Positions 1 to 64,000 of a stretch of 64,000 nucleotides of DNA are shown here, piece by piece. A program made the translations under genes and the position numbers. The DNA lies in assembly GCF_000710775.1 (NCBI RefSeq), contig NZ_JOJP01000001.1:1083400-1147399 (forward strand). The letters are read 5' to 3'. The notes beneath the pieces are model-generated. The model searched no databases, was not told the origin of the DNA, and worked only from the letters and a program-made list of their open reading frames with translations. The stretch's first letter is position 1. Every line of letters begins with the position of its first letter. The DNA is from Endozoicomonas elysicola (GTDB lineage: Bacteria > Pseudomonadota > Gammaproteobacteria > Pseudomonadales > Endozoicomonadaceae).

Positions 1-345
1 AGGATAAATACTAGAGACAGTAAGTCTGAGGTTTTTGCAAACAAGTTGATTGATAGGTTTTTTCCAAGCTTGATATTCATATTTTTGTTCTTCGGGTCAC
101 TTTATTATGCTGAGATTCAGGGAAAGGAGAAAGCAATAAACTTTTTGAAAGAAATCTCAGATACCGGTTACAGTAAGCTAAAGCTTTTAAAGTCAGAAGA
201 TTATCCTGATGGTTTGTACGTGATTACTTGTGGAGTAAATAATTGCGCCGCAATTAATGTTGAAAATGAAAGGATTTTATACTTTGAGAATAAGTTAAAG
301 CTTGGTGAGTTTAGTGATAGTCTTAATAAGTTACCTATAGAGTAA
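1..345 (+). CDS. Partial hypothetical membrane protein (5' end outside window)
   Basis: The reading frame is open from the first base of the window and ends with TAA at 343-345. The gene therefore almost certainly starts upstream, and the TTG at 46 is probably internal. A hydrophobic stretch (SLIFIFLFFGSLYYAEI) looks like one membrane segment. It is followed by a roughly 75-residue soluble tail containing CGVNNCAAINV, which could form a disulfide or small beta domain. The DNA is AT-rich like the next two genes, which suggests shared foreign ancestry. I do not recognise the family. Nothing in the visible part indicates a catalytic function. Confidence 0.5.
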   Translation, partial: RINTRDSKSEVFANKLIDRFFPSLIFIFLFFGSLYYAEIQGKEKAINFLKEISDTGYSKLKLLKSEDYPDGLYVITCGVNNCAAINVENERILYFENKLKLGEFSDSLNKLPIE

Positions 346-459
346 AAATATTATAACTTTATTTATATCGCTCTGGGATTTCTCACTCCACTGAGCCTAG
401 TTTAATAGTACCTATTACCCTTTATTTTGATACCATCTACATCGCAAGGAGCAATTTCT

Positions 460-948
460 GTGCTAGCAATCAGTGAAGTTCAGTTAGAGACTATGAAGTT
501 TAGGAAGCTTATAGAAACTTGTGATAAAGAAAATACCGAGCTGGTTATTGATTGTTTCCCTGTAATGAGCTGTAAGCTTGCATCTATGTTGTTAGCTTAC
601 CATTTTTTATCTATATGGTCTGATATTGAAATAAAAGGAGTAAGAGGGGTTTCAGGTAGAGGGGGGGTAATTACTCATTACTGGCTAGAAATTGATGAAA
701 TAGTTATAGATATTACAGGCGACCAATACAATATCATCGATGCTAAAGAGCTGACCAAAGCAATAGTTCTGAATCGTCCCTTTGATTCTGTGCATGTTGA
801 ATATCGTACTTCAAGCTATTTGTATGATCTATTTAAGATTCGTGAAAAAGAGCTTCTATTGTCTGGTTTTCCTACTATTGGTGATGACTTCATAGAAAGT
901 ATGGCTCATGCCCATTGCCAACTTCTTAATCAAGTAAAATGCTCATAA
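460..948 (+). CDS. Hypothetical protein with a Cys-His-Asp (papain/transglutaminase-like) pattern
   Basis: I choose GTG 460 because AAGGAG at 446-451 lies 8 bases upstream; a longer in-frame TTG at 427 has no such site. The 162-residue product has Cys38 in VMSCKLASMLLAYHF at the start of a helix, His73 in ITHYWLEID, and Asp84 in IVIDITGDQY. A helix-capping Cys, then a His on a strand, then Asp in a V-I-D-x-T-x-D-Q-Y segment matches papain-like and transglutaminase-like folds. Assignment to that clan is my inference and no specific family is claimed. There is no signal peptide and no membrane segment. It lies in an AT-rich island beside an LRAT-fold gene, so a toxin, effector or deamidase role is possible but unproven. 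Confidence 0.6.
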   Translation: MLAISEVQLETMKFRKLIETCDKENTELVIDCFPVMSCKLASMLLAYHFLSIWSDIEIKGVRGVSGRGGVITHYWLEIDEIVIDITGDQYNIIDAKELTKAIVLNRPFDSVHVEYRTSSYLYDLFKIREKELLLSGFPTIGDDFIESMAHAHCQLLNQVKCS

Positions 949-1305
949 CAATCAATTAAAATACATACTATGAAAGGTGCAAATAAGTCTTTTTTTAAAA
1001 GTAAACATCTTTAACACCAAAGAGGAGTGAAGTTAAAGTGGACTTTTTTGTACCTTCTATAAGAGTGGTGATCAAGTGTTGATGGTAATGACTCATATAT
1101 ATGTAGGAGCTGCTTTCTGACACTCAATTATCTTTAGATTCTGCAGGTGGTGTAACGATCCTAATACTTGGAGATATGGAACATAGTTCTTAGGCTGGAT
1201 GTAATAATTGTGATAGTAGAGCTGGCTGGGAAAAGATGACTAGCTTGAAACGAAAGTAATCGTCCCCATAATGCTATGAATAACAATTAATAAATGGAGT
1301 TATAA
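949..1305 (+). other. Intergenic stretch without recognised gene
   Basis: These 357 bases are AT-rich with frequent stops in all frames. I see no convincing RNA gene, terminator or conserved site. A purine-rich AGAGGAGTGAAG at about 1020 resembles a ribosome-binding site, but no ORF of useful length follows. It could be decayed coding DNA of the same island. Confidence 0.4.
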
Positions 1306-1794
1306 ATGAAAAGTCTTCTTGTTAATCCTGGTGATGTTGTAGTAACTGACTTTGGTATTTATCAGCACTGGTCATTTGTCTCAGATACGGTGTGCAGTAG
1401 AGGTAAACCGATGCTCATTTCTGCTACAAAGAGAAATGGAACAGTAAAAGAGGAAACTTGGGACACTGTTACTCAAGGAAAAAATACATATATTACTAAA
1501 GTTCAGAAAGTTAAGGCTCCTTCGGAAATACTTAACACTGCCAGAAGTCAAATTGGAAAGTGGAAATATTCTGTCGAAAGCAATAATTGTGAGCACTTTG
1601 TAAAGTGGGCATCAGGTTTAGAGGTAACATCAGCCCAAGTAGTTAACACTTCAGCTGGGCTAATTACTGGTGCAGTTCTTGTTGGTGTAGTTGCCGAAAA
1701 TCCAAAGTTTGTGCACTTTTTAGGTGGGGCGCTTCTGGTTGCTGGTATCTTCTTAGCACTTACAAGAGCATCCGAAAAAGTAACAGCTGAATAA
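1306..1794 (+). CDS. LRAT-domain (NlpC/P60 superfamily) protein with C-terminal membrane segment
   Basis: The 162-residue product has the hallmarks of the lecithin-retinol-acyltransferase-like fold. GDVVVTDFGIYQHWSFVSD near the N-terminus carries the conserved His21, and SNNCEHFVKWASG carries the catalytic Cys95 in the diagnostic N-C-E-H-F box. Characterised LRAT proteins are thiol acyltransferases or phospholipases that act on membrane lipids, and bacterial versions are poorly known. Residues about 113-155 are hydrophobic (LITGAVLVGVVAENP, FLGGALLVAGIFLAL) and would anchor it, as in eukaryotic HRASLS/PLAAT proteins. The ATG follows GGAG at a good distance. It sits at the right-hand part of an AT-rich island ending at a tRNA-Ser scar, consistent with horizontal acquisition. 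The exact substrate cannot be told. Confidence 0.78.
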   Translation: MKSLLVNPGDVVVTDFGIYQHWSFVSDTVCSRGKPMLISATKRNGTVKEETWDTVTQGKNTYITKVQKVKAPSEILNTARSQIGKWKYSVESNNCEHFVKWASGLEVTSAQVVNTSAGLITGAVLVGVVAENPKFVHFLGGALLVAGIFLALTRASEKVTAE

Positions 1795-2422
1795 TCATCT
1801 GCGTATAGCTAAGGCTCAAGTTTTTTCCAGATGCCGTCGTTGGCGGTACTGCTTAGCTTGGAGTTATATTTCTCCTTACCTATGAGTAGTGGTCATTTAA
1901 CTCGGTTAAGGGTGTCGACCAAGTGTCGACACTATAGCGGTATTAAGGGGAGGAATGGGTATTTTCCAAAAATATAACTATTTGATATCGCTATAACTTA
2001 TTGAAATTTCAGGTGTTTAAAAACCTCTGACTCGGGTTCGAATCCCTCCCTCACCGCCATATTCCCTTCTGTAAGTTCCTGATTTTCCCTTCTAAAATAT
2101 CCTGTTCTAACGACTGTTGTAATTGTGTGTCCACGATGTGTCGACAGTAAAATCTCTTTGTTCTCCTGTCATAACATGCATCACTTCTGCTCGAATATTG
2201 AATGAGAAAAATTCTCTGGTTTCACAGCCTTTATCCGCAGATGTTACGCATGGTTTTTTGAACCACCTTTATACTGACTGACATCAAAATCCACTTCACT
2301 TTGGGTTGTTATAGTCAGGGCTGATTCCCCAGTTTGGATTTCTGCCCGGTGTGAATAGTTCACCATACCGGCTTCGCTGCAGCAGACTGGTGTCCGATTA
2401 CCTCATTGATTCGGAGTGCCCT
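1795..2422 (+). other. Non-coding island junction region
   Basis: No gene is evident over about 630 bases. The region holds a 3' tRNA-Ser fragment (2032-2059), the palindrome GTGTCGACAC and a nearby direct copy of GTGTCGAC at 1912-1932, and a third related copy (TGTGTCGACA) near 2138-2147. Base composition shifts from AT-rich on the left to mixed on the right of the tRNA fragment. This fits the boundary of an integrated element. Confidence 0.5.
2032..2059 (+). repeat. 3' end of a tRNA-Ser gene, probable att-site scar
   Basis: The sequence GGGTTCGAATCCCTCCCTCA plus CCGCCA is the T-arm, acceptor 3' strand and CCA end of a bacterial tRNA-Ser. No 5' half (acceptor, D-arm, anticodon or long variable arm) can be found in the 180 bases upstream. 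Integrases that use tRNA genes typically leave such a duplicated 3' end at the distal border of the integrated element. The intact tRNA-Ser would then lie to the left, outside the window. The AT-rich genes at 1-1794 would be island cargo. Confidence 0.6.
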
Positions 2423-2926
2423 GTGAACCATTCCCAACCGGCGTTTTCCTTCCGGGACGTGCCTGCACCCAAAAAATGGCTGACGGCCTTTTACCACTTC
2501 GCCCGACTGTTTCTCAGTGGTCTGTTTCTTTACGCCGCCCTGAGTAAGTTGACCGATATTGATGCGTTTGCCGAAACTATCTATGCCTTTGGTTTTGTGC
2601 CAGAGGGCCTGACCCATCTAACCGCACTAGCTGTTCTTGGTACGGAGATCATGGCAGCAATCCTGCTGATGATGGATCGCCGGGGCGGGCTGCTGCTGAT
2701 TTTTCTGCTTACCCTGATGTTCCTTCTGGTGCTTGGTTATGGCATTCATGCCGGGCTGGATATTGACTGTGGCTGCTTTGGTGTGGATGACCCGGCAGGT
2801 AATGCACTGTCTAGCCTGAGAACATCATTTATCAGAAATATCGGTTTGCTGGGTGTAATGGCGTTTATCCAATGGGCAAGAACGCACCTGAACCTTCACC
2901 CAAAACCGTTTGCCTGTTTTCAATAA
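2423..2926 (+). CDS. MauE/DoxX-like integral membrane protein
   Basis: About 167 residues with four predicted membrane helices (for example LFLSGLFLYAALSKL, LLLIFLLTLMFLLVLGYGI, NIGLLGVMAFIQW). The short motif DIDCGCFG is the conserved Cys-x-Cys-Phe-Gly loop of the MauE family (methylamine-utilisation E and many unrelated-context homologues), which is related to DoxX and thought to assist disulfide or redox maturation. I prefer GTG 2423 because GGAG at 2413-2416 is well spaced; an in-frame GTG at 2351 would add 24 residues without a good site. A periplasmic rhodanese follows 156 bases downstream on the same strand. The pair may serve periplasmic thiol chemistry, which is an inference. Confidence 0.75.
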   Translation: MNHSQPAFSFRDVPAPKKWLTAFYHFARLFLSGLFLYAALSKLTDIDAFAETIYAFGFVPEGLTHLTALAVLGTEIMAAILLMMDRRGGLLLIFLLTLMFLLVLGYGIHAGLDIDCGCFGVDDPAGNALSSLRTSFIRNIGLLGVMAFIQWARTHLNLHPKPFACFQ

Positions 2927-3082
2927 CCATCCGTAGCCAATCGCATAACATCGTATTTATGATCGATTTCTCGGGCGCTCTGGCTGGGCTGGTTGCATCA
3001 CTGTGCTCTAGCGGCAGGGTACCTGATCATGAAACCCTCGATGCCATGTGGCGGCTACCTGACTGACTCCATGGGGGATAGT

Positions 3083-3604
3083 ATGAAACGTGTAGCCATT
3101 TTACTGTCGGCGCTTCTTGTTGTGGCCGGTGCCAGCTACGCCGGTTTGTTTGGCAGTAATAAATACGAAAAAGAGGTAGAGACGGAAACCAGTGCCGTCA
3201 ACCTAGCTCGGGAAGCAGCCTCCGGCGACTACCTACTGGTAACAACGGCAGAGCTGAAAGCCTGGATGGAGGATGGCAAACCGATGCTGATCATCGATGC
3301 CATGCCGCTGGAAGCCAGCTACAACAAAGCGCATATTCCGGGGGCAAAACAGTTTCTGTTTCCCATTCCGGATATGAAAGAGTGGAACGCCGCTGAAACC
3401 GAGAACCGTTCACTGGAAGATTACCAGACATTATTGGGTAACGATAAAGAAATACCCATTGTCGTTTACTGCGGATTCGTAAAATGCACCCGCAGCCACA
3501 ATGCCGCCATCTGGGCGAAAAAACTCGGGTTTAACAACGTCTACCGCTACCCCGGCGGCATCTATGCCTGGCAGGGGGCAGGCTACTCCATTGCCAGTAA
3601 ATAG
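3083..3604 (+). CDS. Periplasmic rhodanese-like protein
   Basis: 173 residues from ATG 3083, preceded by GGGGGA at 3073-3078. The longer frame from 2993 would bury the signal peptide. Residues 1-20 (KRVAILLSALLVVAGASYA) are a signal peptide. A single rhodanese domain covers about 50-172: TTAELKAWMEDG, the AHIPGAKQF substrate-fold motif, and the active loop VVYCGFVKCTRS with likely catalytic Cys130 and a second Cys135 that could form a disulfide. It ends with the usual NVYRYPGGIYAWQGAGY. Single-domain rhodaneses carry a persulfide. Together with the upstream MauE-like protein, this suggests envelope sulfur or redox work, but the partner is unknown. Confidence 0.85.
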   Translation: MKRVAILLSALLVVAGASYAGLFGSNKYEKEVETETSAVNLAREAASGDYLLVTTAELKAWMEDGKPMLIIDAMPLEASYNKAHIPGAKQFLFPIPDMKEWNAAETENRSLEDYQTLLGNDKEIPIVVYCGFVKCTRSHNAAIWAKKLGFNNVYRYPGGIYAWQGAGYSIASK

Positions 3605-4005
3605 TAACCAGTAAGTCACAATGGTACAGGCTATTGGCGCCATTCTGGTGTCGGCCTGTGCCAGAAGTGCTCTGTTAGAAGCAGGCTTCTTTGTTGAGAC
3701 AAACTCCGAATATAGGCCAAATTGACGCAGATTTATGATTTCTAAAATACGGCTGAGCCCTTATAAACCGTGGGATTATGCTGTAGATAAAAGTCGGTGG
3801 AATAATAATTGGGTTTATCTTTCACTTATGAAATTTATTTGATACGTTGGTACATATTTTTTTGTCAGTCATGGTTAATTGCATCGTACAAAAATAATCC
3901 TAAAAGTGGTTGCTGAGCTATTTCATAACCTGCTCTCGGATGTCAGTAAAAGGCAGAAGTACAAGTGACGGGCGGTAGCGTGCTTTTTCAATTATCAATA
4001 TAACT
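3605..4005 (+). other. Intergenic stretch before the integron relic
   Basis: About 400 bases with no supported gene. The left part reads like a normal 3' flank of the rhodanese gene and the right part is AT-rich. No clear terminator follows the rhodanese stop. The integron integrase remnant begins at 4006 on the opposite strand. Confidence 0.35.
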
Positions 4006-4441
4006 CTATATCGATTGGGCTTCTTGCTCCGGATTGGTGTTTGCCAAAAACATGGGTATCAATCTGAGGGATTTAACATCCTAATGTCCTAACAGTTCTT
4101 GGACTACACGGATATCATGACCTGTTTCGAGTAAGCGCGTTGCAAAACTATGACGAAAAGTATGGCTGGTGATTCGCCGGGGGATGCCTGACTCTTTAAC
4201 TGCTCTTAAGACTTTCCGATAGCTTGAGTTATGCCGGTGATGTCGGCAGATTTGACCTGTGTAAGGGTGTTGACATCGAGAGCTGGAAGGAAAGAGGTAT
4301 TGCCAGGCAAAGTCTTTAGAAGCTGAACTGAATTTTTCAGTAGTGCAGGTGGAAATGATGCCATACCAAAATCATCATCAATGTCTTTGGCATGTATTTT
4401 TTAGCATGCGTGATTTGTTGCTTTATTGATTTAACCAGTTT
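4006..4441 (-). pseudogene. intI: Integron integrase (intI) pseudogene, 5'-truncated and frameshifted
   Basis: Read on the minus strand, the segment gives the C-terminal half of a tyrosine recombinase of the IntI type. The pieces in order are [28 protein letters not shown], then after a frameshift [42 protein letters not shown], and [19 protein letters not shown]. The piece before SHTFRH is the extra IntI-specific patch. After RVVQELLGH comes an in-frame TAG. A second frame change follows, the codon for the catalytic Tyr of the IYTHV motif reads Asp, and a third frame gives LANTNPEQEAQSI before a stop at 4006. The N-terminal half, attI and promoters are missing: at 4441 the sequence switches directly into the 3' end of a cassette gene. 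The gene cannot be functional. Orientation (divergent from the cassettes) is canonical. Confidence 0.88.
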
Positions 4442-4587
4442 TATTGGTAGTCGTATTCTTAACGCTTGAAATTTCCAGATAATGTGCATATAACAAGTCA
4501 TTAAAGCGGGACTGCTAAAGTTTGGCTCGGTTCCACTTCGTTACACAGTTTAGCCAAACATTTATCAGCCCCTTAATGGGGCGTTAT
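4442..4587 (+). repeat. Direct repeat copy A: cassette-gene 3' end plus attC
   Basis: These 146 bases are nearly identical, without indels, to 4888-5033 (constant offset 446). The copy starts inside the last codons of a gene identical in type to the cassette gene at 4605 (reading VVVFLTLEISR then TAA) and includes a full attC site. It appears to be what is left of a duplicated cassette after a deletion joined it to the truncated intI. Confidence 0.85.
4490..4587 (+). repeat. attC recombination site 1 (VCR-like)
   Basis: The 98-base site begins ATAAC and ends GCGTTAT, giving complementary outer cores (R'' and R'). CATTAA and TTAATG plus GGGACTG and CAGCCCC form the inner pairing. GTTTGGCT and AGCCAAAC form the central stem around a loop. 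The outer arms extend to GTGCATATAAC (4484-4494) and GTTATATGCAC (4583-4593). The layout closely resembles the Vibrio cholerae VCR class, which folds as a single-stranded hairpin for IntI. It precedes the cassette gene by 17 bases. Confidence 0.85.
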
Positions 4588-4604
4588 ATGCACAAGGAAG
4601 TCTA

Positions 4605-4928
4605 GTGAATATACATAAACTTGTATCGTTATTTTTAGCAATAATTTACATGCTGATATTTAATGGTTTCTTTGAATATTATTCTGGATTTAATAACGCT
4701 CAAGATTTTGTTGGTTCAGTTCTAACCACTAGAGCAAATGGCGTTTATTATATTTATCTCGCCGCAATTGCTAGCTTATATTTTTTAGTATTTCCTCAAC
4801 ACGCAGCTAGGAAGTTATCACCTTTATCAAAAGGCTTAAAAGAACAAATATTGCCAGCTAATTTTTGGGTTTGTGTAGGTTATTTTTTATCGGTAGTCGT
4901 ATTCTTAACGCTTGAAGTTTTCAGATAA
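4605..4928 (+). CDS. Integron cassette gene: small membrane protein of unknown function
   Basis: 107 residues from GTG 4605, with AAGGAAG at 4594-4600 as ribosome-binding site. Three hydrophobic segments are visible (about 5-25 LVSLFLAIIYMLIFNGFFEY, 48-64 YYIYLAAIASLYFLVF, 87-104 FWVCVGYFLSVVVFLTLEV), so it is an inner-membrane protein. It starts 17 bases after attC1 and stops 7 bases before attC2, the tight packing expected of a gene cassette. With no intI promoter region left, expression would depend on read-through or a cassette promoter. The AT-rich composition differs from the backbone. I do not recognise a family. Confidence 0.8.
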   Translation: MNIHKLVSLFLAIIYMLIFNGFFEYYSGFNNAQDFVGSVLTTRANGVYYIYLAAIASLYFLVFPQHAARKLSPLSKGLKEQILPANFWVCVGYFLSVVVFLTLEVFR

Positions 4929-5033
4929 TGTGCATATGACAAGTCATTAAAGCGGGACTGCTAAAGTTTGGCTCGGTTCCACTTCGTTACACAGTTTAGC
5001 CAAACATTTATCAGCCTCTTAATGGGGCGTTAC
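4888..5033 (+). repeat. Direct repeat copy B: cassette-gene 3' end plus attC
   Basis: Second member of the 146-base direct repeat (first copy 4442-4587), differing by only a handful of substitutions. It contains the last 12 codons of the cassette gene and attC2. Recombination between the copies would delete the cassette gene exactly. Confidence 0.85.
4936..5033 (+). repeat. attC recombination site 2, with altered outer core
   Basis: Same 98-base structure as attC1, but the left core reads ATGAC instead of ATAAC, so the conserved AAC triplet of R'' is changed. The right core GCGTTAC is intact. TCAGCCTCTT also differs by one base from copy 1. The change opposite the recombination point may weaken the fold. 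The site closes the cassette; the following 170 bases show no third attC. Confidence 0.8.
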
Positions 5034-5211
5034 ATACTCGAATTACCCACGAATACCGCAAACTTATTATTGAGTTTTATTAAAGATATCAATAATAGGC
5101 ATCCAGTTTTTGCAGGCAACGCTATTTGTATACTGAATGTATTTGCAATGAAGTTAGAGGTCTGTGTAAAGCAGAACCTAACAGGTTGTTTCAATAACAT
5201 AAGGGATAACA

Positions 5212-5880
5212 ATGACTGGCCAATACCAATTTATCGGTAACGAAAGCAATGGGCTGTTATTAAAAGGCTCGATTCCTGCCGGTAAAGCAGTTGAATTGGC
5301 CGGAAAGGACTTCCATTTTGCAACGTCCAACATGGAAGGGTATGTTCGCTGTGCCCTAATGGTTGTGCAGATTGACGATATTATCCCCTGGAAACTCCGT
5401 CTGTTTAAAACCTCATACCCAGAAGCGGTCTGGTTACTGGATTTTGGTAACGGTGAATTCATGGCGGTAAAAGCGCATAGCATTCCCCGTATGGTCAACA
5501 TCCTGAGGCTTTTCGATAATTACAATACGGTCTCTGGGCAGATGGCTCTGTCAAAAAACGGTGATAGCGCTACGGTTGCTGTCGTTTCAAAGGACGGTCG
5601 CTTTAACGTTGAGCTTAATGGCTCAATTCAGGGGGACACTACGCTGATTAATAAGCTGTGGACTCGCAATAAAAAAGGGAAGTATTACCGTATTCCATGG
5701 GGAGCCTCTGATTGTGATGTTATTTCGCGAATGAACTGTGAGGTCACAGTCGGTGATTTGGGTGCACAGGTGTTTGGCGATCAGGTCGTGTGGGATAACG
5801 ATGCTGTCTACTTCACTAATCGTACTCACTTATGTGGCCCATCCTACGCTCAGGAGCCTGTGCAGTCGTCTAACTGTTAA
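5212..5880 (+). CDS. Hypothetical protein next to the integron relic
   Basis: 222 residues from ATG 5212, with AAGGGA at 5200-5205. The protein looks soluble and beta-rich, with repeated hydrophobic/Gly strands (FIGNESNGLLLKGSIPAG, ATVAVVSKDGRFNVELNG, EAVWLLDFGNGEFMAVK). It has six cysteines, five of them in the second half (CDVISRMNC, HLCGPSY, the C-terminal SSNC). No signal peptide or membrane helix is visible and no catalytic motif is recognised. It lies about 180 bases after attC2, but no attC follows, so whether it was ever a cassette cannot be decided. It converges with a TetR gene. Function unknown. Confidence 0.6.
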   Translation: MTGQYQFIGNESNGLLLKGSIPAGKAVELAGKDFHFATSNMEGYVRCALMVVQIDDIIPWKLRLFKTSYPEAVWLLDFGNGEFMAVKAHSIPRMVNILRLFDNYNTVSGQMALSKNGDSATVAVVSKDGRFNVELNGSIQGDTTLINKLWTRNKKGKYYRIPWGASDCDVISRMNCEVTVGDLGAQVFGDQVVWDNDAVYFTNRTHLCGPSYAQEPVQSSNC

Positions 5881-5978
5881 TGCAGGCGAAGGTCTCTCTT
5901 CTGAATGCGGTACGTCAATCACAAGCCAGACATCACCAGTGATTGCGCTGATTCAAACTCATCCCCCTATACCTTCTA

Positions 5979-6614
5979 TCAAGCCTTTTCTCCTGCCTGA
6001 CTTACGTCTACAACACTCTTATTTTTTACTACCGCTTTGATGACAAACTCACTCAATGCAAGAACCGCATCGGGTTCAGGCACTGTTGTATTTGTATTGA
6101 TAACCGCCCTGTCCAGGTAACTTCGCTGTAAGGTATAGATAATTCCGGCGGTGTGAGCTGTATTCATTGCCCGATCGAATACGTTGTGGGCGATGCCATC
6201 CTTGAGAATTGCCATGATCCGATTGCGCCAGCGGCGTCGAAGTCGGCGAAATAGCGGCTGATAGCGTGTTAAGGTTTCGGTGTCACCGGTGAGCAGTGTC
6301 TGTAAAACGGGCTTGTTGCGCAGAATATCAAATGGCACGCAGATCAGGCTTTGCAGGTCCGCTGTCGGGTCGTCCTTATGAGTAGCAATGTGTGCGCTTT
6401 CTTCCAGCCATTGCGATAGCTCCCTGCGTAACGTGGCTTCATAGAGTGCCTGTTTGTTTTTATAGAAGCAGTAAATCAGTCCTTTCGATACTCCAGCATC
6501 CTGTGCAATGTCATCCATGGATGCACTCTGGTAACCGAAACGGGCAAACCGATGGCTGGCGGCCTGCAAAATGCGCTGATGACGGATTTCACTCTGCTGC
6601 TGTCGTTTGTTCAT
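5979..6614 (-). CDS. TetR/AcrR-family transcriptional regulator
   Basis: 211 residues. The N-terminal helix-turn-helix (about 12-58, ILQAASHRFARFGYQ through VSKGLIYCFYKNKQALYE) is the standard TetR DNA-binding domain. The rest is an all-helical ligand and dimer domain with a basic LFRRLRRRWRNRI helix. It is divergent from the carotenoid oxygenase gene 209 bases away. TetR regulators commonly repress such a neighbour, and a perfect inverted repeat lies at 6783-6795 in front of that gene. Ligand unknown; an apocarotenoid or fatty compound is conceivable from context only. Confidence 0.88.
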   Translation of the reverse strand: MNKRQQQSEIRHQRILQAASHRFARFGYQSASMDDIAQDAGVSKGLIYCFYKNKQALYEATLRRELSQWLEESAHIATHKDDPTADLQSLICVPFDILRNKPVLQTLLTGDTETLTRYQPLFRRLRRRWRNRIMAILKDGIAHNVFDRAMNTAHTAGIIYTLQRSYLDRAVINTNTTVPEPDAVLALSEFVIKAVVKNKSVVDVSQAGEKA

Positions 6615-6782
6615 GAGGTTATTTTCCTCCTTTTCCTTCCCTCATCCTTTGGCTCTCACTCTGAAGGACGCCTCACGTTACCTCGAACCGTCGCTAGAGT
6701 ATAGGTTCAGGGTTTCAATCGCGTCTGGAAAGTAAGCACCCGGTAATATCGGCCTCTGACCCTGTGTAGCCCCTATACTTTG

Positions 6783-6795
6783 TGTGGTTACCACA
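6783..6795. promoter_or_regulatory. Inverted repeat, candidate TetR operator
   Basis: TGTGGT-T-ACCACA is a perfect 6-base inverted repeat with one central base. It sits 28 bases before the carotenoid oxygenase start and directly after a TATACT (6774-6779) that could be a -10 element. The position suits repression by the divergent TetR protein; binding is inferred. Confidence 0.4.
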
Positions 6796-6823
6796 TCACA
6801 CATTTGGTGTATGGAGGCCAGAT

Positions 6824-8170
6824 ATGCCTGAGAACCCCTACCTTACTGGTAACTACGCCCCCGTTGATGATGAATTAACGACATTTGACCTGAAAGTTAC
6901 CGGCTCTATTCCCCCGGAGTTGAATGGCAGCTTATTGCGTATTGGCCCAAACCCGATAAATCCTGATCCTGATGACTACTTCTGGTTTCTCGGAAATGGC
7001 ATGGTTCATGGCTTATGCCTTCAGGAAGGGCGTGCAACGTGGTATCGCAGCCGATATGTGCGGGATGACCAGGTCGTGGCAGCCAAACAATGGCCACCGG
7101 TGGCAGGGCCGGATAATCCTTTACAATTACTCGGTGGCATTGTGAACACCAATATAATCGCTCATGCCGGAAGGTTATGGGCACTGGTTGAAGCGGGCAA
7201 CCTGCCGGTTGAACTGGATAGTGAGCTTGAAACCGTGGCCAGAACGAATATGGGCGGCACCTTGCCCGGTGGGTTTACTGCTCATCCTCACCTTGATCCG
7301 GAAACGGGTGAGCTGCATGCTGTCGTTTATTCCCTGTTCTGGACGCATATTCAGTATCTGGTCGTTGGTACTGATGGCTGTGTGCGAAAATCCATCAATA
7401 TCCAGCTGCCGGGTTTGCCCATGATTCATGACTGCATGTTCACCAGGCACTACGTCATTCTGCTCGACCTGCCGGTGGTCGCTGATGAATCCATACCGGT
7501 AAGCAGTGGTGCGCTGCCATTTCGATGGAGACCCGGCTATGGTGCCAGAGTTGGCTTGCTTCCCAGGGAGGGTACGCCGGAGCAGATATCCTGGCATGAG
7601 CTTGAGCCCTGTTATGTGTTCCATATCATGAACGGTTTCGAGGATGATCAGGGCCGAGTCATACTGGATGTGGTTCGTCACAGCAGTTTTTTCGATGTGA
7701 GCAGTCAGGGGGAAGGGAATAGCAGACCGCCGACTCTGGTGCGCTGGACCATCGATCCTCAACAGACAACCGTTCAGGAGCAGTGCCTGGATGATCGCCC
7801 CCAGGAGTTCCCTAGGATTGATGAACACCTGACCGGAAAACCCTACCGTTATGGTTACACCTCACCATTGCCCACGATTCCTGAAATCGGATTGACAAAG
7901 TACGATCTGAAGACCGGCCGTTCTGAAACTCACCTTGAAGGTAAGTACCGGACCTTTCTTGAGCCGGTATTTGTTCCCTGTGCTCGCCATGCCACTGAAG
8001 ATGATGGCTGGGTTATGGCGTTTGTTTACGATCAAGAAAAAAACAGCAGTGATGTGGTGATTATCCAGGCCCGGGACTTTGCCTCTGAGCCGGTGGCCGT
8101 GATCCATCTTCCACGGCGTGTACCTTTTGGCTTCCATGGGAACTGGGTACCTTCGTCGTCTTTCGGATAG
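6824..8170 (+). CDS. Carotenoid oxygenase (RPE65/CCD family)
   Basis: 448 residues from ATG 6824, chosen because GGAGG at 6813-6817 is ideally spaced; an upstream GTG frame adds 14 unlikely residues. Family features are the N-terminal YLTGNYAPVDDE, LNGSLLRIGPNP, and the four iron-ligand histidines in their usual contexts: FTAHPHLD (154), PMIHDCMFT (202), VFHIMNGFEDD (267) and FGFHGNWVP (438). These enzymes are seven-bladed propellers holding Fe(II) that split carotenoid, apocarotenoid or stilbene double bonds with O2. No signal peptide is seen, so it is cytosolic. A SnoaL-like gene follows 119 bases downstream. Substrate cannot be fixed from sequence; lignostilbene-type or apocarotenoid cleavage are both possible. 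Confidence 0.92.
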   Translation: MPENPYLTGNYAPVDDELTTFDLKVTGSIPPELNGSLLRIGPNPINPDPDDYFWFLGNGMVHGLCLQEGRATWYRSRYVRDDQVVAAKQWPPVAGPDNPLQLLGGIVNTNIIAHAGRLWALVEAGNLPVELDSELETVARTNMGGTLPGGFTAHPHLDPETGELHAVVYSLFWTHIQYLVVGTDGCVRKSINIQLPGLPMIHDCMFTRHYVILLDLPVVADESIPVSSGALPFRWRPGYGARVGLLPREGTPEQISWHELEPCYVFHIMNGFEDDQGRVILDVVRHSSFFDVSSQGEGNSRPPTLVRWTIDPQQTTVQEQCLDDRPQEFPRIDEHLTGKPYRYGYTSPLPTIPEIGLTKYDLKTGRSETHLEGKYRTFLEPVFVPCARHATEDDGWVMAFVYDQEKNSSDVVIIQARDFASEPVAVIHLPRRVPFGFHGNWVPSSSFG

Positions 8171-8289
8171 TCTTTCCTACGGTTTCGCTGACTTTTCAAT
8201 ATTTCATAGTCACTGAGTGCCATCTACTATCGATCGTGCATGTCCGGCATGGTTCCGGGTATTGGCATGGATAATAAATGGAGGTTGGT

Positions 8290-8763
8290 ATGGGACAGTG
8301 GACGAAAGAGCATCTTCTTGATGCCTGGCAGCACTACGAAGCGGTGGTGGAGCGGTGTGGTAAAAGCAATGACTGGAACGACTACGCAGACCTGTTTACG
8401 GAAGATGGCCGTTATGTCGACGATGTCGACCCCGATCGAAACAGACGGGAAGAGATCCGGGATTGGATTACTGGTATCTACACTAACCCGGTTGCCAGGG
8501 CGGTAAGAACCTTTGTGACCAAGTGGTTTATTGTGGATGAAGAAAGAGGCTGGGTGATAGCGGAGTTTGACAATATCTGGGACGACCCGGGTAATGGCCA
8601 GGTGTTCAGCTTCCGCAATTACACGCTGATGAAATACGCCGGTGATTATCAATGGTACTTTCAGGAGGATCAGTACAATCCTCAGAAGCGAATGGAAGCC
8701 GGTATGGGGTGGATGCAGGCACGTCAGGCGGTGAAAAAGAGTGTGAAGGAAATAGTTTCATAG
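8290..8763 (+). CDS. SnoaL/NTF2-like fold protein
   Basis: 157 residues from ATG 8290, with GGAGG at 8280-8284; an ATG at 8278 overlaps that site and is unlikely. The pattern WQHYEAVVERCGKSNDWNDYADLFTEDGRYVDD, RREEIRDWI, then alternating strands (VTKWFIVDEERGWVIAEFDNIW) and YQWYFQEDQYNP is typical of the alpha+beta cone of SnoaL-like/NTF2 proteins. This fold covers polyketide cyclases, ketosteroid isomerases and limonene epoxide hydrolases. An Asp/Asn-rich pocket (DDVD, DNIWDD) is visible. It probably shares a transcript with the carotenoid oxygenase and may act on its product, which is an inference from context. Confidence 0.78.
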   Translation: MGQWTKEHLLDAWQHYEAVVERCGKSNDWNDYADLFTEDGRYVDDVDPDRNRREEIRDWITGIYTNPVARAVRTFVTKWFIVDEERGWVIAEFDNIWDDPGNGQVFSFRNYTLMKYAGDYQWYFQEDQYNPQKRMEAGMGWMQARQAVKKSVKEIVS

Positions 8764-9175
8764 TTTATTGGCCCAAGTCAGCGATTTTATGATGCTGGGT
8801 TTCAAACTGGTTTTAGGTAAGGTGAGCCAAGGGACAGGTCATTGCGTTAGTGCGTGCCTTCATGATCCTTACCTCTTTTTGAATGTAATCAGCCTGGGAG
8901 TGGCGGTAGTTCGAGGTGAAATTTTTTTGTCCTCGGTGACAATCGATTTTTGAAATAGAATGATATTATTTAAAAATGCATGAATTAAAAAGTCAGGTGT
9001 TTTATAAGTGTTTAATAAATTTTGTTCTGTCTCAAAGAAAGAAAAATAGCCAGGTGAATTCAATTAAATTGATCAATGTTGCCAGGTTATTAGTCGTGTC
9101 GTTATGTATCCAATAGGTGCCTGATACACAGTTTATTAAGCTATTCTGAACTCAGGCTTTGATTCTTATCATATG
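8764..9175 (+). other. Intergenic stretch without recognised gene
   Basis: About 410 bases between the SnoaL-like gene and the convergent arginine-deiminase-like gene. The right half is AT-rich. Short ORFs on both strands lack ribosome-binding sites and protein-like composition. I see no T-run hairpin. Confidence 0.35.
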
Positions 9176-10804
9176 TTACCCATGATGCCTTGAACTATTA
9201 AACGATGGCTTTGCCATTATACCCTCTTTGGGGAACGTTGATGTTATACAATGAAATGATCCCTCAAGCTCGTTTGATAACTTCTTGCTTCTACTGGTAA
9301 CTACTTTGAACCCTAGTTTTTTGTAAATCTGTTTTGCTTCTTCATCGGTTGGCTGGTCGAAAGTGGGCATGAATAGTGTATTTCTGACAATTACAGAGTT
9401 TACATAGGTTTCATATTCATTTTCCGGTTGTGGTAACAGTGTGACGGTATATCCCAGTTTCTCGAAACGTTGCTGATAGGCAGGCTGATCGGTGACGACA
9501 TTGTTTGAATCAATAAACTTTACTACTTCATCGGTGTGCCCTACACCTGCTATGTGCTCAAGCCGAATCGTTGTGTTGCAGCCATAGTAATGACTGTAAA
9601 TACGGTCAGGTATCATCTGGGTGTCTTCATTGTTCACGACAACACAGTTGCCCTTGCTGTCGGCCATGAAGTTACCTCCTATAACATCGTAGTGTGGCTG
9701 AGAGACTAATTCTGCATCCAGAAAATGGGCTAAAGCCTCATCTGGCTGAAAAAATGGATTCTTACCGCTGATGAGCTTCAGCTCTCCGGTTTTACCAATG
9801 ACAGGGATGGGAAGGTTATCCCGGGCCCATAAAAGGTTTTTCCCCCCTCGCGGAACGTGCAGTACATGCAAGCGTTCGTCACCAACCAGTGGCCCGTAGT
9901 TAGCGCGAATATGATCGGTACGGTCAGCAGTGGTGTAAACAACCAAATCAACACCGTTGGGAAGTTTGCGTGCAAGTTTACGCTTCATTCCTCTTGCCTC
10001 ATAGGTCGGCTCATCACTCACCGTATCATCACTGAAAAACAAGTATCTGGTGTTTTTTTCATATTCCGCCCAGGGGCGGCCTTCTACCTGTACCGTATCC
10101 TGATCAATCTCAGGAACCTGCTCCGACTCACCGTAAATCTGTCGAAGCAGTTCAAGGTATCGTGCTCTGTCAGCATCAGGATCCAGCTCACTATTACCTG
10201 ATGTGGATACTTCCACCGGTTGCTCAGTGGTCGCTGCTGTTGTGGATGCTTTCACCTCTTTTTCATGAGTGGCTGTTGTTGTGGTTACTTTTAGCTCCTG
10301 CTCAGGAGTGGTTGTCTTTGCAGATACTTTCATTTCTTGCTCATCACTGGTTGGTGTGGAGACCTCAACTCCATTATCCCAGGGGTGCATTTTTCTGGTT
10401 GCCCATTGACTGACATGTTCTGAATCTTCGCTTAAGGCATCAAAAATAAAGGCTTCTGTTGTTGGGGGAATCCATGGTGGTAATCCTTCTGTGGTTTTTA
10501 TTGAATGAGTGACTGGAAGAGGAGGTGTTGTTCTTGCCGTTCGATCAGCCAATGGTGTACTCGAAGACTCTTTAACCCCATTCCCGGCTTGGTGTATTCC
10601 AACAGTGTACCCTGCTCCAAAACCTGCACTAACTAACCCTAAACCAGCAAAACCCCAAGCCAGGGAGGATTTCGCAGGGCACTTACTGATAATCCAGTGA
10701 CCGAAGCGGGAACAATACCCTTGGTCTGCACTGCTTTGCTGAGGCTCTACGTCAATGGTGATAGCCGGGGGAGTAATGAAGCTTGTTGTCTCACAGTTAC
10801 TCAT
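9176..10804 (-). CDS. Membrane-anchored peptidyl-arginine/agmatine deiminase family protein
   Basis: 542 residues from ATG 10804; the longer frame needs a TTG at 10816. Residues about 47-70 (LAWGFAGLGLVSAGFGAGYTVGI) form one membrane segment. A long Thr/Pro/Glu-rich linker (about 75-210) follows, with four imperfect repeats of the kind EQELKVTTTT and EKEVKASTTA. The C-terminal domain (about 240-525) carries the guanidino-modifying signature of the bacterial PAD/AguA family (PF04371-type): LLWARDNLPI with Asp329, VIGGNFMAD, VGHTDEVVKF with His423 and Asp425, and GSFHCITSTFP with nucleophile Cys519. All catalytic positions are kept, so deimination of arginine or agmatine is likely. The anchor and stalk are not usual for AguA and suggest display on the envelope or delivery to a host. 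The gene stands alone. Confidence 0.8.
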   Translation of the reverse strand: MSNCETTSFITPPAITIDVEPQQSSADQGYCSRFGHWIISKCPAKSSLAWGFAGLGLVSAGFGAGYTVGIHQAGNGVKESSSTPLADRTARTTPPLPVTHSIKTTEGLPPWIPPTTEAFIFDALSEDSEHVSQWATRKMHPWDNGVEVSTPTSDEQEMKVSAKTTTPEQELKVTTTTATHEKEVKASTTAATTEQPVEVSTSGNSELDPDADRARYLELLRQIYGESEQVPEIDQDTVQVEGRPWAEYEKNTRYLFFSDDTVSDEPTYEARGMKRKLARKLPNGVDLVVYTTADRTDHIRANYGPLVGDERLHVLHVPRGGKNLLWARDNLPIPVIGKTGELKLISGKNPFFQPDEALAHFLDAELVSQPHYDVIGGNFMADSKGNCVVVNNEDTQMIPDRIYSHYYGCNTTIRLEHIAGVGHTDEVVKFIDSNNVVTDQPAYQQRFEKLGYTVTLLPQPENEYETYVNSVIVRNTLFMPTFDQPTDEEAKQIYKKLGFKVVTSRSKKLSNELEGSFHCITSTFPKEGIMAKPSFNSSRHHG

Positions 10805-11206
10805 GCCATTTGCCAAATGTAATGTACGAATTGTTTAAAGGCTTTAAGTTACCTTGGTTCCAAAAAAGCCTCAGCGGTTCAGCTTTATCAAGGGTAAATA
10901 TATCTGGTTTTGATATAGAGTCAGCACCTTAGAAGTCGGTTTGCTCTTAAGAAGTTTACATATCCAATTATCTCTAATTTTAGCTTTCGAAGTTGAATCA
11001 ATCATCGAAACAGTAAGTGGCTTCATTCTGTTTGAAAACAGCTGGTAAGGAAAATTACCTGTTATTCACGCTTAGAAGAAATACTACTGATTAATCATGA
11101 AAAATACCTGAACACAGGATAGCCTATTTTTTATTTTTACTTTATTGTAATCAAAACCGATTTTTCTTCGTCTTCAATAGTAAAGGGAAAAAATAACTAT
11201 AAACTG
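10805..11206 (+). other. Intergenic stretch without recognised gene
   Basis: About 400 AT-rich bases upstream of the deiminase-like gene (minus strand), so its promoter must lie here. No exact consensus boxes stand out. The last 80 bases are open in the frame of the following anti-sigma-like fragment. Confidence 0.3.
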
Positions 11207-11533
11207 ATGATTGTGGAAGTTCGTTCCATTCAGCTGGGTAAAGTGACAGGCTATCTTTCTCACCTGGGTTTTTCATTGATAAAGTTTAAATACTTGGTAG
11301 GCCGTCAGTGGGAGTTGCTGGGCGGTCGTTATTGCAGTCTTCAGGGTAAGCTTGCGGCGCAGCTGAAATTGCGTAACCGGTCTGATAACCGCATCTATAC
11401 TTTCTACCAGTCCTTACTGCCAGAGCCGATGACTGATTTCAGCAAGCATGAAGGGTATGTGGATGGTATTAAGATTTCTCGCTGGCAGAAGAATGATCTG
11501 TTGCCTGGACTTGTCGGGCAGTCTGTCCATTGA
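11207..11533 (+). pseudogene. Probable remnant of an anti-sigma-factor-like protein (C-terminal half)
   Basis: The 108-residue frame contains GRQWELLGGRYCSLQGKLAA, KLRNRSDNRIYTFYQS and VDGIKISRWQKNDLLPGL. These resemble the periplasmic C-terminal part of a family of small anti-sigma-like membrane proteins (segments of the type GARYCSIQGQLAAQL and VEVSLWRENGLF). The zinc-finger and membrane parts expected upstream are absent: the frame is open for only about 28 more codons and has no ribosome-binding site. I therefore read it as a truncated relic. The family link comes from memory of the motif and is tentative; an intact small hypothetical protein is the alternative. Confidence 0.4.
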
Positions 11534-11541
11534 GCCCTCGG

Positions 11542-11642
11542 GTGGCTCGTAAAGCCGCCTTCCAGCTTCGTTGAACTGGTTTTGATGTAGAACCAATACA
11601 CCTGTACCAGTTCGCCTTGTGGAATACGGCTTTACGAGCCAC
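11542..11642. repeat. 101-bp hairpin element with perfect 16-bp terminal inverted repeats
   Basis: GTGGCTCGTAAAGCCG (11542-11557) is matched exactly by CGGCTTTACGAGCCAC (11627-11642). An inner pair, GAACTGGT (11573-11580) and ACCAGTTC (11606-11613), makes a nested hairpin. It begins 8 bases after the stop of the preceding frame. Size, inverted ends and placement suggest a MITE- or REP-like element. No target duplication is obvious. Confidence 0.65.
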
Positions 11643-11690
11643 TGAGTTTGGAGCCTTATGTCAACAGAATCTGGGGTGAGAATCCCTTCT

Positions 11691-12257
11691 TTATTTCCAA
11701 TAGGGTGAACTATCAAGCTCATTAGCAAGATGCTTTCTGATTTCACTGAGCTCTTGGTAATCAAAAAGATTTGAAGCTTCTAATTCTCTCATGACTTCTC
11801 TGGATTCTTTATTATCAAATATTGATAACTTAAGTCCACTTTCTTGAAACCTGGTTTTGATCAACTGAAATAATCTTTCCTGCTTCTCACGTAATTCAAA
11901 AACTTCATCTGAAACTTCATTTTCATTGGTTCTTGAGGAGTTTAAAAGAGCATTCATCTCAGCGTCTACCTCAGGATCATTTTGGTTAGTTCCAGAAACC
12001 TTGTCATCAGGTGATATTGAAATTTCCTTGTTAATAGTTCGATTATACACTTTTTTAGCTTCGTAAAAATGTTGCAGCGTTTTCGGTGAATGTGTCTGGC
12101 TTCCCTTTCGTAAATTTAAGTATTCAGCATTAGTGATGGTCTTACCCTTAAAAAATGCAATGAATGCTTTTTTAAACCCAAGACCTTCTTCTTTTACAAA
12201 TCGAGCAGAATCCATCCATTTTAATTGAAATGATTCCCCAGAGCATGTGATTGACAT
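11691..12257 (-). CDS. Hypothetical, charged helical protein
   Basis: 188 residues from ATG 12257, preceded by AAGGGA on the minus strand. The product is hydrophilic with no signal peptide or membrane helix. The C-terminal half (about 100-185) is Glu/Lys-rich and predicted helical (VSDEVFELREKQERLFQLIKTR is the core of it). A KFxKGKTITNAEYLNL-like section lies in the first third. The gene is AT-rich like its surroundings and lies between a hairpin element and a long gene-free stretch, consistent with accessory DNA. I do not recognise a family; a secreted or effector role would be speculation. Confidence 0.55.
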   Translation of the reverse strand: MSITCSGESFQLKWMDSARFVKEEGLGFKKAFIAFFKGKTITNAEYLNLRKGSQTHSPKTLQHFYEAKKVYNRTINKEISISPDDKVSGTNQNDPEVDAEMNALLNSSRTNENEVSDEVFELREKQERLFQLIKTRFQESGLKLSIFDNKESREVMRELEASNLFDYQELSEIRKHLANELDSSPYWK

Positions 12258-13012
12258 GGCAAAATTCCCTTTTTGTCAATGGATTAAGTGGTTCTAAATT
12301 AACATTATATAATGTTATTGTGATATTGGACTTATGATATACGGTCTAATTTATTGCTGAGAGATTATAATTATTTGTTTTTGTTCGTTTTTTATGATGT
12401 ATGAGCAGTTTTCCATAGCCTGAATTATTAATGGGGAAATATGAATTTCTCTATATAAAGCTATCAATATTCTGAGAATGAATAAAACATGCAATAAATA
12501 AGAGGGTGATTTAATACGTTACCAATTTTGTGTTTAACTATTTGATTTCATTAGTTTAGAGTGAGTCGGATATAGGGAGCTAAATCTTCTCTCAATGCTG
12601 TATTTTTTGTCTAATTTATTGTTTTTTCTATTGTTACATCTCTTTCCGATGTGCTCAGAAAGTGTCTGTTTTGTTTAATCTCTGTAGGTCTAATTTCCAG
12701 TAGATTATTCCATGCTACATAGAGTTGCCTTGATCCAGGGTGGCTCACTGCCCTATTACCAATCCTAATTAGTTAGATTCTGATTTCTGATCTTGATTTA
12801 TTCAGCAATGGCTGGGGATGGCAGTATGCCTAATGCATATTTATAAAAAATGAACTTTCCAATTCAAAAATTGACTAATAAGTTAGTACGTTGATACCTG
12901 CTTTTTTTCTTATTCATAATCATGAATAGAGAGGTTTTATTTTCTTGAAGTGAATATTTGGCATACAACAATCTAATAAGTAAAAAATGCTAATAATGGA
13001 GGTGGTATTAAA
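12258..13012 (+). other. Long AT-rich gene-free stretch
   Basis: 755 bases with no frame longer than a few dozen codons on either strand. It is strongly AT-rich with many A/T runs. It should hold the promoters of the two divergent flanking hypothetical genes. I see no tRNA, terminator or repeat of note beyond a small GGGTGGctcaCTGCCC near 12749-12764. Confidence 0.35.
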
Positions 13013-13591
13013 ATGGAATCTGTGACAATTAATTTTAACCCTACTCAAAAACAAACTCACAATAGTTCGACTTGTAATGCATTAGGTAGAGCTGCAAAGT
13101 GCTTTGGCAGAAATGTATGCAAAATAGCGGTTGCCGTACCGTATGTTTTGTATCATGCCTTTAGCATAGGTACTGAAGCATTGTGTGGTGCGGGTGGTGC
13201 CGTCGTTGGTGCTGTAAGAGGCGGAGCTGTTAAGCTTGCAAGGGCTATTGGAGCGAAGCTTAACTTGTGTAAGAAATCAACACGGCCACTTTCAGACTAC
13301 GTAATAAAAGACTTCCATCGAGGCGCTAATATTGGCTGGTTTCCCGGTCAGGTTATTGGTGTGGTTGGGTCGGCAGTGACTTCAGCTGGGATACTCTTGA
13401 ATCCGGTCTCACTGGGTGTTGGAGGAACGGTTCTTGGTGCATACAGCCTTATTGAGGGCGTGGTTACCTATAACCAGCTTAAAAAGACAGGACACTCTTC
13501 TGCTGAGCAGGATTCTAAAAATGTCTTGAGAGATATCCGCCGGGAATGTCGAGATATACATGATTGGCTTTATGGTGATAAAAAGCTTTAA
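13013..13591 (+). CDS. Hypothetical glycine-rich membrane-associated protein
   Basis: 192 residues from ATG 13013, with GGAGGTGG at 12999-13006 as a strong ribosome-binding site. Two long Gly/Ala/Val-rich hydrophobic regions (about 38-82, with ALCGAGGAVVGAVRGGAV; about 105-148, with VIGVVGSAVTSAGILL and LGVGGTVLGAYSLIEGVV) are separated by a basic loop (AKLNLCKKSTRP). The tail is charged (LRDIRRECRDIHDWL). The N-terminus is polar without a signal peptide. The composition recalls membrane-inserting secreted proteins of intracellular bacteria, but I cannot assign a family. A strong hairpin follows 6 bases after the stop. Confidence 0.6.
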   Translation: MESVTINFNPTQKQTHNSSTCNALGRAAKCFGRNVCKIAVAVPYVLYHAFSIGTEALCGAGGAVVGAVRGGAVKLARAIGAKLNLCKKSTRPLSDYVIKDFHRGANIGWFPGQVIGVVGSAVTSAGILLNPVSLGVGGTVLGAYSLIEGVVTYNQLKKTGHSSAEQDSKNVLRDIRRECRDIHDWLYGDKKL

Positions 13592-13895
13592 TGCTCCACC
13601 CTGACGTTATCAAGCATTCTGTCAGATCTAATCTGGAGTGCTGTGATAGGTCAGGGTTTCTCGACTTTCCCAGATACTCCTGTGTATATTTTCCGCTTAG
13701 TAGGCGTGCATTGCTGTTCAAAGAGCTTTATCCCGCGAGATTTATGCTTCCTGCTACAGTGAACTTTTAATCAGATAATGCAACCTGAGATTGTCGCCCA
13801 AAATATAATCATTCAGAGATATAGCTGATCACACATATTGTTTACTGCTATAAATGAGTAATCAACTTTTATTGTGTTGCACTGATGGGGAAATA
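13592..13895 (+). other. Intergenic stretch with stop-proximal hairpin
   Basis: About 300 bases between the glycine-rich hypothetical gene and the DUF523 gene. Apart from the hairpin at 13598-13657 nothing is recognised. An in-frame ATG at 13854 upstream of the DUF523 start lacks a ribosome-binding site. Confidence 0.35.
13598..13657 (+). terminator. 60-bp nested hairpin after a stop codon
   Basis: ACCCTGAC (13598-13605) pairs with GTCAGGGT (13650-13657). Inside, ATC/GAT, AGCA/TGCT and CAGAT/ATCTG (around a CTA loop) continue the fold. It starts 6 bases after the stop of the glycine-rich protein gene. Only a weak TTTC follows, so it may be a terminator, an mRNA-stabilising structure or a small repeat element. 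Confidence 0.5.
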
Positions 13896-14390
13896 ATGTC
13901 TGATAAAAAAGTGATGGTCAGTGCCTGTTTGTTGGGTGAACAGTGCCGGTTTGATGGTGGTACCTGTACGAATCAGGAATTAAAAGAAGATCTTGAGGGT
14001 GTTGAGCTCATTTCGGTATGTCCGGAAGAGATGGGTGGGTTAGCAACCCCGAGGCCCAGGGCCAGAATTGTCGGTAAGGATGGCTCTGCGGATGGGGTAG
14101 ATGTATTGAATGGCGAAGCTGATGTCCTTACTCACGAGGGTAACGATGTGTCAGATGCGTATATTCGGGGTGGTATGAAGACACTGGACCTGGCTAAGTC
14201 ATCTGGAGCTGGGCTGGCGATTTTAAAGAGTAACAGTCCATCTTGTGGTTGCGGCAAGGTGTTCACCGAAGACTTTCAGAACCTTAGAGAAGGCGATGGA
14301 ACGACTACTGCAATTCTGAAAAACGCCGGTATTCATGTGGTGAATGATGTTGATTATCATGAAGCTCTGGATCAGTACAAAGAGAAGTAG
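13896..14390 (+). CDS. DUF523 family protein
   Basis: 164 residues from ATG 13896, with GGGGAAAT just upstream; the frame upstream to 13854 lacks support. The family pattern is clear: VMVSACLLGEQCRFDGG at the N-terminus, LISVCPEEMGGLATPRP, AILKSNSPSCGCG near 113-125, and a Thr-rich loop GDGTTTAILKNAGI. The conserved cysteines suggest metal or Fe-S binding, but the family is biochemically uncharacterised, sometimes found fused to DUF1722. It is cytosolic. It converges with the TauE/SafE-like gene 30 bases away. Identification as DUF523 is firm; function is not. Confidence 0.9.
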   Translation: MSDKKVMVSACLLGEQCRFDGGTCTNQELKEDLEGVELISVCPEEMGGLATPRPRARIVGKDGSADGVDVLNGEADVLTHEGNDVSDAYIRGGMKTLDLAKSSGAGLAILKSNSPSCGCGKVFTEDFQNLREGDGTTTAILKNAGIHVVNDVDYHEALDQYKEK

Positions 14391-14420
14391 GCAAACCTAC
14401 AGAACCGTAGCTGGGCTTAT

Positions 14421-15179
14421 CTACAATGTTAAGCTTAAGCTGGTTAATCCCTGGTAAGTCAGTACACACATAAATACAGAGAGTACATAGCGAATGATAA
14501 CCCTGTAGCGTTCGGCATTTATTCGGGTCTGTAACCGGAAGCCTGCAAACAGACCAGCACAAGCTACCACTGTTATCAGCGTTAATGGTATTAGCTCTAT
14601 TTCATCAGGTGCCAGGTGCGTTGATAGTATGATCAATTGCATGAATTTACTGAGCAGAAAACAGATATTTGAAACAATAATTATTTCTTTTGATGATTTG
14701 GTGACCTCCAGTAAATAGATCATCAGGATAGGGGCAACAGCATTGGTTGCGCCACCAATCATACCGGCAAATGACCCCATCACGATGGGAAACAGGATTG
14801 GATGATCCGATAAGGCTGAAAAATACTTTTTGATACTGCTTGAGAACAGGTAGATAAAGATGGATGCTGCAAGCAGAAGCTTCAGCAGGTCTGGGTTGGC
14901 CCAGGTGAGAGCCCAGGCTCCCAGTAAACTGCCAAGGGTTGTAACAATAATAATTAAGCCATATTGTCGAACTGTGCCTTTTATATTTCTGCAGTTACAC
15001 AGGCTAAGTGTAATCACCACCAGTGATGGGATCATTGTGAGCAGTACTGCTGTCTTTAAATCGTAGGCGAGAGCCAGTACTGGTGTGGAGAGCATGGGAA
15101 ACCCAAACCCCAATGCTCCATGCACAGTACCTGCCATTAAGATTAACAGCAGGCCAATGATCATTAATTCCATTGCCAT
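14421..15179 (-). CDS. TauE/SafE-family sulfite/anion exporter-like membrane protein
   Basis: 252 residues with about eight membrane helices arranged as two repeated halves. Each half has the family's glycine-rich motif (GTVHGALGFGFPMLSTPVLAL at the start; GSFAGMIGGATNAVAPILMI in the second half). Members export sulfite, sulfoacetate or related small anions, or contribute to sulfur uptake; specificity cannot be read here. The start at 15179 or two codons later is equally possible. Two short ORFs lie immediately upstream on the same strand, the nearer ending 3 bases before this start, suggesting translational coupling. Confidence 0.88.
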   Translation of the reverse strand: MAMELMIIGLLLILMAGTVHGALGFGFPMLSTPVLALAYDLKTAVLLTMIPSLVVITLSLCNCRNIKGTVRQYGLIIIVTTLGSLLGAWALTWANPDLLKLLLAASIFIYLFSSSIKKYFSALSDHPILFPIVMGSFAGMIGGATNAVAPILMIYLLEVTKSSKEIIIVSNICFLLSKFMQLIILSTHLAPDEIELIPLTLITVVACAGLFAGFRLQTRINAERYRVIIRYVLSVFMCVLTYQGLTSLSLTL

Positions 15180-15182
15180 GTT

Positions 15183-15326
15183 CTAACTGGCCTTTAGCAT
15201 TGGTGGCATATTGAATCGTATCCGCTTCAGATGTCTGTTTTTTTCTTTTATTTTGGTTCTGGCATCAAGATACCGGCGGTTATCTAATAATAAAATCTGC
15301 TGGTCTTCAAGGCTTAGTTTTAACAT
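15183..15326 (-). CDS. Possible small protein (47 residues) upstream of the TauE/SafE gene
   Basis: ATG 15326 to TAG 15183 encodes a very basic 47-residue peptide (MLKLSLEDQQILLLDNRRYL, then RTKIKEKNRHLKRIRF). Its stop lies 3 bases before the TauE/SafE-like start. The sequence is helix-forming with a hydrophobic first half and a Lys/Arg-rich second half. The ribosome-binding site is weak, so this is a candidate only; a leader ORF controlling the exporter is an alternative. Confidence 0.4.
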   Translation of the reverse strand: MLKLSLEDQQILLLDNRRYLDARTKIKEKNRHLKRIRFNMPPMLKAS

Positions 15327-15338
15327 GTTTTAAGGTAA

Positions 15339-15497
15339 TTAGAGTTGAAGCGCTAACTCTGCCAGTGCTTTCAGTTCATCATTTGAGCAATAACGCCTTT
15401 CAATAATATCATGTCGATACCTGAAAGCAGGCAACAGTGAAAGTTTAATGCTCACTACTTTTCTGCTTTGATACACAAGTTTCCAAACTGAAAACAT
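15339..15497 (-). CDS. Possible small protein (52 residues), first of a short-ORF pair
   Basis: ATG 15497 to TAA 15339 encodes MFSVWKLVYQSRKVVSIKLS, then LLPAFRYRHDIIERRYCSND, then ELKALAELALQL. The frame is protein-like, with a basic N-terminal helix and an acidic C-terminal helix, and it is followed 12 bases later by the 47-residue ORF. No strong ribosome-binding site is visible. The tandem arrangement before the exporter gene argues that at least one is real. Confidence 0.4.
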   Translation of the reverse strand: MFSVWKLVYQSRKVVSIKLSLLPAFRYRHDIIERRYCSNDELKALAELALQL

Positions 15498-15570
15498 AAA
15501 GCGCTATAGTGCTTGTAATTTCATTAAGCAATAACAGTGCCAAAAATTAAAAATAATAATAGGGTAGGAT

Positions 15571-16908
15571 TTAACTGGATAATTTGTATTTGATTATTTT
15601 TCCGATAACACTGGGAGTCATCAATACTGCCGGGCTTTTTAAAAAAGAGAAGGCGTTAATAAAGCGTTGATGAATATCCTCGTCTTTAGCAGCCAGTTTC
15701 ATAACGGCTTTGGTATATCCATTTATGATTCCAATGCCCAGCGGCTTTTTCCCTGTTGTTCCTGTATGCATAAAGTCTGGACTGGCAGCCATCAGCCATG
15801 GCAAAAGTTTTGACTGACTGATCTTTCTCTGTAACTGCCCAATGTGTTTTGCAGTCGGGTTGATCTCCCTCTGCTTCAGAAAAAGCTCAAGCTTTTTCAG
15901 GTCAAGCAGCATCATGGTGATACCCTGGCCGTAGATTGGGTTAAAACTGCAGACGGCATCGCCTATCACCAAAAAGTTATCTGGCCACGGTTTAATATGG
16001 TCGAATCTACGCCATAAACTGCCGGGGCACCGGTAGTTCATTGTTTCACTGACAGCAGTGGCCTGTTGTAAAACGTCATACAGGTCTGGCTGAGGAAGCG
16101 ATTGCGCGTACTCCATGAAACCATCCATATCGATGGGAGCCGCTTCACCATTGATACCGATTAATGTTGCCATCCATTCACCATTACCAATGGGATAGAT
16201 CAGGCCTCCTCTGGAGGTCAGCGGTGGCTCGGGATAAATGGCAAGTACTTTCCAGTCCAGAGTCTTTATCAGGCTTTCTGGAAGTTTGAAGCGCGATGTA
16301 GTGTATGAAAGGTGAGCACGGACCTCGTCTTCTCTGATATGGGTGATATTTGCTTCACTGAGCCATTTGGGGGTATGGGTTCCCCGGCCAGAGGCATCAA
16401 TGATCAGGTCAGCTTCCAATGCATTTATTTCCTTTTTATCCGTGCCAGTCTGGTAACGTACACCGTTGATGTGGCTGCCTTCTTCAGCCACCATAAGCCC
16501 AGTAACACGGGATCTGCTGTTCAACAGAATGTTGTCGACCGAGAGCAGGTCCTGACGAACACGCCACTCAAACTGTGAACGGTGACACCAGCCCATATTC
16601 ACACCGGAGTGAAATCGCTTTTTCCAGACACCAAACTGAAACCATTTCAGGTCTTCAGCCGCATCTGCCGGATAGATGCCATATTCCCGAGGGTTGAGTT
16701 CAGGGGAGTCTAAGAGCTGTTTCAGTATTTCCATACCACTGGGCAATAGAACGTGAGAGTGTGGCCCCTGGCCAACCCCTTTATGGAGGCCGTTCTCGCT
16801 GTTGAGCGTATCCTTTTCCAGAATGACCACTTCCCGGAAAAAGGGTGACAGGGTTTTCGCTGTCATCAAACCCGCGACACTTCCACCAATCACCACTGCT
16901 CTTTGCAT
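15571..16908 (-). CDS. FAD-dependent oxidoreductase (PHBH/geranylgeranyl-reductase-like fold)
   Basis: 445 residues. The N-terminal dinucleotide-binding motif is AVVIGGSVAGLMTAKTL followed by VVILEKD. LIIDASGRGTHTPKWL and the late FAD motif FLVIGDAVCSFNPIYGQGIT (about 295-314) place it in the group-A flavin monooxygenase/halogenase/reductase superfamily. The GxGxxG is slightly relaxed (GGSVAG), as is usual in this subgroup. No signal peptide. It follows a LysR gene on the same strand with a 74-base gap, so the two are probably co-transcribed. Substrate unknown; an aromatic or isoprenoid compound is plausible for the fold. Confidence 0.85.
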   Translation of the reverse strand: MQRAVVIGGSVAGLMTAKTLSPFFREVVILEKDTLNSENGLHKGVGQGPHSHVLLPSGMEILKQLLDSPELNPREYGIYPADAAEDLKWFQFGVWKKRFHSGVNMGWCHRSQFEWRVRQDLLSVDNILLNSRSRVTGLMVAEEGSHINGVRYQTGTDKKEINALEADLIIDASGRGTHTPKWLSEANITHIREDEVRAHLSYTTSRFKLPESLIKTLDWKVLAIYPEPPLTSRGGLIYPIGNGEWMATLIGINGEAAPIDMDGFMEYAQSLPQPDLYDVLQQATAVSETMNYRCPGSLWRRFDHIKPWPDNFLVIGDAVCSFNPIYGQGITMMLLDLKKLELFLKQREINPTAKHIGQLQRKISQSKLLPWLMAASPDFMHTGTTGKKPLGIGIINGYTKAVMKLAAKDEDIHQRFINAFSFLKSPAVLMTPSVIGKIIKYKLSS

Positions 16909-16982
16909 AAGCCTTGTCTCACTATCTCCCGAATGGTTCTATTACCATGATGCATAACGGTAAAAAATCAAGCCGCTGCTTT

Positions 16983-17891
16983 TTATTGACCGGCATGGTT
17001 TTGAATCTTTTCCCTTAACCACTGGTGAGCAGGACTGTAGTCCGTTCTTGAGTGCCAGATCATCACGTGCTCAATCGGCAGGGTTTCAAAGGGTTGCTCA
17101 ATAACCTGCAGATTAAACAGTGGCGCGTACCGGCTGGCCAGGCTCCGTGATGTGCTGCCGATGCTGTCTGAGCTGGAAACCAGAGCCAGCATGGACATCA
17201 GGGAGTCGCATTCGGCGCTGATTTTCCGGGGTTTCAGTGGTGTTTTGGTGAAGTAGTCAGCGGCGTACATATTGCTTCTACGTAAACGAATAGTGACGTG
17301 TTTTTCCTGGTAGTACTGCTGCTCAGTCAGTGCCCTGTTTATTCGCGGATGATCTTTTCTGGCAACGATGACGATTTCATCCTGAATGATGGGATGACTT
17401 TTATAGGAAAGGCTCTGGTGGCCTTTCACATCCAGAGCCAGATCGGCTTTCTGCATGCTCAGGGCCTGTAACATCTCTTCTTCATGACTGGGAGCGATGA
17501 CAAATTCAACATTAACGTTGCCCATGGTGGTGTCACGCTCAATCTCCGGGTGAAAGTGCAGAAGCGCCATTTCGTTACAGAGCACTTTGAAGGTGCGAGG
17601 CTGCTGTGGATCGAACTGTTTTATATTGCTGATGGCGTTACTGACATTATTCAGGGCCGGTGAGATCTCACCTGCCAGCTGCACGGCAATATGAGTAGGG
17701 GATATCCCACGGCCTTCCCTGACAAACAGCTCTGCGCCTAACTGTTGCTGCAGGCGTTTAAGGGCTCCACTGACACCAGGCTGCGTCATCTCCAGGGCAT
17801 CGGCTGCCAGCGTAATAGAGCCCAGGCGATAGACTTCAAGGAAAACCGAAAGCAGGTTCAGGTCAAGGGAAGCGGCTGTTTTTGTAATCAC
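16983..17891 (-). CDS. LysR-family transcriptional regulator
   Basis: 302 residues from GTG 17891. The N-terminal winged helix-turn-helix (DLNLLSVFLEVYRLGSITLA, then LEMTQPGVSGALKRLQQQLG) matches LysR. The effector-binding domain runs from about 95 to the end. It is divergent from the alkylsulfatase gene and co-directional with the FAD oxidoreductase, so it may control both. The 129-base intergenic region contains AT-rich sequence (about 17925-17940) suited to promoters, though no exact T-N11-A box is claimed. The inducer is unknown; a sulfate ester or fatty alcohol would fit the divergent gene. Confidence 0.9.
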   Translation of the reverse strand: MITKTAASLDLNLLSVFLEVYRLGSITLAADALEMTQPGVSGALKRLQQQLGAELFVREGRGISPTHIAVQLAGEISPALNNVSNAISNIKQFDPQQPRTFKVLCNEMALLHFHPEIERDTTMGNVNVEFVIAPSHEEEMLQALSMQKADLALDVKGHQSLSYKSHPIIQDEIVIVARKDHPRINRALTEQQYYQEKHVTIRLRRSNMYAADYFTKTPLKPRKISAECDSLMSMLALVSSSDSIGSTSRSLASRYAPLFNLQVIEQPFETLPIEHVMIWHSRTDYSPAHQWLREKIQNHAGQ

Positions 17892-18020
17892 AATACATAA
17901 CCATTCGTGATGTTTTGAATAAACATTACTTTATTTTTTGTTATGAGTCTTGCCCATAAACTGGCTTCAACAAAACGACAGATGTTTCAGACATTAAAAA
18001 ATACAGTTGGAGAGACAGTT

Positions 18021-20084
18021 ATGAAAACCCGGACTCAAACCAAATTCACCGCACTTGCCCTGGCTATGTCCATTGCGCTGCCAGCAGGAGCCGCCGGTCA
18101 TCACGATCATGACCACGTTCATGGTGATCTTACCGTTCACGGAAAGCCCGCCAGTGTGCACACGCTAGCCGCTAACAAAGCGTTGAGTGAACAACTGAAC
18201 TGGCAGGACCGTGATGCCTTTGAGCGTAATGAAAAAGGGCTGATCGTTCCCCTGGATTTCAGAACCGCCAACATCATGAGAAACAGTTATGACTTTATCA
18301 GTCAGGATGAGATAGCCGACACTGTTAATCCATCACTGTATAGACAGGCTCAGGTAAATAATACGGCGGCAGGTCTCTATGAGGTGCGCGATGGCATTTA
18401 CCAGGTGCGGGGAACAGACCTTTCAAATATTACCTTTATCCGGGGTGAGACTGGCTGGATTGTTTACGATGTCCTGGTGACCCGGCAGGCGGCGGAACTC
18501 TCTACAACGTTTTTCCTGGAAAATATACCGGAAGGTGGCGACCTGCCCATTGTGGCGATGATCTATTCCCACAGTCATGCAGACCACTTTGGCGGCGCCC
18601 GTGCGATTCAGGATATGTTTCCCGATGTGAAGGTTTATGGCTCCCATAACATCACCAAGGAAGTGGTGGATGAAAATGTGCTGGCTGGCAATGCCATGTC
18701 CCGGAGGACGTCCTACCAGTATGGTTCCACACTCGGGGCTCATGAACACGGGATCGTCGATGCGGGTCTGGGAAAATCAACGTCGACCAGTTCACCTGAG
18801 TATGGCAAGGGCGAAATCACGTATGTGGTGCCGGATTACACCTTCAATGGCCAGGGAAAGTATGAGCAGTACCGTATCGATGGCCTTGAGATGATTTTTA
18901 TGGACATCTCCGGTACTGAGGCGCCTTCTGGCATGGTGACGTACATTCCATCGATGGATGCCCTGTGGACCGGCGAAATAATGTATCACGGTATGCACAA
19001 TATCTACACGCTGCGCGGTGCCAAGGTGCGTGATTCGCTGAAATGGTCCAAAGACATCAATGAGATGATCAATGAATGGGGCAGTGATATTGATGTGCTG
19101 TTTGGCTCCCACTCATCACCCATCTGGGGCAATGATGACGTGCTCGATTTTATGAAGCTGCAGCGGGATAACTATGGCTTTGTCCACAACCAGACGCTGC
19201 GTCTGGCGAACAATGGCGTGGTGATGCAGGACATTGGTGATGCTGTGGTTGAGGCGCTCCCTGATACCCTGGAAAAGGCATGGCATACTAATGGCTATCA
19301 CGGTTCTTACAGCCATAACGCCAAAGCCGTTTACAACATGTACCTGGGTTACTTCGATATGAATCCGGCGAACCTGAACCCATTACCAGTGAAGCAGGAG
19401 GCCTCCAGAATGGTGGACTACATGGGCGGAAGTGAGGCCGTGTTCAAGCTGGCTCAGGCGGATTATGAAAAGGGAGAGTACCGTTTTGTTGCCACGGTCA
19501 TGAATAAGGTGGTGCAGGCTGAACCCGATAATAAAGCGGCCCGTCAGTTACTGGCCGACACCTATGAACAGCTGGGCTATCAGGCAGAAAATATGGGTTG
19601 GCGTAACACCTACCTGACCGGTGCCCAGGAATTGCGTGTGGGCACTTTGCCTGGAACACCCAAGACGGCATCACCGGATGTATTGTCTGAAATGTCCATC
19701 ACCAACCTGTTGGATTACATGGCTGTGAAGGTGGACTCAACCATTGCACAACATATGCCTTTTACCATGAATGTGGTGGTACCGGACATTGATGAAGTGC
19801 ACTTTGTGGAGATGTCCAACGGTAACCTGAATAACGGCCTGGTGGATAAAGCCCGTGACGCGGATGCCACACTGTTTATCAATAAGTCCGATGTGACTCA
19901 GATCCTGCTTGGCAAAACCACGCTGGCTGAGTTGTTTGAAAGCCGTCAGGCCGGACTGGAAGGGGACGCCTCTGTAATGGATAAGCTGAAGCAGGCCTCT
20001 GTTGAGTTCGACCCTTCATTTGAAATCGTGCCCCGTCCTGCGAAAGGGCAGACCGTAGACGCCCACCTCTACAACCTGGGTTAA
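18021..20084 (+). CDS. Secreted alkyl sulfatase (metallo-beta-lactamase fold, SdsA1-like)
   Basis: 687 residues from ATG 18021, chosen because GGAGAG at 18009-18014 is well placed and the signal peptide (FTALALAMSIALPAGAAG) then lies at the N-terminus. A His-rich HHDHDHVHGDLTVHG follows the cleavage site. The metal motif HSHADH is at about 184-189, with further ligands downstream (GEIMYHGMHN, FGSHSSP). The middle helical dimerisation region and the C-terminal SCP2-like domain (from about 540) complete the three-domain layout of SdsA1/BDS1-type type III sulfatases. These use two zinc ions to hydrolyse primary alkyl sulfates such as dodecyl sulfate. It is divergent from LysR and followed by a terminator. 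Confidence 0.92.
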   Translation: MKTRTQTKFTALALAMSIALPAGAAGHHDHDHVHGDLTVHGKPASVHTLAANKALSEQLNWQDRDAFERNEKGLIVPLDFRTANIMRNSYDFISQDEIADTVNPSLYRQAQVNNTAAGLYEVRDGIYQVRGTDLSNITFIRGETGWIVYDVLVTRQAAELSTTFFLENIPEGGDLPIVAMIYSHSHADHFGGARAIQDMFPDVKVYGSHNITKEVVDENVLAGNAMSRRTSYQYGSTLGAHEHGIVDAGLGKSTSTSSPEYGKGEITYVVPDYTFNGQGKYEQYRIDGLEMIFMDISGTEAPSGMVTYIPSMDALWTGEIMYHGMHNIYTLRGAKVRDSLKWSKDINEMINEWGSDIDVLFGSHSSPIWGNDDVLDFMKLQRDNYGFVHNQTLRLANNGVVMQDIGDAVVEALPDTLEKAWHTNGYHGSYSHNAKAVYNMYLGYFDMNPANLNPLPVKQEASRMVDYMGGSEAVFKLAQADYEKGEYRFVATVMNKVVQAEPDNKAARQLLADTYEQLGYQAENMGWRNTYLTGAQELRVGTLPGTPKTASPDVLSEMSITNLLDYMAVKVDSTIAQHMPFTMNVVVPDIDEVHFVEMSNGNLNNGLVDKARDADATLFINKSDVTQILLGKTTLAELFESRQAGLEGDASVMDKLKQASVEFDPSFEIVPRPAKGQTVDAHLYNLG

Positions 20085-20107
20085 CCGTTCACATTTTTCC
20101 TTTCAGT

Positions 20108-20133
20108 GGGGAGCCTGGTGCTCCCCTTTTTTT
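20108..20133 (+). terminator. Rho-independent terminator after the alkylsulfatase gene
   Basis: GGGGAGC (20108-20114), a CTGGT loop and GCTCCCC (20120-20126) are followed by seven T. It is a textbook intrinsic terminator 24 bases after the alkylsulfatase stop, so the next gene needs its own promoter or read-through. Confidence 0.92.
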
Positions 20134-20154
20134 ACGCTTTTCTGAGAATACGTC

Positions 20155-20940
20155 ATGTCTACAAAAATGCAGTGGGCTGCTTTTGCTTTGCCATTTTTTC
20201 TGTTGGGGGTATCGCTTCCACATTCCGTAAAAGCTCAGGAGTCGGACGAGGTTCAGGATATGTCGGATCCCATGGCGGTATACACGCAGGCCGGGGCGGG
20301 TCTGAGTAACGAGGGGTTAAACCTGAAAATTGGTCACGCTTATGACACCGGGAATCCTGATACCATGGCGATGAACCTGATTGAACTGAAGGGTTTTCTG
20401 GGGGACACGCTGGGGCTGGATGGGAATGATTCCGTGAATACGTTTCGCTATCGACATTTTTCCCTGGATACAACCACCGGCCGGGGAGCCCAGATTGATA
20501 TCAACTGGAACTTTAATAAGGACATGGGCAGTGCATCGTACAGCTTCATCCAGGCGTTGCCTGAGATGGGTGTCGTGCAATTTTATCCACTGGCCGGTGT
20601 CGGTATTACGGTGAGGGATACCGGAAAAATAGTGGATCAGAAAGATCCGGACTTTGGCAGTGTCGGTTATGCCATTCCTTCCAGTTTTGCCGTGATCGGT
20701 ACCTACACAGCGATTGAGATCAGTGAGAAGGTCTGGCTTAACTACAACCCGATGTATGTAAAAACGATCAATGACAATACCCGAATGAGCGAGTTGTCCG
20801 ATGGTTTTCATCATGAGCTGGCGGTCAGCTATCAGTTGAATCCACGGCAGAATGTGCGCTGGTTTGCCAACTATAACGATACTGAGGTGAATGCTGAGAA
20901 TGACTGGGACTGGCGGCTGGAGTTTAATCACCAGTTTTAG
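20155..20940 (+). CDS. Outer-membrane beta-barrel-like protein
   Basis: 261 residues with a signal peptide (WAAFALPFFLLGVSLPHSVKA, cleavage near residue 27). The mature part alternates polar and aromatic residues typical of barrel strands (LNLKIGHAYD, VNTFRYRHFSLDTT, AQIDINWNFN, WLNYNPMYVK). It ends with WDWRLEFNHQF, whose terminal Phe is the usual BAM recognition residue. The size suits an 8-12-strand barrel. It lies after the alkylsulfatase terminator, so independent expression is likely. Function (pore, receptor or structural) is not evident. A 144-bp inverted-repeat element begins 6 bases after its stop. Confidence 0.75.
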   Translation: MSTKMQWAAFALPFFLLGVSLPHSVKAQESDEVQDMSDPMAVYTQAGAGLSNEGLNLKIGHAYDTGNPDTMAMNLIELKGFLGDTLGLDGNDSVNTFRYRHFSLDTTTGRGAQIDINWNFNKDMGSASYSFIQALPEMGVVQFYPLAGVGITVRDTGKIVDQKDPDFGSVGYAIPSSFAVIGTYTAIEISEKVWLNYNPMYVKTINDNTRMSELSDGFHHELAVSYQLNPRQNVRWFANYNDTEVNAENDWDWRLEFNHQF

Positions 20941-20946
20941 GCCCTG

Positions 20947-21090
20947 TATACCCATCGCCTTTCAAGTTGCTACTTTGTTGGCTACTCTCGCTCACTGGAG
21001 CGCCAGTCCAGCATGGCCACATAGTATTTCTATGCTCCCATGGATTCGCTCATTTGCCGCCGCGCAGCAACTTGAAATCCATTGGGTATA
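20947..21090. repeat. 144-bp MITE-like element with imperfect terminal inverted repeats
   Basis: The left end TATACCCATCGCCTTTCAAG and the right end CTTGAAATCCATTGGGTATA are inverted repeats of about 24 bases with a few mismatches, sharing TTTCAAGTTGC. The element lies directly behind the barrel-protein stop. I recall similar TATACCCAATGGATTTCAAG repeats in enterobacterial genomes, so this may be a widespread family. The rest of the 300-base gap up to the tRNA holds the tRNA promoter only. Confidence 0.65.
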
Positions 21091-21194
21091 AATGAAGGCT
21101 GTACATATTCCCGGTCTTCTTATATGATGCACGCCGCTGACGAGAGCTGGTTTGCCGATGTAAACCTTTCTGCTAGTGAGTTGAACGATTGTTG

Positions 21195-21222
21195 TTGACT
21201 CCTGCAGGAAATTGAGTATGAT
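21195..21222 (+). promoter_or_regulatory. Probable sigma70 promoter of tRNA-Arg
   Basis: TTGACT (21195-21200) and TATGAT (21217-21222) are separated by 16 bases. They lie 20 bases before the mature tRNA start, as expected for a tRNA promoter. Confidence 0.65.
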
Positions 21223-21241
21223 TCGCCCTCGTTGACGTAAC

Positions 21242-21318
21242 GCGCTCGTAGCTCAGCTGGATAGAGTACCTGGCTACGAACCAGGCGGTCGGAGGTTCGA
21301 ATCCTCCCGAGCGCGCCA
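21242..21318 (+). tRNA. tRNA-Arg (ACG anticodon)
   Basis: A 77-base cloverleaf. Acceptor GCGCTCG (21242-21248) pairs with CGAGCGC (21308-21314), with discriminator G and encoded CCA. The D-arm is GCTCAGCTGGATAGAG. The anticodon stem CCTGG/CCAGG encloses CTACGAA with anticodon ACG. The T-arm contains GGAGGTTCGAATCCTCC. The ACG anticodon would be converted to ICG and read CGU/CGC/CGA. It has its own promoter and terminator. Confidence 0.97.
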
Positions 21319-21327
21319 TATCAGAAA

Positions 21328-21357
21328 AGCCCATCTCGATGAGATGGGCTTTTTTTA
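21328..21357 (+). terminator. Rho-independent terminator of tRNA-Arg
   Basis: AGCCCATCTC, a GAT loop and GAGATGGGCT are followed by seven T, ten bases after the tRNA CCA end. Confidence 0.93.
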
Positions 21358-21446
21358 TGCCTGTAAAACTACCGTTCAACTTCTTCCAGACTGTTAATGA
21401 AAAGACTCTTTGTTTCTGGGGATAGGGAGTACGTAAGATAAAAGCT

Positions 21447-21480
21447 AAGGGACAGCACTATTCATCACTGTCCCTTTTTT
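21447..21480. terminator. Hairpin with T-run between tRNA-Arg and mdlB
   Basis: AAGGGACAG (21447-21455) and CTGTCCCTT (21468-21476) form a 9-bp stem ending in a T-run on the plus strand. On the minus strand it lies 10 bases past the mdlB stop, preceded by six A and followed by TTAGCTTTT, so it may serve mdlB too. Confidence 0.7.
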
Positions 21481-21489
21481 GAAATGTGA

Positions 21490-23319
21490 TTAAGCGTTGG
21501 CAGCGGCCATCGTCAGGCCAGGCTGTTGAGTGGTGCCCAGCTGCTCTTCAGTCTGCTGTGCCAGATAAAGATCGCGATAGTGTCCTTCCTGCAACAGCAG
21601 CTCCTCATGGGTTCCACTCTGCACAATCCTTCCTTTATCCATCACCAGAATCTGGTCGGCATCCTGAATCGTGGAAAGACGGTGAGCCACAGCAATGGTG
21701 GTCCGGTTTTCCCGAAGAGTAATCAGTGCCTCTTTAATATGATGTTCTGTTTCACCATCGATATTGGCGGTGGCTTCATCCAGCAACAGAATTTTTGGAT
21801 TCTGGGCGATGGTTCTGGCAAACGACAATAGCTGTCTTTCACCAGTGGACAGCGCTTTGCCTCCGGGACCTGGCTTGTGCTCATAGCTTTCGTCCAGTTC
21901 CTGGATAAACGGATCTGCATGCACTTTTCTGGCGGCTGCCTGAACATGCTCATCAGTGATTTGGTCATGGTTCAGGCTGATGTTTTCAGCCATTGTTCCA
22001 CTGAAAATATAGGGCTCCTGGAACACCAGACCTAAACCTTGGCGCAATGTGTCTTCCTTCAGGCTGGTCAACGGCTGGTTATCAATCAGAATCTGGCCTT
22101 CCTGATGCTGGTAAAAGCGCATCAACAGGTTGATCACGGAGCTCTTGCCACTGCCACTGTGACCTACAATGGCGACAAACTGCCCCGGTTCTACGGTAAA
22201 GCTGACATTATCCAGTGCCATATTTTTTGAGTCATAAGACAGTGTTACGTTATTGAATTCCAGCTTACCGCTGTGGATTTCAGGACTGTCAGTCTGGTTT
22301 TTACTCTGGCCATGCTGAGTGTCTTCTGTCTCTTCATTCAATACCTGAAACAGTCTTTCGGAAGCAACCAGAGACTGCTGCAGGCTGCTCATCTGCATGG
22401 TGATCTGCCTGAACGGCTCAAAGAAACGGCCCAGGTAATTAATAAAGGCGTAGAGTGTACCCACTTCGACCAGCGAAAAGCCGGACTGGTAGCCAAACCA
22501 GCCCACCACAACCGCCAGGGCAATGCCATTCAGCAGGTGGGTGAAAGGCATCAACAGCAGGCTGTCGATATTGATGTTCTTGCGTTTGAGCTGGCTCCAC
22601 TCTTCATTGTCTTTATCAAACTGCTGTTGCAGGTGTGCTTCCTGCCCCATGGCTTGGATGATGCGCATGCCATTCAGGGATTCATTGACGCGGGTATTAA
22701 TGTTGGCCAGCTGACTGCGTACTCCGTGAATCACGGGGTGACTGATTTTCTGGTAGAGGTGAATCGCCAGCAGCATCACGGGAATCAGCATCGCGGTCAT
22801 GAACATCAGGCGGACATCCAGCAGGGCCATGGCGATAAAGATACCCACCACCCGGAAAAAGGCCTGAAGAATTGCCGGAATCACACCTACAAACATCTGC
22901 CGCAGAACTTCAGAGTCATTGGTGATACGGGACACCAGGCGTCCAGTAGGCTCACTGTCAAAGTAGCTCATGGGCAGTCTCAGAACATGGGCAAACAGCA
23001 TGCGTCGGATGTCATGAACCACCTTAAGTGCATTTTCCTGAAACTTCACATTCTGGATGTATTGAAGGATGGCCGAGCCCAGATAGGTGCCGAACAGGGC
23101 AGAGCCCATCATGGCAAGGCCCATCGTATCATTCACTCCAGGTGCGATGTGTTCATCCAGAATGATCTTCATCAGCCACGGTGCCAGCATTTCCAGGCTG
23201 GTGGCCAGCAGCAGGATCAGAAAGGCACCCAGAAACTGCCATTGATAGGGTTTGGCGTAACGAACCAGCCTGGCCAGTCCACGGTAGCCTGATGTTTTTT
23301 TCTCGTCGTTTGCTATCAC
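21490..23319 (-). CDS. mdlB: ABC exporter half-transporter, MdlB-like
   Basis: 609 residues. A six-helix transmembrane domain covers about 25-320, and the nucleotide-binding domain about 355-590. Walker A is GHSGSGKSS, the signature is LSTGERQ (a degenerate ABC signature), Walker B is ILLLDEAT, and the H-loop is VAHRLST. MdlB proteins pair with MdlA in a heterodimeric exporter; the physiological substrate in E. coli is not established. It follows mdlA on the same strand with a gap of 11 bases, so one transcript is expected. A long antisense ORF across it is a reading-frame shadow. Start 23319 gives MIANDEKKTSGYRGLARLVR, fitting the family. Confidence 0.9.
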   Translation of the reverse strand: MIANDEKKTSGYRGLARLVRYAKPYQWQFLGAFLILLLATSLEMLAPWLMKIILDEHIAPGVNDTMGLAMMGSALFGTYLGSAILQYIQNVKFQENALKVVHDIRRMLFAHVLRLPMSYFDSEPTGRLVSRITNDSEVLRQMFVGVIPAILQAFFRVVGIFIAMALLDVRLMFMTAMLIPVMLLAIHLYQKISHPVIHGVRSQLANINTRVNESLNGMRIIQAMGQEAHLQQQFDKDNEEWSQLKRKNINIDSLLLMPFTHLLNGIALAVVVGWFGYQSGFSLVEVGTLYAFINYLGRFFEPFRQITMQMSSLQQSLVASERLFQVLNEETEDTQHGQSKNQTDSPEIHSGKLEFNNVTLSYDSKNMALDNVSFTVEPGQFVAIVGHSGSGKSSVINLLMRFYQHQEGQILIDNQPLTSLKEDTLRQGLGLVFQEPYIFSGTMAENISLNHDQITDEHVQAAARKVHADPFIQELDESYEHKPGPGGKALSTGERQLLSFARTIAQNPKILLLDEATANIDGETEHHIKEALITLRENRTTIAVAHRLSTIQDADQILVMDKGRIVQSGTHEELLLQEGHYRDLYLAQQTEEQLGTTQQPGLTMAAANA

Positions 23320-23330
23320 TGCATTATTCC

Positions 23331-25148
23331 TCAGGCAACATCGGACCGTTTGATCACGGTGTCTGGTTTCACTTCCAGAGGGTGCAGCAGTGTTCTTGCC
23401 TGCTGTCGGAAGATTTTTGCGTACCAGTGTTCGGTCGTATTCTCTTCAGGCTGGTCAGAAGCCATCAGTCGATCATGGTTGCCCTGCTCGATAATGCGGC
23501 CGCGATCCAGTACCAGAATATGGTCAGCAGTAATCAGCTCAGGTAGCCGCTGAGTGACCAGAATGATGGTTTTCTTACCTTTCATGGCCATCAGGTTCTT
23601 CAGAATACGGGCCTCGGTTTTCATATCCAGGGCACTGAAGGCATCGTCCAGCAACAGGATTTCAGCGTCAGCCAGCAGGGCACGGGCCAGTGCCAGGCGT
23701 TGCTTCTGGCCTCCGGACAGGTTGATGCCGTTCTCACCCAGCAGGGTGTCGTAGCCATCCTTAAAGCCCATGATCTCTTCATCGATAGCCGCCAGTTTTG
23801 CTGCTTTTTCAACCGCTTCCAGACTGGCATCCGGTGCGGAAAAGCGAATGTTGTCTGCGATGGTACCGGAGAACAGCATGGGTTCCTGGGGCACCCAGGC
23901 CAGTTTTTCCCGCAGCGATTCCACAGTCAGCTGTTGCAGAGGAATATTCCCCATTTGGATAAAGGATCCCTCTGGCAGATCAAATTCACGCAGGATCAGT
24001 CTGAGCAGGGTGCTTTTACCACTGCCGGTACGGCCGGTAATCCCGATAAAGGCACCCGCGGCTATCTCGGTAGATATACCCTGCAGTACCGGCTTCTCGT
24101 CAGACGCAGCGTTATAGCTAAACGACTGGATGTTTATCGAAAGGCTTGTGTCGTCTGGAGCTTGTTGGGCATCGGGGGCATTACTTACTTTTGGCTTGCG
24201 GGATAGCAGTTTTTCCAGACGTCCCCAGGACGCACTGCCACGCTGGAACACATTGAACTGCCAGCCAAATTGCAGCATGGGACCCAACATCTGGCTCAGG
24301 TAGAGCGTGAAACTGGTTAACAGGCCGACAGTGAGCTGACCATGGCTGATTAACCAGGCACCGCCGACGAGGGCTAGTACAAAAGAGAGGCCAAAGAACA
24401 GGCTGATACTCGGGCCAAACAACGCATCGACTCTGGCAACGCTGGTATTGGCTTCGACAGCTTCCATGGATAGCTGTTCAAAGCGTTGAGTTTGCCGATC
24501 TGTCAGCTGATGTGCTTTTACTGCACGGATACCCGTGATGGACTCACGGGTTTCTTCGTTCAAGTTGGAAAAGGCCGCTTGAGACCGACCAAAGCGGGAA
24601 TACAGTGCGACACCATACCGCTTGGTAACCCAGACAAGCAGCGGGAATGGCAGCATGGCCAGTAGTGTGAGTTTACCGCTTACCAGAAACACCATGGCGA
24701 ACAGTACGGTAAGGCCTGCGATCAAAGAGTCCACCAGGGTCATGATCCCGACGCCAACGCTCTCCTCAACCGCATTGAGGTCGTTGGTGGCATGGGCCAT
24801 CAGGTCACCGGTTGTGTGCTGCTGGTAAAACTCCGGAGAGAGCTGGGTGAAATGGGCAAACAACCGACTGCGCTGCTTACGGATCAGTTCAATGGATGCA
24901 CCATAAAGCTTGGCTCTCCAGACATAACGAAAGCCATAAACGGCAACTCCGGTCACTACAATTCCCGCAACGTAATTGAACAGTTCCTGATTTGTAAGGC
25001 TTTTGTCTTTTATACCATCAACCACATGGCCAATCAGCCAGGGTGGCAAAAGGTTCAGAGCAGAGACAATCTGCAGACAGATAAAGGCCAGCAGGTACTG
25101 CTGCCAGTAGTCCTTCAGAATAAACCGGAGTTTCCAGAGTAGTTTCAA
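23331..25148 (-). CDS. mdlA: ABC exporter half-transporter, MdlA-like
   Basis: 605 residues. The transmembrane domain has six helices (about 15-310), and the nucleotide-binding domain spans about 340-575. Walker A is GRTGSGKST, the signature is the canonical LSGGQKQR, and Walker B is ILLLDDAFSALD. Here Asp replaces the catalytic Glu after Walker B, while the partner MdlB has Glu, a usual asymmetry in heterodimeric exporters. It is first in the mdlA-mdlB operon. A Fur-like inverted repeat lies about 210 bases upstream. Substrate unknown. Confidence 0.9.
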   Translation of the reverse strand: MKLLWKLRFILKDYWQQYLLAFICLQIVSALNLLPPWLIGHVVDGIKDKSLTNQELFNYVAGIVVTGVAVYGFRYVWRAKLYGASIELIRKQRSRLFAHFTQLSPEFYQQHTTGDLMAHATNDLNAVEESVGVGIMTLVDSLIAGLTVLFAMVFLVSGKLTLLAMLPFPLLVWVTKRYGVALYSRFGRSQAAFSNLNEETRESITGIRAVKAHQLTDRQTQRFEQLSMEAVEANTSVARVDALFGPSISLFFGLSFVLALVGGAWLISHGQLTVGLLTSFTLYLSQMLGPMLQFGWQFNVFQRGSASWGRLEKLLSRKPKVSNAPDAQQAPDDTSLSINIQSFSYNAASDEKPVLQGISTEIAAGAFIGITGRTGSGKSTLLRLILREFDLPEGSFIQMGNIPLQQLTVESLREKLAWVPQEPMLFSGTIADNIRFSAPDASLEAVEKAAKLAAIDEEIMGFKDGYDTLLGENGINLSGGQKQRLALARALLADAEILLLDDAFSALDMKTEARILKNLMAMKGKKTIILVTQRLPELITADHILVLDRGRIIEQGNHDRLMASDQPEENTTEHWYAKIFRQQARTLLHPLEVKPDTVIKRSDVA

Positions 25149-25531
25149 TGAACGGCCTTTTGCGTGAAATCTGGGCGTTTAGCACTTTCATATCACTTTC
25201 TAGATCGCCTGTTCCTTTTGCATGTTTAGGAAGATGATGGCGTACTGACCAGTGGACGATAAGCCATTGGTCTGACTCATCCGACAAGGCCGTGATGAGA
25301 TAGAAAGTGCGATGCGTTTAATTTGGTTCTATTGTGCTAATTTATAACAGGCCATTGAACTGAAAATCATTCTCATCGTCAACGAAGTGATTACCGAATT
25401 TGATATTCGAAGTGCGATAATCTGGTGTGGATAGGGGAATGGTCTCTGATAGTTACCGGTTGAAATGCCGCTTCTGACCGAAGTGAATGGCAGGTGGTTA
25501 GGGATAACCGGAACCTGCCCGGAACGTTTGG
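25149..25531 (-). other. Upstream region of mdlA with Fur-like box, no gene
   Basis: About 380 bases between the mdlA start and the end of the DUF962 gene. An ORF overlapping the mdlA start has a composition I do not find convincing. The only notable site is the Fur-like repeat at 25361-25375. Confidence 0.35.
25361..25375. promoter_or_regulatory. Fur-box-like inverted repeat
   Basis: TGAAAATCATTCTCA matches the 7-1-7 Fur consensus TGATAATnATTATCA at 12 of 14 positions. It lies about 210 bases upstream of mdlA, in the only space available for the operon promoter. Iron control of mdlAB is an inference; a single box of this quality can occur by chance. Confidence 0.4.
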
Positions 25532-25867
25532 TTACTCTTTGCGAAAGCGCCCAAGCAGAAAGTCTTTAAGCATGACCCAGTCGCCCAGAAAGCTGTAAAA
25601 AGGGTATTTAAACGTGGCAGGTTTGTTGTGTTCAAAAAAGAAATGCCCGACCCAGGCACAGGCATAGCCGAAAACAAGGGCAAAAATGATGGATGAGTAG
25701 ATTCCGGTATACAGAGCATGGCCAAGGATTACCAATGCACCTGAACTGCCAATATAGTGAAGAGCACGACAGACTGGATTGCTGTGCTCTTTGAGATAGA
25801 AGGGGTAGAACTCTGAAAAGCTGTTGAAGGTCTTCTGTTCAGAAGCTGGTTTTGCCATGTTGTCCAT
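25532..25867 (-). CDS. DUF962/Mpo1-like membrane protein
   Basis: 111 residues. FNSFSEFYPFYLKEHSNPVC, then RALHYIGSS, AWVGHFFFEHNKPATFKYPF and LGDWVMLKDFLLGRF are the conserved blocks of the DUF962/YGL010w family. The family includes yeast Mpo1, an Fe(II)-dependent dioxygenase acting on 2-hydroxy fatty acids. The conserved histidines H23, H37, H74 and H80 are present. Two to three hydrophobic segments make it an inner-membrane protein. The enzyme activity has been shown for yeast Mpo1; extension to this protein is an inference. Start 25867 or three codons later. Confidence 0.85.
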   Translation of the reverse strand: MDNMAKPASEQKTFNSFSEFYPFYLKEHSNPVCRALHYIGSSGALVILGHALYTGIYSSIIFALVFGYACAWVGHFFFEHNKPATFKYPFYSFLGDWVMLKDFLLGRFRKE

Positions 25868-25967
25868 CAGTGTCGCTCATTATTTTTATTATTTGATGGA
25901 TCAATATAAAGCGAAACAGCTTCTCACGCTAATTGTTGACCCATTTTAAAAAGGAGAGCCTTGATGA

Positions 25968-26690
25968 TCATGGCTGCTGACGTGTTGGCGCAAGCACTAT
26001 TTCACGAATACAGATACTTTGTGGTTGCCGATAGGCGTACCAGATGGCCTCAGCCGTATCAGCAGGGCTGAGCCCTCCACCAATCTCCTGTATCGTGCCT
26101 TTAAAGTCTTGAAATGTTTCAGTATGGGTTGAGTGGTTAAAAATTTCTGTTTCTACAATTCCAGGAGCAATAGTGACAACCCGGACATTATCTTCAGCAA
26201 CTTCTTCACGAATACCCTCACTGATGGCATGAACGGCAAACTTGGTGCCACAGTAGCCGGTAAAATCGGAATAATTTTTTCGTCCTGCCACAGATCCAAT
26301 ATTGACTACAGTGCCTGACTTTCTGTGTCGCATGCCAGCTAAAACAAGATGTATGCCATTCAGCAGACCAAGTACATTGGTGTTGAACATCTGCTGCCAT
26401 TCCTGCGGATCCTGTGTATCCATTTTTCCCACGCGTAGAATACCGGCGTTATTGATCAGGCAGTCTGTTGGGCCATACTTGTCCTCAGCCTCTTCAAGTG
26501 CTGCTTTGAAACCAGCGAGATCAGTGACATCAAGCTGCCTGCACAGGGTATCTGGTAACTTCAGGGCTTCCAAACGGTCCAGTCGGCGAGCAAGCAACAG
26601 CAGGGGATAACCTTCCTGTGAGAATTTAATAGCTGCTGCTCCACCAATTCCAGAGCTGGCACCGGTGATAACCACCAGGGGTTTATTCAT
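25968..26690 (-). CDS. Short-chain dehydrogenase/reductase
   Basis: 240 residues with the classical SDR layout: TGASSGIG (9-16), NNAG (80-83), Ser133 in NIGSVAG, and Tyr146-x3-Lys150 in GYCGTK. ARRLDRLEAL at 34-43 suggests NADP preference. The C-terminal region (IAPGIVETEIF) is typical of YdfG-like or serine/3-hydroxyacid-dehydrogenase-type SDRs. Cytosolic. No tight operon: neighbours lie 100 bases downstream and over 200 bases upstream. Substrate not predictable. Confidence 0.9.
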   Translation of the reverse strand: MNKPLVVITGASSGIGGAAAIKFSQEGYPLLLLARRLDRLEALKLPDTLCRQLDVTDLAGFKAALEEAEDKYGPTDCLINNAGILRVGKMDTQDPQEWQQMFNTNVLGLLNGIHLVLAGMRHRKSGTVVNIGSVAGRKNYSDFTGYCGTKFAVHAISEGIREEVAEDNVRVVTIAPGIVETEIFNHSTHTETFQDFKGTIQEIGGGLSPADTAEAIWYAYRQPQSICIREIVLAPTRQQP

Positions 26691-26926
26691 GGTTTAACCT
26701 CTTAAAGCCGTCAAACACGGTAGGAAGTCTGCCGGAAAACCATTTGCAACATGATCCAATGCTGGTGGGTACAGTAAACCGGCCTGAAATCACACTTTCA
26801 ACGCAATGGTTTCTGACCGGGAAAGGATAGATGCTGAGCGCATTACCGCAAATCCAGTTGGTCAACGACTTATCATGATGGGCTGTGGATATCTGTACGG
26901 AAAGGGGCGGAGCTTATGAGCTGGTT

Positions 26927-27592
26927 TCAGAGAGACTCTGCCAGACGGATCAATGCTTTATTTTCAAGATGCTTCTTATCCTGTGGGTGGAGTACCACAT
27001 TGATCATCGCCTGACCCAGCTGATCACTTTCAATAATGGGGGTGAGATGCTTCAGGAGTGGGTACAGGGGCACCATGAGTTTATAAATCAGGTTGTATAA
27101 GCGGGTTTTCGACTGCACGCCTTTAACCGGATAAATAGCCCCTGGGCGAAAAGCGTAGGCATCTTTGAACCCCATGGTCAGGATTCTGTTTTCAACACGT
27201 CCTTTGACCCGCGCCCACATAACCTGTCCCGATTCAGAACTGTCGGTACCGGTGCCGGACACGTAGATAAATACGGAATCAGGACTGGCGCTGATAAACG
27301 TCTCGGCAAATGCTTTGGTAAAGTCGAAGGTAATTCTGCTGTAGTCCTGCTCGCTCATGCGAAAGGCTGAGATGCCCATGCAGTAGAAGCAGGCATCGTA
27401 ACCGGCCAGCTCATCAGAAAGGCTGCTGAAGTCTGAAAAATCCCTGTGGATGATTTCCTTGAGCTTTGGGTGTTGAATATTCACCGGGTGGCGGTTGATG
27501 ATCAGTACGGACTCAACCCTGTGTGATGCCAGACACTCCAGCAGGACCGCTTTACCCACCATGCCGGTTGAACCGGTAATAACAACCTTCAT
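26927..27592 (-). CDS. NAD(P)-binding Rossmann protein (atypical SDR, NmrA/HTATIP2-like)
   Basis: 221 residues from ATG 27592; the longer frame adds an unlikely N-terminus. MKVVITGSTGMVGKAVLLEC carries the GxxGxxG nucleotide site, then DACFYCMGISA, FIYVSGTGTDSS, and RPGAIYPVKG. It has the fold of atypical SDR/epimerase proteins but lacks a clear YxxxK, as in HTATIP2/YbjT-like members that bind NAD(P) as sensors or act as weak reductases. Cytosolic. It is followed by the LPMO terminator region on the other side and sits alone. Function open. Confidence 0.78.
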   Translation of the reverse strand: MKVVITGSTGMVGKAVLLECLASHRVESVLIINRHPVNIQHPKLKEIIHRDFSDFSSLSDELAGYDACFYCMGISAFRMSEQDYSRITFDFTKAFAETFISASPDSVFIYVSGTGTDSSESGQVMWARVKGRVENRILTMGFKDAYAFRPGAIYPVKGVQSKTRLYNLIYKLMVPLYPLLKHLTPIIESDQLGQAMINVVLHPQDKKHLENKALIRLAESL

Positions 27593-27654
27593 GAGTAATG
27601 TCCACTGTTGATATACGGTCAATTGTCGTACAACGTTATGGAAATGATCAATTT

Positions 27655-27690
27655 TTAAAAAGAGTATCACCGGCGGTTACGCCGGTGATA
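27655..27690 (-). terminator. Rho-independent terminator of the LPMO gene
   Basis: On the minus strand, TATCACCGGCG and CGCCGGTGATA form a perfect 11-bp stem with a four-base loop (27665-27690). A run of five T follows after a short CTC (27655-27659). It lies 30 bases beyond the LPMO stop. Confidence 0.88.
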
Positions 27691-27719
27691 TCAAAAGTAA
27701 GGAAGCGTCTGATTCAGGA

Positions 27720-29099
27720 TTATTCAGCTTGACGCCAGACTCCCCACTCACCCGTCGTTCCTGGCTCATCACCTTTTGTCCACCAGTGAGCGCGCCACTG
27801 AACACCGTTGTGGATAACCTTATCCCCATCGTAGTAGGTCTGCCCAGCGCTCCAGTTACTGTCGCCCGTTTCAGGAACTTCAGGCTCCTCCGGCTCTTCA
27901 GGTTGCAGGTCGGTCAGGCGCCATACTCCCCATTCACCGGTGGTTCCAGGCTCATCCCCCTGCGTCCACCAGTGTGCCAGCCAGTTCTGCTCATCATGGC
28001 GTACCACATCGCCCTCAACATAAACCGTCTCTCGATCCCACTGGCCTGTGGGTAACGGTGGAGGAACAATGGTATCTCCCGGAATCAGTGACAGGGCGTA
28101 AGACGCTTTTGGATCCTGTGCCCATACCTGGTTGGCATAGAGGTTCTCACGGTCAAACATGTAGTGGCCCATGGCTTCGTGCCAGATGCCAATGGTGAAG
28201 CTTTTATGTTTGTCGGATACCTGAAGCGCCAGTAACTCAGGCCAGCTGTCACGATTCTGATGAGTGATCAGAATACGTTCCTCCAGAACTTCCTGACCAT
28301 TGCTGTCAAAGCCCCGGAAACTGATGTAGTCATCCAGGTCCGGTGTTGGGAATCCCTGAGGAATATAGTAGCCCAGCGCCGTTAATTCAGGGATCTCCGG
28401 ATCGGGACCCGTGCCGCCGCCAGAGTCTCCATCCGTGGTAAATGTGATGTCTGAGCAGTTATAAAAACCTTCACCAGCCGGGTCATCGCGCTGCCAGCGG
28501 GTATACAGAATGGCATCACCCTTACGGTCTGCAGGCAGTGTAATGTTGATACGGTATTTTCTGTCACTGTCCACAGCGACATTGCCTGCGGTTGCTACCA
28601 GCTCAAGATCATTCCAGGTGAGGGCCTGGCTGTGGTCATAACCGGGCTTGGTCAGGTAGAACTCCCAGAAGGATGGGTTGTGTGGCGCCGTTGCATTAAA
28701 CAGCAGCTCAATCTGGTTATTCTTGTCCAGAGTGATCCGGGTTTTCTGCCACTGGCTGGATGGCACATTGAGGCCAGCTTTAGCTTCGGTACCCGCAGAG
28801 CAGAGTGTGCCATCCGGGATATGCCGTTTGACTTCTGCCATACTGCGGAAGTCTTTTACCAGCATGGCCACTTCATTGCGTTGCACAAACGGGTAAGTAC
28901 CAGAGATATCAAAGGCTGCCTTACAGGCAGCATTGGGAATATCCTGACCATCAGCAGACCAGAAGCCGCCATCTTCATAACAGATGGATTGTCGGGCTTC
29001 CGGGAACTCAACCCAACCGTGGGCATTGGCCAGACCGGGCAATAAAGCGCAGGCAAAAAGGCCTGGCAGTCGAAGTTTTTTCACAACAGCATGCAGCAT
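27720..29099 (-). CDS. Secreted AA10 lytic polysaccharide monooxygenase with two CBM5/12 modules (GbpA-like)
   Basis: 459 residues. The signal peptide ends ...LPGLANA, so the mature protein starts at His27 (HGWVEFPEAR), the essential first copper ligand. The second ligand is His140 in ATAPHNPSFWEFYLTK. The AA10 domain runs to about 220 and ends in FYNCSDITF. A Gly/Pro linker follows, then a middle domain (about 238-345) resembling the GbpA second domain. Two carbohydrate-binding CBM5/12 repeats (about 350-397 and 413-457) share the segment GDEPGTTGEWGVWR. AA10 LPMOs cleave chitin or cellulose oxidatively; CBM5/12 points to chitin. Related proteins also mediate adhesion to chitinous or mucin surfaces. 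Confidence 0.94.
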   Translation of the reverse strand: MLHAVVKKLRLPGLFACALLPGLANAHGWVEFPEARQSICYEDGGFWSADGQDIPNAACKAAFDISGTYPFVQRNEVAMLVKDFRSMAEVKRHIPDGTLCSAGTEAKAGLNVPSSQWQKTRITLDKNNQIELLFNATAPHNPSFWEFYLTKPGYDHSQALTWNDLELVATAGNVAVDSDRKYRINITLPADRKGDAILYTRWQRDDPAGEGFYNCSDITFTTDGDSGGGTGPDPEIPELTALGYYIPQGFPTPDLDDYISFRGFDSNGQEVLEERILITHQNRDSWPELLALQVSDKHKSFTIGIWHEAMGHYMFDRENLYANQVWAQDPKASYALSLIPGDTIVPPPLPTGQWDRETVYVEGDVVRHDEQNWLAHWWTQGDEPGTTGEWGVWRLTDLQPEEPEEPEVPETGDSNWSAGQTYYDGDKVIHNGVQWRAHWWTKGDEPGTTGEWGVWRQAE

Positions 29100-29281
29100 A
29101 AAGTGCTCTTGTAAGTAGCCATTAATAGTCGTTTATAAAAGGCGCGGGTTTTCGAGGCGATCATCACTGAGAGCAGCCATGATTATTCGATAAATTGTAC
29201 GCTTTATGGGCAGAATATCAGGAACCAAGCAGGAGTAAATGGCTCCTGCTGTGAGATGTGATGAAATGCAAAGAATATTAT

Positions 29282-30433
29282 TTATACAATCCGGGCTGGA
29301 GTGATGTCGGGGAAAATGTTCTTCAGCTGAGGAGCTGAAAGTTGCCAGTGTTGTATCAAGACTGCCGAAATCCACTGACGAATATCAGACGTTGGACGTA
29401 AATCTCGCCCTTCATACAGGTCTTTTTTAGCAAGCCCTGGCCAGTCGCCCTCTACCTTCCCACCATTAACCGCTCCGCCAGCTAGAAAGAAGCAGGAGGC
29501 TGTCCCATGATCAGTGCCACCGGTACCATTCATTGCCACGGTTCGGCCAAACTCGGTGGCAATCATGACAATAGTATTATTCCAGGTTTTTTCTCCCATG
29601 CTGGCTCTCATGGTTTGCAGGCCTGAGTCCAGTTCCTGAAACTGTCTTGAAAGGCGGGCCAGCTGGTTATCATGGGTATCCCATCCTCCCATTTCCAGCA
29701 TAAGGGCATCGGGACCTTCCTGATGACTGAGCAGCGTACCAGCTGCATCTGCAAGTGCCTTGAATTTACGGCTATTTCCATCCATGGAATTACCCACAAT
29801 ACCTCTGACATTCAAAGCTTCTTCCAGACGGCTGTGGAGAAGGTCATCCTGTTTGTACATCTGGAAGAGTCTCTGATAAAGGTCTTCTTTGGCGGAGGGG
29901 ATGGTGTTTGGGTACCAGGTACCTGCCAGTTGCCCTCCACGCAGGCTAACCGGCAGAGAGTGAGATACAGCCAGTCCGGTTTTACCCGTCGCTTCCAGTG
30001 CCCTGGAAAGCCAGCCATTGTCCTGGTTTAAGGGAACCAGTCCAGATTCCAGTATGTCCTGACCTTCAAAGTGTGAGCGTTGACGATAAGGGGATGCAAC
30101 AGCAACCACAGGCATCATCTGTTTCTGCTGATACCAGCTGTGTAGGGTAGGGAAATCACTGTGCAGGCCAAACCCCCGATCCAGTGGTAGCATGGAACCA
30201 ATAACGGGCTCGGCAACAGAACGACGGTGGTTTAGCAGGTCATTATCAAAAGCAGGTATAACGGCATGCAGTGAGTCCATAGCACCCCGCAAAACAATCC
30301 ATACCAGCTTGGGCGAGTTGTTCTGACTTTTTGAAGTCTGGCCAAATGCCAAACTGCCAGTCACCGGAATCTGTGAGCAGACTACCCCAGCCCCAAGCCA
30401 TTTGATCAAGTCACGCCGGTTAATTTTACTCAC
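29282..30433 (-). CDS. DUF1501 family protein with twin-arginine signal
   Basis: 383 residues. The N-terminus SKINRRDLIKWLGAGVVCSQ is a twin-arginine export signal. Conserved alkaline-phosphatase-superfamily-like blocks are VWIVLRGAMDSLHAVIP, MLEMGGWDTHDNQ, MIATEFGRTVAMNGTGGTDH and GTASCFFLAGGAVNGG. DUF1501 proteins almost always neighbour a DUF1800 gene, as here (36 bases upstream). The pair is widespread in marine bacteria and biochemically uncharacterised; a periplasmic hydrolase or sulfatase-like role is only inferred from the fold. No lipobox. Confidence 0.9.
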   Translation of the reverse strand: MSKINRRDLIKWLGAGVVCSQIPVTGSLAFGQTSKSQNNSPKLVWIVLRGAMDSLHAVIPAFDNDLLNHRRSVAEPVIGSMLPLDRGFGLHSDFPTLHSWYQQKQMMPVVAVASPYRQRSHFEGQDILESGLVPLNQDNGWLSRALEATGKTGLAVSHSLPVSLRGGQLAGTWYPNTIPSAKEDLYQRLFQMYKQDDLLHSRLEEALNVRGIVGNSMDGNSRKFKALADAAGTLLSHQEGPDALMLEMGGWDTHDNQLARLSRQFQELDSGLQTMRASMGEKTWNNTIVMIATEFGRTVAMNGTGGTDHGTASCFFLAGGAVNGGKVEGDWPGLAKKDLYEGRDLRPTSDIRQWISAVLIQHWQLSAPQLKNIFPDITPARIV

Positions 30434-30469
30434 GCAGCTTTCTCCTTAAGATCCTTTCCCCTCACCAAA

Positions 30470-31849
30470 CTATCTCCTCATGAACTCGGGGCTAAGCAAT
30501 AATAGCGATAAACCCTGCTGACGGCTTTCCGCACGTCTGATAATGGTTCGGGATTCACTCACTGTCTGCTGACCCAGAATGGCATCAGCGAGAGCCAGTG
30601 GATCGGTTCTTTTTTTCAGGCTTTCAACCCAGCGATTCGCCCAATCGATCCGGGTCAGTAGTGCATCGGAGCCATCCCAGGCGCTGCTGACATCAGCAAA
30701 GCCAGCGGGTGAACCTGCACCAAAGGGTTTATGCCCCATGGCAGTCAACGTATTGACCAGAATTCTGCTCTGTTGTTCCCTGTTTTTCTTTCGGGGAGAT
30801 AATCCGTCGGTTGCCCTGCAGACAGAAACCAGAAATTCACGGGGAGTCTTCAGTTTCTGTTGCTCAATCTGCCAGCTTAGTGGATGTTGAATCAGTGCGG
30901 TAATGACTTCTTTCAGATTGCCACCGGTCTTTAGCCACTGTTCCTGCATTGTATCCACCAGGGTAGCTGGTGGCTGATCGCTGATCATGTGTCTGGCGAG
31001 CTTCCAGGAAACGTATCGGGCAGTTGCCGGGTGCATTGCAAGGTCTCGAAGAATGGCTTCTCCCTGATTTGCGCCGGTATCCGGATATTTTTTCCCTAGA
31101 ACTGTGCGTTGTCCTGGCTGATGGGCTCTTTCACGAAATAAAAAGCCATGGCCTTCTTTTTTGCCAGGTCTGGCGACACTCCAGCCGGTAATGGCTTTTG
31201 CCAGCTCCTGAATATCTTCCAGTTGGTAGCCGCCATTCACCCCCATGGTATGGAGTTCCAGAATTTCCCGGGCCAGGTTTTCATTCATCCCCCTGGCTTT
31301 TTTTGAGTTCTTTTTAAGGTAGTTAGCCTGTCTTGACTCCGGTCCAATGGACTTTTCGTTATCCAGATAGACAAGCATGGCTGGATGTTTTTCCACAGCA
31401 ATGAGCAAATCAGCAAATGAGCCAAAAAGGTTTGGTGCAATGGCCTCTCGCTCAAGTGTGGGGGCCAGTGGTGTCATCAGGCCACCTTGAGCCGAAACAC
31501 TGAAATGATTTGAGAAAAAGTCCAGCAGGCGCCAGCTGAATGAATACTCGCTGGTAATGCTCCGGGTCAGGGTATCACTGCAGAGCTGGAAGTAGGTTCT
31601 TCTCAATGGTGCCATCATGGCATTCTGGTTTCCGGGCTTTTGTCCGGATTTTTCAGCACTCTTTCTGGAACGAAACTCGGCATACTGGCTCATGACTACA
31701 GAGCTGTCGGGCAGGCTGTGGTCCAGAACAGGTGTGTTTAAGTGCGTACTCAGCCATCCTTGCGGGTCAGATTGTGCATCTCTAATTTCATGATCTCTGG
31801 CCCCCATACCAAAACGGTTGGTGGCAATGACTGCCAGTTGGTTGGTCAT
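30470..31849 (-). CDS. DUF1800 family protein
   Basis: 459 residues from ATG 31849 (an in-frame GTG at 31885 would add 12). The N-terminal LAVIATNRFGMGAR, the central NENLAREILELHTMGVNGGY, and ARYVSWKLARHMISD are diagnostic of DUF1800. MALGHKPFGAG-type (TAMGHKPFGAGSPAGFADVS) and PEFMRR at the end complete the family. No signal peptide is evident from this start. It precedes the DUF1501 gene on the same strand, a conserved two-gene module whose function is unknown. Confidence 0.9.
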   Translation of the reverse strand: MTNQLAVIATNRFGMGARDHEIRDAQSDPQGWLSTHLNTPVLDHSLPDSSVVMSQYAEFRSRKSAEKSGQKPGNQNAMMAPLRRTYFQLCSDTLTRSITSEYSFSWRLLDFFSNHFSVSAQGGLMTPLAPTLEREAIAPNLFGSFADLLIAVEKHPAMLVYLDNEKSIGPESRQANYLKKNSKKARGMNENLAREILELHTMGVNGGYQLEDIQELAKAITGWSVARPGKKEGHGFLFRERAHQPGQRTVLGKKYPDTGANQGEAILRDLAMHPATARYVSWKLARHMISDQPPATLVDTMQEQWLKTGGNLKEVITALIQHPLSWQIEQQKLKTPREFLVSVCRATDGLSPRKKNREQQSRILVNTLTAMGHKPFGAGSPAGFADVSSAWDGSDALLTRIDWANRWVESLKKRTDPLALADAILGQQTVSESRTIIRRAESRQQGLSLLLLSPEFMRR

Positions 31850-31921
31850 TTGATAGTCCGTGTCTTTGGAGCGCTTTAGTTTCACAGTCTAAAGGGATTG
31901 CGGCTGGGCAGGAATATTGAT

Positions 31922-31956
31922 CATATTGATTCTGATCAATCAAAAGAATCAATATG
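31922..31956. promoter_or_regulatory. Perfect 12-bp inverted repeat between DUF1800 and the ChrA-family gene
   Basis: CATATTGATTCT (31922-31933) and AGAATCAATATG (31945-31956) are exact inverted repeats with an 11-base spacer. The spacer itself contains GATCAATC, echoing the ATTGAT core. It lies in the short divergent region and is likely a regulator-binding site or an early-transcript hairpin. Confidence 0.6.
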
Positions 31957-32019
31957 CATAATAGGAAACAGCTGTTTATCATCGGGGAACTACTTTCTTA
32001 ATCTTTTGGTAAGTTGCCT

Positions 32020-33162
32020 GTGGATAAGTTATTCACCATTTTCTGGCAGTTTTTCCTGCTGGGCTGGACCAGTTTTGGAGGCCCAGCCGCCCATATTGGG
32101 TATTTCCGCAATACGTTCGTTGAGAAACGCAAGTGGTTAACGGATGTTGAGTATTCTCAGCTGATTGCCCTTAGCCAGTTTTTACCGGGACCCGGTTCCA
32201 GCCAGATTGGCTTTGCCCTGGGTTACCAGCGGGCAGGGCTGCTGGGTGGAGTGGCTGCATTTGTTGGTTTTACTTTACCTTCGTTTTCGATTTTGCTGGC
32301 GGTAGCCATGAGCAGTCAGCTGTTCCTGTCTGCTGACTGGTATCAGGGAATTATTGCTGGTCTGAAACTGTTAGCTGTTGTGGTCGTCGCAGATGCCACT
32401 CTGCAGATGTTTCGTTCCTTCTGTAAAAGTCAGCTGACCATCAGCCTGTGTGTATTCAGTGCAGCGCTGCTGCTGGTTTTTCCCGGCGTATTTGTGCAGA
32501 TGGCCATTCTGGTGGCCGCGGCGTTGATTGGTTATCGCTGGTTACCAGGCAATGAAGAGAGTCAGGCTAAGTGTCGTTTTGTTTTCTGGCCGTTAATTCT
32601 GTTTGCCATTTTATTGTTTGGCTTGCCCCTACTCGCAGATTATTCACCATTGGCCAGGGTGGTCAGTGACTTCTTTCAGGCAGGCAGTATGGTCTTTGGC
32701 GGTGGTCATGTGGTTCTGCCTCTACTGCAGAGCACAACAGAAGGCATGATCAGTACGGATACATTCCTGACCGGGTATGCAGCAGCCCAGGCTGTTCCTG
32801 GTCCAATGTTTACCCTGGCCACATATCTCGGATATTTTGCTTCTGAATCTACTCCGATACTGGGTGCTGTTGCGGCAACACTGGCTATTTTTTTGCCGGG
32901 TTTCCTGCTGGTGATCGGTGTTTTGCCTGCCTGGCAGGCTCTGGCTGGACGGGCACGGATTGCAGGAGCCGTTGCCGGTATTAATGCTTCTGTTGTTGGC
33001 TTGTTGTTATCTGCCCTTTATTCACCGGTGTTCACTTCCGCTGTTTATTCAGCGATGGATATGGCGCTGGTTCTGATTGGCTGTTTCCTGTTGCGTGCCA
33101 TGAAGCTTTCAGTCTTCTGGCTGGTATTGATGTTTATTGGGGTAGGAGTAGTGCTTTTATAA
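32020..33162 (+). CDS. Chromate transporter (CHR/ChrA) family membrane protein
   Basis: About 380 residues with ten or so membrane helices in two homologous halves. The first half has FFLLGWTSFGGPAAHIGYF and LSQFLPGPGSSQIGFALGY. The second has AGSMVFGGGHVVLPLL and AAQAVPGPMFTLATYLGYF. The paired GGPxxH and PGP motifs are the CHR family signature. Bidomain members expel chromate by proton motive force, but many family members are of unknown anion specificity, so chromate resistance is not certain. GTG 32020 is preceded by GGTAAG; a TTG at 32014 is the alternative. The stop overlaps the convergent neighbour within TTATAA. Confidence 0.9.
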   Translation: MDKLFTIFWQFFLLGWTSFGGPAAHIGYFRNTFVEKRKWLTDVEYSQLIALSQFLPGPGSSQIGFALGYQRAGLLGGVAAFVGFTLPSFSILLAVAMSSQLFLSADWYQGIIAGLKLLAVVVVADATLQMFRSFCKSQLTISLCVFSAALLLVFPGVFVQMAILVAAALIGYRWLPGNEESQAKCRFVFWPLILFAILLFGLPLLADYSPLARVVSDFFQAGSMVFGGGHVVLPLLQSTTEGMISTDTFLTGYAAAQAVPGPMFTLATYLGYFASESTPILGAVAATLAIFLPGFLLVIGVLPAWQALAGRARIAGAVAGINASVVGLLLSALYSPVFTSAVYSAMDMALVLIGCFLLRAMKLSVFWLVLMFIGVGVVLL

Positions 33163-34113
33163 TGATTCAGCATCAGAACTAAAAGTCATCATAGCCAGTT
33201 TTGCTGTCATTGACGTTGATGACTCTTGGTACAGACAATCGGACTCTGGGGGCGTAGTTCCTTTATCTTTGGATGAAGACAGGTGAAAACGGGGCTGGTA
33301 ATCAGCCGTGACTTCATCTAGCTCTTCGCTATTGCCTGCAAAGACTATAGTCATCTTATCGGGTGTTAGTGGGACGTTAATCCTCTGTGAATTTTGCAGG
33401 TCATCAGTTGCATAAAGATGTGCGTCGAGTAATGGGTCTTTGACTTCCCTAATGCCTGTTCCATTTTTTAAACTCACGATTTTATTTATTAACTGGTATC
33501 TCTGTTCAAGCCTTTTAAGCCCTCTATTTGTATCTGACAGCTCCTTCTCTCGCTTTGGCCGCTTTATAGATGGACTATCAAGTTTTTCACTGGGTGACTG
33601 AGTCGATAGTTTTCTTTTTGATGGGGTAGGCCCTCGTTTATGTTTCGTCTGAGATATTTTCTTTATTCTACTATTGGTATCAACAACTGCAGTTATTGCC
33701 GCTGTCAGTATTGCAGAGCGGTTACCTCCGTTGACTGATAATAAGTACGATAACCTTCTGTACGCTAAGGATTCTTTGTCTGAGTGATCTACCATCGATG
33801 ATGTAGTTTTCGCCTTGGCCTCAACATAGGTGCTGTCAGTGGGAGGCGTATACTCATCTGAATGCTGTTCCAAAAAATTTGCTGCTTTGGTGAGTATTTT
33901 TAAAGTGGTTTTCGGTTTATAAGGGGGGAGTTGCTCTCTTAGCTCTGCAAGTTGTGATATTACTTTATCATCGTCGATTGATTCGGCCTGTTTTCCCATG
34001 AAATATGAGTTCACGTGGTGTTGGCTCTCAGTTTGTCCCCATTCATTTATTTGCTTTTCTGCTGAGTGAGCACCTGAAGCATTAGTAGTAAATTTATAAG
34101 TGTAATCATACAT
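33157..34113 (-). CDS. Hypothetical protein with NLS-like basic clusters
   Basis: 318 residues, hydrophilic, no signal peptide or membrane helix. Residues about 50-148 look helical (VISQLAELREQLPPYKPKTT; LSYLLSVNGGNRSAILTAAI). A basic, Ser/Pro-rich linker at 150-190 contains KKISQTKHKRGPTPSKRK and SIKRPKREK, patterns of bipartite and monopartite nuclear-localisation signals. The C-terminal 120 residues are mixed. It lies directly downstream of a larger gene with the same kind of basic clusters and similar AT-rich composition. Secreted effector proteins of host-associated bacteria can look like this, but neither secretion nor nuclear import is shown. Family unknown. Confidence 0.6.
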   Translation of the reverse strand: MYDYTYKFTTNASGAHSAEKQINEWGQTESQHHVNSYFMGKQAESIDDDKVISQLAELREQLPPYKPKTTLKILTKAANFLEQHSDEYTPPTDSTYVEAKAKTTSSMVDHSDKESLAYRRLSYLLSVNGGNRSAILTAAITAVVDTNSRIKKISQTKHKRGPTPSKRKLSTQSPSEKLDSPSIKRPKREKELSDTNRGLKRLEQRYQLINKIVSLKNGTGIREVKDPLLDAHLYATDDLQNSQRINVPLTPDKMTIVFAGNSEELDEVTADYQPRFHLSSSKDKGTTPPESDCLYQESSTSMTAKLAMMTFSSDAESL

Positions 34114-34284
34114 ATAATCAAAATTGAAAGATATTACTCAAGGGGGTGTTATCAATATAATGATTAAAAGGGAATTTAAAAGAATAGAACACTCTAATGC
34201 TCTTATATTTTAATAATATTTTTCCGGAAATTATAAACTAATAGTTATGTTTATTGAAGTTAGGGGGGATAAAGCAAAGTATAA

Positions 34285-36930
34285 CTAAAACCATGGTTGT
34301 GGAAATGGTTGATGGAGTAGGGAATGGTCAGCTTGTTGACTGACTTGATATTGATTTTGATGTTGTAAACCAAATTGATACCCCATTAATGGTTGGGTAT
34401 TTAAATTTATAGAAGGGGCTGTTGCTTGAGTAGCCTCCGCCGAGGAGACTATGGGCTTAATAATAAGGTCAATATAGTTGAGTGGTGGAAACTGTGGGTT
34501 GCTTGACTGGTTATAAAATTGACTATGGATTGCATCTTGAGGTTGCGGAGGCTGATGATGCCAATGAGGCCCTGAAAAACCTGAGCTACCCACCATTTCA
34601 AATTGTTCATTTTTTGCAAAATGCTGTGCAGTGGGTACAGGATGACTATATGCTGCAGAAGGTGTTTGATTTGAGACTGAAGTAATTGTCACTGGTAGAT
34701 CACTTGCATTTGGGTAAGGCGGATTAACGTGCTTGGTTATCAGTTCTGTATGTTCAGGGTACTTGTCATAATATTCCGTGCCAGTTCGTGATATTTCGCT
34801 AACAGAAGATGCTACCGGACGGGTGACATATTTTTGATAGTTGGTTGTAACTGACTGGGCTCCCGGTTGTGTTCTTTGGCAGCTATCCTGACTTGAGCTC
34901 TGGGGCTTGGAATATTGAGTGCCAGTAAATTTCCTTCTGCAGTGATGGTTACTGGCCAAAGAAGATAGTGCACTTGCTGCATTCATTGGAATGGTCGGTG
35001 GTGGTTTGGTGGAAGCCTGTTTCATGGTATTGACTTGCTGGTGACGATCAAAACTCCAAGGTGTACTTGTACTGTCCTCGAATGATGTTGAAGCTTCTGG
35101 GCATGCAGTATCTGAGTCGGGATGACTAGCGGGGGTCATGCACCTGTCTTCACGACTCATTTGCTCAATTATTTCTTCTAAATCATCTAAGAGGTATTCA
35201 TCTGTATCGACTTGGGAAAGACTTGGAATTGAAGTGCTAAGTTTTGGTAAGCAACCCCGGTCTTGAGGATCTTGTGTTCCTGTTTTCTCCAGAGCTGGTA
35301 ACGATCGATTTTTGTTCCATACAGCGGTATGTGCTGATGACGCAGTTTGTGCTCTCTGGGTTTTAGACATAATGGTACTTGAATTGAATATTTCTAACTC
35401 ATGATGCCTGGTTTCTTTTGGGGGGTAGGTTAGTGAAATACCGCTATCAGGTGTCCTGCATTCAAGTTCTCGTAATTGCAGACGCAAGTTTGATGTCCCC
35501 CTAAGGTCCATTAATGATATTTTTGATCGGGAGGGACAAACAGGTTCTGTTTCGGGATAAGTGTAATCTGGCTTTGGAGTTAATTGTTTTTGTGATCCAT
35601 AATCGCTTTCATTGCCGAATATGCTTTGCTCAATGTCACCTGTAGTGGATTCGTTGTCACTGGTATCTGATGGTTCTGATTGAGACTTGGGCATTGCGAG
35701 ATATGGGTTTCTAGAAGTACTCGGAAATATACCTTTTTCCTCTTTTTGATATTGAATAGTTTGCTCATTCGGTGGACCAGTATTGGTTTCATTAGAATTA
35801 TTAGACTCTTGTTCTTCTGTTTTTAGCGTATTTTTTGAGCCTGGGCATTCTTTTTCTTCCTGTGAGGATACGGTAGGAAATACCTTACTTTTTGGCACTG
35901 ATGCTGTTGAAATAGGCCTTTCCTGGCTTTTCGTTGTCATTGATTTCCTTTTATGGTTGTCTACCAATTCTATTGGTAAAACTTCAGGGCTTGATGATTC
36001 GTATGCTGGGTTAAATAATGAAGGGCTGTGTTCTGATGGCTCGTGTGACGGAGAATTTATTCTTCTTTTTCCACTTACTGTCAGCCCGTCTTTAAGATAT
36101 TGAGATTGATCGCCAGTTCCAGGTTTTGTTTCTTTTTGTTCAGAAGCCTCAGCTTCTACAGTTAGTAGCCTAGGAGGCTCTCTGTGTGCAGAATAAGTCC
36201 AGGTGATGTTTTCCGGTTGATCAATGAGGGCGCTTGCTGGTGTCTCTTCAATTTGCCATTCAGCAGACTTGGTTGGCTGAATAGCCGTTTTTACCGTCGT
36301 TTCTTTTTTTTCAGTATTAGGTTTAGGGCATTTGAAACTTTCTGGATAAAAAATTCCTTTAGATACCACTTTATCTTCAAACTTTTTTGGCCGTAATAAT
36401 GATTTCCGCTTATATAGTGTTCTTTTCAGGTCTTCCAATTCCTCTGCTGTTCTCTCTAGTGTCAAGCCTTCTTCACATTTGGTTTGTATGCTCCGCCTTT
36501 TTGAATAAAACCTATCCCAAATGTTATCCACTTCATTCTCTCGCAGTTCTCTTACTTTCTCGAAAGCAGCTTTGAAAATGGTTTCACAGACCAGTGTTTT
36601 CTTACCAAATAACATATTGGATAGCTCAAGAATTGCGGTCTCTTCTTCAGATATATAGTCTTGGAATGTTCTACATGTTGGTGTTTCGCAAGTTGAAGGT
36701 GGCTCTGGTGTGGAATAAAATAATCTTTCTTTTGGGTTAAGATAGCTTATAGTTCTATTGAGTATGCTTATATTGCTATCTGGAGATGGCGCATTAAGAA
36801 AACCTCTTATTTTCTGTAAGTAAGTTGCAGACGCAGTATCGATTTTTAATGGTTTGACGTCCTCATTCTTAGGCTTCTTAGGATGAGGGGTATTAGGCGT
36901 GCTTTTTCGTTTTTTTTTATTTGGCTTCAT
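34285..36930 (-). CDS. Large Ser/Thr/Pro-rich, probably disordered protein with N-terminal NLS-like cluster
   Basis: 881 residues from ATG 36930; an in-frame TTG at 37059 could add 43. The protein opens with MKPNKKKRKSTPNTPHPKKP, a basic cluster like a bipartite nuclear-localisation signal. A short ordered helical part (about 30-190, with LEDLKRTLYKRKSLLRPKKF) precedes a very long low-complexity region rich in Ser, Thr, Pro, Gln and Glu. The Gln/Tyr/Pro-rich C-terminus includes GYQFGLQHQNQYQVSQQ. No signal peptide, membrane helix or enzyme motif is seen. Such composition is rare in bacterial housekeeping proteins and common in transcription-factor-like or effector proteins. It is AT-rich and next to the 318-residue NLS-like gene. 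Function unknown. Confidence 0.65.
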   Translation of the reverse strand: MKPNKKKRKSTPNTPHPKKPKNEDVKPLKIDTASATYLQKIRGFLNAPSPDSNISILNRTISYLNPKERLFYSTPEPPSTCETPTCRTFQDYISEEETAILELSNMLFGKKTLVCETIFKAAFEKVRELRENEVDNIWDRFYSKRRSIQTKCEEGLTLERTAEELEDLKRTLYKRKSLLRPKKFEDKVVSKGIFYPESFKCPKPNTEKKETTVKTAIQPTKSAEWQIEETPASALIDQPENITWTYSAHREPPRLLTVEAEASEQKETKPGTGDQSQYLKDGLTVSGKRRINSPSHEPSEHSPSLFNPAYESSSPEVLPIELVDNHKRKSMTTKSQERPISTASVPKSKVFPTVSSQEEKECPGSKNTLKTEEQESNNSNETNTGPPNEQTIQYQKEEKGIFPSTSRNPYLAMPKSQSEPSDTSDNESTTGDIEQSIFGNESDYGSQKQLTPKPDYTYPETEPVCPSRSKISLMDLRGTSNLRLQLRELECRTPDSGISLTYPPKETRHHELEIFNSSTIMSKTQRAQTASSAHTAVWNKNRSLPALEKTGTQDPQDRGCLPKLSTSIPSLSQVDTDEYLLDDLEEIIEQMSREDRCMTPASHPDSDTACPEASTSFEDSTSTPWSFDRHQQVNTMKQASTKPPPTIPMNAASALSSLASNHHCRRKFTGTQYSKPQSSSQDSCQRTQPGAQSVTTNYQKYVTRPVASSVSEISRTGTEYYDKYPEHTELITKHVNPPYPNASDLPVTITSVSNQTPSAAYSHPVPTAQHFAKNEQFEMVGSSGFSGPHWHHQPPQPQDAIHSQFYNQSSNPQFPPLNYIDLIIKPIVSSAEATQATAPSINLNTQPLMGYQFGLQHQNQYQVSQQADHSLLHQPFPQPWF

Positions 36931-37235
36931 TCTTTCTTCTGAAGCAATGGTATCTGAACTATCAATATCACCTGGTTTTTGTAGACAAGTATTGTTTTGT
37001 TGGGTGAGAAATACTTGCTGACCAGAAACATACCCAAACACAAATGAACACCTATTCAATAGAGGTTTTATACATGCTTATATGACAGGTATTTATGTAT
37101 GTTAGTTCAGACATCTGCAGAGCTTTTTATACAATTTCGGATTTTTCTATTACCAACTACTGTTCGTGATTGTACTTCAGTAACACAAACAGCATCATGT
37201 TCGACTCATGTCGGACATGAGTATAGACAGCTCAA
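36931..37235 (+). other. Divergent intergenic region with operator-like palindrome
   Basis: About 300 bases between the large disordered protein (minus) and a LysR gene (plus). The left part may belong to an extended N-terminus of the disordered protein. The right part contains the 19-base palindrome at 37204-37222. No other gene. Confidence 0.35.
37204..37222. promoter_or_regulatory. 19-bp perfect palindrome upstream of a LysR gene
   Basis: ACTCATGTC-G-GACATGAGT is a perfect 9-base inverted repeat around one base. It ends 13 bases before the LysR start codon, so occupancy would block transcription or translation initiation. Autorepression is the simplest reading. Confidence 0.55.
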
Positions 37236-38177
37236 ATGACCAAGCCTTTAAAACAGAATCTTTCCCGAATCGACCTGAACCTCCTGACCGCTCTGGAAGC
37301 TCTGCTGGAAGAACGCAGTGTCACCAGAGCCGCATCACGCCTGTTTATCGGTCAGCCTGCCATGAGTCATCATTTGAACCGGCTCAGAGAACTTTTCGAT
37401 GATCCTTTACTGGTCCGGCAGGGCAGTCAGATGAAACTGACACGGCGAGCAAAAGAGCTTGCCCCCAAGGTTAAAAAGATACTGGATCAGGTTCGTAATG
37501 ACCTGTTACTTGTGCAGGAATTTGACCCGGCCAGTTTTGATGGACACCTGAACATTGGACTGACCGACTATGCAGAGTCGCTGTATGCTGAGGTGATTGT
37601 TCAGGCTTTATTACAAAGTTCGCCAAACTGTACCGTCAGTTTTATTCTGGTGGATCGGGACAGCGCGTTTACCCTGTTTCGTAATGGTAGACTTGACCTG
37701 GCTATTGGCAGCCTTGGGGATGGTCCGAATGAGCTTGCTGTGGATAAGCTCTATACCGAAAAACACGTTTGCCTGTTTGATAATGAACGGCTTCAGTTGG
37801 GTATACCGCTCTCCTATGATGATTTTCTCTCGGTTGACCACGCACTTATTAACAATACGGGGAATGTGAAAGGCGTAGTGGATGACTTGCTGGCTCAACG
37901 TGGTGATCGAAGAAAAGTTCGTGTGACCTGCGGGCGTTTCACCTCATTATTACGTTTGCTTCCAGAGCAGCCGCTGATCAGTGTGGTGCCTCAGGTTCTG
38001 GCCGCACTGGGTCGTCCTGACCAGGGGTTGACCATGTCTCCCTGCCCGGTGCCCGTACCGGATTTTGATATCTACGTTGCCTGGCGTAAGGAAGATAATG
38101 ATGCGCCGGTGCTTCAGTGGCTCAGGGAACTGGTGGCTGGTACGGTGAAACAGCGAAGGCTTTCAATACTGCCATAA
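37236..38177 (+). CDS. LysR-family transcriptional regulator
   Basis: 313 residues. RIDLNLLTALEALLEERSVT, then RAASRLFIGQPAMSHHLNRL and FDDPLLVRQGSQMKLT, form a NodD/NahR-subgroup-like DNA-binding domain. The ligand domain spans about 100-300 (HLNIGLTDYAESLYAEV onward). It lies immediately upstream of an amidohydrolase gene on the same strand (75-base gap), which it may regulate. A palindrome sits just before the start. Confidence 0.92.
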   Translation: MTKPLKQNLSRIDLNLLTALEALLEERSVTRAASRLFIGQPAMSHHLNRLRELFDDPLLVRQGSQMKLTRRAKELAPKVKKILDQVRNDLLLVQEFDPASFDGHLNIGLTDYAESLYAEVIVQALLQSSPNCTVSFILVDRDSAFTLFRNGRLDLAIGSLGDGPNELAVDKLYTEKHVCLFDNERLQLGIPLSYDDFLSVDHALINNTGNVKGVVDDLLAQRGDRRKVRVTCGRFTSLLRLLPEQPLISVVPQVLAALGRPDQGLTMSPCPVPVPDFDIYVAWRKEDNDAPVLQWLRELVAGTVKQRRLSILP

Positions 38178-38252
38178 ACCCTGGCGATATGAGCTCCTGA
38201 CCTCTGACCTATACTAGAAGGCTAATAACAAGCCCAGCAGAGGAGAGTGCAT

Positions 38253-39479
38253 TTGGCAAACATTCGAATAATCAATGCCCATATTCTGGATGTCGTCCAA
38301 GGTTCCCTGTTGCCAAAACAGTGCCTCCTTATCAAGGATGGCCTTATAGAAGCTGTTGGTAATGACCTGCCCGAAGAGCCTGTAGATATGACACTGGATG
38401 CGGCGGGTCGCGTGGTCATGCCGGGGCTGTGTGATGCCCATGTGCATATTACTGCTGGTACCCCAGATTTTGTGGCATTGCGCCATTGGCCTCCCTCCTA
38501 TGTGACAGCCCATGCCAAACATATTCTGGAAGGCATGTTGATGCGCGGTTTCACCACGGTACGTGATGCCGGTGGAGCCGATTTTGGTTATGCTCAGGCC
38601 ATCGAGGAAGGCCTGCTTACAGGGCCCCGCCTGCTGTTTTGTGGCCATGCCCTTTCCCAGACCGGAGGCCATGGTGATATGCGCCTTCCGGGCGATAACC
38701 AGACGGATCACTGCTTTTGCTGTGCTGGTCTTGGCAAAGTCTGTGATGGTGTTGCCGAGGTTCGAAAAGCTTGCCGGGATGAAATCCGCAAGGGGGCCCA
38801 TCAGATTAAATTGATGGTATCCGGTGGTGTGGCATCACCCACGGATCGAATTGACAGTACCCAGTTTGCAGAAGATGAAATTCGGGCAGCTGTTGAGGAA
38901 ACTGAAGCCGCCAATATCTATGTGATGGCTCATGCCTATACCAATCGAGCCATTAAGCGTGCCCTGGAGGCCGGAGTCCGCTCTATTGAACATGGCAATT
39001 TGATTGAGTCTGATGGCATCGAACTGCTGAAAAAGAAAGGCGCTTTTCTTGTACCCACTCTATCAACCTATGACCAGCTTGCACTGAGAGGTGTTGAAGC
39101 GGGAATGCCAGAAGCGTTGCAGAAGAAAGTCTACAGTGTTTTGGATGCAGGCCTGCAGGCGTTGGAGGCAGCCTGGCTGGCGGATGCGAATATTGTCTTC
39201 GGTACCGATTTGCTGGGCAGTATGCATGACGCTCAGTTAAAAGAGTTCGCTATACGTGGTGAAATCATTCCACCAGACGAGTTGATCCGGTCGGCGACAG
39301 TGAAAGCGGCTGAGCTCTTTAACCTCTCTGGACAGATCGGTGTGCTGGCAAAAGGTTATCGGGCGGATCTACTGATAGTGGATGGAAATCCGCTGGATGA
39401 TCCTGGTGTTCTGCAACAGCCTGAGAAGTACCTGAAACTCATTATGAAAGACGGCAGGATTTATAAAAATCAGCTGTAG
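38253..39479 (+). CDS. Amidohydrolase, imidazolonepropionase/Xaa-Pro-dipeptidase-like subgroup
   Basis: 408 residues from TTG 38253, chosen because AGGAGAG at 38241-38247 is ideally spaced and the product then starts MANIRIINAHILDV as in the family; GTG 38247 overlaps that site. The binuclear metal site is visible: DAHVHIT (57-63), Lys in IKLMVSGGVASP, His in VMAHAYTN, His in SIEHGNLIE, and Asp in VFGTDLLGS. ADLLIVDGNPLDD near the end is the standard amidohydrolase closing motif. Related enzymes hydrolyse N-acyl amino acids, Xaa-Pro dipeptides or cyclic amides; specificity unknown. It follows a LysR gene. Cytosolic. Confidence 0.9.
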   Translation: MANIRIINAHILDVVQGSLLPKQCLLIKDGLIEAVGNDLPEEPVDMTLDAAGRVVMPGLCDAHVHITAGTPDFVALRHWPPSYVTAHAKHILEGMLMRGFTTVRDAGGADFGYAQAIEEGLLTGPRLLFCGHALSQTGGHGDMRLPGDNQTDHCFCCAGLGKVCDGVAEVRKACRDEIRKGAHQIKLMVSGGVASPTDRIDSTQFAEDEIRAAVEETEAANIYVMAHAYTNRAIKRALEAGVRSIEHGNLIESDGIELLKKKGAFLVPTLSTYDQLALRGVEAGMPEALQKKVYSVLDAGLQALEAAWLADANIVFGTDLLGSMHDAQLKEFAIRGEIIPPDELIRSATVKAAELFNLSGQIGVLAKGYRADLLIVDGNPLDDPGVLQQPEKYLKLIMKDGRIYKNQL

Positions 39480-39526
39480 GGGGGCATAGCGGTTTGCAGA
39501 TAAAGACCTCGTTTTTGTACCACAAA

Positions 39527-39585
39527 GGCACGAAGTCACAGAGAAGTGCTTGTTACTGAATAGCTTTTCTTTGTGTCTTCGTGCC
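39527..39585. repeat. Inverted-repeat hairpin between convergent genes
   Basis: GGCACGAAG (39527-39535) pairs with CTTCGTGCC (39577-39585), extended by CACAGAGAAG against CTTTTCTTTGTG. It lies 47 bases past the amidohydrolase stop and 39 bases past the stop of the convergent gene. There is no T-run, so it may be a REP-type repeat working as a bidirectional mRNA end. I recall CACGAAG-type hairpins as common in gammaproteobacteria. Confidence 0.55.
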
Positions 39586-39624
39586 GCTGTGATGATGACA
39601 GGCTCAGGGTAAACAGTTTATTGT

Positions 39625-40047
39625 TTACTTCTTCTCTTTGGCTTCGATCCGTTCCTTGATCATGTTGTAACGTTCCAGTGGCATACCATTTTTCGCCAGT
39701 TCCATCTCTTTCACCAGAGAGTCATCTTTGGTCACAATAGTCACGTTGTAGCCATCTTTTGTAGAGGTGACTTTGCCTACCTTAACGTTGGGGTTACCCT
39801 GCATGATCAGTCGGGCTTCATTAAGGGTTCTGATTTCATCGGCAGAGAACTCGCGGCTCATGTGCTCTTTGAAATGCTTGCCCTTCATACCACGCTTGCC
39901 ATGCTCTCCTTTCATGGCATGGCTTGAACGGTTGCTCTCCATGCAGTGTCTTCGATCACCACTATCATTGTTATCCCACCAAGCAAAGGCAGAGGAAGCA
40001 GAGAATACAGTGACCAGGGCGGTTGCAATCAGTGTTGTCTTTTTCAT
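39625..40047 (-). CDS. Small periplasmic protein beside a two-component system
   Basis: 140 residues from ATG 40047; the upstream TTG frame is not needed, and GAGG sits nine bases before the ATG. The signal peptide KKTTLIATALVTVFSASSAFA is clear. The mature protein starts WWDNNDSGDRRHCMESNRSS, with a His/Met/Lys-rich stretch (HAMKGEHGKRGMKGKHFKEH), then FSADEIRTLNEARLIMQGNP and a small beta domain. Size, position divergent from an OmpR-type regulator, and Met/His content recall Spy/CpxP-like or metal-binding stress proteins, though the LTxxQ motif of that family is not seen. It is probably a target of the adjacent regulator (inference). Confidence 0.65.
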   Translation of the reverse strand: MKKTTLIATALVTVFSASSAFAWWDNNDSGDRRHCMESNRSSHAMKGEHGKRGMKGKHFKEHMSREFSADEIRTLNEARLIMQGNPNVKVGKVTSTKDGYNVTIVTKDDSLVKEMELAKNGMPLERYNMIKERIEAKEKK

Positions 40048-40170
40048 GGTTCTTGTCCTCAAGGGATCTCATGTTGGTTTGATGAAACCTTGATAGTCAT
40101 TTTTGGTTTCGATGAGCTAATTAAAAACCATGAACTTCTCAGAAGTATCCCCAAGCCATGGGAGTTTGTC

Positions 40171-40190
40171 TCAATTTGTATCAATTGTTC
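40171..40190. promoter_or_regulatory. Tandem direct repeat, candidate OmpR-type regulator box
   Basis: TCAATTTGTA followed immediately by TCAATTGTTC is a direct repeat with 10-base period. Winged-helix regulators of the OmpR/PhoB class bind such head-to-tail half-sites. It lies in the divergent region between the periplasmic protein gene and the response regulator gene. Confidence 0.45.
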
Positions 40191-40263
40191 GCAGCCTATC
40201 CAAAGCAGCAGTACTAAAGCTTTATAATGTTTTGACCGGCAATCTGTAACTGTGTGGAACGCC

Positions 40264-40980
40264 ATGAAAAAACACATTCTTGTGGTTGATGACCACGATG
40301 ACATTCGCGATCTGTTAGGGCGCTACCTGGATCAGCATGGCTATCTTGTTTCTCTGGCCGATGGCGGGGAGGCCATGCGTGGGGTTCTTGAGCGGGAAGC
40401 CATTGATCTTGTGGTTCTGGATATCATGATGCCGGGAGAAGACGGACTGACATTATGTCGATACCTTCAGGAACATGATGGTCCGCCAGTGATCATGCTG
40501 ACCGCCATGAGTGAGGAAGCCGATACCATTGTCGGACTGGAGATGGGAGCCGATGACTACGTCACCAAACCGTTCAGCCCAAGAGAGTTACTGGCACGAA
40601 TCAAGGCAGTTCTGCGTCGTCTGGAGCATGTCTCCGCAAAAGAACCTGCTGCCAGTGATCATTCAGTATTGACGTTTAAGGGCTGGAGCCTGGACGTTCA
40701 TCAACACCAGCTAACCCGGGAGGATGGCTTGCTGGTGGATCTGAGCGCTGCTGAGTTTCGTTTGTTAAAGGTTTTTCTGGAACATTCACGGCAGGTACTG
40801 AGTCGGGATCAGTTGATGGATATGACCAAAGGGCGTGAAGCTCTGCCATTTGACCGGAGCATTGATAACCAGATCAGCCGGTTGAGGAAGAAGGTTGAGA
40901 AAGACCCAAAAAATCCAACACTGATTAAAACCGTCTGGGGTGGGGGATACATGTTTACAGAAGAATCAAAAGCGGTATGA
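40264..40980 (+). CDS. OmpR-family response regulator
   Basis: 238 residues from ATG 40264. The receiver domain (1-115) has the acidic pair DD (9-10), phosphoacceptor Asp53 in LVVLDIMMPGEDG, Thr in MLTAMSE and Lys in YVTKPFSP. The winged helix (about 135-235) has LSAAEFRLLKVFLEHSRQVL, then RSIDNQISRLRKKVE and GGGYMF. It overlaps the kinase gene by the ATGA arrangement, so the two form one operon. Phosphorylation by the downstream kinase is expected; likely targets include the divergent periplasmic gene. Confidence 0.95.
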   Translation: MKKHILVVDDHDDIRDLLGRYLDQHGYLVSLADGGEAMRGVLEREAIDLVVLDIMMPGEDGLTLCRYLQEHDGPPVIMLTAMSEEADTIVGLEMGADDYVTKPFSPRELLARIKAVLRRLEHVSAKEPAASDHSVLTFKGWSLDVHQHQLTREDGLLVDLSAAEFRLLKVFLEHSRQVLSRDQLMDMTKGREALPFDRSIDNQISRLRKKVEKDPKNPTLIKTVWGGGYMFTEESKAV

Positions 40981-42551
40981 AAGACTCATTGGATCTGGAT
41001 GCTAAACGTAAGGTGATAGGCAGGCCGGGGATATTTAAACGTTTTTGGTCAAGTATGGTGACCCAGATGGTTCTGGCCGTTCTGGTTGCTCTTGTCATTG
41101 CCCAGGTTTTCAGCTTTGTCATTCTCGGCAATGCCTACCGAACTGTTCTGTCGGATATCAGTCAGAAGTCTCAATTTCAGCAGATAGAATCACTGGTCTG
41201 GTTACTGGAAAACAACCCGATCAGTGACTACTCGGCCATTCTGGCTGCAGCGCGAACCAAAAACGCTTGGTTTACCGTTGATGATCGCAGTGAGCTGGCC
41301 AACAGAGAGATGAACGCCCGTGATAAACGTCTGATGCAGCGTTTGTTGCACTTGATGGGGAATCAATACAAGGGGCGCATACTGGTTAAAGTGGATCACT
41401 CTCGTGATGAGGGCTTGATAAAAAGTGTTGCTTCCAAAAGCCCGGCCTTCAAGAGCGATGATTCGGAGCATTGGAAATCTACCAAATACTGCAGTGATGG
41501 AGACCGTTGTCAGAAGCCATGGCATCAGCACCGTCCGACAACTGACTCCCGGCATGATGGTGACCGCCGTTATTATCGGGAAGGCTGGAGGCCTCCAGTG
41601 GTAACCAGTCTCCAGGTTTCAGTCCATATGCTGAATGGTTATTGGCTGAATTTGAAAGCAACGGCTCCGGCAGCTCCGCCGCTGGCTGCAAAGCAGACTG
41701 TGATTTTCCTATTCACAGCAATGATTCTGGTTCTGGCGGCGCTTGCGGTGATGGTGAGGCGTATCACCCAACCATTACGGATGCTTTCAAAGGCCTCCAT
41801 TTGTCTGGGGATGGGAGAGCAGGTAAATCCACTGCCTGAGAAAGGCCCGGCTGACCTGAGAGAGACTATTCGGGCATTTAACCAGATGAATGATCGTTTG
41901 CAGCGGTTTGTGTCAGATCGAACCCGCATGCTGGCGGCGCTCTCCCATGATCTCCGAACTCCTATCACCAGCATGCGACTTCGGGTTGAGTTGATGCCGG
42001 AAAGCAAAGACCGAGATCAGCTTCTGGCCACTCTGGAAGAGATGCAGCAGATGTCAGAGGCCACGCTGGCCTTTATGCGTCAGGCATCGGACAACGAAGT
42101 GACCCGGCAGGTGGATCTGAATGCCATGACAGGCAGTCTCTGCGATGATCTTGCTGAGCTGGGGCAGAATGTGAACTTTCAGGAGGCCGGTGAGACGGTT
42201 ATTCGCTGCCGCCCGGTTAGCCTGAAGCGAGCACTGAGAAACCTGATTGAGAATGGCGTTAAATACGGTCAGCGTGTTGATGTAAGCCTTAAGCTGTTTG
42301 AAAGGGCCGGTCAGCATTTTGTGGCTGTGGTGATTCAGGATCACGGGCCGGGTATCCCTGAAGCAATGATGGAGCAGGTTTTTGAACCCTTTTTCCGCCT
42401 GGAAGGCTCAAGAAACCGTGATACGGGGGGGATTGGTCTGGGTATGGCAATCGCCAGGAATATTGTTCGTAACCATGGAGGTGAAATCTATTTAAAAAAC
42501 AAAGAGCAAGGTCTGCAAGTTACTTTGGAGTTGCCTTTGAATGTTGGATAA
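40977..42551 (+). CDS. Sensor histidine kinase with His/Cys-rich periplasmic domain
   Basis: 524 residues overlapping the regulator gene by 4 bases. Two membrane helices (about 27-50 and 241-261) flank a roughly 190-residue periplasmic sensor. HAMP follows (262-313), then HisKA with His324 in LAALSHDLRTP, N-box NLIENGVKYG, and G boxes DHGPGIPE and GGIGLGMAI. The periplasmic part contains YCSDGDRCQKPWHQHRP and SRHDGDRRYYREGW, a cluster of Cys, His and Asp that could bind metal. Domain order is that of EnvZ/CpxA-like kinases. Signal unknown; a metal or envelope-stress cue is suggested by the sensor and by the divergent His/Met-rich gene. Confidence 0.93.
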   Translation: MKDSLDLDAKRKVIGRPGIFKRFWSSMVTQMVLAVLVALVIAQVFSFVILGNAYRTVLSDISQKSQFQQIESLVWLLENNPISDYSAILAAARTKNAWFTVDDRSELANREMNARDKRLMQRLLHLMGNQYKGRILVKVDHSRDEGLIKSVASKSPAFKSDDSEHWKSTKYCSDGDRCQKPWHQHRPTTDSRHDGDRRYYREGWRPPVVTSLQVSVHMLNGYWLNLKATAPAAPPLAAKQTVIFLFTAMILVLAALAVMVRRITQPLRMLSKASICLGMGEQVNPLPEKGPADLRETIRAFNQMNDRLQRFVSDRTRMLAALSHDLRTPITSMRLRVELMPESKDRDQLLATLEEMQQMSEATLAFMRQASDNEVTRQVDLNAMTGSLCDDLAELGQNVNFQEAGETVIRCRPVSLKRALRNLIENGVKYGQRVDVSLKLFERAGQHFVAVVIQDHGPGIPEAMMEQVFEPFFRLEGSRNRDTGGIGLGMAIARNIVRNHGGEIYLKNKEQGLQVTLELPLNVG

Positions 42552-42689
42552 ATGACAGGTTTTGCAGTCAGTTCTGAGTAATGCCTAAACTTCTGACTCA
42601 TAGAGTCTATAGGGGCTGATTACCCCTTCTAGCCCTGTTAACTTTGTTATACTCTGATTCTAATAAGAATATTTGCAGGGAATGAACTC

Positions 42690-43283
42690 ATGGAAATCTC
42701 TACCATTGTCTTTCTTGGCATCATTGTTGGTGCCATATTCTACATCGTTGGTATTTACAACAGTCTGGTCAGTAAAAAGAATAATTACGAGAATGCTTTT
42801 GCCCAGATTGAGGTGCAGTTAAAACGTCGCTATGACCTGATTCCTAACCTTGTTGAAACTGCCAAAGGGTATCTTAAGCACGAGCAAGACACATTGGAGA
42901 AAGTAATCAGTGCCCGAAATCAGGCAGCTCAACTGCTAAAAGGACTGTCTGGAAAACTCGATGCTTCTGGTATTAAAAAATTGCAGGGAGCTGAACAGGC
43001 ACTGATGGGGGCAATGGGTGGGTTGAATGTGGTGATGGAGAATTACCCTGACCTGAAAGCCAATGAAAATATGATGCAGCTGACGGAAGAGCTGACCAGT
43101 ACTGAGAACCGAGTTTCCAGAGCCCGTCAGTTTTATAATGACTCAGTAACCGACTACAACAGTTATCGCCAGTCTTTTCCTCCGGTCTTCTTTGCCAATA
43201 CGTTTGGCCACAGTAAGGACGCAACTTTACTGGAGTTTGAAAACAGCGCTGCCATGCAGAAAGCACCAAAAGTCAGCTTTTAA
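42690..43283 (+). CDS. lemA: LemA family protein
   Basis: 197 residues. One N-terminal membrane helix (TIVFLGIIVGAIFYIVGIYN) precedes the helical-bundle LemA domain: YENAFAQIEVQLKRRYDLIP, then NLVETAKGYLKHEQDTLEKV, ENYPDLKANENMMQLTEEL, and STENRVSRARQFYNDSVTDY, then N. The M48 peptidase gene follows after 14 bases, a pairing seen widely. LemA function is unclear; it is an inner-membrane protein with a cytoplasmic or periplasmic helical domain. A TATACT at 42648-42653 may be the -10 of the operon. Confidence 0.92.
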   Translation: MEISTIVFLGIIVGAIFYIVGIYNSLVSKKNNYENAFAQIEVQLKRRYDLIPNLVETAKGYLKHEQDTLEKVISARNQAAQLLKGLSGKLDASGIKKLQGAEQALMGAMGGLNVVMENYPDLKANENMMQLTEELTSTENRVSRARQFYNDSVTDYNSYRQSFPPVFFANTFGHSKDATLLEFENSAAMQKAPKVSF

Positions 43284-43297
43284 GAGAAGTTCAGAGT

Positions 43298-45190
43298 ATG
43301 AATTTCTTTCAGCATCAGGAAAAAGCGCGAACTCAAACCCGCTATTTGCTGGCTTTAATGGCTCTGGCCGTACTGAGCCTGATTCTTGCCATTAATTGCA
43401 TTTATGCGGGGTATGCCGCGCTTCAGAAACAAGAGCCATTTTTAAACCATTTCACCTGGGAAACGTTCATTATTTCCTCAGCGGTTGTTATTTCAACGGT
43501 TCTGCTGGCTAGTGTGACCAAAACGGTCATGCTTGCTCATGGTGGTGGAAAAGCGGTGGCTGAATCCCTCGGTGCTATGAGAGTAAAGCCTTCAACCAAT
43601 AACCGTTACGAACGCAGATTATTGAATGTTGTTGAAGAGATAGCCATTGCTTCAGGCACTCCGGTTCCTCCCGTTTATTTACTCCATGGGGAAAGAGGGA
43701 TTAATGCTTTTGCTGCAGGAGTTCGGTTGAATAATGCGGTGATAGGTATCACCAAAGGGGCAATGGAGCAACTGAGCCGGGATGAGCTGGAAGGGGTTAT
43801 TGCCCATGAGTTCAGCCATATTATCAATGGTGATATACGGTTGAATATGAGGCTGATAGGCATTGTTTTTGGTATCACGATGCTGACGGATGTTGGATAT
43901 CACCTCTATCGCCACGGTTATTATTCACGTTCAAAACAAGCGGGTTACTTCTATATTGTTGGCATTGGCATGATGCTGGTGGGCTACATTGGCGCTTTTT
44001 TCGGCAATATTATTCGGGCTTCAGTCAACCGTACCCGGGAGTATTTGGCAGATGCTTCTGCTGTTCAGTACACGCGGGATAATGAAGGCCTTGCCAGTGC
44101 CTTAAAAAAGATTGGTGGTGCAGTGTATGGCTCCAACCTGGATAGTGGCGCTGCAATGGAGTGCAGCCATATGATGTTTGGCTCTGCTTTTACGGGATCC
44201 TTCTGGAATTTATTTGCTACTCATCCTCCTCTGGATAATCGCATTCGAAAACTGACTCCGAACTGGAATGGTCAATACATAACGCCCAAGGCCATTGAGA
44301 TTGAAAAGAAACCGGTAAATACAGAGTCATCCAAGTCTGTGCCGGGTCCAGATATGGCTGTGGCTGGTGTTGCATCGGCACTCTCTGCTTCAGTGAGCGC
44401 AATCGGTGCTCCCAAGGCTTCCCATATAAAGTACGCTCGCTCCATTGTGGGGGGTATGCCGCCAATGCTATCCGAGGCGATCCATCACAGTAATTCAGCA
44501 TATCGTGTCATTATGGCGTTACTGTTGGATGATGCCCCTGCTGTCCTGAAAAAACAGTGTGACCTGATTACCAGAATCTTTCCGCAGGAAGTATTGACCA
44601 AAACGCTGGAGCTACACGGACAGCTTGAAAATGCCAGGCTGCTGAACGATCGGCTATCGATTCTGGAAATGACCTTGCCGACCTTAAAAATGTTGAATGT
44701 TGACCAGCAGGAGCGGCTGAAGAAAGTACTGTTAATGCTCGCTACGGCTGATGGAAAAACAACCGTGATGGAATGGTCTCTGATTACCATTGTTGATCAC
44801 ACCCTGCCAAAGAAGAAAAAAACAGACAATGTTTTCCGTTCTGAAAAATACCGTAGTGTTAAACAGCTATCGGGTGAAGTGTCATTATTGGTCAAAGCTC
44901 TGGTTGGTATGTCCGGAATGTCGGTTGAGGACAAGCGAAGCTGTTATACAAAGACGATTAAGGGACTGGGTATTACCATAACAAAAGAGAAGGTCTCATT
45001 TAAGGCATTAAGTCAGGGGCTGAAAAAGATAGCGTTGTTACGTGCCGAGGCCAAGGAGCAATTACTGAAGGCACTTTGCCAGTGCATAGAGCATGATGGT
45101 GAAGTAGCGATGGAAGAAGCTCAGGCACTCCGCGCCATTGCTGTGGTTATGGAGTGTCCTGTGCCACCGTTGGTGGCACAGGCTGCATAG
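43298..45190 (+). CDS. M48 family membrane metallopeptidase (HtpX-like) with C-terminal extension
   Basis: 630 residues. Membrane helices lie at about 18-40 and 54-76, with two further helices after the active site (LIGIVFGITMLTDVGYHLY; FYIVGIGMMLVGYIGAFFG). The zinc motif is HEFSHIINGD (His170, Glu171, His174), with the third ligand in REYLADASAV. The peptidase core ends near 330. The remaining 300 residues, absent from HtpX, are largely helical and contain a DNA-J/TerB-like acidic stretch (LLMLATADGKTTVMEWSLI; LCQCIEHDGEVAMEEAQAL). With LemA it forms the known LemA-M48 pair, probably acting in membrane-protein quality control. Its stop codon abuts the stop of the convergent gene. Confidence 0.9.
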   Translation: MNFFQHQEKARTQTRYLLALMALAVLSLILAINCIYAGYAALQKQEPFLNHFTWETFIISSAVVISTVLLASVTKTVMLAHGGGKAVAESLGAMRVKPSTNNRYERRLLNVVEEIAIASGTPVPPVYLLHGERGINAFAAGVRLNNAVIGITKGAMEQLSRDELEGVIAHEFSHIINGDIRLNMRLIGIVFGITMLTDVGYHLYRHGYYSRSKQAGYFYIVGIGMMLVGYIGAFFGNIIRASVNRTREYLADASAVQYTRDNEGLASALKKIGGAVYGSNLDSGAAMECSHMMFGSAFTGSFWNLFATHPPLDNRIRKLTPNWNGQYITPKAIEIEKKPVNTESSKSVPGPDMAVAGVASALSASVSAIGAPKASHIKYARSIVGGMPPMLSEAIHHSNSAYRVIMALLLDDAPAVLKKQCDLITRIFPQEVLTKTLELHGQLENARLLNDRLSILEMTLPTLKMLNVDQQERLKKVLLMLATADGKTTVMEWSLITIVDHTLPKKKKTDNVFRSEKYRSVKQLSGEVSLLVKALVGMSGMSVEDKRSCYTKTIKGLGITITKEKVSFKALSQGLKKIALLRAEAKEQLLKALCQCIEHDGEVAMEEAQALRAIAVVMECPVPPLVAQAA

Positions 45191-45193
45191 TTA

Positions 45194-46471
45194 TCAAGCC
45201 GGTTGGGCCGGCATCTGAGTGTTATTGCCGGGAGCAGCAGCTGGAGCACTACCGTTGCTTTGCGGAGTGACAGTGTTGGGTGCTGGGGCTGTAGTATTGC
45301 CTTCAACAGGAGTGGCGCTTTCATCTGTAGTGGCTGCTGATCCGTCAGTTGAAGCTGGCGGTGTGCCTTCTGCAGTTTTTTTAGTCGGGTCAGGAACCTT
45401 ACCTGCGGCTTCAAAAGGATATGAGAGCAACTCTCCCTTCGCGACACGGCTGAAACTTACGCCTTTCTGGGTAAACTCATGGTAATCCACTTCGAGCTGA
45501 CTTCCTTTTGGTTTGTCAGCCCCTTCATTATCCATCAGCTCTCTTTCATCAATTTCTTTTCTGATAGCTTTGAGAGCAGCAGTTACATCATTGAGAGCTG
45601 CTTCGGCTTGAGAGAGCGCATTGTCATTTCCGTTGTTGTATTCTTGTCCTTGTAAATGCATCGCTTGGAAAGCCAGCCTAAAGTATTCCCATACTTGTGT
45701 GGGATTTTTGTTTTTAAGTGCCTCACCTGGTGGAATCAGTGAGATGACCTCTTCACCTGGAAACTGAATGGTAATCGCCAGATCCTTTGGGGTGCCGGGG
45801 GGCAGTTCAATTTGTTTTAATGCCTCAACAAGCTCGGATGACTCCCTGAACCAATCCATGCCGGCCATCAGCTTAGATCTTGATTGATCAGCACGTTCAA
45901 TAAATGGTCTGATGGCTTCTTTGGCATCATTTGCCAGTTTATGCCTGCCGTACTTGGTGTATGCCTCTTTGGCTTCGTCCAGCTTCTTCTTACCTTTCTC
46001 AAGCAGGTCCTTATCACTCAGTTTTTTAAGAGCTTCGCTATCTAAGGGCTCTGAATCTTTTGTATCAGAGGCAGGTACTCCCTTTGTATCAATAACAGGG
46101 TCAGCACTAATCTTGTTGTCATTTTGAGGAACAGGCTGTGCTGTCAAGTTGTCAGTAGAAGCAAGATGTTGAGCTGCAGGTGATGGTGGTTGTTGCAACT
46201 GGGAATCATCAGGTACTACTTGGTTACCGGTAACATGATCAACGTTGCTCACATTGCGAGCAAGAGGGGGCAGCTGTTGAGTGGTGTTATCAAGGGTTGG
46301 TACAGAAGGTCGTTGATTGTAATTTGGCTGAGCCATGTATTTCTGTAGAGGCGGAGCCATAGTTGCTCCACGATTATTAAATCGTGCCAGAGTATCTGGT
46401 TGAGTAGGTATGCCACCTAGTTGATTGAACGAGCCCGATCCATAACCATTTAATGGTAAGACATTAGTCAT
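45194..46471 (-). CDS. Hypothetical protein with disordered ends and a helical core
   Basis: 425 residues from ATG 46471, with CAGGGAAG upstream. The first 120 residues are Gln/Pro/Asn-rich without a signal peptide. About 130-215 is a charged helical region (LSDKDLLEKGKKKLDEAKEA). About 220-350 looks like a folded domain (DLAITIQFPGEEVISLIPPG; TQVWEYFRLAFQAMHLQGQE). The tail from about 365 is a Thr/Pro/Ala low-complexity segment. The layout resembles type III-secreted or translocator-like proteins, but no secretion gene is nearby and no family is recognised. It converges with the M48 gene, with adjacent stop codons. Confidence 0.6.
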   Translation of the reverse strand: MTNVLPLNGYGSGSFNQLGGIPTQPDTLARFNNRGATMAPPLQKYMAQPNYNQRPSVPTLDNTTQQLPPLARNVSNVDHVTGNQVVPDDSQLQQPPSPAAQHLASTDNLTAQPVPQNDNKISADPVIDTKGVPASDTKDSEPLDSEALKKLSDKDLLEKGKKKLDEAKEAYTKYGRHKLANDAKEAIRPFIERADQSRSKLMAGMDWFRESSELVEALKQIELPPGTPKDLAITIQFPGEEVISLIPPGEALKNKNPTQVWEYFRLAFQAMHLQGQEYNNGNDNALSQAEAALNDVTAALKAIRKEIDERELMDNEGADKPKGSQLEVDYHEFTQKGVSFSRVAKGELLSYPFEAAGKVPDPTKKTAEGTPPASTDGSAATTDESATPVEGNTTAPAPNTVTPQSNGSAPAAAPGNNTQMPAQPA

Positions 46472-46525
46472 TTGAAATACTTCCCTGTTTTGTATTTGTT
46501 TATTTTTGCCATGCCTCCTTCGACA

Positions 46526-46556
46526 GAAAAAGCCTGATTTAGTTCCAATCAGGCTT
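46526..46556 (-). terminator. Rho-independent terminator (minus strand) downstream of dbpA
   Basis: AAGCCTGATT and AATCAGGCTT (46530-46539, 46547-46556) form a perfect 10-bp stem. On the minus strand the stem is followed by TTTTTCTG. It lies beyond the dbpA stop and the repeat element, and upstream of the next minus-strand gene, so it separates the two transcripts. Confidence 0.8.
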
Positions 46557-46597
46557 GGATGGGGGGGAAGTAAACCTCTACTCAGCTCATGATGATT

Positions 46598-46755
46598 ATA
46601 CCAATTTCAGCTTCTAAACATGAACTGCGCAGCCATTTTGAACCGCTGGATCTTCATTGGAATTCCTCGCAACCATGCTATTACTTGTCATTCCGCCTTG
46701 ACCAGCAATCCAAAATAGCTTGCTCGACATCATATTTAGAAGGCGGAATTGGTAT
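46598..46755. repeat. MITE-like repeat family A, copy 1 (158 bp)
   Basis: The ends ATACCAATT and AATTGGTAT are inverted repeats (part of a longer pair with TTCTAAA and GGCGGAATT). The body is about 85-90 percent identical by eye to 61134-61294, sharing TCTAAACATGAACTGCGCAG, GGAATTCCTCGCAA, GTCATTCCGCCTTG and CATATTTAGAAGGCGGAATT. The right end coincides with the dbpA stop codon. No coding capacity, so it would be mobilised in trans. Confidence 0.85.
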
Positions 46756-48158
46756 TACAGGCGCCGAACTTTGAATTTTCTGCCTTTAATTCTGCCCTGT
46801 TCGAGTCTGTTCAGCGCAGATCGGGCACTTTCCCGTTTAACAGCAACATAGGCTACAAAGTCAAAAATATTGATTTTACCGACTTGGTCCCCGGCAATTC
46901 CCGCATCTCCGGTCAAGGCACCCAGAATGTCGCCAGGGCGTACTTTGTGCTTACGGCCACCATCAATCGCCAGTGTTACCATGGGTGCGGGTTCTGGCTG
47001 ACGGTTCTCGATAAGTACTTTCGGGTCCCCAAATACCAGGGGAGCCTTGAGGTAGTCACTGATATTGTCGAGCTTGTACTGCTCCCGCTGGGTATGCAGG
47101 CTGAGAGCCAGACCCTTTTTACCGGCTCGTCCGGTTCGACCAACACGGTGAACGTGAACTTCCGGGTCCCGGCTCAGATCGTAGTTGATGACGGCGGCAA
47201 GGTTGTCGATATCCAGGCCACGGGCTGCTACGTCAGTGGCGATCAACAGGGTCGAGCTCTGATTGGCAAAGCGAACCAGCATCTGGTCCCGTTCTTTCTG
47301 TTCCATATCACCATGGAGTACAACGGGCTTGTAGCCTGCGTCATAAAGCTCAGAACCTACCTTCTTACATTCCTGCTTGGTGTTACAGAAAATGACGCTG
47401 GACTCTGGCTCGTAGTGTTTCAGGAGCTTGATCAGCATGGCTGGTTTGTCAGTGTTCTCTGCGTGGTAAAAGCGCTGCTCAATGTGCTCATGGCTGTGAG
47501 TGCTTTCAACCGTTATCTCAACGGGCTGGTGCTGAAAGCGTTGGCTCAGAGTCTTGATACCCTCTGGGTAAGTCGCTGAAAACAGGAGTGTCTGCCTCTG
47601 CTCTGGAAGGTGACTGATGATATTTTCAATCGCATCAATGAAGCCCATATCCAGCATACGGTCTGCTTCATCAAGAACCAAGGTACTGGTTCGGGCTATC
47701 GACAGCGTCTTCTTACGCAGGTGATCCTGGATTCGCCCAGGGGTACCGACAACAACATGAGCGCCATGCTCTAGTGAACCGATCTGCGGACCAATGGGCT
47801 GACCACCGCAGAGAGTCACCACCTTGATGTTTTGTTGGTACCTAACCAGCCTGCGGATTTCCTGAGCAACCTGAGTTGCCAGTTCACGGGTAGGGCACAT
47901 CACCAGCGCCTGACACCCAAAATCACTCTGTTTCAGCTTCAGGATAAGGCCAATGGCAAAAGCAGCGGTTTTACCACTGCCAGTTTTTGCTTTGGCAATG
48001 ACATCTTTGCCTTCCAGGAGCTCAGGCAGGCTTTGCTGCTGTATCGGTGTCATTTCCAGGTATCCCAAGCTGTTCAGGTTATTCAGCAGGGATTCAGGTA
48101 GAGAGAGATCGCTAAAGCGAGAAGGCGTTGTTGCGGTGGTAAGAGTAGGTGCAGTCAA
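46755..48158 (-). CDS. dbpA: DEAD-box ATP-dependent RNA helicase DbpA
   Basis: 467 residues. The Q motif (YLEMTPIQQQSLP), motif I AKAKTGSGKT, Ia PTRELATQ, II VLDEADRM, III FSATYPEG, and VI HRVGRTGRAGKKG are all present. The C-terminal 75 residues (DGGRKHKVRPGDILGALTGD, then GIAGDQVGKINIFDFVAYVA) form the DbpA RNA-binding domain that targets 23S rRNA hairpin 92. The protein acts in late 50S ribosome assembly. The TAA stop coincides with the right end of a 158-bp repeat element. A terminator follows 200 bases on. Confidence 0.95.
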   Translation of the reverse strand: MTAPTLTTATTPSRFSDLSLPESLLNNLNSLGYLEMTPIQQQSLPELLEGKDVIAKAKTGSGKTAAFAIGLILKLKQSDFGCQALVMCPTRELATQVAQEIRRLVRYQQNIKVVTLCGGQPIGPQIGSLEHGAHVVVGTPGRIQDHLRKKTLSIARTSTLVLDEADRMLDMGFIDAIENIISHLPEQRQTLLFSATYPEGIKTLSQRFQHQPVEITVESTHSHEHIEQRFYHAENTDKPAMLIKLLKHYEPESSVIFCNTKQECKKVGSELYDAGYKPVVLHGDMEQKERDQMLVRFANQSSTLLIATDVAARGLDIDNLAAVINYDLSRDPEVHVHRVGRTGRAGKKGLALSLHTQREQYKLDNISDYLKAPLVFGDPKVLIENRQPEPAPMVTLAIDGGRKHKVRPGDILGALTGDAGIAGDQVGKINIFDFVAYVAVKRESARSALNRLEQGRIKGRKFKVRRL

Positions 48159-48356
48159 ATCAAGCTCTTGGCGTGTGCCATGGTACAGAATAGGTAAAGA
48201 ATTATAACAGAGTCTATTCTTAATGACGGCGAATCATTACAGCAATTCATTTGGAACTCTGTGGTTTGATGAGGTCTCAGGGTTCAAACGTCGGTATTAA
48301 TTTCCGATTTACTATTGAATTGCCAAGACATTTTACTAAATGCAATGGAGTGAATC

Positions 48357-49844
48357 ATGACTTCAGGTTCTCCTCGAACGACGTCAGGACCTGCTCGACA
48401 GGAACATCAACAGGAAAACAACCCATTGTTCTGGCTAACAGGGCTTGTAGTCGGGATCGCATTACAGCTTTTCACATTGCTGGTTGAACCGCCTCTGGGC
48501 ATGAATGAAATGGCCTGGCGTTGTGCAGGGCTTGCCATGATGATGGCTATCTTCTGGTCCGTTGAAATTCTCCCGACAGCAATTACTGCTCTTTTACCAC
48601 TGATTCTGTCTCCACTGCTTGGTCTGGCAAGCCTCGACAAAGCGGCTGCTCCCTATGCGCATCCAGTGATATTTCTGTTTATGGGCGGCTTTGTCCTTGG
48701 GCTGGCGATGGAGCGCTGGAATCTGCACAGCCGGATTGCATTGAGAATCATGATGGTGATGGGTACGGGTGAGAAGCGTCTGGTACTTGGCTTTATGATT
48801 GCTACTGCCTTAATCAGTATGTGGGTTTCCAATACGGCTACGACCATTATGATGCTACCGATAGGTCTGTCCGTTACTTCAATGATTCGTCATCAGGGGA
48901 AGATGAGCCGTGGCTTTCCAATAGCCCTGTTGTTATCCATTGCTTATGGGGCTTCCATCGGTGGTTTTGGCACACTGATCGGTACTCCTCCTAATGCATT
49001 GCTGGTGGCTTTTCTTCAGGAACAATATGGTATTCAGATTGGTTTTGCTCATTGGCTGATTATCGGTCTGCCCGCTTCAATTATTATGCTTGCCATTACT
49101 GGTGTCTGGCTGGGGTATTTCGGATACCGACTCAGTGGAGAAGAAAATCATGTGGTTCGGGAATCAATCAAAGAACAACAAAAGCTGAATGGCTCCATGA
49201 GTGGCGCTGAAAAAGCCGTGACCGCGATCTTTCTGCTGACAGCGTTAGCCTGGATTATCCGGCCATGGGTAAGTGACATCATTCCCTGGTTGGAGTTGTC
49301 TGATACCACGATCGCTCTCATCGCAACGGTTACACTGTTTATTCTGCCTGCGAGTTTTAAGAAGCTTGAGTTTCTGATGAGCTGGAAGGAAATGCGACGC
49401 TTGCCCTGGGATGTACTGCTGTTGTTTGGCGGTGGACTGAGTTTAGCCGCTATGATCCGTAGAACGGGGCTCGCAGACTGGATTGCAGGGTCATTGAATA
49501 TCCTGGGTGATATGCCACCCTTGATGGCCATTGCACTGGTCGTCACCATCATTATATTCCTGACAGAAGTTACCAGTAATACGGCAACCACCGCAGCATT
49601 CCTGCCTCCACTCGGAGCTCTGGCAATTTCACTGGGTATGGATCCTGCCATTTTGGCCATACCAGCAGCGATCGCGGCCAGTTGTGCCTTTATGCTGCCT
49701 GTCGCGACACCGCCCAATGCTATTGTTTATGGCTCAGGAATGTTACCCATCCGACACATGGTACGAAGTGGTATGGTGTTGAATCTTGCAGGTATTGTGA
49801 TTATTACGCTGTTATGCCATTGGCTGGTGGAGTTTATTATTTAA
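48357..49844 (+). CDS. SLC13/DASS-family anion (dicarboxylate or sulfate) symporter
   Basis: 495 residues with about 11-12 membrane helices. The two family SNT motifs are present: MWVSNTATTIMMLPIG (about 160) and EVTSNTATTAAFLPPL (about 405), each in a re-entrant hairpin forming the sodium and substrate site. GGFGTLIGTPPNALLVAF and PVATPPNAIVYGSG are the paired helix-cap motifs. Family members couple sodium to succinate, malate, citrate or sulfate uptake; the exact substrate cannot be chosen. The polar 20-residue N-terminus (TSGSPRTTSGPARQEHQQEN) is unusual. No operon partner. Confidence 0.9.
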   Translation: MTSGSPRTTSGPARQEHQQENNPLFWLTGLVVGIALQLFTLLVEPPLGMNEMAWRCAGLAMMMAIFWSVEILPTAITALLPLILSPLLGLASLDKAAAPYAHPVIFLFMGGFVLGLAMERWNLHSRIALRIMMVMGTGEKRLVLGFMIATALISMWVSNTATTIMMLPIGLSVTSMIRHQGKMSRGFPIALLLSIAYGASIGGFGTLIGTPPNALLVAFLQEQYGIQIGFAHWLIIGLPASIIMLAITGVWLGYFGYRLSGEENHVVRESIKEQQKLNGSMSGAEKAVTAIFLLTALAWIIRPWVSDIIPWLELSDTTIALIATVTLFILPASFKKLEFLMSWKEMRRLPWDVLLLFGGGLSLAAMIRRTGLADWIAGSLNILGDMPPLMAIALVVTIIIFLTEVTSNTATTAAFLPPLGALAISLGMDPAILAIPAAIAASCAFMLPVATPPNAIVYGSGMLPIRHMVRSGMVLNLAGIVIITLLCHWLVEFII

Positions 49845-50502
49845 GCGCTAATTGAGGAACTGGGGAAGCATGGAGGTGGCAGATCAACCAGTGATTGCTG
49901 TTCTGTCTTTTGAAAATATGAGTTGTCCTCAGAAATAGTTCTTCTGAAAGTGAATCGCCGTCAGGCCTTTTCAGTGTGATTTTCCACTGGCTTGCTACGG
50001 CGATAAGATCCTCTCAGGTGTAAACCTGACTAATCTGAAAACTGATCGACACAACATCATATAAAGAGAAGATTTCTTCATATCACAGTACTAACTTCTG
50101 GCGATTTGTCATTGGCCTTTCTTTACCATTCCAGAATAGAATGGTCGATATCCTCTGCATAGTGACTGATGAGTTCTTTGATATTTTTGTTTTTGTAAGA
50201 CGTAGCTATTTGAGAAAAGTGCAGGTATTACCATATTCCTGACAATACCAAGTTCAGACATGACACTTTCGGACACTCTGAATAGTATGCTAAAAATAGC
50301 GCCTGTCTATAAGAACGCCTGTGCGATAGCAATTGAAAATTTTCTCAATATTTATTGATAGTGCTGTTGATATGAGCAGAAAGTTTATGTTGAATCGCTA
50401 TACCTTGACTTAACAGGGTATAAAGGCTTTGGCGGGTAACTTCACCTTTATACCCTTTAAGTATCTTGTAGGTCTTTTCGTCTAGTCAGAAGCATTCTGG
50501 TT
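49845..50502 (+). other. Gene-poor stretch with hairpin and a short open frame
   Basis: About 660 bases without a supported gene. The right third contains a 12-bp inverted repeat (50415-50456). On the minus strand, a 46-codon open frame without a start codon (LDEKTYKILKGYKGEVTRQS, then LYTLLSQGIAIQHKL) is protein-like and overlaps the repeat. It may be the end of a decayed gene. The left part is unremarkable. Confidence 0.35.
50415..50456. repeat. 12-bp inverted repeat hairpin
   Basis: AGGGTATAAAGG (50415-50426) and CCTTTATACCCT (50445-50456) are exact inverted repeats around an 18-base loop. It lies 47 bases beyond the GNAT gene stop on the minus strand. No T-run follows on either strand. 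Confidence 0.55.
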
Positions 50503-51024
50503 TTAGTTGAGACAGGAACCTTTTGCTACTTGGTCAGTTTCTTCTTTATAAACTTTTAGACCTCTGGCCTGATAGTTATTCAGGGCATAGGGGTGGTCCA
50601 GTGTGCAGGTATGAACCCAGACACGCTTTGCTTCCCAGTTCCAGGCTTCCTGAATGGCTGCACTTAACAGAGAGCCACCAAGACCTTTCCCAATGAATGG
50701 CTCGGCAAGGCCAAAATAGGCTATTTCAACATCACCTTCAGCTTTTCTCAGTTCAAAGTAACCTGCTGGGCTGCCTTTATAGTAGCCAACCCAAAGACGA
50801 AGGTCGTCGTTTTCTGCGTACTCACGCCATTGATTATCAGACCAGCTCAGCTTGTCAGTCCATTCCCATTGTTTGCCAATAAAGCTATAGAGGAATCGGT
50901 TAAATTGAAACTGTTTTACCTGGCATTCCTGGATTATAAAATCCGGATCGGTCACTGGTTTGTAGATAAGTTCTTCCGGAGAAACCATTTCCAGTGACCA
51001 GGTAGTAACTGCTTCTTTTTCCAT
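50503..51024 (-). CDS. GNAT-family N-acetyltransferase
   Basis: 173 residues from ATG 51024; a TTG six codons upstream is less likely. The GNAT core is recognisable: strand 4 (RLWVGYYKGSPAGYFELRKA), VEIAYFGLAEPFIGKGLGGS with the acetyl-CoA pyrophosphate loop (Q/RxxGxG-like GKGLGG), the helix LLSAAIQEAWNW, then WVHTCTLDHPYALNNYQARG, the conserved C-terminal H-T-C-x-L-D-H-P-x-A-x-x-N-Y. This last motif marks a subgroup of bacterial GNATs of unknown acceptor. Cytosolic, single gene. Confidence 0.88.
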   Translation of the reverse strand: MEKEAVTTWSLEMVSPEELIYKPVTDPDFIIQECQVKQFQFNRFLYSFIGKQWEWTDKLSWSDNQWREYAENDDLRLWVGYYKGSPAGYFELRKAEGDVEIAYFGLAEPFIGKGLGGSLLSAAIQEAWNWEAKRVWVHTCTLDHPYALNNYQARGLKVYKEETDQVAKGSCLN

Positions 51025-51078
51025 ACTGCTTTCTATTCCCAAACTGCATTATTTATTGACACAAATACGGCTGGGAAG

Positions 51079-51501
51079 TTAGTGAGACTGCTCCAGTCGC
51101 TTGGCATAGACGATGGCATTATAACCGGCCGTGGCGATAATATTACCAGCAACAAAGAACAGAATAACCAGAGCAGTATCAATAATAGTGAAACTGGCCA
51201 GTAGTTGTGTCAAACGACCAAAGCCTTCTATAAAGAACAGGTAGATGCCAAATACATAGGGAATATAACTGGGAATGCCGGCTAATATTTTGCGTGCTCC
51301 TTTATTCAGCCCAGTGAGCACAATAATGGAGGCTAATGATCCAACCAGTAAAAGTATCCAGCTGGTTCCAATACCCTTCATTGCCAGTTGTAAAATGGCA
51401 ATGGTCAGCATGACAGCAAGTAGGATATCGGCTTTCAGAGCCAGAACAGTGAAGAGGTCTTTTTCGCTTTTACCGGCAATGATCTGTGCGAACTGAAACA
51501 T
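51079..51501 (-). CDS. Small integral membrane protein
   Basis: 140 residues from ATG 51501, preceded by a GGGGGG ribosome-binding site. Four hydrophobic helices (about 25-45, 48-65, 78-95, 108-128), with short loops such as NKGARKILAGIPSY. No family is recognised. The charge pattern suggests the C-terminus is cytoplasmic. It lies 54 bases upstream of the GNAT gene on the same strand, so co-transcription is possible. Confidence 0.65.
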   Translation of the reverse strand: MFQFAQIIAGKSEKDLFTVLALKADILLAVMLTIAILQLAMKGIGTSWILLLVGSLASIIVLTGLNKGARKILAGIPSYIPYVFGIYLFFIEGFGRLTQLLASFTIIDTALVILFFVAGNIIATAGYNAIVYAKRLEQSH

Positions 51502-51648
51502 GATGAACCCCCCGTAAGGTTACTGGCCAGAGGCGTGGGAGGCTATGGCCATGTCTCAGTTATACCATCAGTCAAGCTTGGTAAAATTGATGTAAGGCAG
51601 TACTTTTACCTATACTGGCTTATTGTCTTTTTGTATCGTGTTTTTTGA

Positions 51649-52473
51649 TCACACTTTTTTTATTACAGACATGCGCATCTCCAGCTCACACTCCAGCTGG
51701 CCAAGTTGTTCCAGTTGCTGTTTTTGTTTGGCATTTACATGCCAGTAGTGAGGCGTCATGGTTAGCAGGTCCATAATAGCCTGAGTGTTTTCCAGCATCA
51801 TCAAATGACGGATGTTCTGGCTTTCCAGCAGGTGAAGGTTTTCGGGTAAATCCTGCAGACGTTTATCTTCCGGGTAAGGACGAACGTCGTCATAAATGGC
51901 ATTGCGAAGTGCCAGCAGGTGGCTTTGCCCGGGAGTCAGGATAACGATATGTCCCCCGGGCTTCAGTACCCGGGAAAACTCGGACCAGTCACTGCGGGAG
52001 AATATGCTGATGATTACATCAAATTGTTCATCCATCAAAGGAAGTTCACTGACACTGGTTACCAGCCATTCAATCGCTTTGTTTCGTTTGCTGGCGGCCA
52101 GGATTGCTGGTTTAGCGATATCAAATCCGCAGACTTCACTACCTTTCAGGCGTTCTTTTATTTCGGAGGTGTAATAACCTTCGCCGCAACCGGCATCAAG
52201 AATGGTTTGGTTTGTTTGGTCACTGAACGTGCTGATTTTATCGATTAATGCTTCGATGACGGGCTGATAGTAACCGTGATTTAAAAAGCGTGCCCTGGCA
52301 TCGACCATCATCTGGTCATCACCGGGGTTTTTACTCCGTTTCTTATTGCTGGGTAGCAGATTCAGGTAGCCTTGGCGTGCCCGGTCAAACTGGTGATTGT
52401 TTTTGCACACAGCGCTTTTTTGTTCTGAGGACAGCGCTTCATAACAGATAGGGCAACGAAGTAGGATGGGCAT
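51649..52473 (-). CDS. rlmA: 23S rRNA (guanine-N1)-methyltransferase RlmA
   Basis: 274 residues. The N-terminal zinc knuckle LRCPICYEALSSEQKSAVCK, then NNHQFDRARQGYLNLL, is specific to RlmA. The methyltransferase core has the SAM motif ILDAGCGEGYYTSEI, then EVCGFDIAKPAI and KPGGHIVILTPGQSHL. It methylates G745 (or G748 in the RlmA-II branch) of 23S rRNA; the gammaproteobacterial setting favours G745. Single gene with no obvious operon. Confidence 0.95.
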   Translation of the reverse strand: MPILLRCPICYEALSSEQKSAVCKNNHQFDRARQGYLNLLPSNKKRSKNPGDDQMMVDARARFLNHGYYQPVIEALIDKISTFSDQTNQTILDAGCGEGYYTSEIKERLKGSEVCGFDIAKPAILAASKRNKAIEWLVTSVSELPLMDEQFDVIISIFSRSDWSEFSRVLKPGGHIVILTPGQSHLLALRNAIYDDVRPYPEDKRLQDLPENLHLLESQNIRHLMMLENTQAIMDLLTMTPHYWHVNAKQKQQLEQLGQLECELEMRMSVIKKV

Positions 52474-52545
52474 CAGGATGGACGGTATGGTTAAAAGCCA
52501 GAGAGTTTAATCGTCTCTGGCGGATATTCAACTACTGCAGCATTA

Positions 52546-55314
52546 TTAAAGTGCTGCTGGTGTATCCCAGGTCATTCCGTTCTCAATGACTATTGCTGGG
52601 TTTTCAAACTGTTCACAGAAAAGGCTTCCATCGGTTTTGTAAAAGACTGATTCCATGGGGGGCAAGTTAAGTGCTGACACTTGTTCCAGAGCTTTCTGAC
52701 TGCCTGTCAGTCCCCATGCATAAAGATAGTCACGCATATCAAGGCCGGTCACCACTGAAAGTGCAATGGTGGGCCAGTCATTTTTCGCAATGCTCTTAGC
52801 CTCTTCCCAGCTATAGGTACTGAAACCCAGTCGCTCACGCTTCTGATTCCAGGTATCGCTGTTGCTGAGGGCCCGATAAAACTCACGCTCAACAATATGA
52901 AGCCTTGGCAATAGCATCCAGCCATCAATCAATGTTCCCTGACTCTGAGCTGCCATCATCATTTGGATATACACCGCGGCGCCACTACTCCAGTCACTAA
53001 AGTCCTGTTGCTGCATATGGGCAAACGGGTCATCCGTGGCCTGGGCAGCCTGCAGCCAGTCAAACAGAGTTTTAAAAGGCAGGCTCTGGCATCCGGGGGT
53101 TTTGTTGAGCTCTTTGTAAGCTCGGGACTTGGAAAAATAAGAATAGAAATTGGTGGCAGTATGGCCTGGGCTCCAACTGTCAAAGAGGAAGCGTCCTTTT
53201 TCTAACCCATGTCCAAGCTCATGTAGATCTCCATGCCCCAGGGGATCAAATGCCCAGTAAGCATCATATGGGTTGCCGGAGCACCCATAACCACAGGTGG
53301 CCTGATCAGCATTCATGTGTTTGACTTGGTCAATCAGGTCAATGGCTAACCCTCTACGCTCGGCAAATTCGATAATCTCCGGATTTTCATCGATACGGTC
53401 ACCACGGAAACCTGCCAGCATATGGGGCAAGTTAGACATATAACGGTCAGTAACCGCAGCCAGATCTGCTGCTGAATTATTCCAATTACTCATGGATTGG
53501 CGCATCAGGTCCAGGCGGGAGTGGACTTCAAAACCATCAGTGACCAGCTCAGCCCAGTCAAAATCGCCTTTTTCCAGTGCCTCTGCAAAATCCTCATTAT
53601 CTTGAGGTTTTGTCCAATAGGGATGCAGGCCGATATTGCTTACATTCAGACTGACCTGTTGATCATTGCGATCAAATCTCAGTTGCAGAGGCCCACCATT
53701 CGGCGAGGTAAAGGTGAGGATTTCTCCCGGTGCAATGATCATTTCCTGCCCCCACAGGTAACGGGGACGTTTATAGCCATCATTGTCCAGCCAGTGGGTT
53801 GCGCCATCACGGATGGAGTTTACAAAAACACTAACGACGGCTTCTGTATTATCGGTACGGTGAATGGTCACTGGTTTGCCAGGCATGACATAGACACCCG
53901 CAGAGCGGAAAGGCACTTTACTGGTGATGGTTATGTTTTTGCTGGTCGGCGTAATATGACTGAAATCAGTGCGTCCAAAGTTACCTAAATCAGCAGGAAT
54001 GGCGTTAGTTGGGCGGTATTGGTAAACACCAAAATCTGAAAATGCCGCTTTTACAAAATCCTCGGTGTTATTCAACTTATCCAGAGGGTACTTGGTTGCT
54101 GCCCGATAATAATCAGCAAGAAGCACCAGCCATCGCCAGAGCGCCTTATCGTCGTTAGCTGATGTGAAAATAGCGTGTTTGTTTCTGTCCAGTTGGCGAA
54201 GCTGCCCCTGCATGGTTTGTAAGCCATTCAGGAAGTCGTCGTTAAAACCATCGGCTTCTGAACAGTCACTGCCATTGCACTGGGCAAAATTAATATTGTT
54301 GCCTTGGTTTTTCAGGGTAGTGAGCAGGCGGTTCACAGAAGCAACTTCGGTGGACAGGGGGTTGCCCCACTCCACGATGTTGAAGCCTCTGAGAATCAGA
54401 TAGCTCCAGTAATTATTGGCAACGAAATTTGCGTTGAGTGCCGGAAGGAGATATTGGCTGATGGCATTATCATCACGATAGTAGTGAGGGTATAAAATGC
54501 CAATGCCCTGACTGCGTGCCTTGTTGATGCCATCTTTTAGGCCTTCTGTCAGTTCACCGTAGGAAGAGACAATCAGTACGTCAGCTTCTTCCAAACAGCT
54601 TGAAAGAGCTGCGCCATTGCAGACTTCTCTGTCATTGTAACTGACCCGCCCCGGCATAAAAGTATCTATCCATAGTCGTGTGCTGCTTTGATCCGGGAAA
54701 TAATGTGACTCATCCATCTGGGCGATCACAATGTTCATTGGGGCAGTACTGTTGAGAGACTGCCCTGCGAGCCAGTCAATGCTGTTCACCATTAACTGGT
54801 TGGCCTGTGCATTAATGGCACTGGGAAACCGTTTCCAGACCCGCATAGGGTTTGATGATAAAGCGATGAACCGGCTGTTACCTTCTTCGCCGAGTACGCC
54901 AAGAGCTCCGGGTTTTAAAGGATCAAATTCGCTTCTATCGGAAGCATTGGCCTGAAGAAACGTTGCTGACTTGCCAAATTCCGGTGCAATGATGGCTGAG
55001 TCGTGGGTAACATCCCAGTCGATATTGGTCAGGCTATTGGCATTGGTTGAACCATCCGCATTCAGTTGGAACAGGCGGTAAATGACAGAGTTAAACTGGC
55101 CATGCCCTTTCGCGATGACGTTATCGATTTTCTGTATGACAGAATCTGCTGAAGGTATTCCGGATGCATCACCGGTTTGAAAAGCTGATTGTAAAGCCTG
55201 GTCGACCGGATCAGGCTCGGGTTTATTTGAGCCGGAGTCGTCAGAGCTTCCATTCTTACAAGCTGTCAAAGTCGTTAACAGCAATACGATAAAAAGCGTT
55301 TTTATAAATTCCAT
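52546..55314 (-). CDS. Secreted lipoprotein metalloprotease, IMPa-like (M88 family)
   Basis: 922 residues, nearly the length of Pseudomonas aeruginosa IMPa. The lipoprotein signal ends LLLTTLTAC with Cys19, followed by a Ser/Asp/Pro tether. The N-terminal regions (about 60-400) and a central domain precede the catalytic part, with zinc motif HELGHGLE at 698-705 and a conserved approach GYGCSGNPYDAYWAFDPLGH. IMPa cleaves mucin-type O-glycosylated proteins such as PSGL-1, CD43 and CD44 next to the glycosylated Ser/Thr, and related enzymes exist in mucin-degrading bacteria. A role in attacking host mucins is likely by family but not shown. The gene is monocistronic. Confidence 0.88.
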   Translation of the reverse strand: MEFIKTLFIVLLLTTLTACKNGSSDDSGSNKPEPDPVDQALQSAFQTGDASGIPSADSVIQKIDNVIAKGHGQFNSVIYRLFQLNADGSTNANSLTNIDWDVTHDSAIIAPEFGKSATFLQANASDRSEFDPLKPGALGVLGEEGNSRFIALSSNPMRVWKRFPSAINAQANQLMVNSIDWLAGQSLNSTAPMNIVIAQMDESHYFPDQSSTRLWIDTFMPGRVSYNDREVCNGAALSSCLEEADVLIVSSYGELTEGLKDGINKARSQGIGILYPHYYRDDNAISQYLLPALNANFVANNYWSYLILRGFNIVEWGNPLSTEVASVNRLLTTLKNQGNNINFAQCNGSDCSEADGFNDDFLNGLQTMQGQLRQLDRNKHAIFTSANDDKALWRWLVLLADYYRAATKYPLDKLNNTEDFVKAAFSDFGVYQYRPTNAIPADLGNFGRTDFSHITPTSKNITITSKVPFRSAGVYVMPGKPVTIHRTDNTEAVVSVFVNSIRDGATHWLDNDGYKRPRYLWGQEMIIAPGEILTFTSPNGGPLQLRFDRNDQQVSLNVSNIGLHPYWTKPQDNEDFAEALEKGDFDWAELVTDGFEVHSRLDLMRQSMSNWNNSAADLAAVTDRYMSNLPHMLAGFRGDRIDENPEIIEFAERRGLAIDLIDQVKHMNADQATCGYGCSGNPYDAYWAFDPLGHGDLHELGHGLEKGRFLFDSWSPGHTATNFYSYFSKSRAYKELNKTPGCQSLPFKTLFDWLQAAQATDDPFAHMQQQDFSDWSSGAAVYIQMMMAAQSQGTLIDGWMLLPRLHIVEREFYRALSNSDTWNQKRERLGFSTYSWEEAKSIAKNDWPTIALSVVTGLDMRDYLYAWGLTGSQKALEQVSALNLPPMESVFYKTDGSLFCEQFENPAIVIENGMTWDTPAAL

Positions 55315-55708
55315 GAAAAATGCTTTTTTCCTTGAATGAAGTTTATAAACAAAATTTTTTCGATTTTAAGTAAACTCTATATTGATCACTAGCGATTTGC
55401 TGGTTTGTGAGCGAAACCTGCGAGAAGAGTCACACTATGCTTACCGCCGAATTAAACACATCAGGTTGAGCGGGGTATCTGAGCTGGTAAAATGAGCGAC
55501 GGTAACATCCTTGGCTTGATATTCCGGAAGGTCTGGCCGATATTTCTCTGAGCTAATGCAGGAGCCTGAAACTAACTACGGTTTTGGGTGTGGGGTATTA
55601 CTAAAAATTACAATGGCAGAATTTGTAAACTACCTATTGGCTCAAGGGAATAGTCACTGTAGTCTGCGCCGCACTTTCTGATTAATTAAATAGAGCAGGA
55701 CAATAAAT
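55315..55708 (+). other. Divergent intergenic region, no gene
   Basis: About 390 bases between the IMPa-like gene (minus) and ybiT (plus), so both promoters lie here. The left part next to the protease gene is AT-rich. No palindromic operator, small RNA or ORF of note is recognised. Confidence 0.35.
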
Positions 55709-57298
55709 TTGATTTCTACAGCCAACATCACCATGCAGTTCGGTGACAAGCCCCTGTTTGAGGACATATCCGTCAAGTTTGGCGAAGGTAACCGTTACGG
55801 ACTCATTGGTGCCAACGGTTGTGGTAAGTCAACTTTTATGAAAATCCTTGGCGGTGAGCTTGAAGCTACCTCAGGAACTGTCAGCAAAGACCCTCATGAA
55901 CGTATGGCTAAACTGAGTCAGGATCAGTTCGCCTATGAAAACTATACGGTCATCGATACTGTCATTATGGGGCATGCAGAGCTCTGGAAAGTAAAAGCAG
56001 AGCGTGATGCCATATATGCCAAAGCCGAAATGACGGAAGAAGAAGGTATGCGGGTTGCAGACCTTGAAGTTCAGTTTGGTGAGATGGATGGTTACTCCGC
56101 AGAAGCGCGTGCAGGAGAATTGCTGCTGGGACTGGATATTCCTATTGAACAGCATTATGGACTGATGAGTGCAGTTGCCCCCGGCTGGAAGCTGCGAGTG
56201 CTGCTGGCTCAGGTGCTGTTTGCAGACCCTGAAATTATGCTGTTGGATGAACCGACCAACAACCTGGATATCAATGCTATCCGCTGGCTGGAAGACATCC
56301 TGAAGCAGCGTGATTGCACCATGATCATCATCTCGCACGACCGTCACTTCCTGAACAGTGTCTGCACCCATATGGCGGATCTGGATTACGGTAAATTGCA
56401 GGTAATGCCAGGCAACTATGATGAATACATGACGGCAGCAACTCAGGCCCGTGAGCGTCTGCAGGCTGATAATGCCCGTAAGAAAGCCCAGATTGCCGAA
56501 CTTCAATCCTTTGTCAGCCGCTTCTCTGCCAATGCTTCCAAGGCCAGACAGGCGACTTCCAGAGCGAAACAGATTGATAAGATTCAACTGGCAGAGATTA
56601 AACCTTCCAGTCGTCAGAACCCGTTTATCCGTTTTGAGCAGGAAAAGAAACTGTTCCGGAATGCATTGGTGGTGGAAAAACTGAGCCAGGGCTATGAAGA
56701 TGACCTGTTCAGCAAAGTGAATATGATGGTTGAAGTCGGTGAACGTATTGCCATTATCGGTCAGAACGGTATTGGTAAAACCACCCTGCTGCATACTCTG
56801 GCTGGTCAGATGGCTCCGCGTACCGGAACGCTTCAATGGTCAGAAAATGCTAATATTGGCTATTACGCTCAGAACCACACTTCTGACTTTGATATGGATA
56901 TGAACCTGTTCGACTGGATGAGCCAGTGGATGAACCCAGGCGATGATGAACAGGTCATTCGCGGCGTATTAGGACGCATGCTGTTCTCTCAGAGCGACCT
57001 GAAAAAGTCCGTTCGGGTCATTTCCGGTGGTGAGCAGGGGCGTATGCTGTTTGGCAAACTGATCCAGCAGCGACCCAATATCCTGTTGATGGATGAGCCT
57101 ACCAACCACATGGATATGGAATCCATTGAGTCTCTGAACCTGGCGCTGGAAAACTACCCGGGCACATTGATCTTTGTTTCCCATGACCGTCAGTTCGTTT
57201 CATCGCTGGCAACACGGATTATTGAAATCAAAGATTCTGGTGTAGTGGATTTCCATGGTACTTATGATGACTATCTGCGCAGCCAGGGTGTTGAGTAA
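55709..57298 (+). CDS. ybiT: ABC-F family ATPase YbiT
   Basis: 529 residues from TTG 55709, with AGGA at 55697-55700; the product starts [20 protein letters not shown], closely matching E. coli YbiT. There are two ATPase domains: Walker [10 protein letters not shown] and GQNGIGKTT, Walker [13 protein letters not shown] and [12 protein letters not shown], second signature ISGGEQGR. A charged linker between them contains [24 protein letters not shown] proteins bind the ribosome E site and relieve stalled translation. No membrane domain. Monocistronic, with a 28-base palindrome following 78 bases after the stop. Confidence 0.95.
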
Positions 57299-57376
57299 AT
57301 CCAAATAATGCTTGTGGTATCGACAATGCGATTTGCTCTGTTGGTACCATGAACTGCCTGAATGTAAACCCTTCCA

Positions 57377-57404
57377 CATCAGGTTCTGTTAACAGAACCT
57401 GATG
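57377..57404. repeat. 28-bp perfect palindrome downstream of ybiT
   Basis: CATCAGGTTCTGTT is followed at once by its exact complement AACAGAACCTGATG, centred on GTTAAC with no spacer. No T-run follows, so it is not a clear terminator. It may be a protein-binding site or a 3' mRNA structure. Confidence 0.6.
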
Positions 57405-57567
57405 GTAGCCTCATTTGAATAAGAAAATACCGTATCGGATTGAGCTGATTTTATCATTTGAATGTCAGGGGTATTTCCTGACTATCGTTGTTTAAGTGCA
57501 AGTCAGCATAGGGCTCTTTCCCGTATCACGAGATACTCTTTGAATCGAACTTCAACAGGTCAGATTC

Positions 57568-58884
57568 ATGGTGTTTATCAGGAAAGTAGCAAAGACTGTC
57601 TTTTTATCCTTCTTGATTTCATTCAATTACGCGTTTTCGTCTGTTGTGGCTGCTGATGATCCTATGGACTCTATTTCATTGCTGAATAATGCGATGGAAT
57701 TGGAAAGCTATTTAAGTTCCCCTGCCCGAAACTCTCTGCTTGAGATTCTGGATCACTCAGAAAGCGGCATCCTATGGCATGAGTATGAAGTCAGCCCAGA
57801 TGAAAACCTGACTACCGTTTTTATTAATGAAGGCCTTATGCAGGCTGACCTGAATCTATTGATGAACATTCCACAAAGTGCAGGTTGGATCAGTCAACCG
57901 GGAGAGATTGATATTCTCCGCTATCAGCTGAGTAATGATAATCGAGTTATCAAACTGGAAATAACTACCGTTTCTGGTGAGGTACTGTCATTTTCAAAAG
58001 TAACACAGGCTGGAGGAGACACCTTCACTGTAACGGTGGATGATAAAAAAAAGCCGTTGGAGACCGTGCGTATTGGTGGAGTAATTAAACACAGCTTTTA
58101 CGCCAGTGCAAAAGTAGCAGGTTTATCGCCATCAGCCATGAGCGAATTTGCCAATATTTTTCAGTGGCAGCTGGACTTCAGTCGGGATATTCATCGAGGT
58201 GATCGCTTTGAAATTCTGCTGGAAAAGGTTTCTGGAGATCAACTGGCGGATGATACTCGAATTCTGGCTGCACAGATTTATCAACAGCGGAGGACATTAA
58301 CGGCAATTCGATATAATGACGGTCGTTATTACACCTTAGAAGGAAAGCTGCTCGGAAGAACCTTTTTACGCTTACCTCTCAAGGAAGAGTATCCGGTAAG
58401 TTCCGGGTTTGACTTATCGAGACAGCACCCGATTATTGGTCAGATTCGTGAACATAAAGGGACCGATTGGGCTGTTCCGGTGGGATCACCGGTGATAACA
58501 ACGGCAGATGGTATTGTGGTTGAGTCGGTGGTAGGCCATCCTACAGCCGGAAACTATATCGAGATTCAGCATGGGCGCCGCTATATCACCCGATACCTGC
58601 ATTTGAGTCAGCTGAAGGTTAAGGCTGGTCAGCAGGTTCGTCGTGGAGAAGTTATTGGTTTATCCGGTAACTCGGGTTTATCCACAGGGCCGCACCTTCA
58701 CTACGAAGTGTATGTGGATGGCCGCCCTGTTGATGCAATGAGGGCTAAGCTAAGAACCAATCGGGCACTGGGTGGCTCTGAGCTTAGTGGTTTTATGCAG
58801 GTATCTTCAAGGTATCTCAATATGCTGAGAAATGAAGAGGCCTTGGTCGATGCTACGGTTAATGTGCCATCCGAAGCCTCATAA
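57568..58884 (+). CDS. M23-family murein endopeptidase, MepM-like
   Basis: 438 residues. The signal peptide includes VFLSFLISFNYAFSSVVAA. The middle part (about 150-260) resembles the OapA/Csd3-like N-terminal domains (VRIGGVIKHSFYASAKVAGL, then FQWQLDFSRDIHRGDRFEIL). The C-terminal LytM domain (about 280-395) has all zinc and catalytic residues: HKGTDWAVP (H-x3-D), RYLHLSQLKV, and GPHLHYEVY (H-x-H). It hydrolyses D,D-crosslinks in peptidoglycan for cell growth. LysM is not evident. Its TAA stop is the first three bases of a 136-bp inverted-repeat element. Confidence 0.9.
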   Translation: MVFIRKVAKTVFLSFLISFNYAFSSVVAADDPMDSISLLNNAMELESYLSSPARNSLLEILDHSESGILWHEYEVSPDENLTTVFINEGLMQADLNLLMNIPQSAGWISQPGEIDILRYQLSNDNRVIKLEITTVSGEVLSFSKVTQAGGDTFTVTVDDKKKPLETVRIGGVIKHSFYASAKVAGLSPSAMSEFANIFQWQLDFSRDIHRGDRFEILLEKVSGDQLADDTRILAAQIYQQRRTLTAIRYNDGRYYTLEGKLLGRTFLRLPLKEEYPVSSGFDLSRQHPIIGQIREHKGTDWAVPVGSPVITTADGIVVESVVGHPTAGNYIEIQHGRRYITRYLHLSQLKVKAGQQVRRGEVIGLSGNSGLSTGPHLHYEVYVDGRPVDAMRAKLRTNRALGGSELSGFMQVSSRYLNMLRNEEALVDATVNVPSEAS

Positions 58885-59017
58885 GAGGCTGTCGCAAAAG
58901 GGCTGCGCTTACCAATACTGTGTTAAAAAATGGCTCAAAATGCTCATTTACTACTTGTAAACTGCGCTTTTTCGCCTTGTCTTGCCTGAGCTCGCTACCT
59001 TTTGCGATAGCCTCTTA
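58882..59017. repeat. 136-bp MITE-like element with 20-bp terminal inverted repeats
   Basis: TAAGAGGCTGTCGCAAAAGG (58882-58901) is matched at 19 of 20 positions by the complement of the right end, CCTTTTGCGATAGCCTCTTA (58998-59017). Both ends finish in TA, as for elements inserting at TA. The left TAA is the stop codon of the M23 gene. The right end lies 8 bases from the stop of the convergent rluA-type gene. Non-coding. Confidence 0.8.
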
Positions 59018-59024
59018 AGCGTTT

Positions 59025-59684
59025 CTAAAACGGAACGTCTGAAATAAAAGTAACAGGTGCTTCAGTTAATGGATGCATAAAGCTGAGTTTAGTTGCGTGC
59101 AGGTTGAGTCTGTTACTGGCCTGTTGGGCCTCTGGGTGTGAATAAAACTCACAGCCAAGAATAGGATGCCCAAGCTCTGCTAAATGAACTCTTAATTGGT
59201 GAGAACGCCCGGTCACGGGTTTGAGTAACACACGATCAAACTCCGGTCGCTGGTTTTCAATCTTTTGAAACAGTGTCAGTGAGGGTTTTCCCAGCTCATG
59301 GTCGACCATCTGTTTCGGGCGGTTTGGCCAGTCACAGCGAAGTGGTAATTCAACTTTCCCCTCAGGTTTTTCCAGTTTTCCCCAGACTTCGGCGACATAC
59401 TCTTTTTCGACCAGACGGTCCTGAAATTGCCGGCTCAGTGCACGGTGGCTATCAGCATCAAGCCCAAACACCATAAGGCCCGATGTGGACATATCCAGAC
59501 GGTGCACAACGCGGGTTTCAGGATTTATCCTCTGCAATCGTGACAGGGCACTGTCTTCATGATTGGGTGGCTTTCCGGGAACACTGAGCAGGCCTGCCGG
59601 TTTATTTACAACGACGATGCACTCATCGCGGTAAAGTTCCGCCAATGGCTCGTTACAGAAGGGGACAATAAAAGTATCATTCAT
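59025..59684 (-). CDS. rluA: RluA-family pseudouridine synthase
   Basis: 219 residues. The catalytic motif HRLDMSTSGLMV (Asp at about 64) and the family blocks VVNKPAGLLSVPG, EKEYVAEVWGK and PVTGRSHQLRVHLAELGHPI are present. The short length without an S4 domain and the sequence fit RluA, which modifies U746 of 23S rRNA and U32 of several tRNAs. Assignment to RluA rather than another short member is likely but not certain. Monocistronic and divergent from a small hypothetical gene. Confidence 0.88.
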   Translation of the reverse strand: MNDTFIVPFCNEPLAELYRDECIVVVNKPAGLLSVPGKPPNHEDSALSRLQRINPETRVVHRLDMSTSGLMVFGLDADSHRALSRQFQDRLVEKEYVAEVWGKLEKPEGKVELPLRCDWPNRPKQMVDHELGKPSLTLFQKIENQRPEFDRVLLKPVTGRSHQLRVHLAELGHPILGCEFYSHPEAQQASNRLNLHATKLSFMHPLTEAPVTFISDVPF

Positions 59685-59789
59685 GGGTTGATTATCAGGA
59701 TAAACCCGGGGTAAGTCATCTGGGGATAATGCGGATCGTAATTTGCCTGTTCTGATGCCATTCTCACCTTTTCATTTGAAGAAGCAGTC

Positions 59790-60074
59790 ATGAAACCCTC
59801 AACACCGGATGCGATGGCTTCTCTGATCAATGATATTCGAGGGGCAATTCCCTTTGGCTTTTCCGAGGCTGAGTTGTGCTCAGGTACCTGTAAAGGGTGC
59901 TCCAAAAAACTGCTGGAGTTTCTGGATCAGGAACTCTCAGACTGGAGCATGCGCCTGAATGTGGGTGATAAACCAAACCTTGGAGATATCCACAGGCTGG
60001 CTAAAACGGCCCGAAAGATATACACAGCCCTTGAAAAGAATAATCTGGTACAAGCCTCAAGAGCTGTATCTTAA
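59790..60074 (+). CDS. Small hypothetical protein with Cys-x4-Cys-x2-Cys motif
   Basis: 94 residues from ATG 59790, preceded by GAAGAAGCAG. The motif ELCSGTCKGCSKKLLEFLDQ carries three cysteines that could bind a metal, and the rest is helical (LGDIHRLAKTARKIYTALEK). No signal peptide. A similar short protein is, to my recollection, conserved in several gammaproteobacteria next to SEC-C or rRNA-modification genes, without known function. It precedes the DUF1186/SEC-C gene by 55 bases on the same strand, so co-transcription is likely. Confidence 0.72.
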   Translation: MKPSTPDAMASLINDIRGAIPFGFSEAELCSGTCKGCSKKLLEFLDQELSDWSMRLNVGDKPNLGDIHRLAKTARKIYTALEKNNLVQASRAVS

Positions 60075-60129
60075 CGTCGTGAAGGTCTATCCTAGCGCCC
60101 AATTTGTTTATATGTTGGATTAACTGGTT

Positions 60130-61083
60130 ATGCCCCTTTCTACCGAGGATATCTCCAGGCTGAAAAAAAGCCTTTCCCTGGTATCCAGTGAACTGCCTCT
60201 GTCGGCATTAAGAGAAGCTGCCCAGCATCAGGAAGAGATCACACCGGTGCTCCTGGAGGCTCTTGAAGCGGTGAAAATCCGTGGCAAGCGCAGCAGCTCA
60301 TCCTCAAAAAGCCGTCTAGCACTTCATGCGCTTTATCTGTTGACGCAGTTTCGTGAACCAGCGGCCTGGCCTATTGTCATTGATCTGTTCAGCACCATGA
60401 GCTCTGAAGACAACATTGCCATTGGCGATGATTTTGATGAGGTGGTCTGTGACCGGCTAAGCCAGATCTTTGCGACACTCTGTCCGGGTGATATTCGCCC
60501 CCTGCAATCCATCATTGAAAACACCAGTATTGATGAATACGTCCGGGATGCGGCTCTGGGATCTCTGGTTGTCCGTTATCAACAGGGAGACCTTGAGCTT
60601 CAGGAGTTGACGACTTATCTGCATCAGCTCTATGAGTATGGTCTTGAACAGGAAAAGAATCAGGTCTGGAATGCCTGGGTTCAAGCTTGTTATAACACTC
60701 AGCCTGAGAGTTTTATGGAAGCCCTGAAAGACCTCTATGAAAAAGAGTGGGCGGATACCTATTACATCACGTTGGACGAGCTTAAACTGCGCTGTGGTGT
60801 GGCTCCGGAAGTGATTAACAAGTCAGTAATGAAGCAGGAAGGTGAGTTCTACTGCTACCTGGATGATGCGGTGGCTGCATTGAGACAGCTGACCTGTTAT
60901 TCCGGAGAGGGCAACGAGCTGTTAACCAATCTGGAGAATATGGTGATCAACCAGACGGCTCCAAAGCAGGGTGAGCATTCTCAACCAACACCTGCGTTTA
61001 CTTCATCACCAGCCGGTGTCGGCAGAAATGATCCCTGTCCCTGTGGCAGTGGTAAAAAATTTAAGAAGTGTTGCCTGCACTAA
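60130..61083 (+). CDS. DUF1186 domain protein with C-terminal SEC-C zinc motif
   Basis: 317 residues. About 35-250 is helical-repeat-like ([20 protein letters not shown], then [44 protein letters not shown]), matching DUF1186. The last 20 residues, [20 protein letters not shown], form the SEC-C motif known from the SecA C-terminus. That motif binds zinc and often helps docking to ribosomes or SecB-like partners. Cytosolic; probably a protein-quality or translation-linked adaptor (inference). A stop-proximal hairpin and a repeat element follow. Confidence 0.88.
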
Positions 61084-61098
61084 TAGCCATAGAAGCAG

Positions 61099-61129
61099 CC
61101 TCGTTTCCATACCGAGCATGGGAGCGAGG
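61099..61129. repeat. Hairpin of the CTCGTTCCCA type after the SEC-C gene
   Basis: CCTCGTTTCCAT (61099-61110) pairs with ATGGGAGCGAGG (61118-61129), ten Watson-Crick pairs plus two G-U pairs, around ACCGAGC. I recall CTCGTTCCCACGC-type hairpins as frequent intergenic repeats in gammaproteobacteria. It lies 15 bases after the stop and may act as a 3' mRNA structure. Confidence 0.5.
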
Positions 61130-61133
61130 TATT

Positions 61134-61294
61134 ATACCAATTCCACTTTCTAAACATGAACTGCGCAGCCATTTTGGTCAGTTGGATCTTCGTTGGAATT
61201 CCTCGCAATAGCCCGGCTATTACTCGTCATTCCGCCTTGCCCAGCTGTCCAAAACAGCTTGCTCGATATCATATTTAGAAGGCGGAATTTGTAT
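61134..61294. repeat. MITE-like repeat family A, copy 2 (161 bp)
   Basis: Same orientation and architecture as 46598-46755. The left end is ATACCAATTCCACTTTCTAA and the right end is TTAGAAGGCGGAATTTGTAT. The right terminal repeat has one change (TTTGTAT for TTGGTAT), so this copy may be immobile. It differs from copy 1 by substitutions and a few inserted bases near 61205-61220. Confidence 0.85.
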
Positions 61295-61408
61295 GATTAA
61301 TACTCTCGTTAATTCCAGATATTTGTCATCACCCTGTCAATTAATTGGAGGCATAAATAAACTGCGATAAGATGTCGTGGCCATTATTCATAGATAACAC
61401 CATAAAAA

Positions 61409-62302
61409 ATGCAACTGGCCAAAATCGACCTGAATCTGTTTATCGTTTTTGAAGTTATTTATCGAGAAGGGAATCTGACTCGAGCGGCCAGAATTCTCAA
61501 TATCACCCAACCTGCTGTCAGCAATGCACTTTCCCGGCTTCGAAATTCTCTGGATGATCCACTGTTTGAACGTCATGGCGACCGGATGAAACCCACGGCA
61601 TTTGCAGAAAACCTGATTGGCCCCGTTCGTGAGTCGCTGTGGCTGTTAAATAATGGTTTGATGAGTAAGAGTCACTTTGATCCCAGGGAAACCAGGAAAG
61701 TGATTCGCATCAGTATGAGTGATCTGTCGTCGGCACTGCTGCTGCCAGCATTATTACCGGTGCTTCGCGAACAGGCTCCGGGTATTGTGCTGGAAACCCG
61801 GCACATTCCTCAGGATGAAGTGGCGGAAAACCTGACCTCTTTTTACCTGGATTTCAGTATTCAGTCGCCCCAGGTCATGGACCAGCGCCTGCAAAACCAG
61901 CTGCTGCTCAGCAATGATTACGTCTGTATGGTGCGGAAAGACCATCCAGCGCTCCACCAAAAAATGACACTGGATGTGTATTTAACACTGAACCACATTC
62001 ATACCTCTTCAAGACCAAAAGGCCCCGGCCATATTGATCTGGCTCTGAACCGAATTGGCAAGAAGCGAAAAATTGCTGCCCGTCTGCAGAACTATCTGGT
62101 GGCACCTGAGCTGGTCAAAGTCACCGATCTTGCCCTGACCGTTCCACGGAAGCTGGCGGCCAATTTCGACCTGGCCACCTTGGAGTTGCCTTTCAACGTG
62201 TCAGAAAAAGCACTGCATCTATATTGGTCTACTGCGAAAGAAGAGGATCCGGCTAACCAATGGCTGCGGCAGCTAATAATCGATACAGCTGCTACGGTCT
62301 GA
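61409..62302 (+). CDS. LysR-family transcriptional regulator
   Basis: 297 residues. AKIDLNLFIVFEVIYREGNL, then TRAARILNITQPAVSNALSR and DPLFERHGDRMKPT, make the DNA-binding domain. The ligand domain (about 90-297) starts VIRISMSDLSSALLLPALLP. No clear ribosome-binding site precedes ATG 61409. It converges with the HupE/UreJ gene, and no divergent target is visible since a repeat element lies upstream; target unknown. Confidence 0.9.
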   Translation: MQLAKIDLNLFIVFEVIYREGNLTRAARILNITQPAVSNALSRLRNSLDDPLFERHGDRMKPTAFAENLIGPVRESLWLLNNGLMSKSHFDPRETRKVIRISMSDLSSALLLPALLPVLREQAPGIVLETRHIPQDEVAENLTSFYLDFSIQSPQVMDQRLQNQLLLSNDYVCMVRKDHPALHQKMTLDVYLTLNHIHTSSRPKGPGHIDLALNRIGKKRKIAARLQNYLVAPELVKVTDLALTVPRKLAANFDLATLELPFNVSEKALHLYWSTAKEEDPANQWLRQLIIDTAATV

Positions 62303-62360
62303 TGTGTTCTTTATGGGAGTATTATTCTCATTCCTGCAAAGAACAGGAATGAGTTCGTGG

Positions 62361-63368
62361 TTAACCGGCAAGCAGCGGTTCAATCCCGGTTCGTTGCCAG
62401 AACCATAAAGCCGCCACTGCACCAATGGTATAGGCAGGAAGCAGTTTGGCCAGTTTCTGCGACCATTGGGACCAGTCAGATTTAACCATCAGCAAACCTT
62501 TCCACAACACCATGAAGGCGGCAATCACCAGCAACTGCCCAACCTCGATGCCGATATTGAAAGCGGCCAGAGCCAGGGGAATATCATTTTGTGGCAGACC
62601 AAACTCACTCAATACACCGGCAAACCCCATGCCGTGCAGCAGGCCAAACCCTCCAGACATTAACCAGGGGTGTCGTCTGAATAGGCTGCTTTTATCACTG
62701 CGAATCACTTCTGCAGCTGCCACCACAATGCTCAGGGCAATAATGGATTCAACCAGCATCACAGGGAAGTTGACATAACCCAGTGCGGTTAACGAAAGGG
62801 TGACGGAGTGCCCCAGGGTAAACAGAGTTATCGTCCAGAACAGTTGCCTTCCCCAACCCACCAACAGTGTCAGCATGATGACAAAAAAGACATGGTCCAA
62901 CCCGGAAAGCAGGTGATCAAAGCCGGAAACCACGTAGGTCCACATAACCTCCAGGGCACCTGGTGCCTGCTCAATGGTGATCGATGGGTCATCACTGCTG
63001 AGCATTCGGTGATAGCTGTTGCCATCCAGCGTTTTCATACGGAACAGAACGCCAGATGGGCTGCCATCCAGACCTTCCACCCGGTACTCACTGCCTATAC
63101 GCTCAATGGAGGAGCAGTCTGTCGTCCATTGAACGACATTTCCGGTTCCCTCTTTGCTACCACTCAGCTGGCCATCGCTGATGCAGCCTTCGGGGAGAAT
63201 GGGCGCAGGGCTGATACCGGGCATGGGCTTTAACGAGGTTTTCCAGATCACCAGGTAGTGTCCGGGACTTTGCTCATTCATGACCCAGAGTCCAGGCGCC
63301 ATCGGGTGTGCACTGGCCTTTCCCACAAGCATCAGTAGCAGTGATATAAGCAGTACTCCATGCTTCAT
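62361..63368 (-). CDS. HupE/UreJ-family membrane protein with extracytoplasmic N-terminal domain
   Basis: 335 residues. A signal peptide (VLLISLLLMLVGKASA) is followed by HPMAPGLWVMNEQSPGHYLV, a roughly 120-residue beta domain, then a 6-7-helix HupE/UreJ domain. The domain has the conserved FDHLLSGLDHVFFVIMLTLL, TLGHSVTLSLTALG, and GLLHGMGFAGVLSEFGLP with NIGIEVGQL. The His/Asp-rich membrane motifs are those of nickel/cobalt-type permeases, but this long form is common beside PpiC-type genes and not tied to hydrogenase or urease here. It overlaps the upstream foldase gene by 4 bases, so the two are co-translated. Metal transport is inferred. Confidence 0.88.
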   Translation of the reverse strand: MKHGVLLISLLLMLVGKASAHPMAPGLWVMNEQSPGHYLVIWKTSLKPMPGISPAPILPEGCISDGQLSGSKEGTGNVVQWTTDCSSIERIGSEYRVEGLDGSPSGVLFRMKTLDGNSYHRMLSSDDPSITIEQAPGALEVMWTYVVSGFDHLLSGLDHVFFVIMLTLLVGWGRQLFWTITLFTLGHSVTLSLTALGYVNFPVMLVESIIALSIVVAAAEVIRSDKSSLFRRHPWLMSGGFGLLHGMGFAGVLSEFGLPQNDIPLALAAFNIGIEVGQLLVIAAFMVLWKGLLMVKSDWSQWSQKLAKLLPAYTIGAVAALWFWQRTGIEPLLAG

Positions 63369-64000
63369 AGGGTTTGGCTCCTGCTGAAATCCGGGAAGGT
63401 GATGGTTGAGGCATCAAGGCTGACATCAGCGATCTCAATAATGTAGTTTCTCTTCATCGCTTCTATTTCCTGATCCAGCATCGACAGTCGTCTATCCCTG
63501 AGAATGTGGGAGCGAATATTCTCAGCCACGTCAGCCAAAGGGCGGTACATTCCCTGTTGTTTCTCTTCGATCATGACCAGGTGATAGCCATAGCTGGAGG
63601 CAACAGGGCCATGCCACTGACCTGACCCAAGCGTCATCACCTGGCGAGCGAACTCCTGGCCCAGCTTTTTCTCTAATTGCTGCTCGTTGAGCAATGGCAA
63701 CTGATGACCATGGAAGAATGGGTCACCGGACTGAATGGCTTCATCTGTGCTGGCTGGCATACTCGATAGCAGGCCATTTGCCCTGTCCAGGGCTCGTTGT
63801 CCGAAGCCGCCGAAAAAGACATGGCTGACTTTCACTGTGGCAGGCTGCCGGTATTGCTCTTTATGGTTCTGGTAATAAGCTTCAAGCGCTATTTGATCCG
63901 GCTCTTCAACCGGGCTTTCAGCCGCAATCACTTCCTGCATGGCCGAGATCAGGTATCGACGAATCAACGGATCGGTTTGATCAAGCCCCAGTTTCAATGC
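63365..64000 (-). CDS. Partial PpiC-type peptidyl-prolyl isomerase/foldase (N-terminus outside window)
   Basis: The frame is open to the window edge, and the first visible residues (ALKLGLDQTDPLIRRYLISA) are internal to the parvulin/SurA-like family, so the gene starts to the right of 64000. The visible 211 residues include the segment DQIALEAYYQNHKEQYRQPA, then VSHVFF (start of the rotamase domain), LGSGQWHGPVASSYGYHLVM and IEEKQQGMYRPLADVAENI. It overlaps the HupE/UreJ gene by 4 bases. It may fold or deliver a periplasmic partner for that membrane protein, consistent with their frequent pairing (inference). Confidence 0.85.
   Translation of the reverse strand, partial: ALKLGLDQTDPLIRRYLISAMQEVIAAESPVEEPDQIALEAYYQNHKEQYRQPATVKVSHVFFGGFGQRALDRANGLLSSMPASTDEAIQSGDPFFHGHQLPLLNEQQLEKKLGQEFARQVMTLGSGQWHGPVASSYGYHLVMIEEKQQGMYRPLADVAENIRSHILRDRRLSMLDQEIEAMKRNYIIEIADVSLDASTITFPDFSRSQTL

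Follow-up and report, generated by a model that had tools for sequence, protein, structure and literature searches.

The integron locus

The window analysed here is the whole stretch of 64,000 nucleotides, G000:C1:1083400-1147399, within the 5.6-Mb genome of Endozoicomonas elysicola (G000). The fossil chromosomal integron in the window is confirmed. The features of the locus are as follows.

2993..3604, plus strand: rhodanese-like gene upstream of ops (Pfam Rhodanese; same neighbour in the sister genome G016)
3835..3983, plus strand: ops leader repeat, with dispersed copies in the genome and genus (repeat search; alignment of copies)
3971..3981, plus strand: ops element GGCGGTAGCGT (in ACGGGCGGTAGCGTGC), running antisense to intI; no second exact copy in the window; the E. 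coli rfb leader has an identical string
3995..4438, minus strand: intI remnant, C-terminal third, with stop and frameshifts (TIGR02249, 117 bits; frames and end)
4439..4589, plus strand: 151-bp direct repeat, copy 1, tail of a lost cassette copy and attC1 (96% identity with copy 2)
4485..4593, minus strand: attC1, bottom strand (independent model R2, 48 bits, E 5.5e-7; DNA fold z -7.7)
4605..4928, plus strand: cassette ORF, 107 aa, GTG start (ORF list; no Pfam family; no relative in genome_contigs)
4885..5035, plus strand: 151-bp direct repeat, copy 2, cassette ORF end and attC2 (96% identity with copy 1)
4931..5039, minus strand: attC2, bottom strand, with drifted outer arms (34.8 bits with independent model R2, E 7e-4; DNA fold z -1.6)
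5212..5880, plus strand: 222-aa ORF past the last attC, same direction, not shown as a cassette (ORF list; no Pfam family)

The integrase gene lies on the minus strand, divergent from the cassettes, as the preliminary description had proposed. It matches TIGR02249 (integron integrase) at window 4066-4359 (G000:C1:1087465-1087758) with 117 bits and E 2.5e-33. The match spans positions 196-294 of the 315-position profile, with one TAG inside, and stays below the whole-protein cut-off of 265 because the gene is truncated. An open single-frame piece of 85 aa matches Pfam Phage_integrase with E 2.7e-14 and TIGR02249 with E 9.9e-31. The minus-strand frames show frameshifts, and the C-terminus goes on in another frame (QIDTHVFGKHQSGARSPIDIELY) to the original stop codon, TGA at 3995-3997. 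The remnant is thus present, but its extent, first given as 4006-4441, shifts to about 3995-4438. Compared with eleven IntI proteins it shows 41-50% identity and no clear nearest relative. The gene is a pseudogene fragment; its 5' part, beside which attI would sit, is missing.

Covariance model R2, built from 20 short attC sites with the window's own excluded and used in a whole-genome search, detects both attC sites that had been described, each on the correct strand. Full stem-loop symmetry, also claimed for both, is borne out for attC1, whose fold far exceeds that of shuffled sequences (0 of 200 as good). The fold of attC2 is not outstanding (12 of 200 shuffles as good) because its outer arms have drifted. 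The two sites align with seven attC from two relatives and five Pseudoalteromonas/Alteromonas records, and both sides are changed in 10 of the 34 predicted pairs. Their VCR-like character also holds: the nearest sites in the plasmid collection come from Pseudoalteromonas/Alteromonas (76-86% identity), with V. campbellii at 73%. A search of phages gave no match for attC1.

As originally reported, one cassette gene lies within the array, the 107-aa ORF, for which the best Pfam match has E 0.22. Because each copy of the direct repeat joins an attC to the 3' end of the cassette ORF, attC1 once closed a second copy of this cassette. In the most economical history, a single deletion would have taken the start of intI together with attI and the 5' part of that second copy. 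At gathering scores Rfam finds nothing but a tRNA in the window, and a simple scan of 3400-6100 gives 6 promoter-like sites (6.5 in shuffles) and 1 terminator-like site (2.7 in shuffles). Farther along the window, an RPE65-type carotenoid oxygenase gene (6782-8170, plus strand) precedes a small ORF (8278-8763, plus strand) whose SnoaL-like match is sub-threshold. A 546-aa protein at 9176-10816 on the minus strand carries a Porphyromonas-type peptidyl-arginine deiminase domain behind a long, repeat-bearing N-terminal part.

The ops element beside intI

The leader repeat ends, just past the intI remnant, in a sequence that includes GGCGGTAGCGTG, which we take to be ops, the loading signal of RfaH. 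The ops 11-mer is found exactly in the rfb leader of E. coli K-12, used as a control. It is separated from the intI stop by 13 nt, just outside the coordinates first assigned to the integron (4006..5033), and its direction runs antisense through intI and then into the cassettes in sense. When the integron was tested for it, ops was present in the leader and oriented with the genes. Among the copies, the Rfam JUMPstart model hits that of the window alone, at 3957-3982 with 22.2 bits (E 0.78), below its gathering score of 35. The leader repeat matches eight places in G000, two of them with just the 22-27 bp end, and 10 of the 12 genus genomes have one or more matches. A transposon end or MITE was considered for the repeat and rejected, as the ops end is the one part widely shared among the copies. 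The sister genome G016 (G016:C406) has the same MauE-like and rhodanese genes, collinear with the window; it then matches window 3621-4086 (79.6% over 475 bp), ops and intI tail included, and diverges afterwards. This suggests that the arrangement predates the divergence of the two species.

ops at intI loci of the family

The family is presumably Endozoicomonas and its kin; an IntI match at E ≤ 1e-25 is present in 26 of its 37 genomes, and many of these matches are truncated. G000 itself encodes an intact IntI of 341 aa (ORF C1:3757161-3758186; 450 bits, over the family cut-off), 2.7 Mb from the fossil. It adjoins a fumarase gene and has its own short attC sites. The decayed array does record integron carriage in the lineage, but to call that carriage past, as the preliminary description did, is incomplete, given an intact IntI with attC in the same genome and IntI matches in most genomes of the family. 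ORFs resembling REP-associated transposases by eye lie near the intact integron (L020:6652-7632, minus strand).

The family contains 43 IntI matches, of which 31 had a locus and were scanned. An ops element with at most one mismatch lies antisense past the intI match in 29 of these 31 loci (21 exact, 8 with one mismatch). In 28 it is within 140 nt of the match end; in the other it is at +775, because that match ends at profile position 211. The two misses are matches truncated before the C-terminus. No sense-strand copy of ops is found in the 31 loci. The assignment of the family to Endozoicomonas and kin rests on two genome_contigs loci, from E. arenosclerae and E. ascidiicola, that have the same intI-ops arrangement; the E. 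ascidiicola intI is identical to that of G008:C35.

A set of 26 loci, comprising 25 of the 31 (six truncated or fossil loci omitted) and G134 from another family, defines the geometry more closely. The start of ops ranges from -88 to +136 nt relative to the stop codon end and falls at +2 to +20 in 15 loci. Conservation is limited to GGGCGGTAGCGTG and the flanks are unconserved in these loci, which were chosen by ops. The longest ORFs past ops form 20 groups without detected similarity, and the neighbour genes are unrelated. A count with no motif assumed, made over the 150 nt after 18 full-length intI genes, gives the same element: every one of the 14 most shared listed 9-mers overlaps ops, and the leading ones occur in 16 of the 18. 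A sigma-70 promoter search of the 120 nt before ops shows no signal in the 26 loci (mean best score 7.35, 7.30 in shuffles).

The fumarase locus allows occupied and unoccupied sites to be compared, with 30 of 36 matches having a locus. Exact ops is present in all four genomes with a sizeable IntI there and in 0 of the 26 others, which include a one-mismatch copy at +1133 in G019, a 21-residue IntI scrap with no ops in G010 and one tail of only 396 nt. This pattern indicates that at the fumarase locus ops goes with the integron platform.

Outside the family, 4 of 84 IntI loci of the same order (1/24 and 3/60) and 1 of 30 of the same class have ops. These five among 114 loci are all antisense at +11 to +26, and three are exact. 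In a wider set, the best 80 named loci among the matches listed, two have ops, both from Endozoicomonas, and 0 of the other 78 do. Two-mismatch matches are at noise level in the 80-locus set (5 antisense, 5 sense, 4 for the reversed control), so only zero or one mismatch was counted. Three Vibrio plasmid IntI loci have no ops. Since most IntI loci outside the family lack the element, integrons can do without it, and these counts reject the idea that ops is general to integrons. It is a trait common in one family and sporadic elsewhere.

attC clusters and gene-less cassettes

The association of ops extends to the cassettes. With attC models R1 and R2 and clusters called at E ≤ 0.01, each of the eight attC clusters of G000 is preceded in the reading direction, at no more than 2.4 kb, by an ops or leader copy. 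Five have exact 11-mers (window, 1912848, 3524341, 3975643 and the intact intI), and three have leader copies with two motif mismatches (2706431, 2723689 and 3487776). The 12 genus genomes together contain 61 exact ops 12-mers, compared with 3 reversed-motif controls. An attC lies within 6 kb downstream of 16 of these sites, always in the concordant direction (0 discordant), where uniform placement expects 0.27; 157 attC positions were used, 150 listed of 161 and 7 more. intI is within 2 kb of 10 of the 61 sites, all antisense, and 23 have attC or intI. Among the remaining 38, the four in G000 were inspected and comprise three polysaccharide-type clusters and one AAA/HNH gene run. Close to another ops-leader copy and two attC in G000:C1:3480000-3493000 there is also an IntI-like match, badly decayed (25 bits, two stops).

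RfaH controls polysaccharide-type clusters, and three of the eight exact ops 12-mers in G000 head such clusters, with GT4/UDP-glucose-dehydrogenase, ABC-2/Wzt export and GDP-mannose-dehydratase genes, respectively. At G000:C1:1302000-1312000, where no attC was found, ops heads a same-strand run that includes an adjacent AAA ATPase and HNH nuclease, a pair resembling that of the Septu defence system.

G008 and G017 contain a family of gene-less cassettes whose attC-to-attC length, where measured, is about 510 bp. Thirteen were found with ops (12 exact and one with one mismatch; 12 in G008 and one in G017), and their longest sense ATG ORFs are 6-70 aa in 600-nt stretches. Conservation of ops among cassettes picked by ops is circular and was rejected as evidence. 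Of the 25 copies picked by their upstream part instead, 12 have exact ops and 8 readable ones do not, while in the other 5 this place is masked or cut off; ops therefore marks only part of this cassette family. In the G008 arrays and G017, the two kinds, with and without ops, are otherwise alike. In these cassettes ops is flanked by GCTGGC and GCCAGC arms, retained in most copies. The G008 ops cassette has no match in plasmids.

An RfaH-like factor

The RfaH model TIGR01955 finds matches in each of the 37 family genomes, none over its cut-off, and some of the matches are NusG itself. By sequence and predicted structure, G000 encodes an RfaH-like protein. It is a 215-aa NusG paralog with a NusG N-terminal domain that scores 70.2 bits (cut-off 144.5), and a PDB sequence search at E ≤ 0.01 brings up four RfaH sequences and nothing else. 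An RfaH-like ORF was obtained from 18 of 19 further family stretches. All 19 rows of the alignment keep R81 and G82, which align with the TRG motif of RfaH; the R73 of this motif is named, with K10, as a DNA-binding determinant in PMC7593976. The AlphaFold2 model of the 215-aa protein has a mean pLDDT of 75, lower in the C-terminal part, which is modelled as helical. Foldseek ranks 5ond (E. coli RfaH with ops DNA) first with E 5.6e-7. Autoinhibited RfaH has a helical C-terminal domain (PMC6370827).

A model for reading the array

The presence of ops at the intI tail in nearly all of the related integrons examined suggests that the captured genes may be read as RfaH-controlled operons. We consider it probable that the platform of the fossil integron includes the ops at the intI 3' end and that RfaH loaded there lets polymerase cross the antisense intI and read the array. 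In relatives with an intact integron, a transcript starting beyond intI would reach ops, where polymerase would pause and the RfaH-like NusG paralog of the family would load. The paralog would keep NusG and Rho from terminating, and polymerase would get through some 1 kb of antisense intI, giving untranslated RNA, before reading the cassettes in sense. Such RNA would be a natural Rho target, so that the position of ops makes sense for carrying transcription into the array. RfaH loads at ops and lowers pausing and Rho-dependent termination (PMC2871177). What is observed is where ops lies, its direction and recurrence, its occurrence together with intI at the fumarase locus, an RfaH-like protein and ops at polysaccharide operons of the same genome; loading, antitermination and expression of the array are predicted. 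The window's own ops has stayed intact and is still directed towards the remaining cassette and the ORF at 5212-5880, which an ops-passed transcript would presumably reach. Several points count against this mechanism: there is no promoter signal above shuffles before ops, few IntI loci outside the family have ops (5 of 114), some gene-less cassette copies lack it, the RfaH-like proteins are below the TIGR01955 cut-off, and for Vibrio gene-less cassettes inhibiting Rho left expression unchanged (PMC11014356). The broader proposal, that Endozoicomonadaceae integrons are RfaH operons and that the gene-less cassettes are mobile ops modules reloading RfaH inside long arrays, has in our estimate about an even chance of being right. 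If true, arrays would have long-range, switchable expression rather than a promoter effect that fades with distance.

The same geometry could serve a different end. RfaH-driven antisense transcription might mainly curb intI by interfering with integrase expression, with cassette reading a by-product. In all 29 loci having it ops is antisense to intI, usually just past the stop; geometry alone cannot tell the two apart. However, ops or leader copies also lie upstream of attC clusters with no over-threshold IntI between (several in G000; G016:C23) and inside the G008 arrays, and we judge this reading unlikely. Somewhat less likely still is that the motif only looks like ops and that RfaH is uninvolved; it might then act in pausing, bind IntI or a host factor, or belong to a terminator. 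The low score of the RfaH-like protein and the absence of ops from most IntI loci outside the family would fit this, but the conserved block equals the E. coli ops and heads three polysaccharide clusters in a genome that encodes an RfaH-like protein.

ops also heads non-integron operons in G000, so it might belong to the insertion site, integrons having landed beside existing ops-led operons. Against this, the fumarase sites without a sizeable IntI lack exact ops, and the longest ORFs beyond ops fall into 20 groups for 26 loci; we regard it as improbable. That the window holds an ordinary fossil integron with ops adjacent by chance is the least credible explanation and very improbable. One exact 11-mer per 64 kb is unremarkable alone, but 29 of 31 family loci share position and strand, and the unbiased word count agrees. 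The preferred reading remains that ops is part of the integron platform and serves transcription of the array.

Comparison with known systems

Among the listed titles and abstract openings on integrons with RfaH, ops, JUMPstart, antitermination or Endozoicomonas, none reports such a link, and in the papers examined the main text of those on integrons does not name RfaH, nor that of those on RfaH and NusG integrons; subscription literature is mostly outside this coverage, and an earlier mention is possible. An RfaH loading site in the platform, and in some cassettes, would explain for one lineage how the numerous distal cassettes of a large chromosomal integron come to be expressed. It would also add a new class of RfaH targets.

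The locus shares with sedentary chromosomal integrons (the Vibrio superintegron and similar marine ones) the same TIGR02249 IntI, VCR-like attC sites and an intI divergent from the cassettes. It differs in having ops at the intI 3' end, where the Vibrio sp. HDW18 locus has none. Promoter-bearing gene-less cassettes of Vibrionaceae can influence expression of their neighbours (PMC11014356); some of the G008 and G017 copies have ops instead of a shown promoter. With RfaH/ops operons such as E. coli rfb (JUMPstart) the locus has in common the same ops string, on the non-template strand and ahead of a long same-direction gene run; the genome also encodes an RfaH-like factor, though one below the TIGR01955 cut-off. 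Here, however, the predicted target is a cassette array and the predicted leader is antisense intI.
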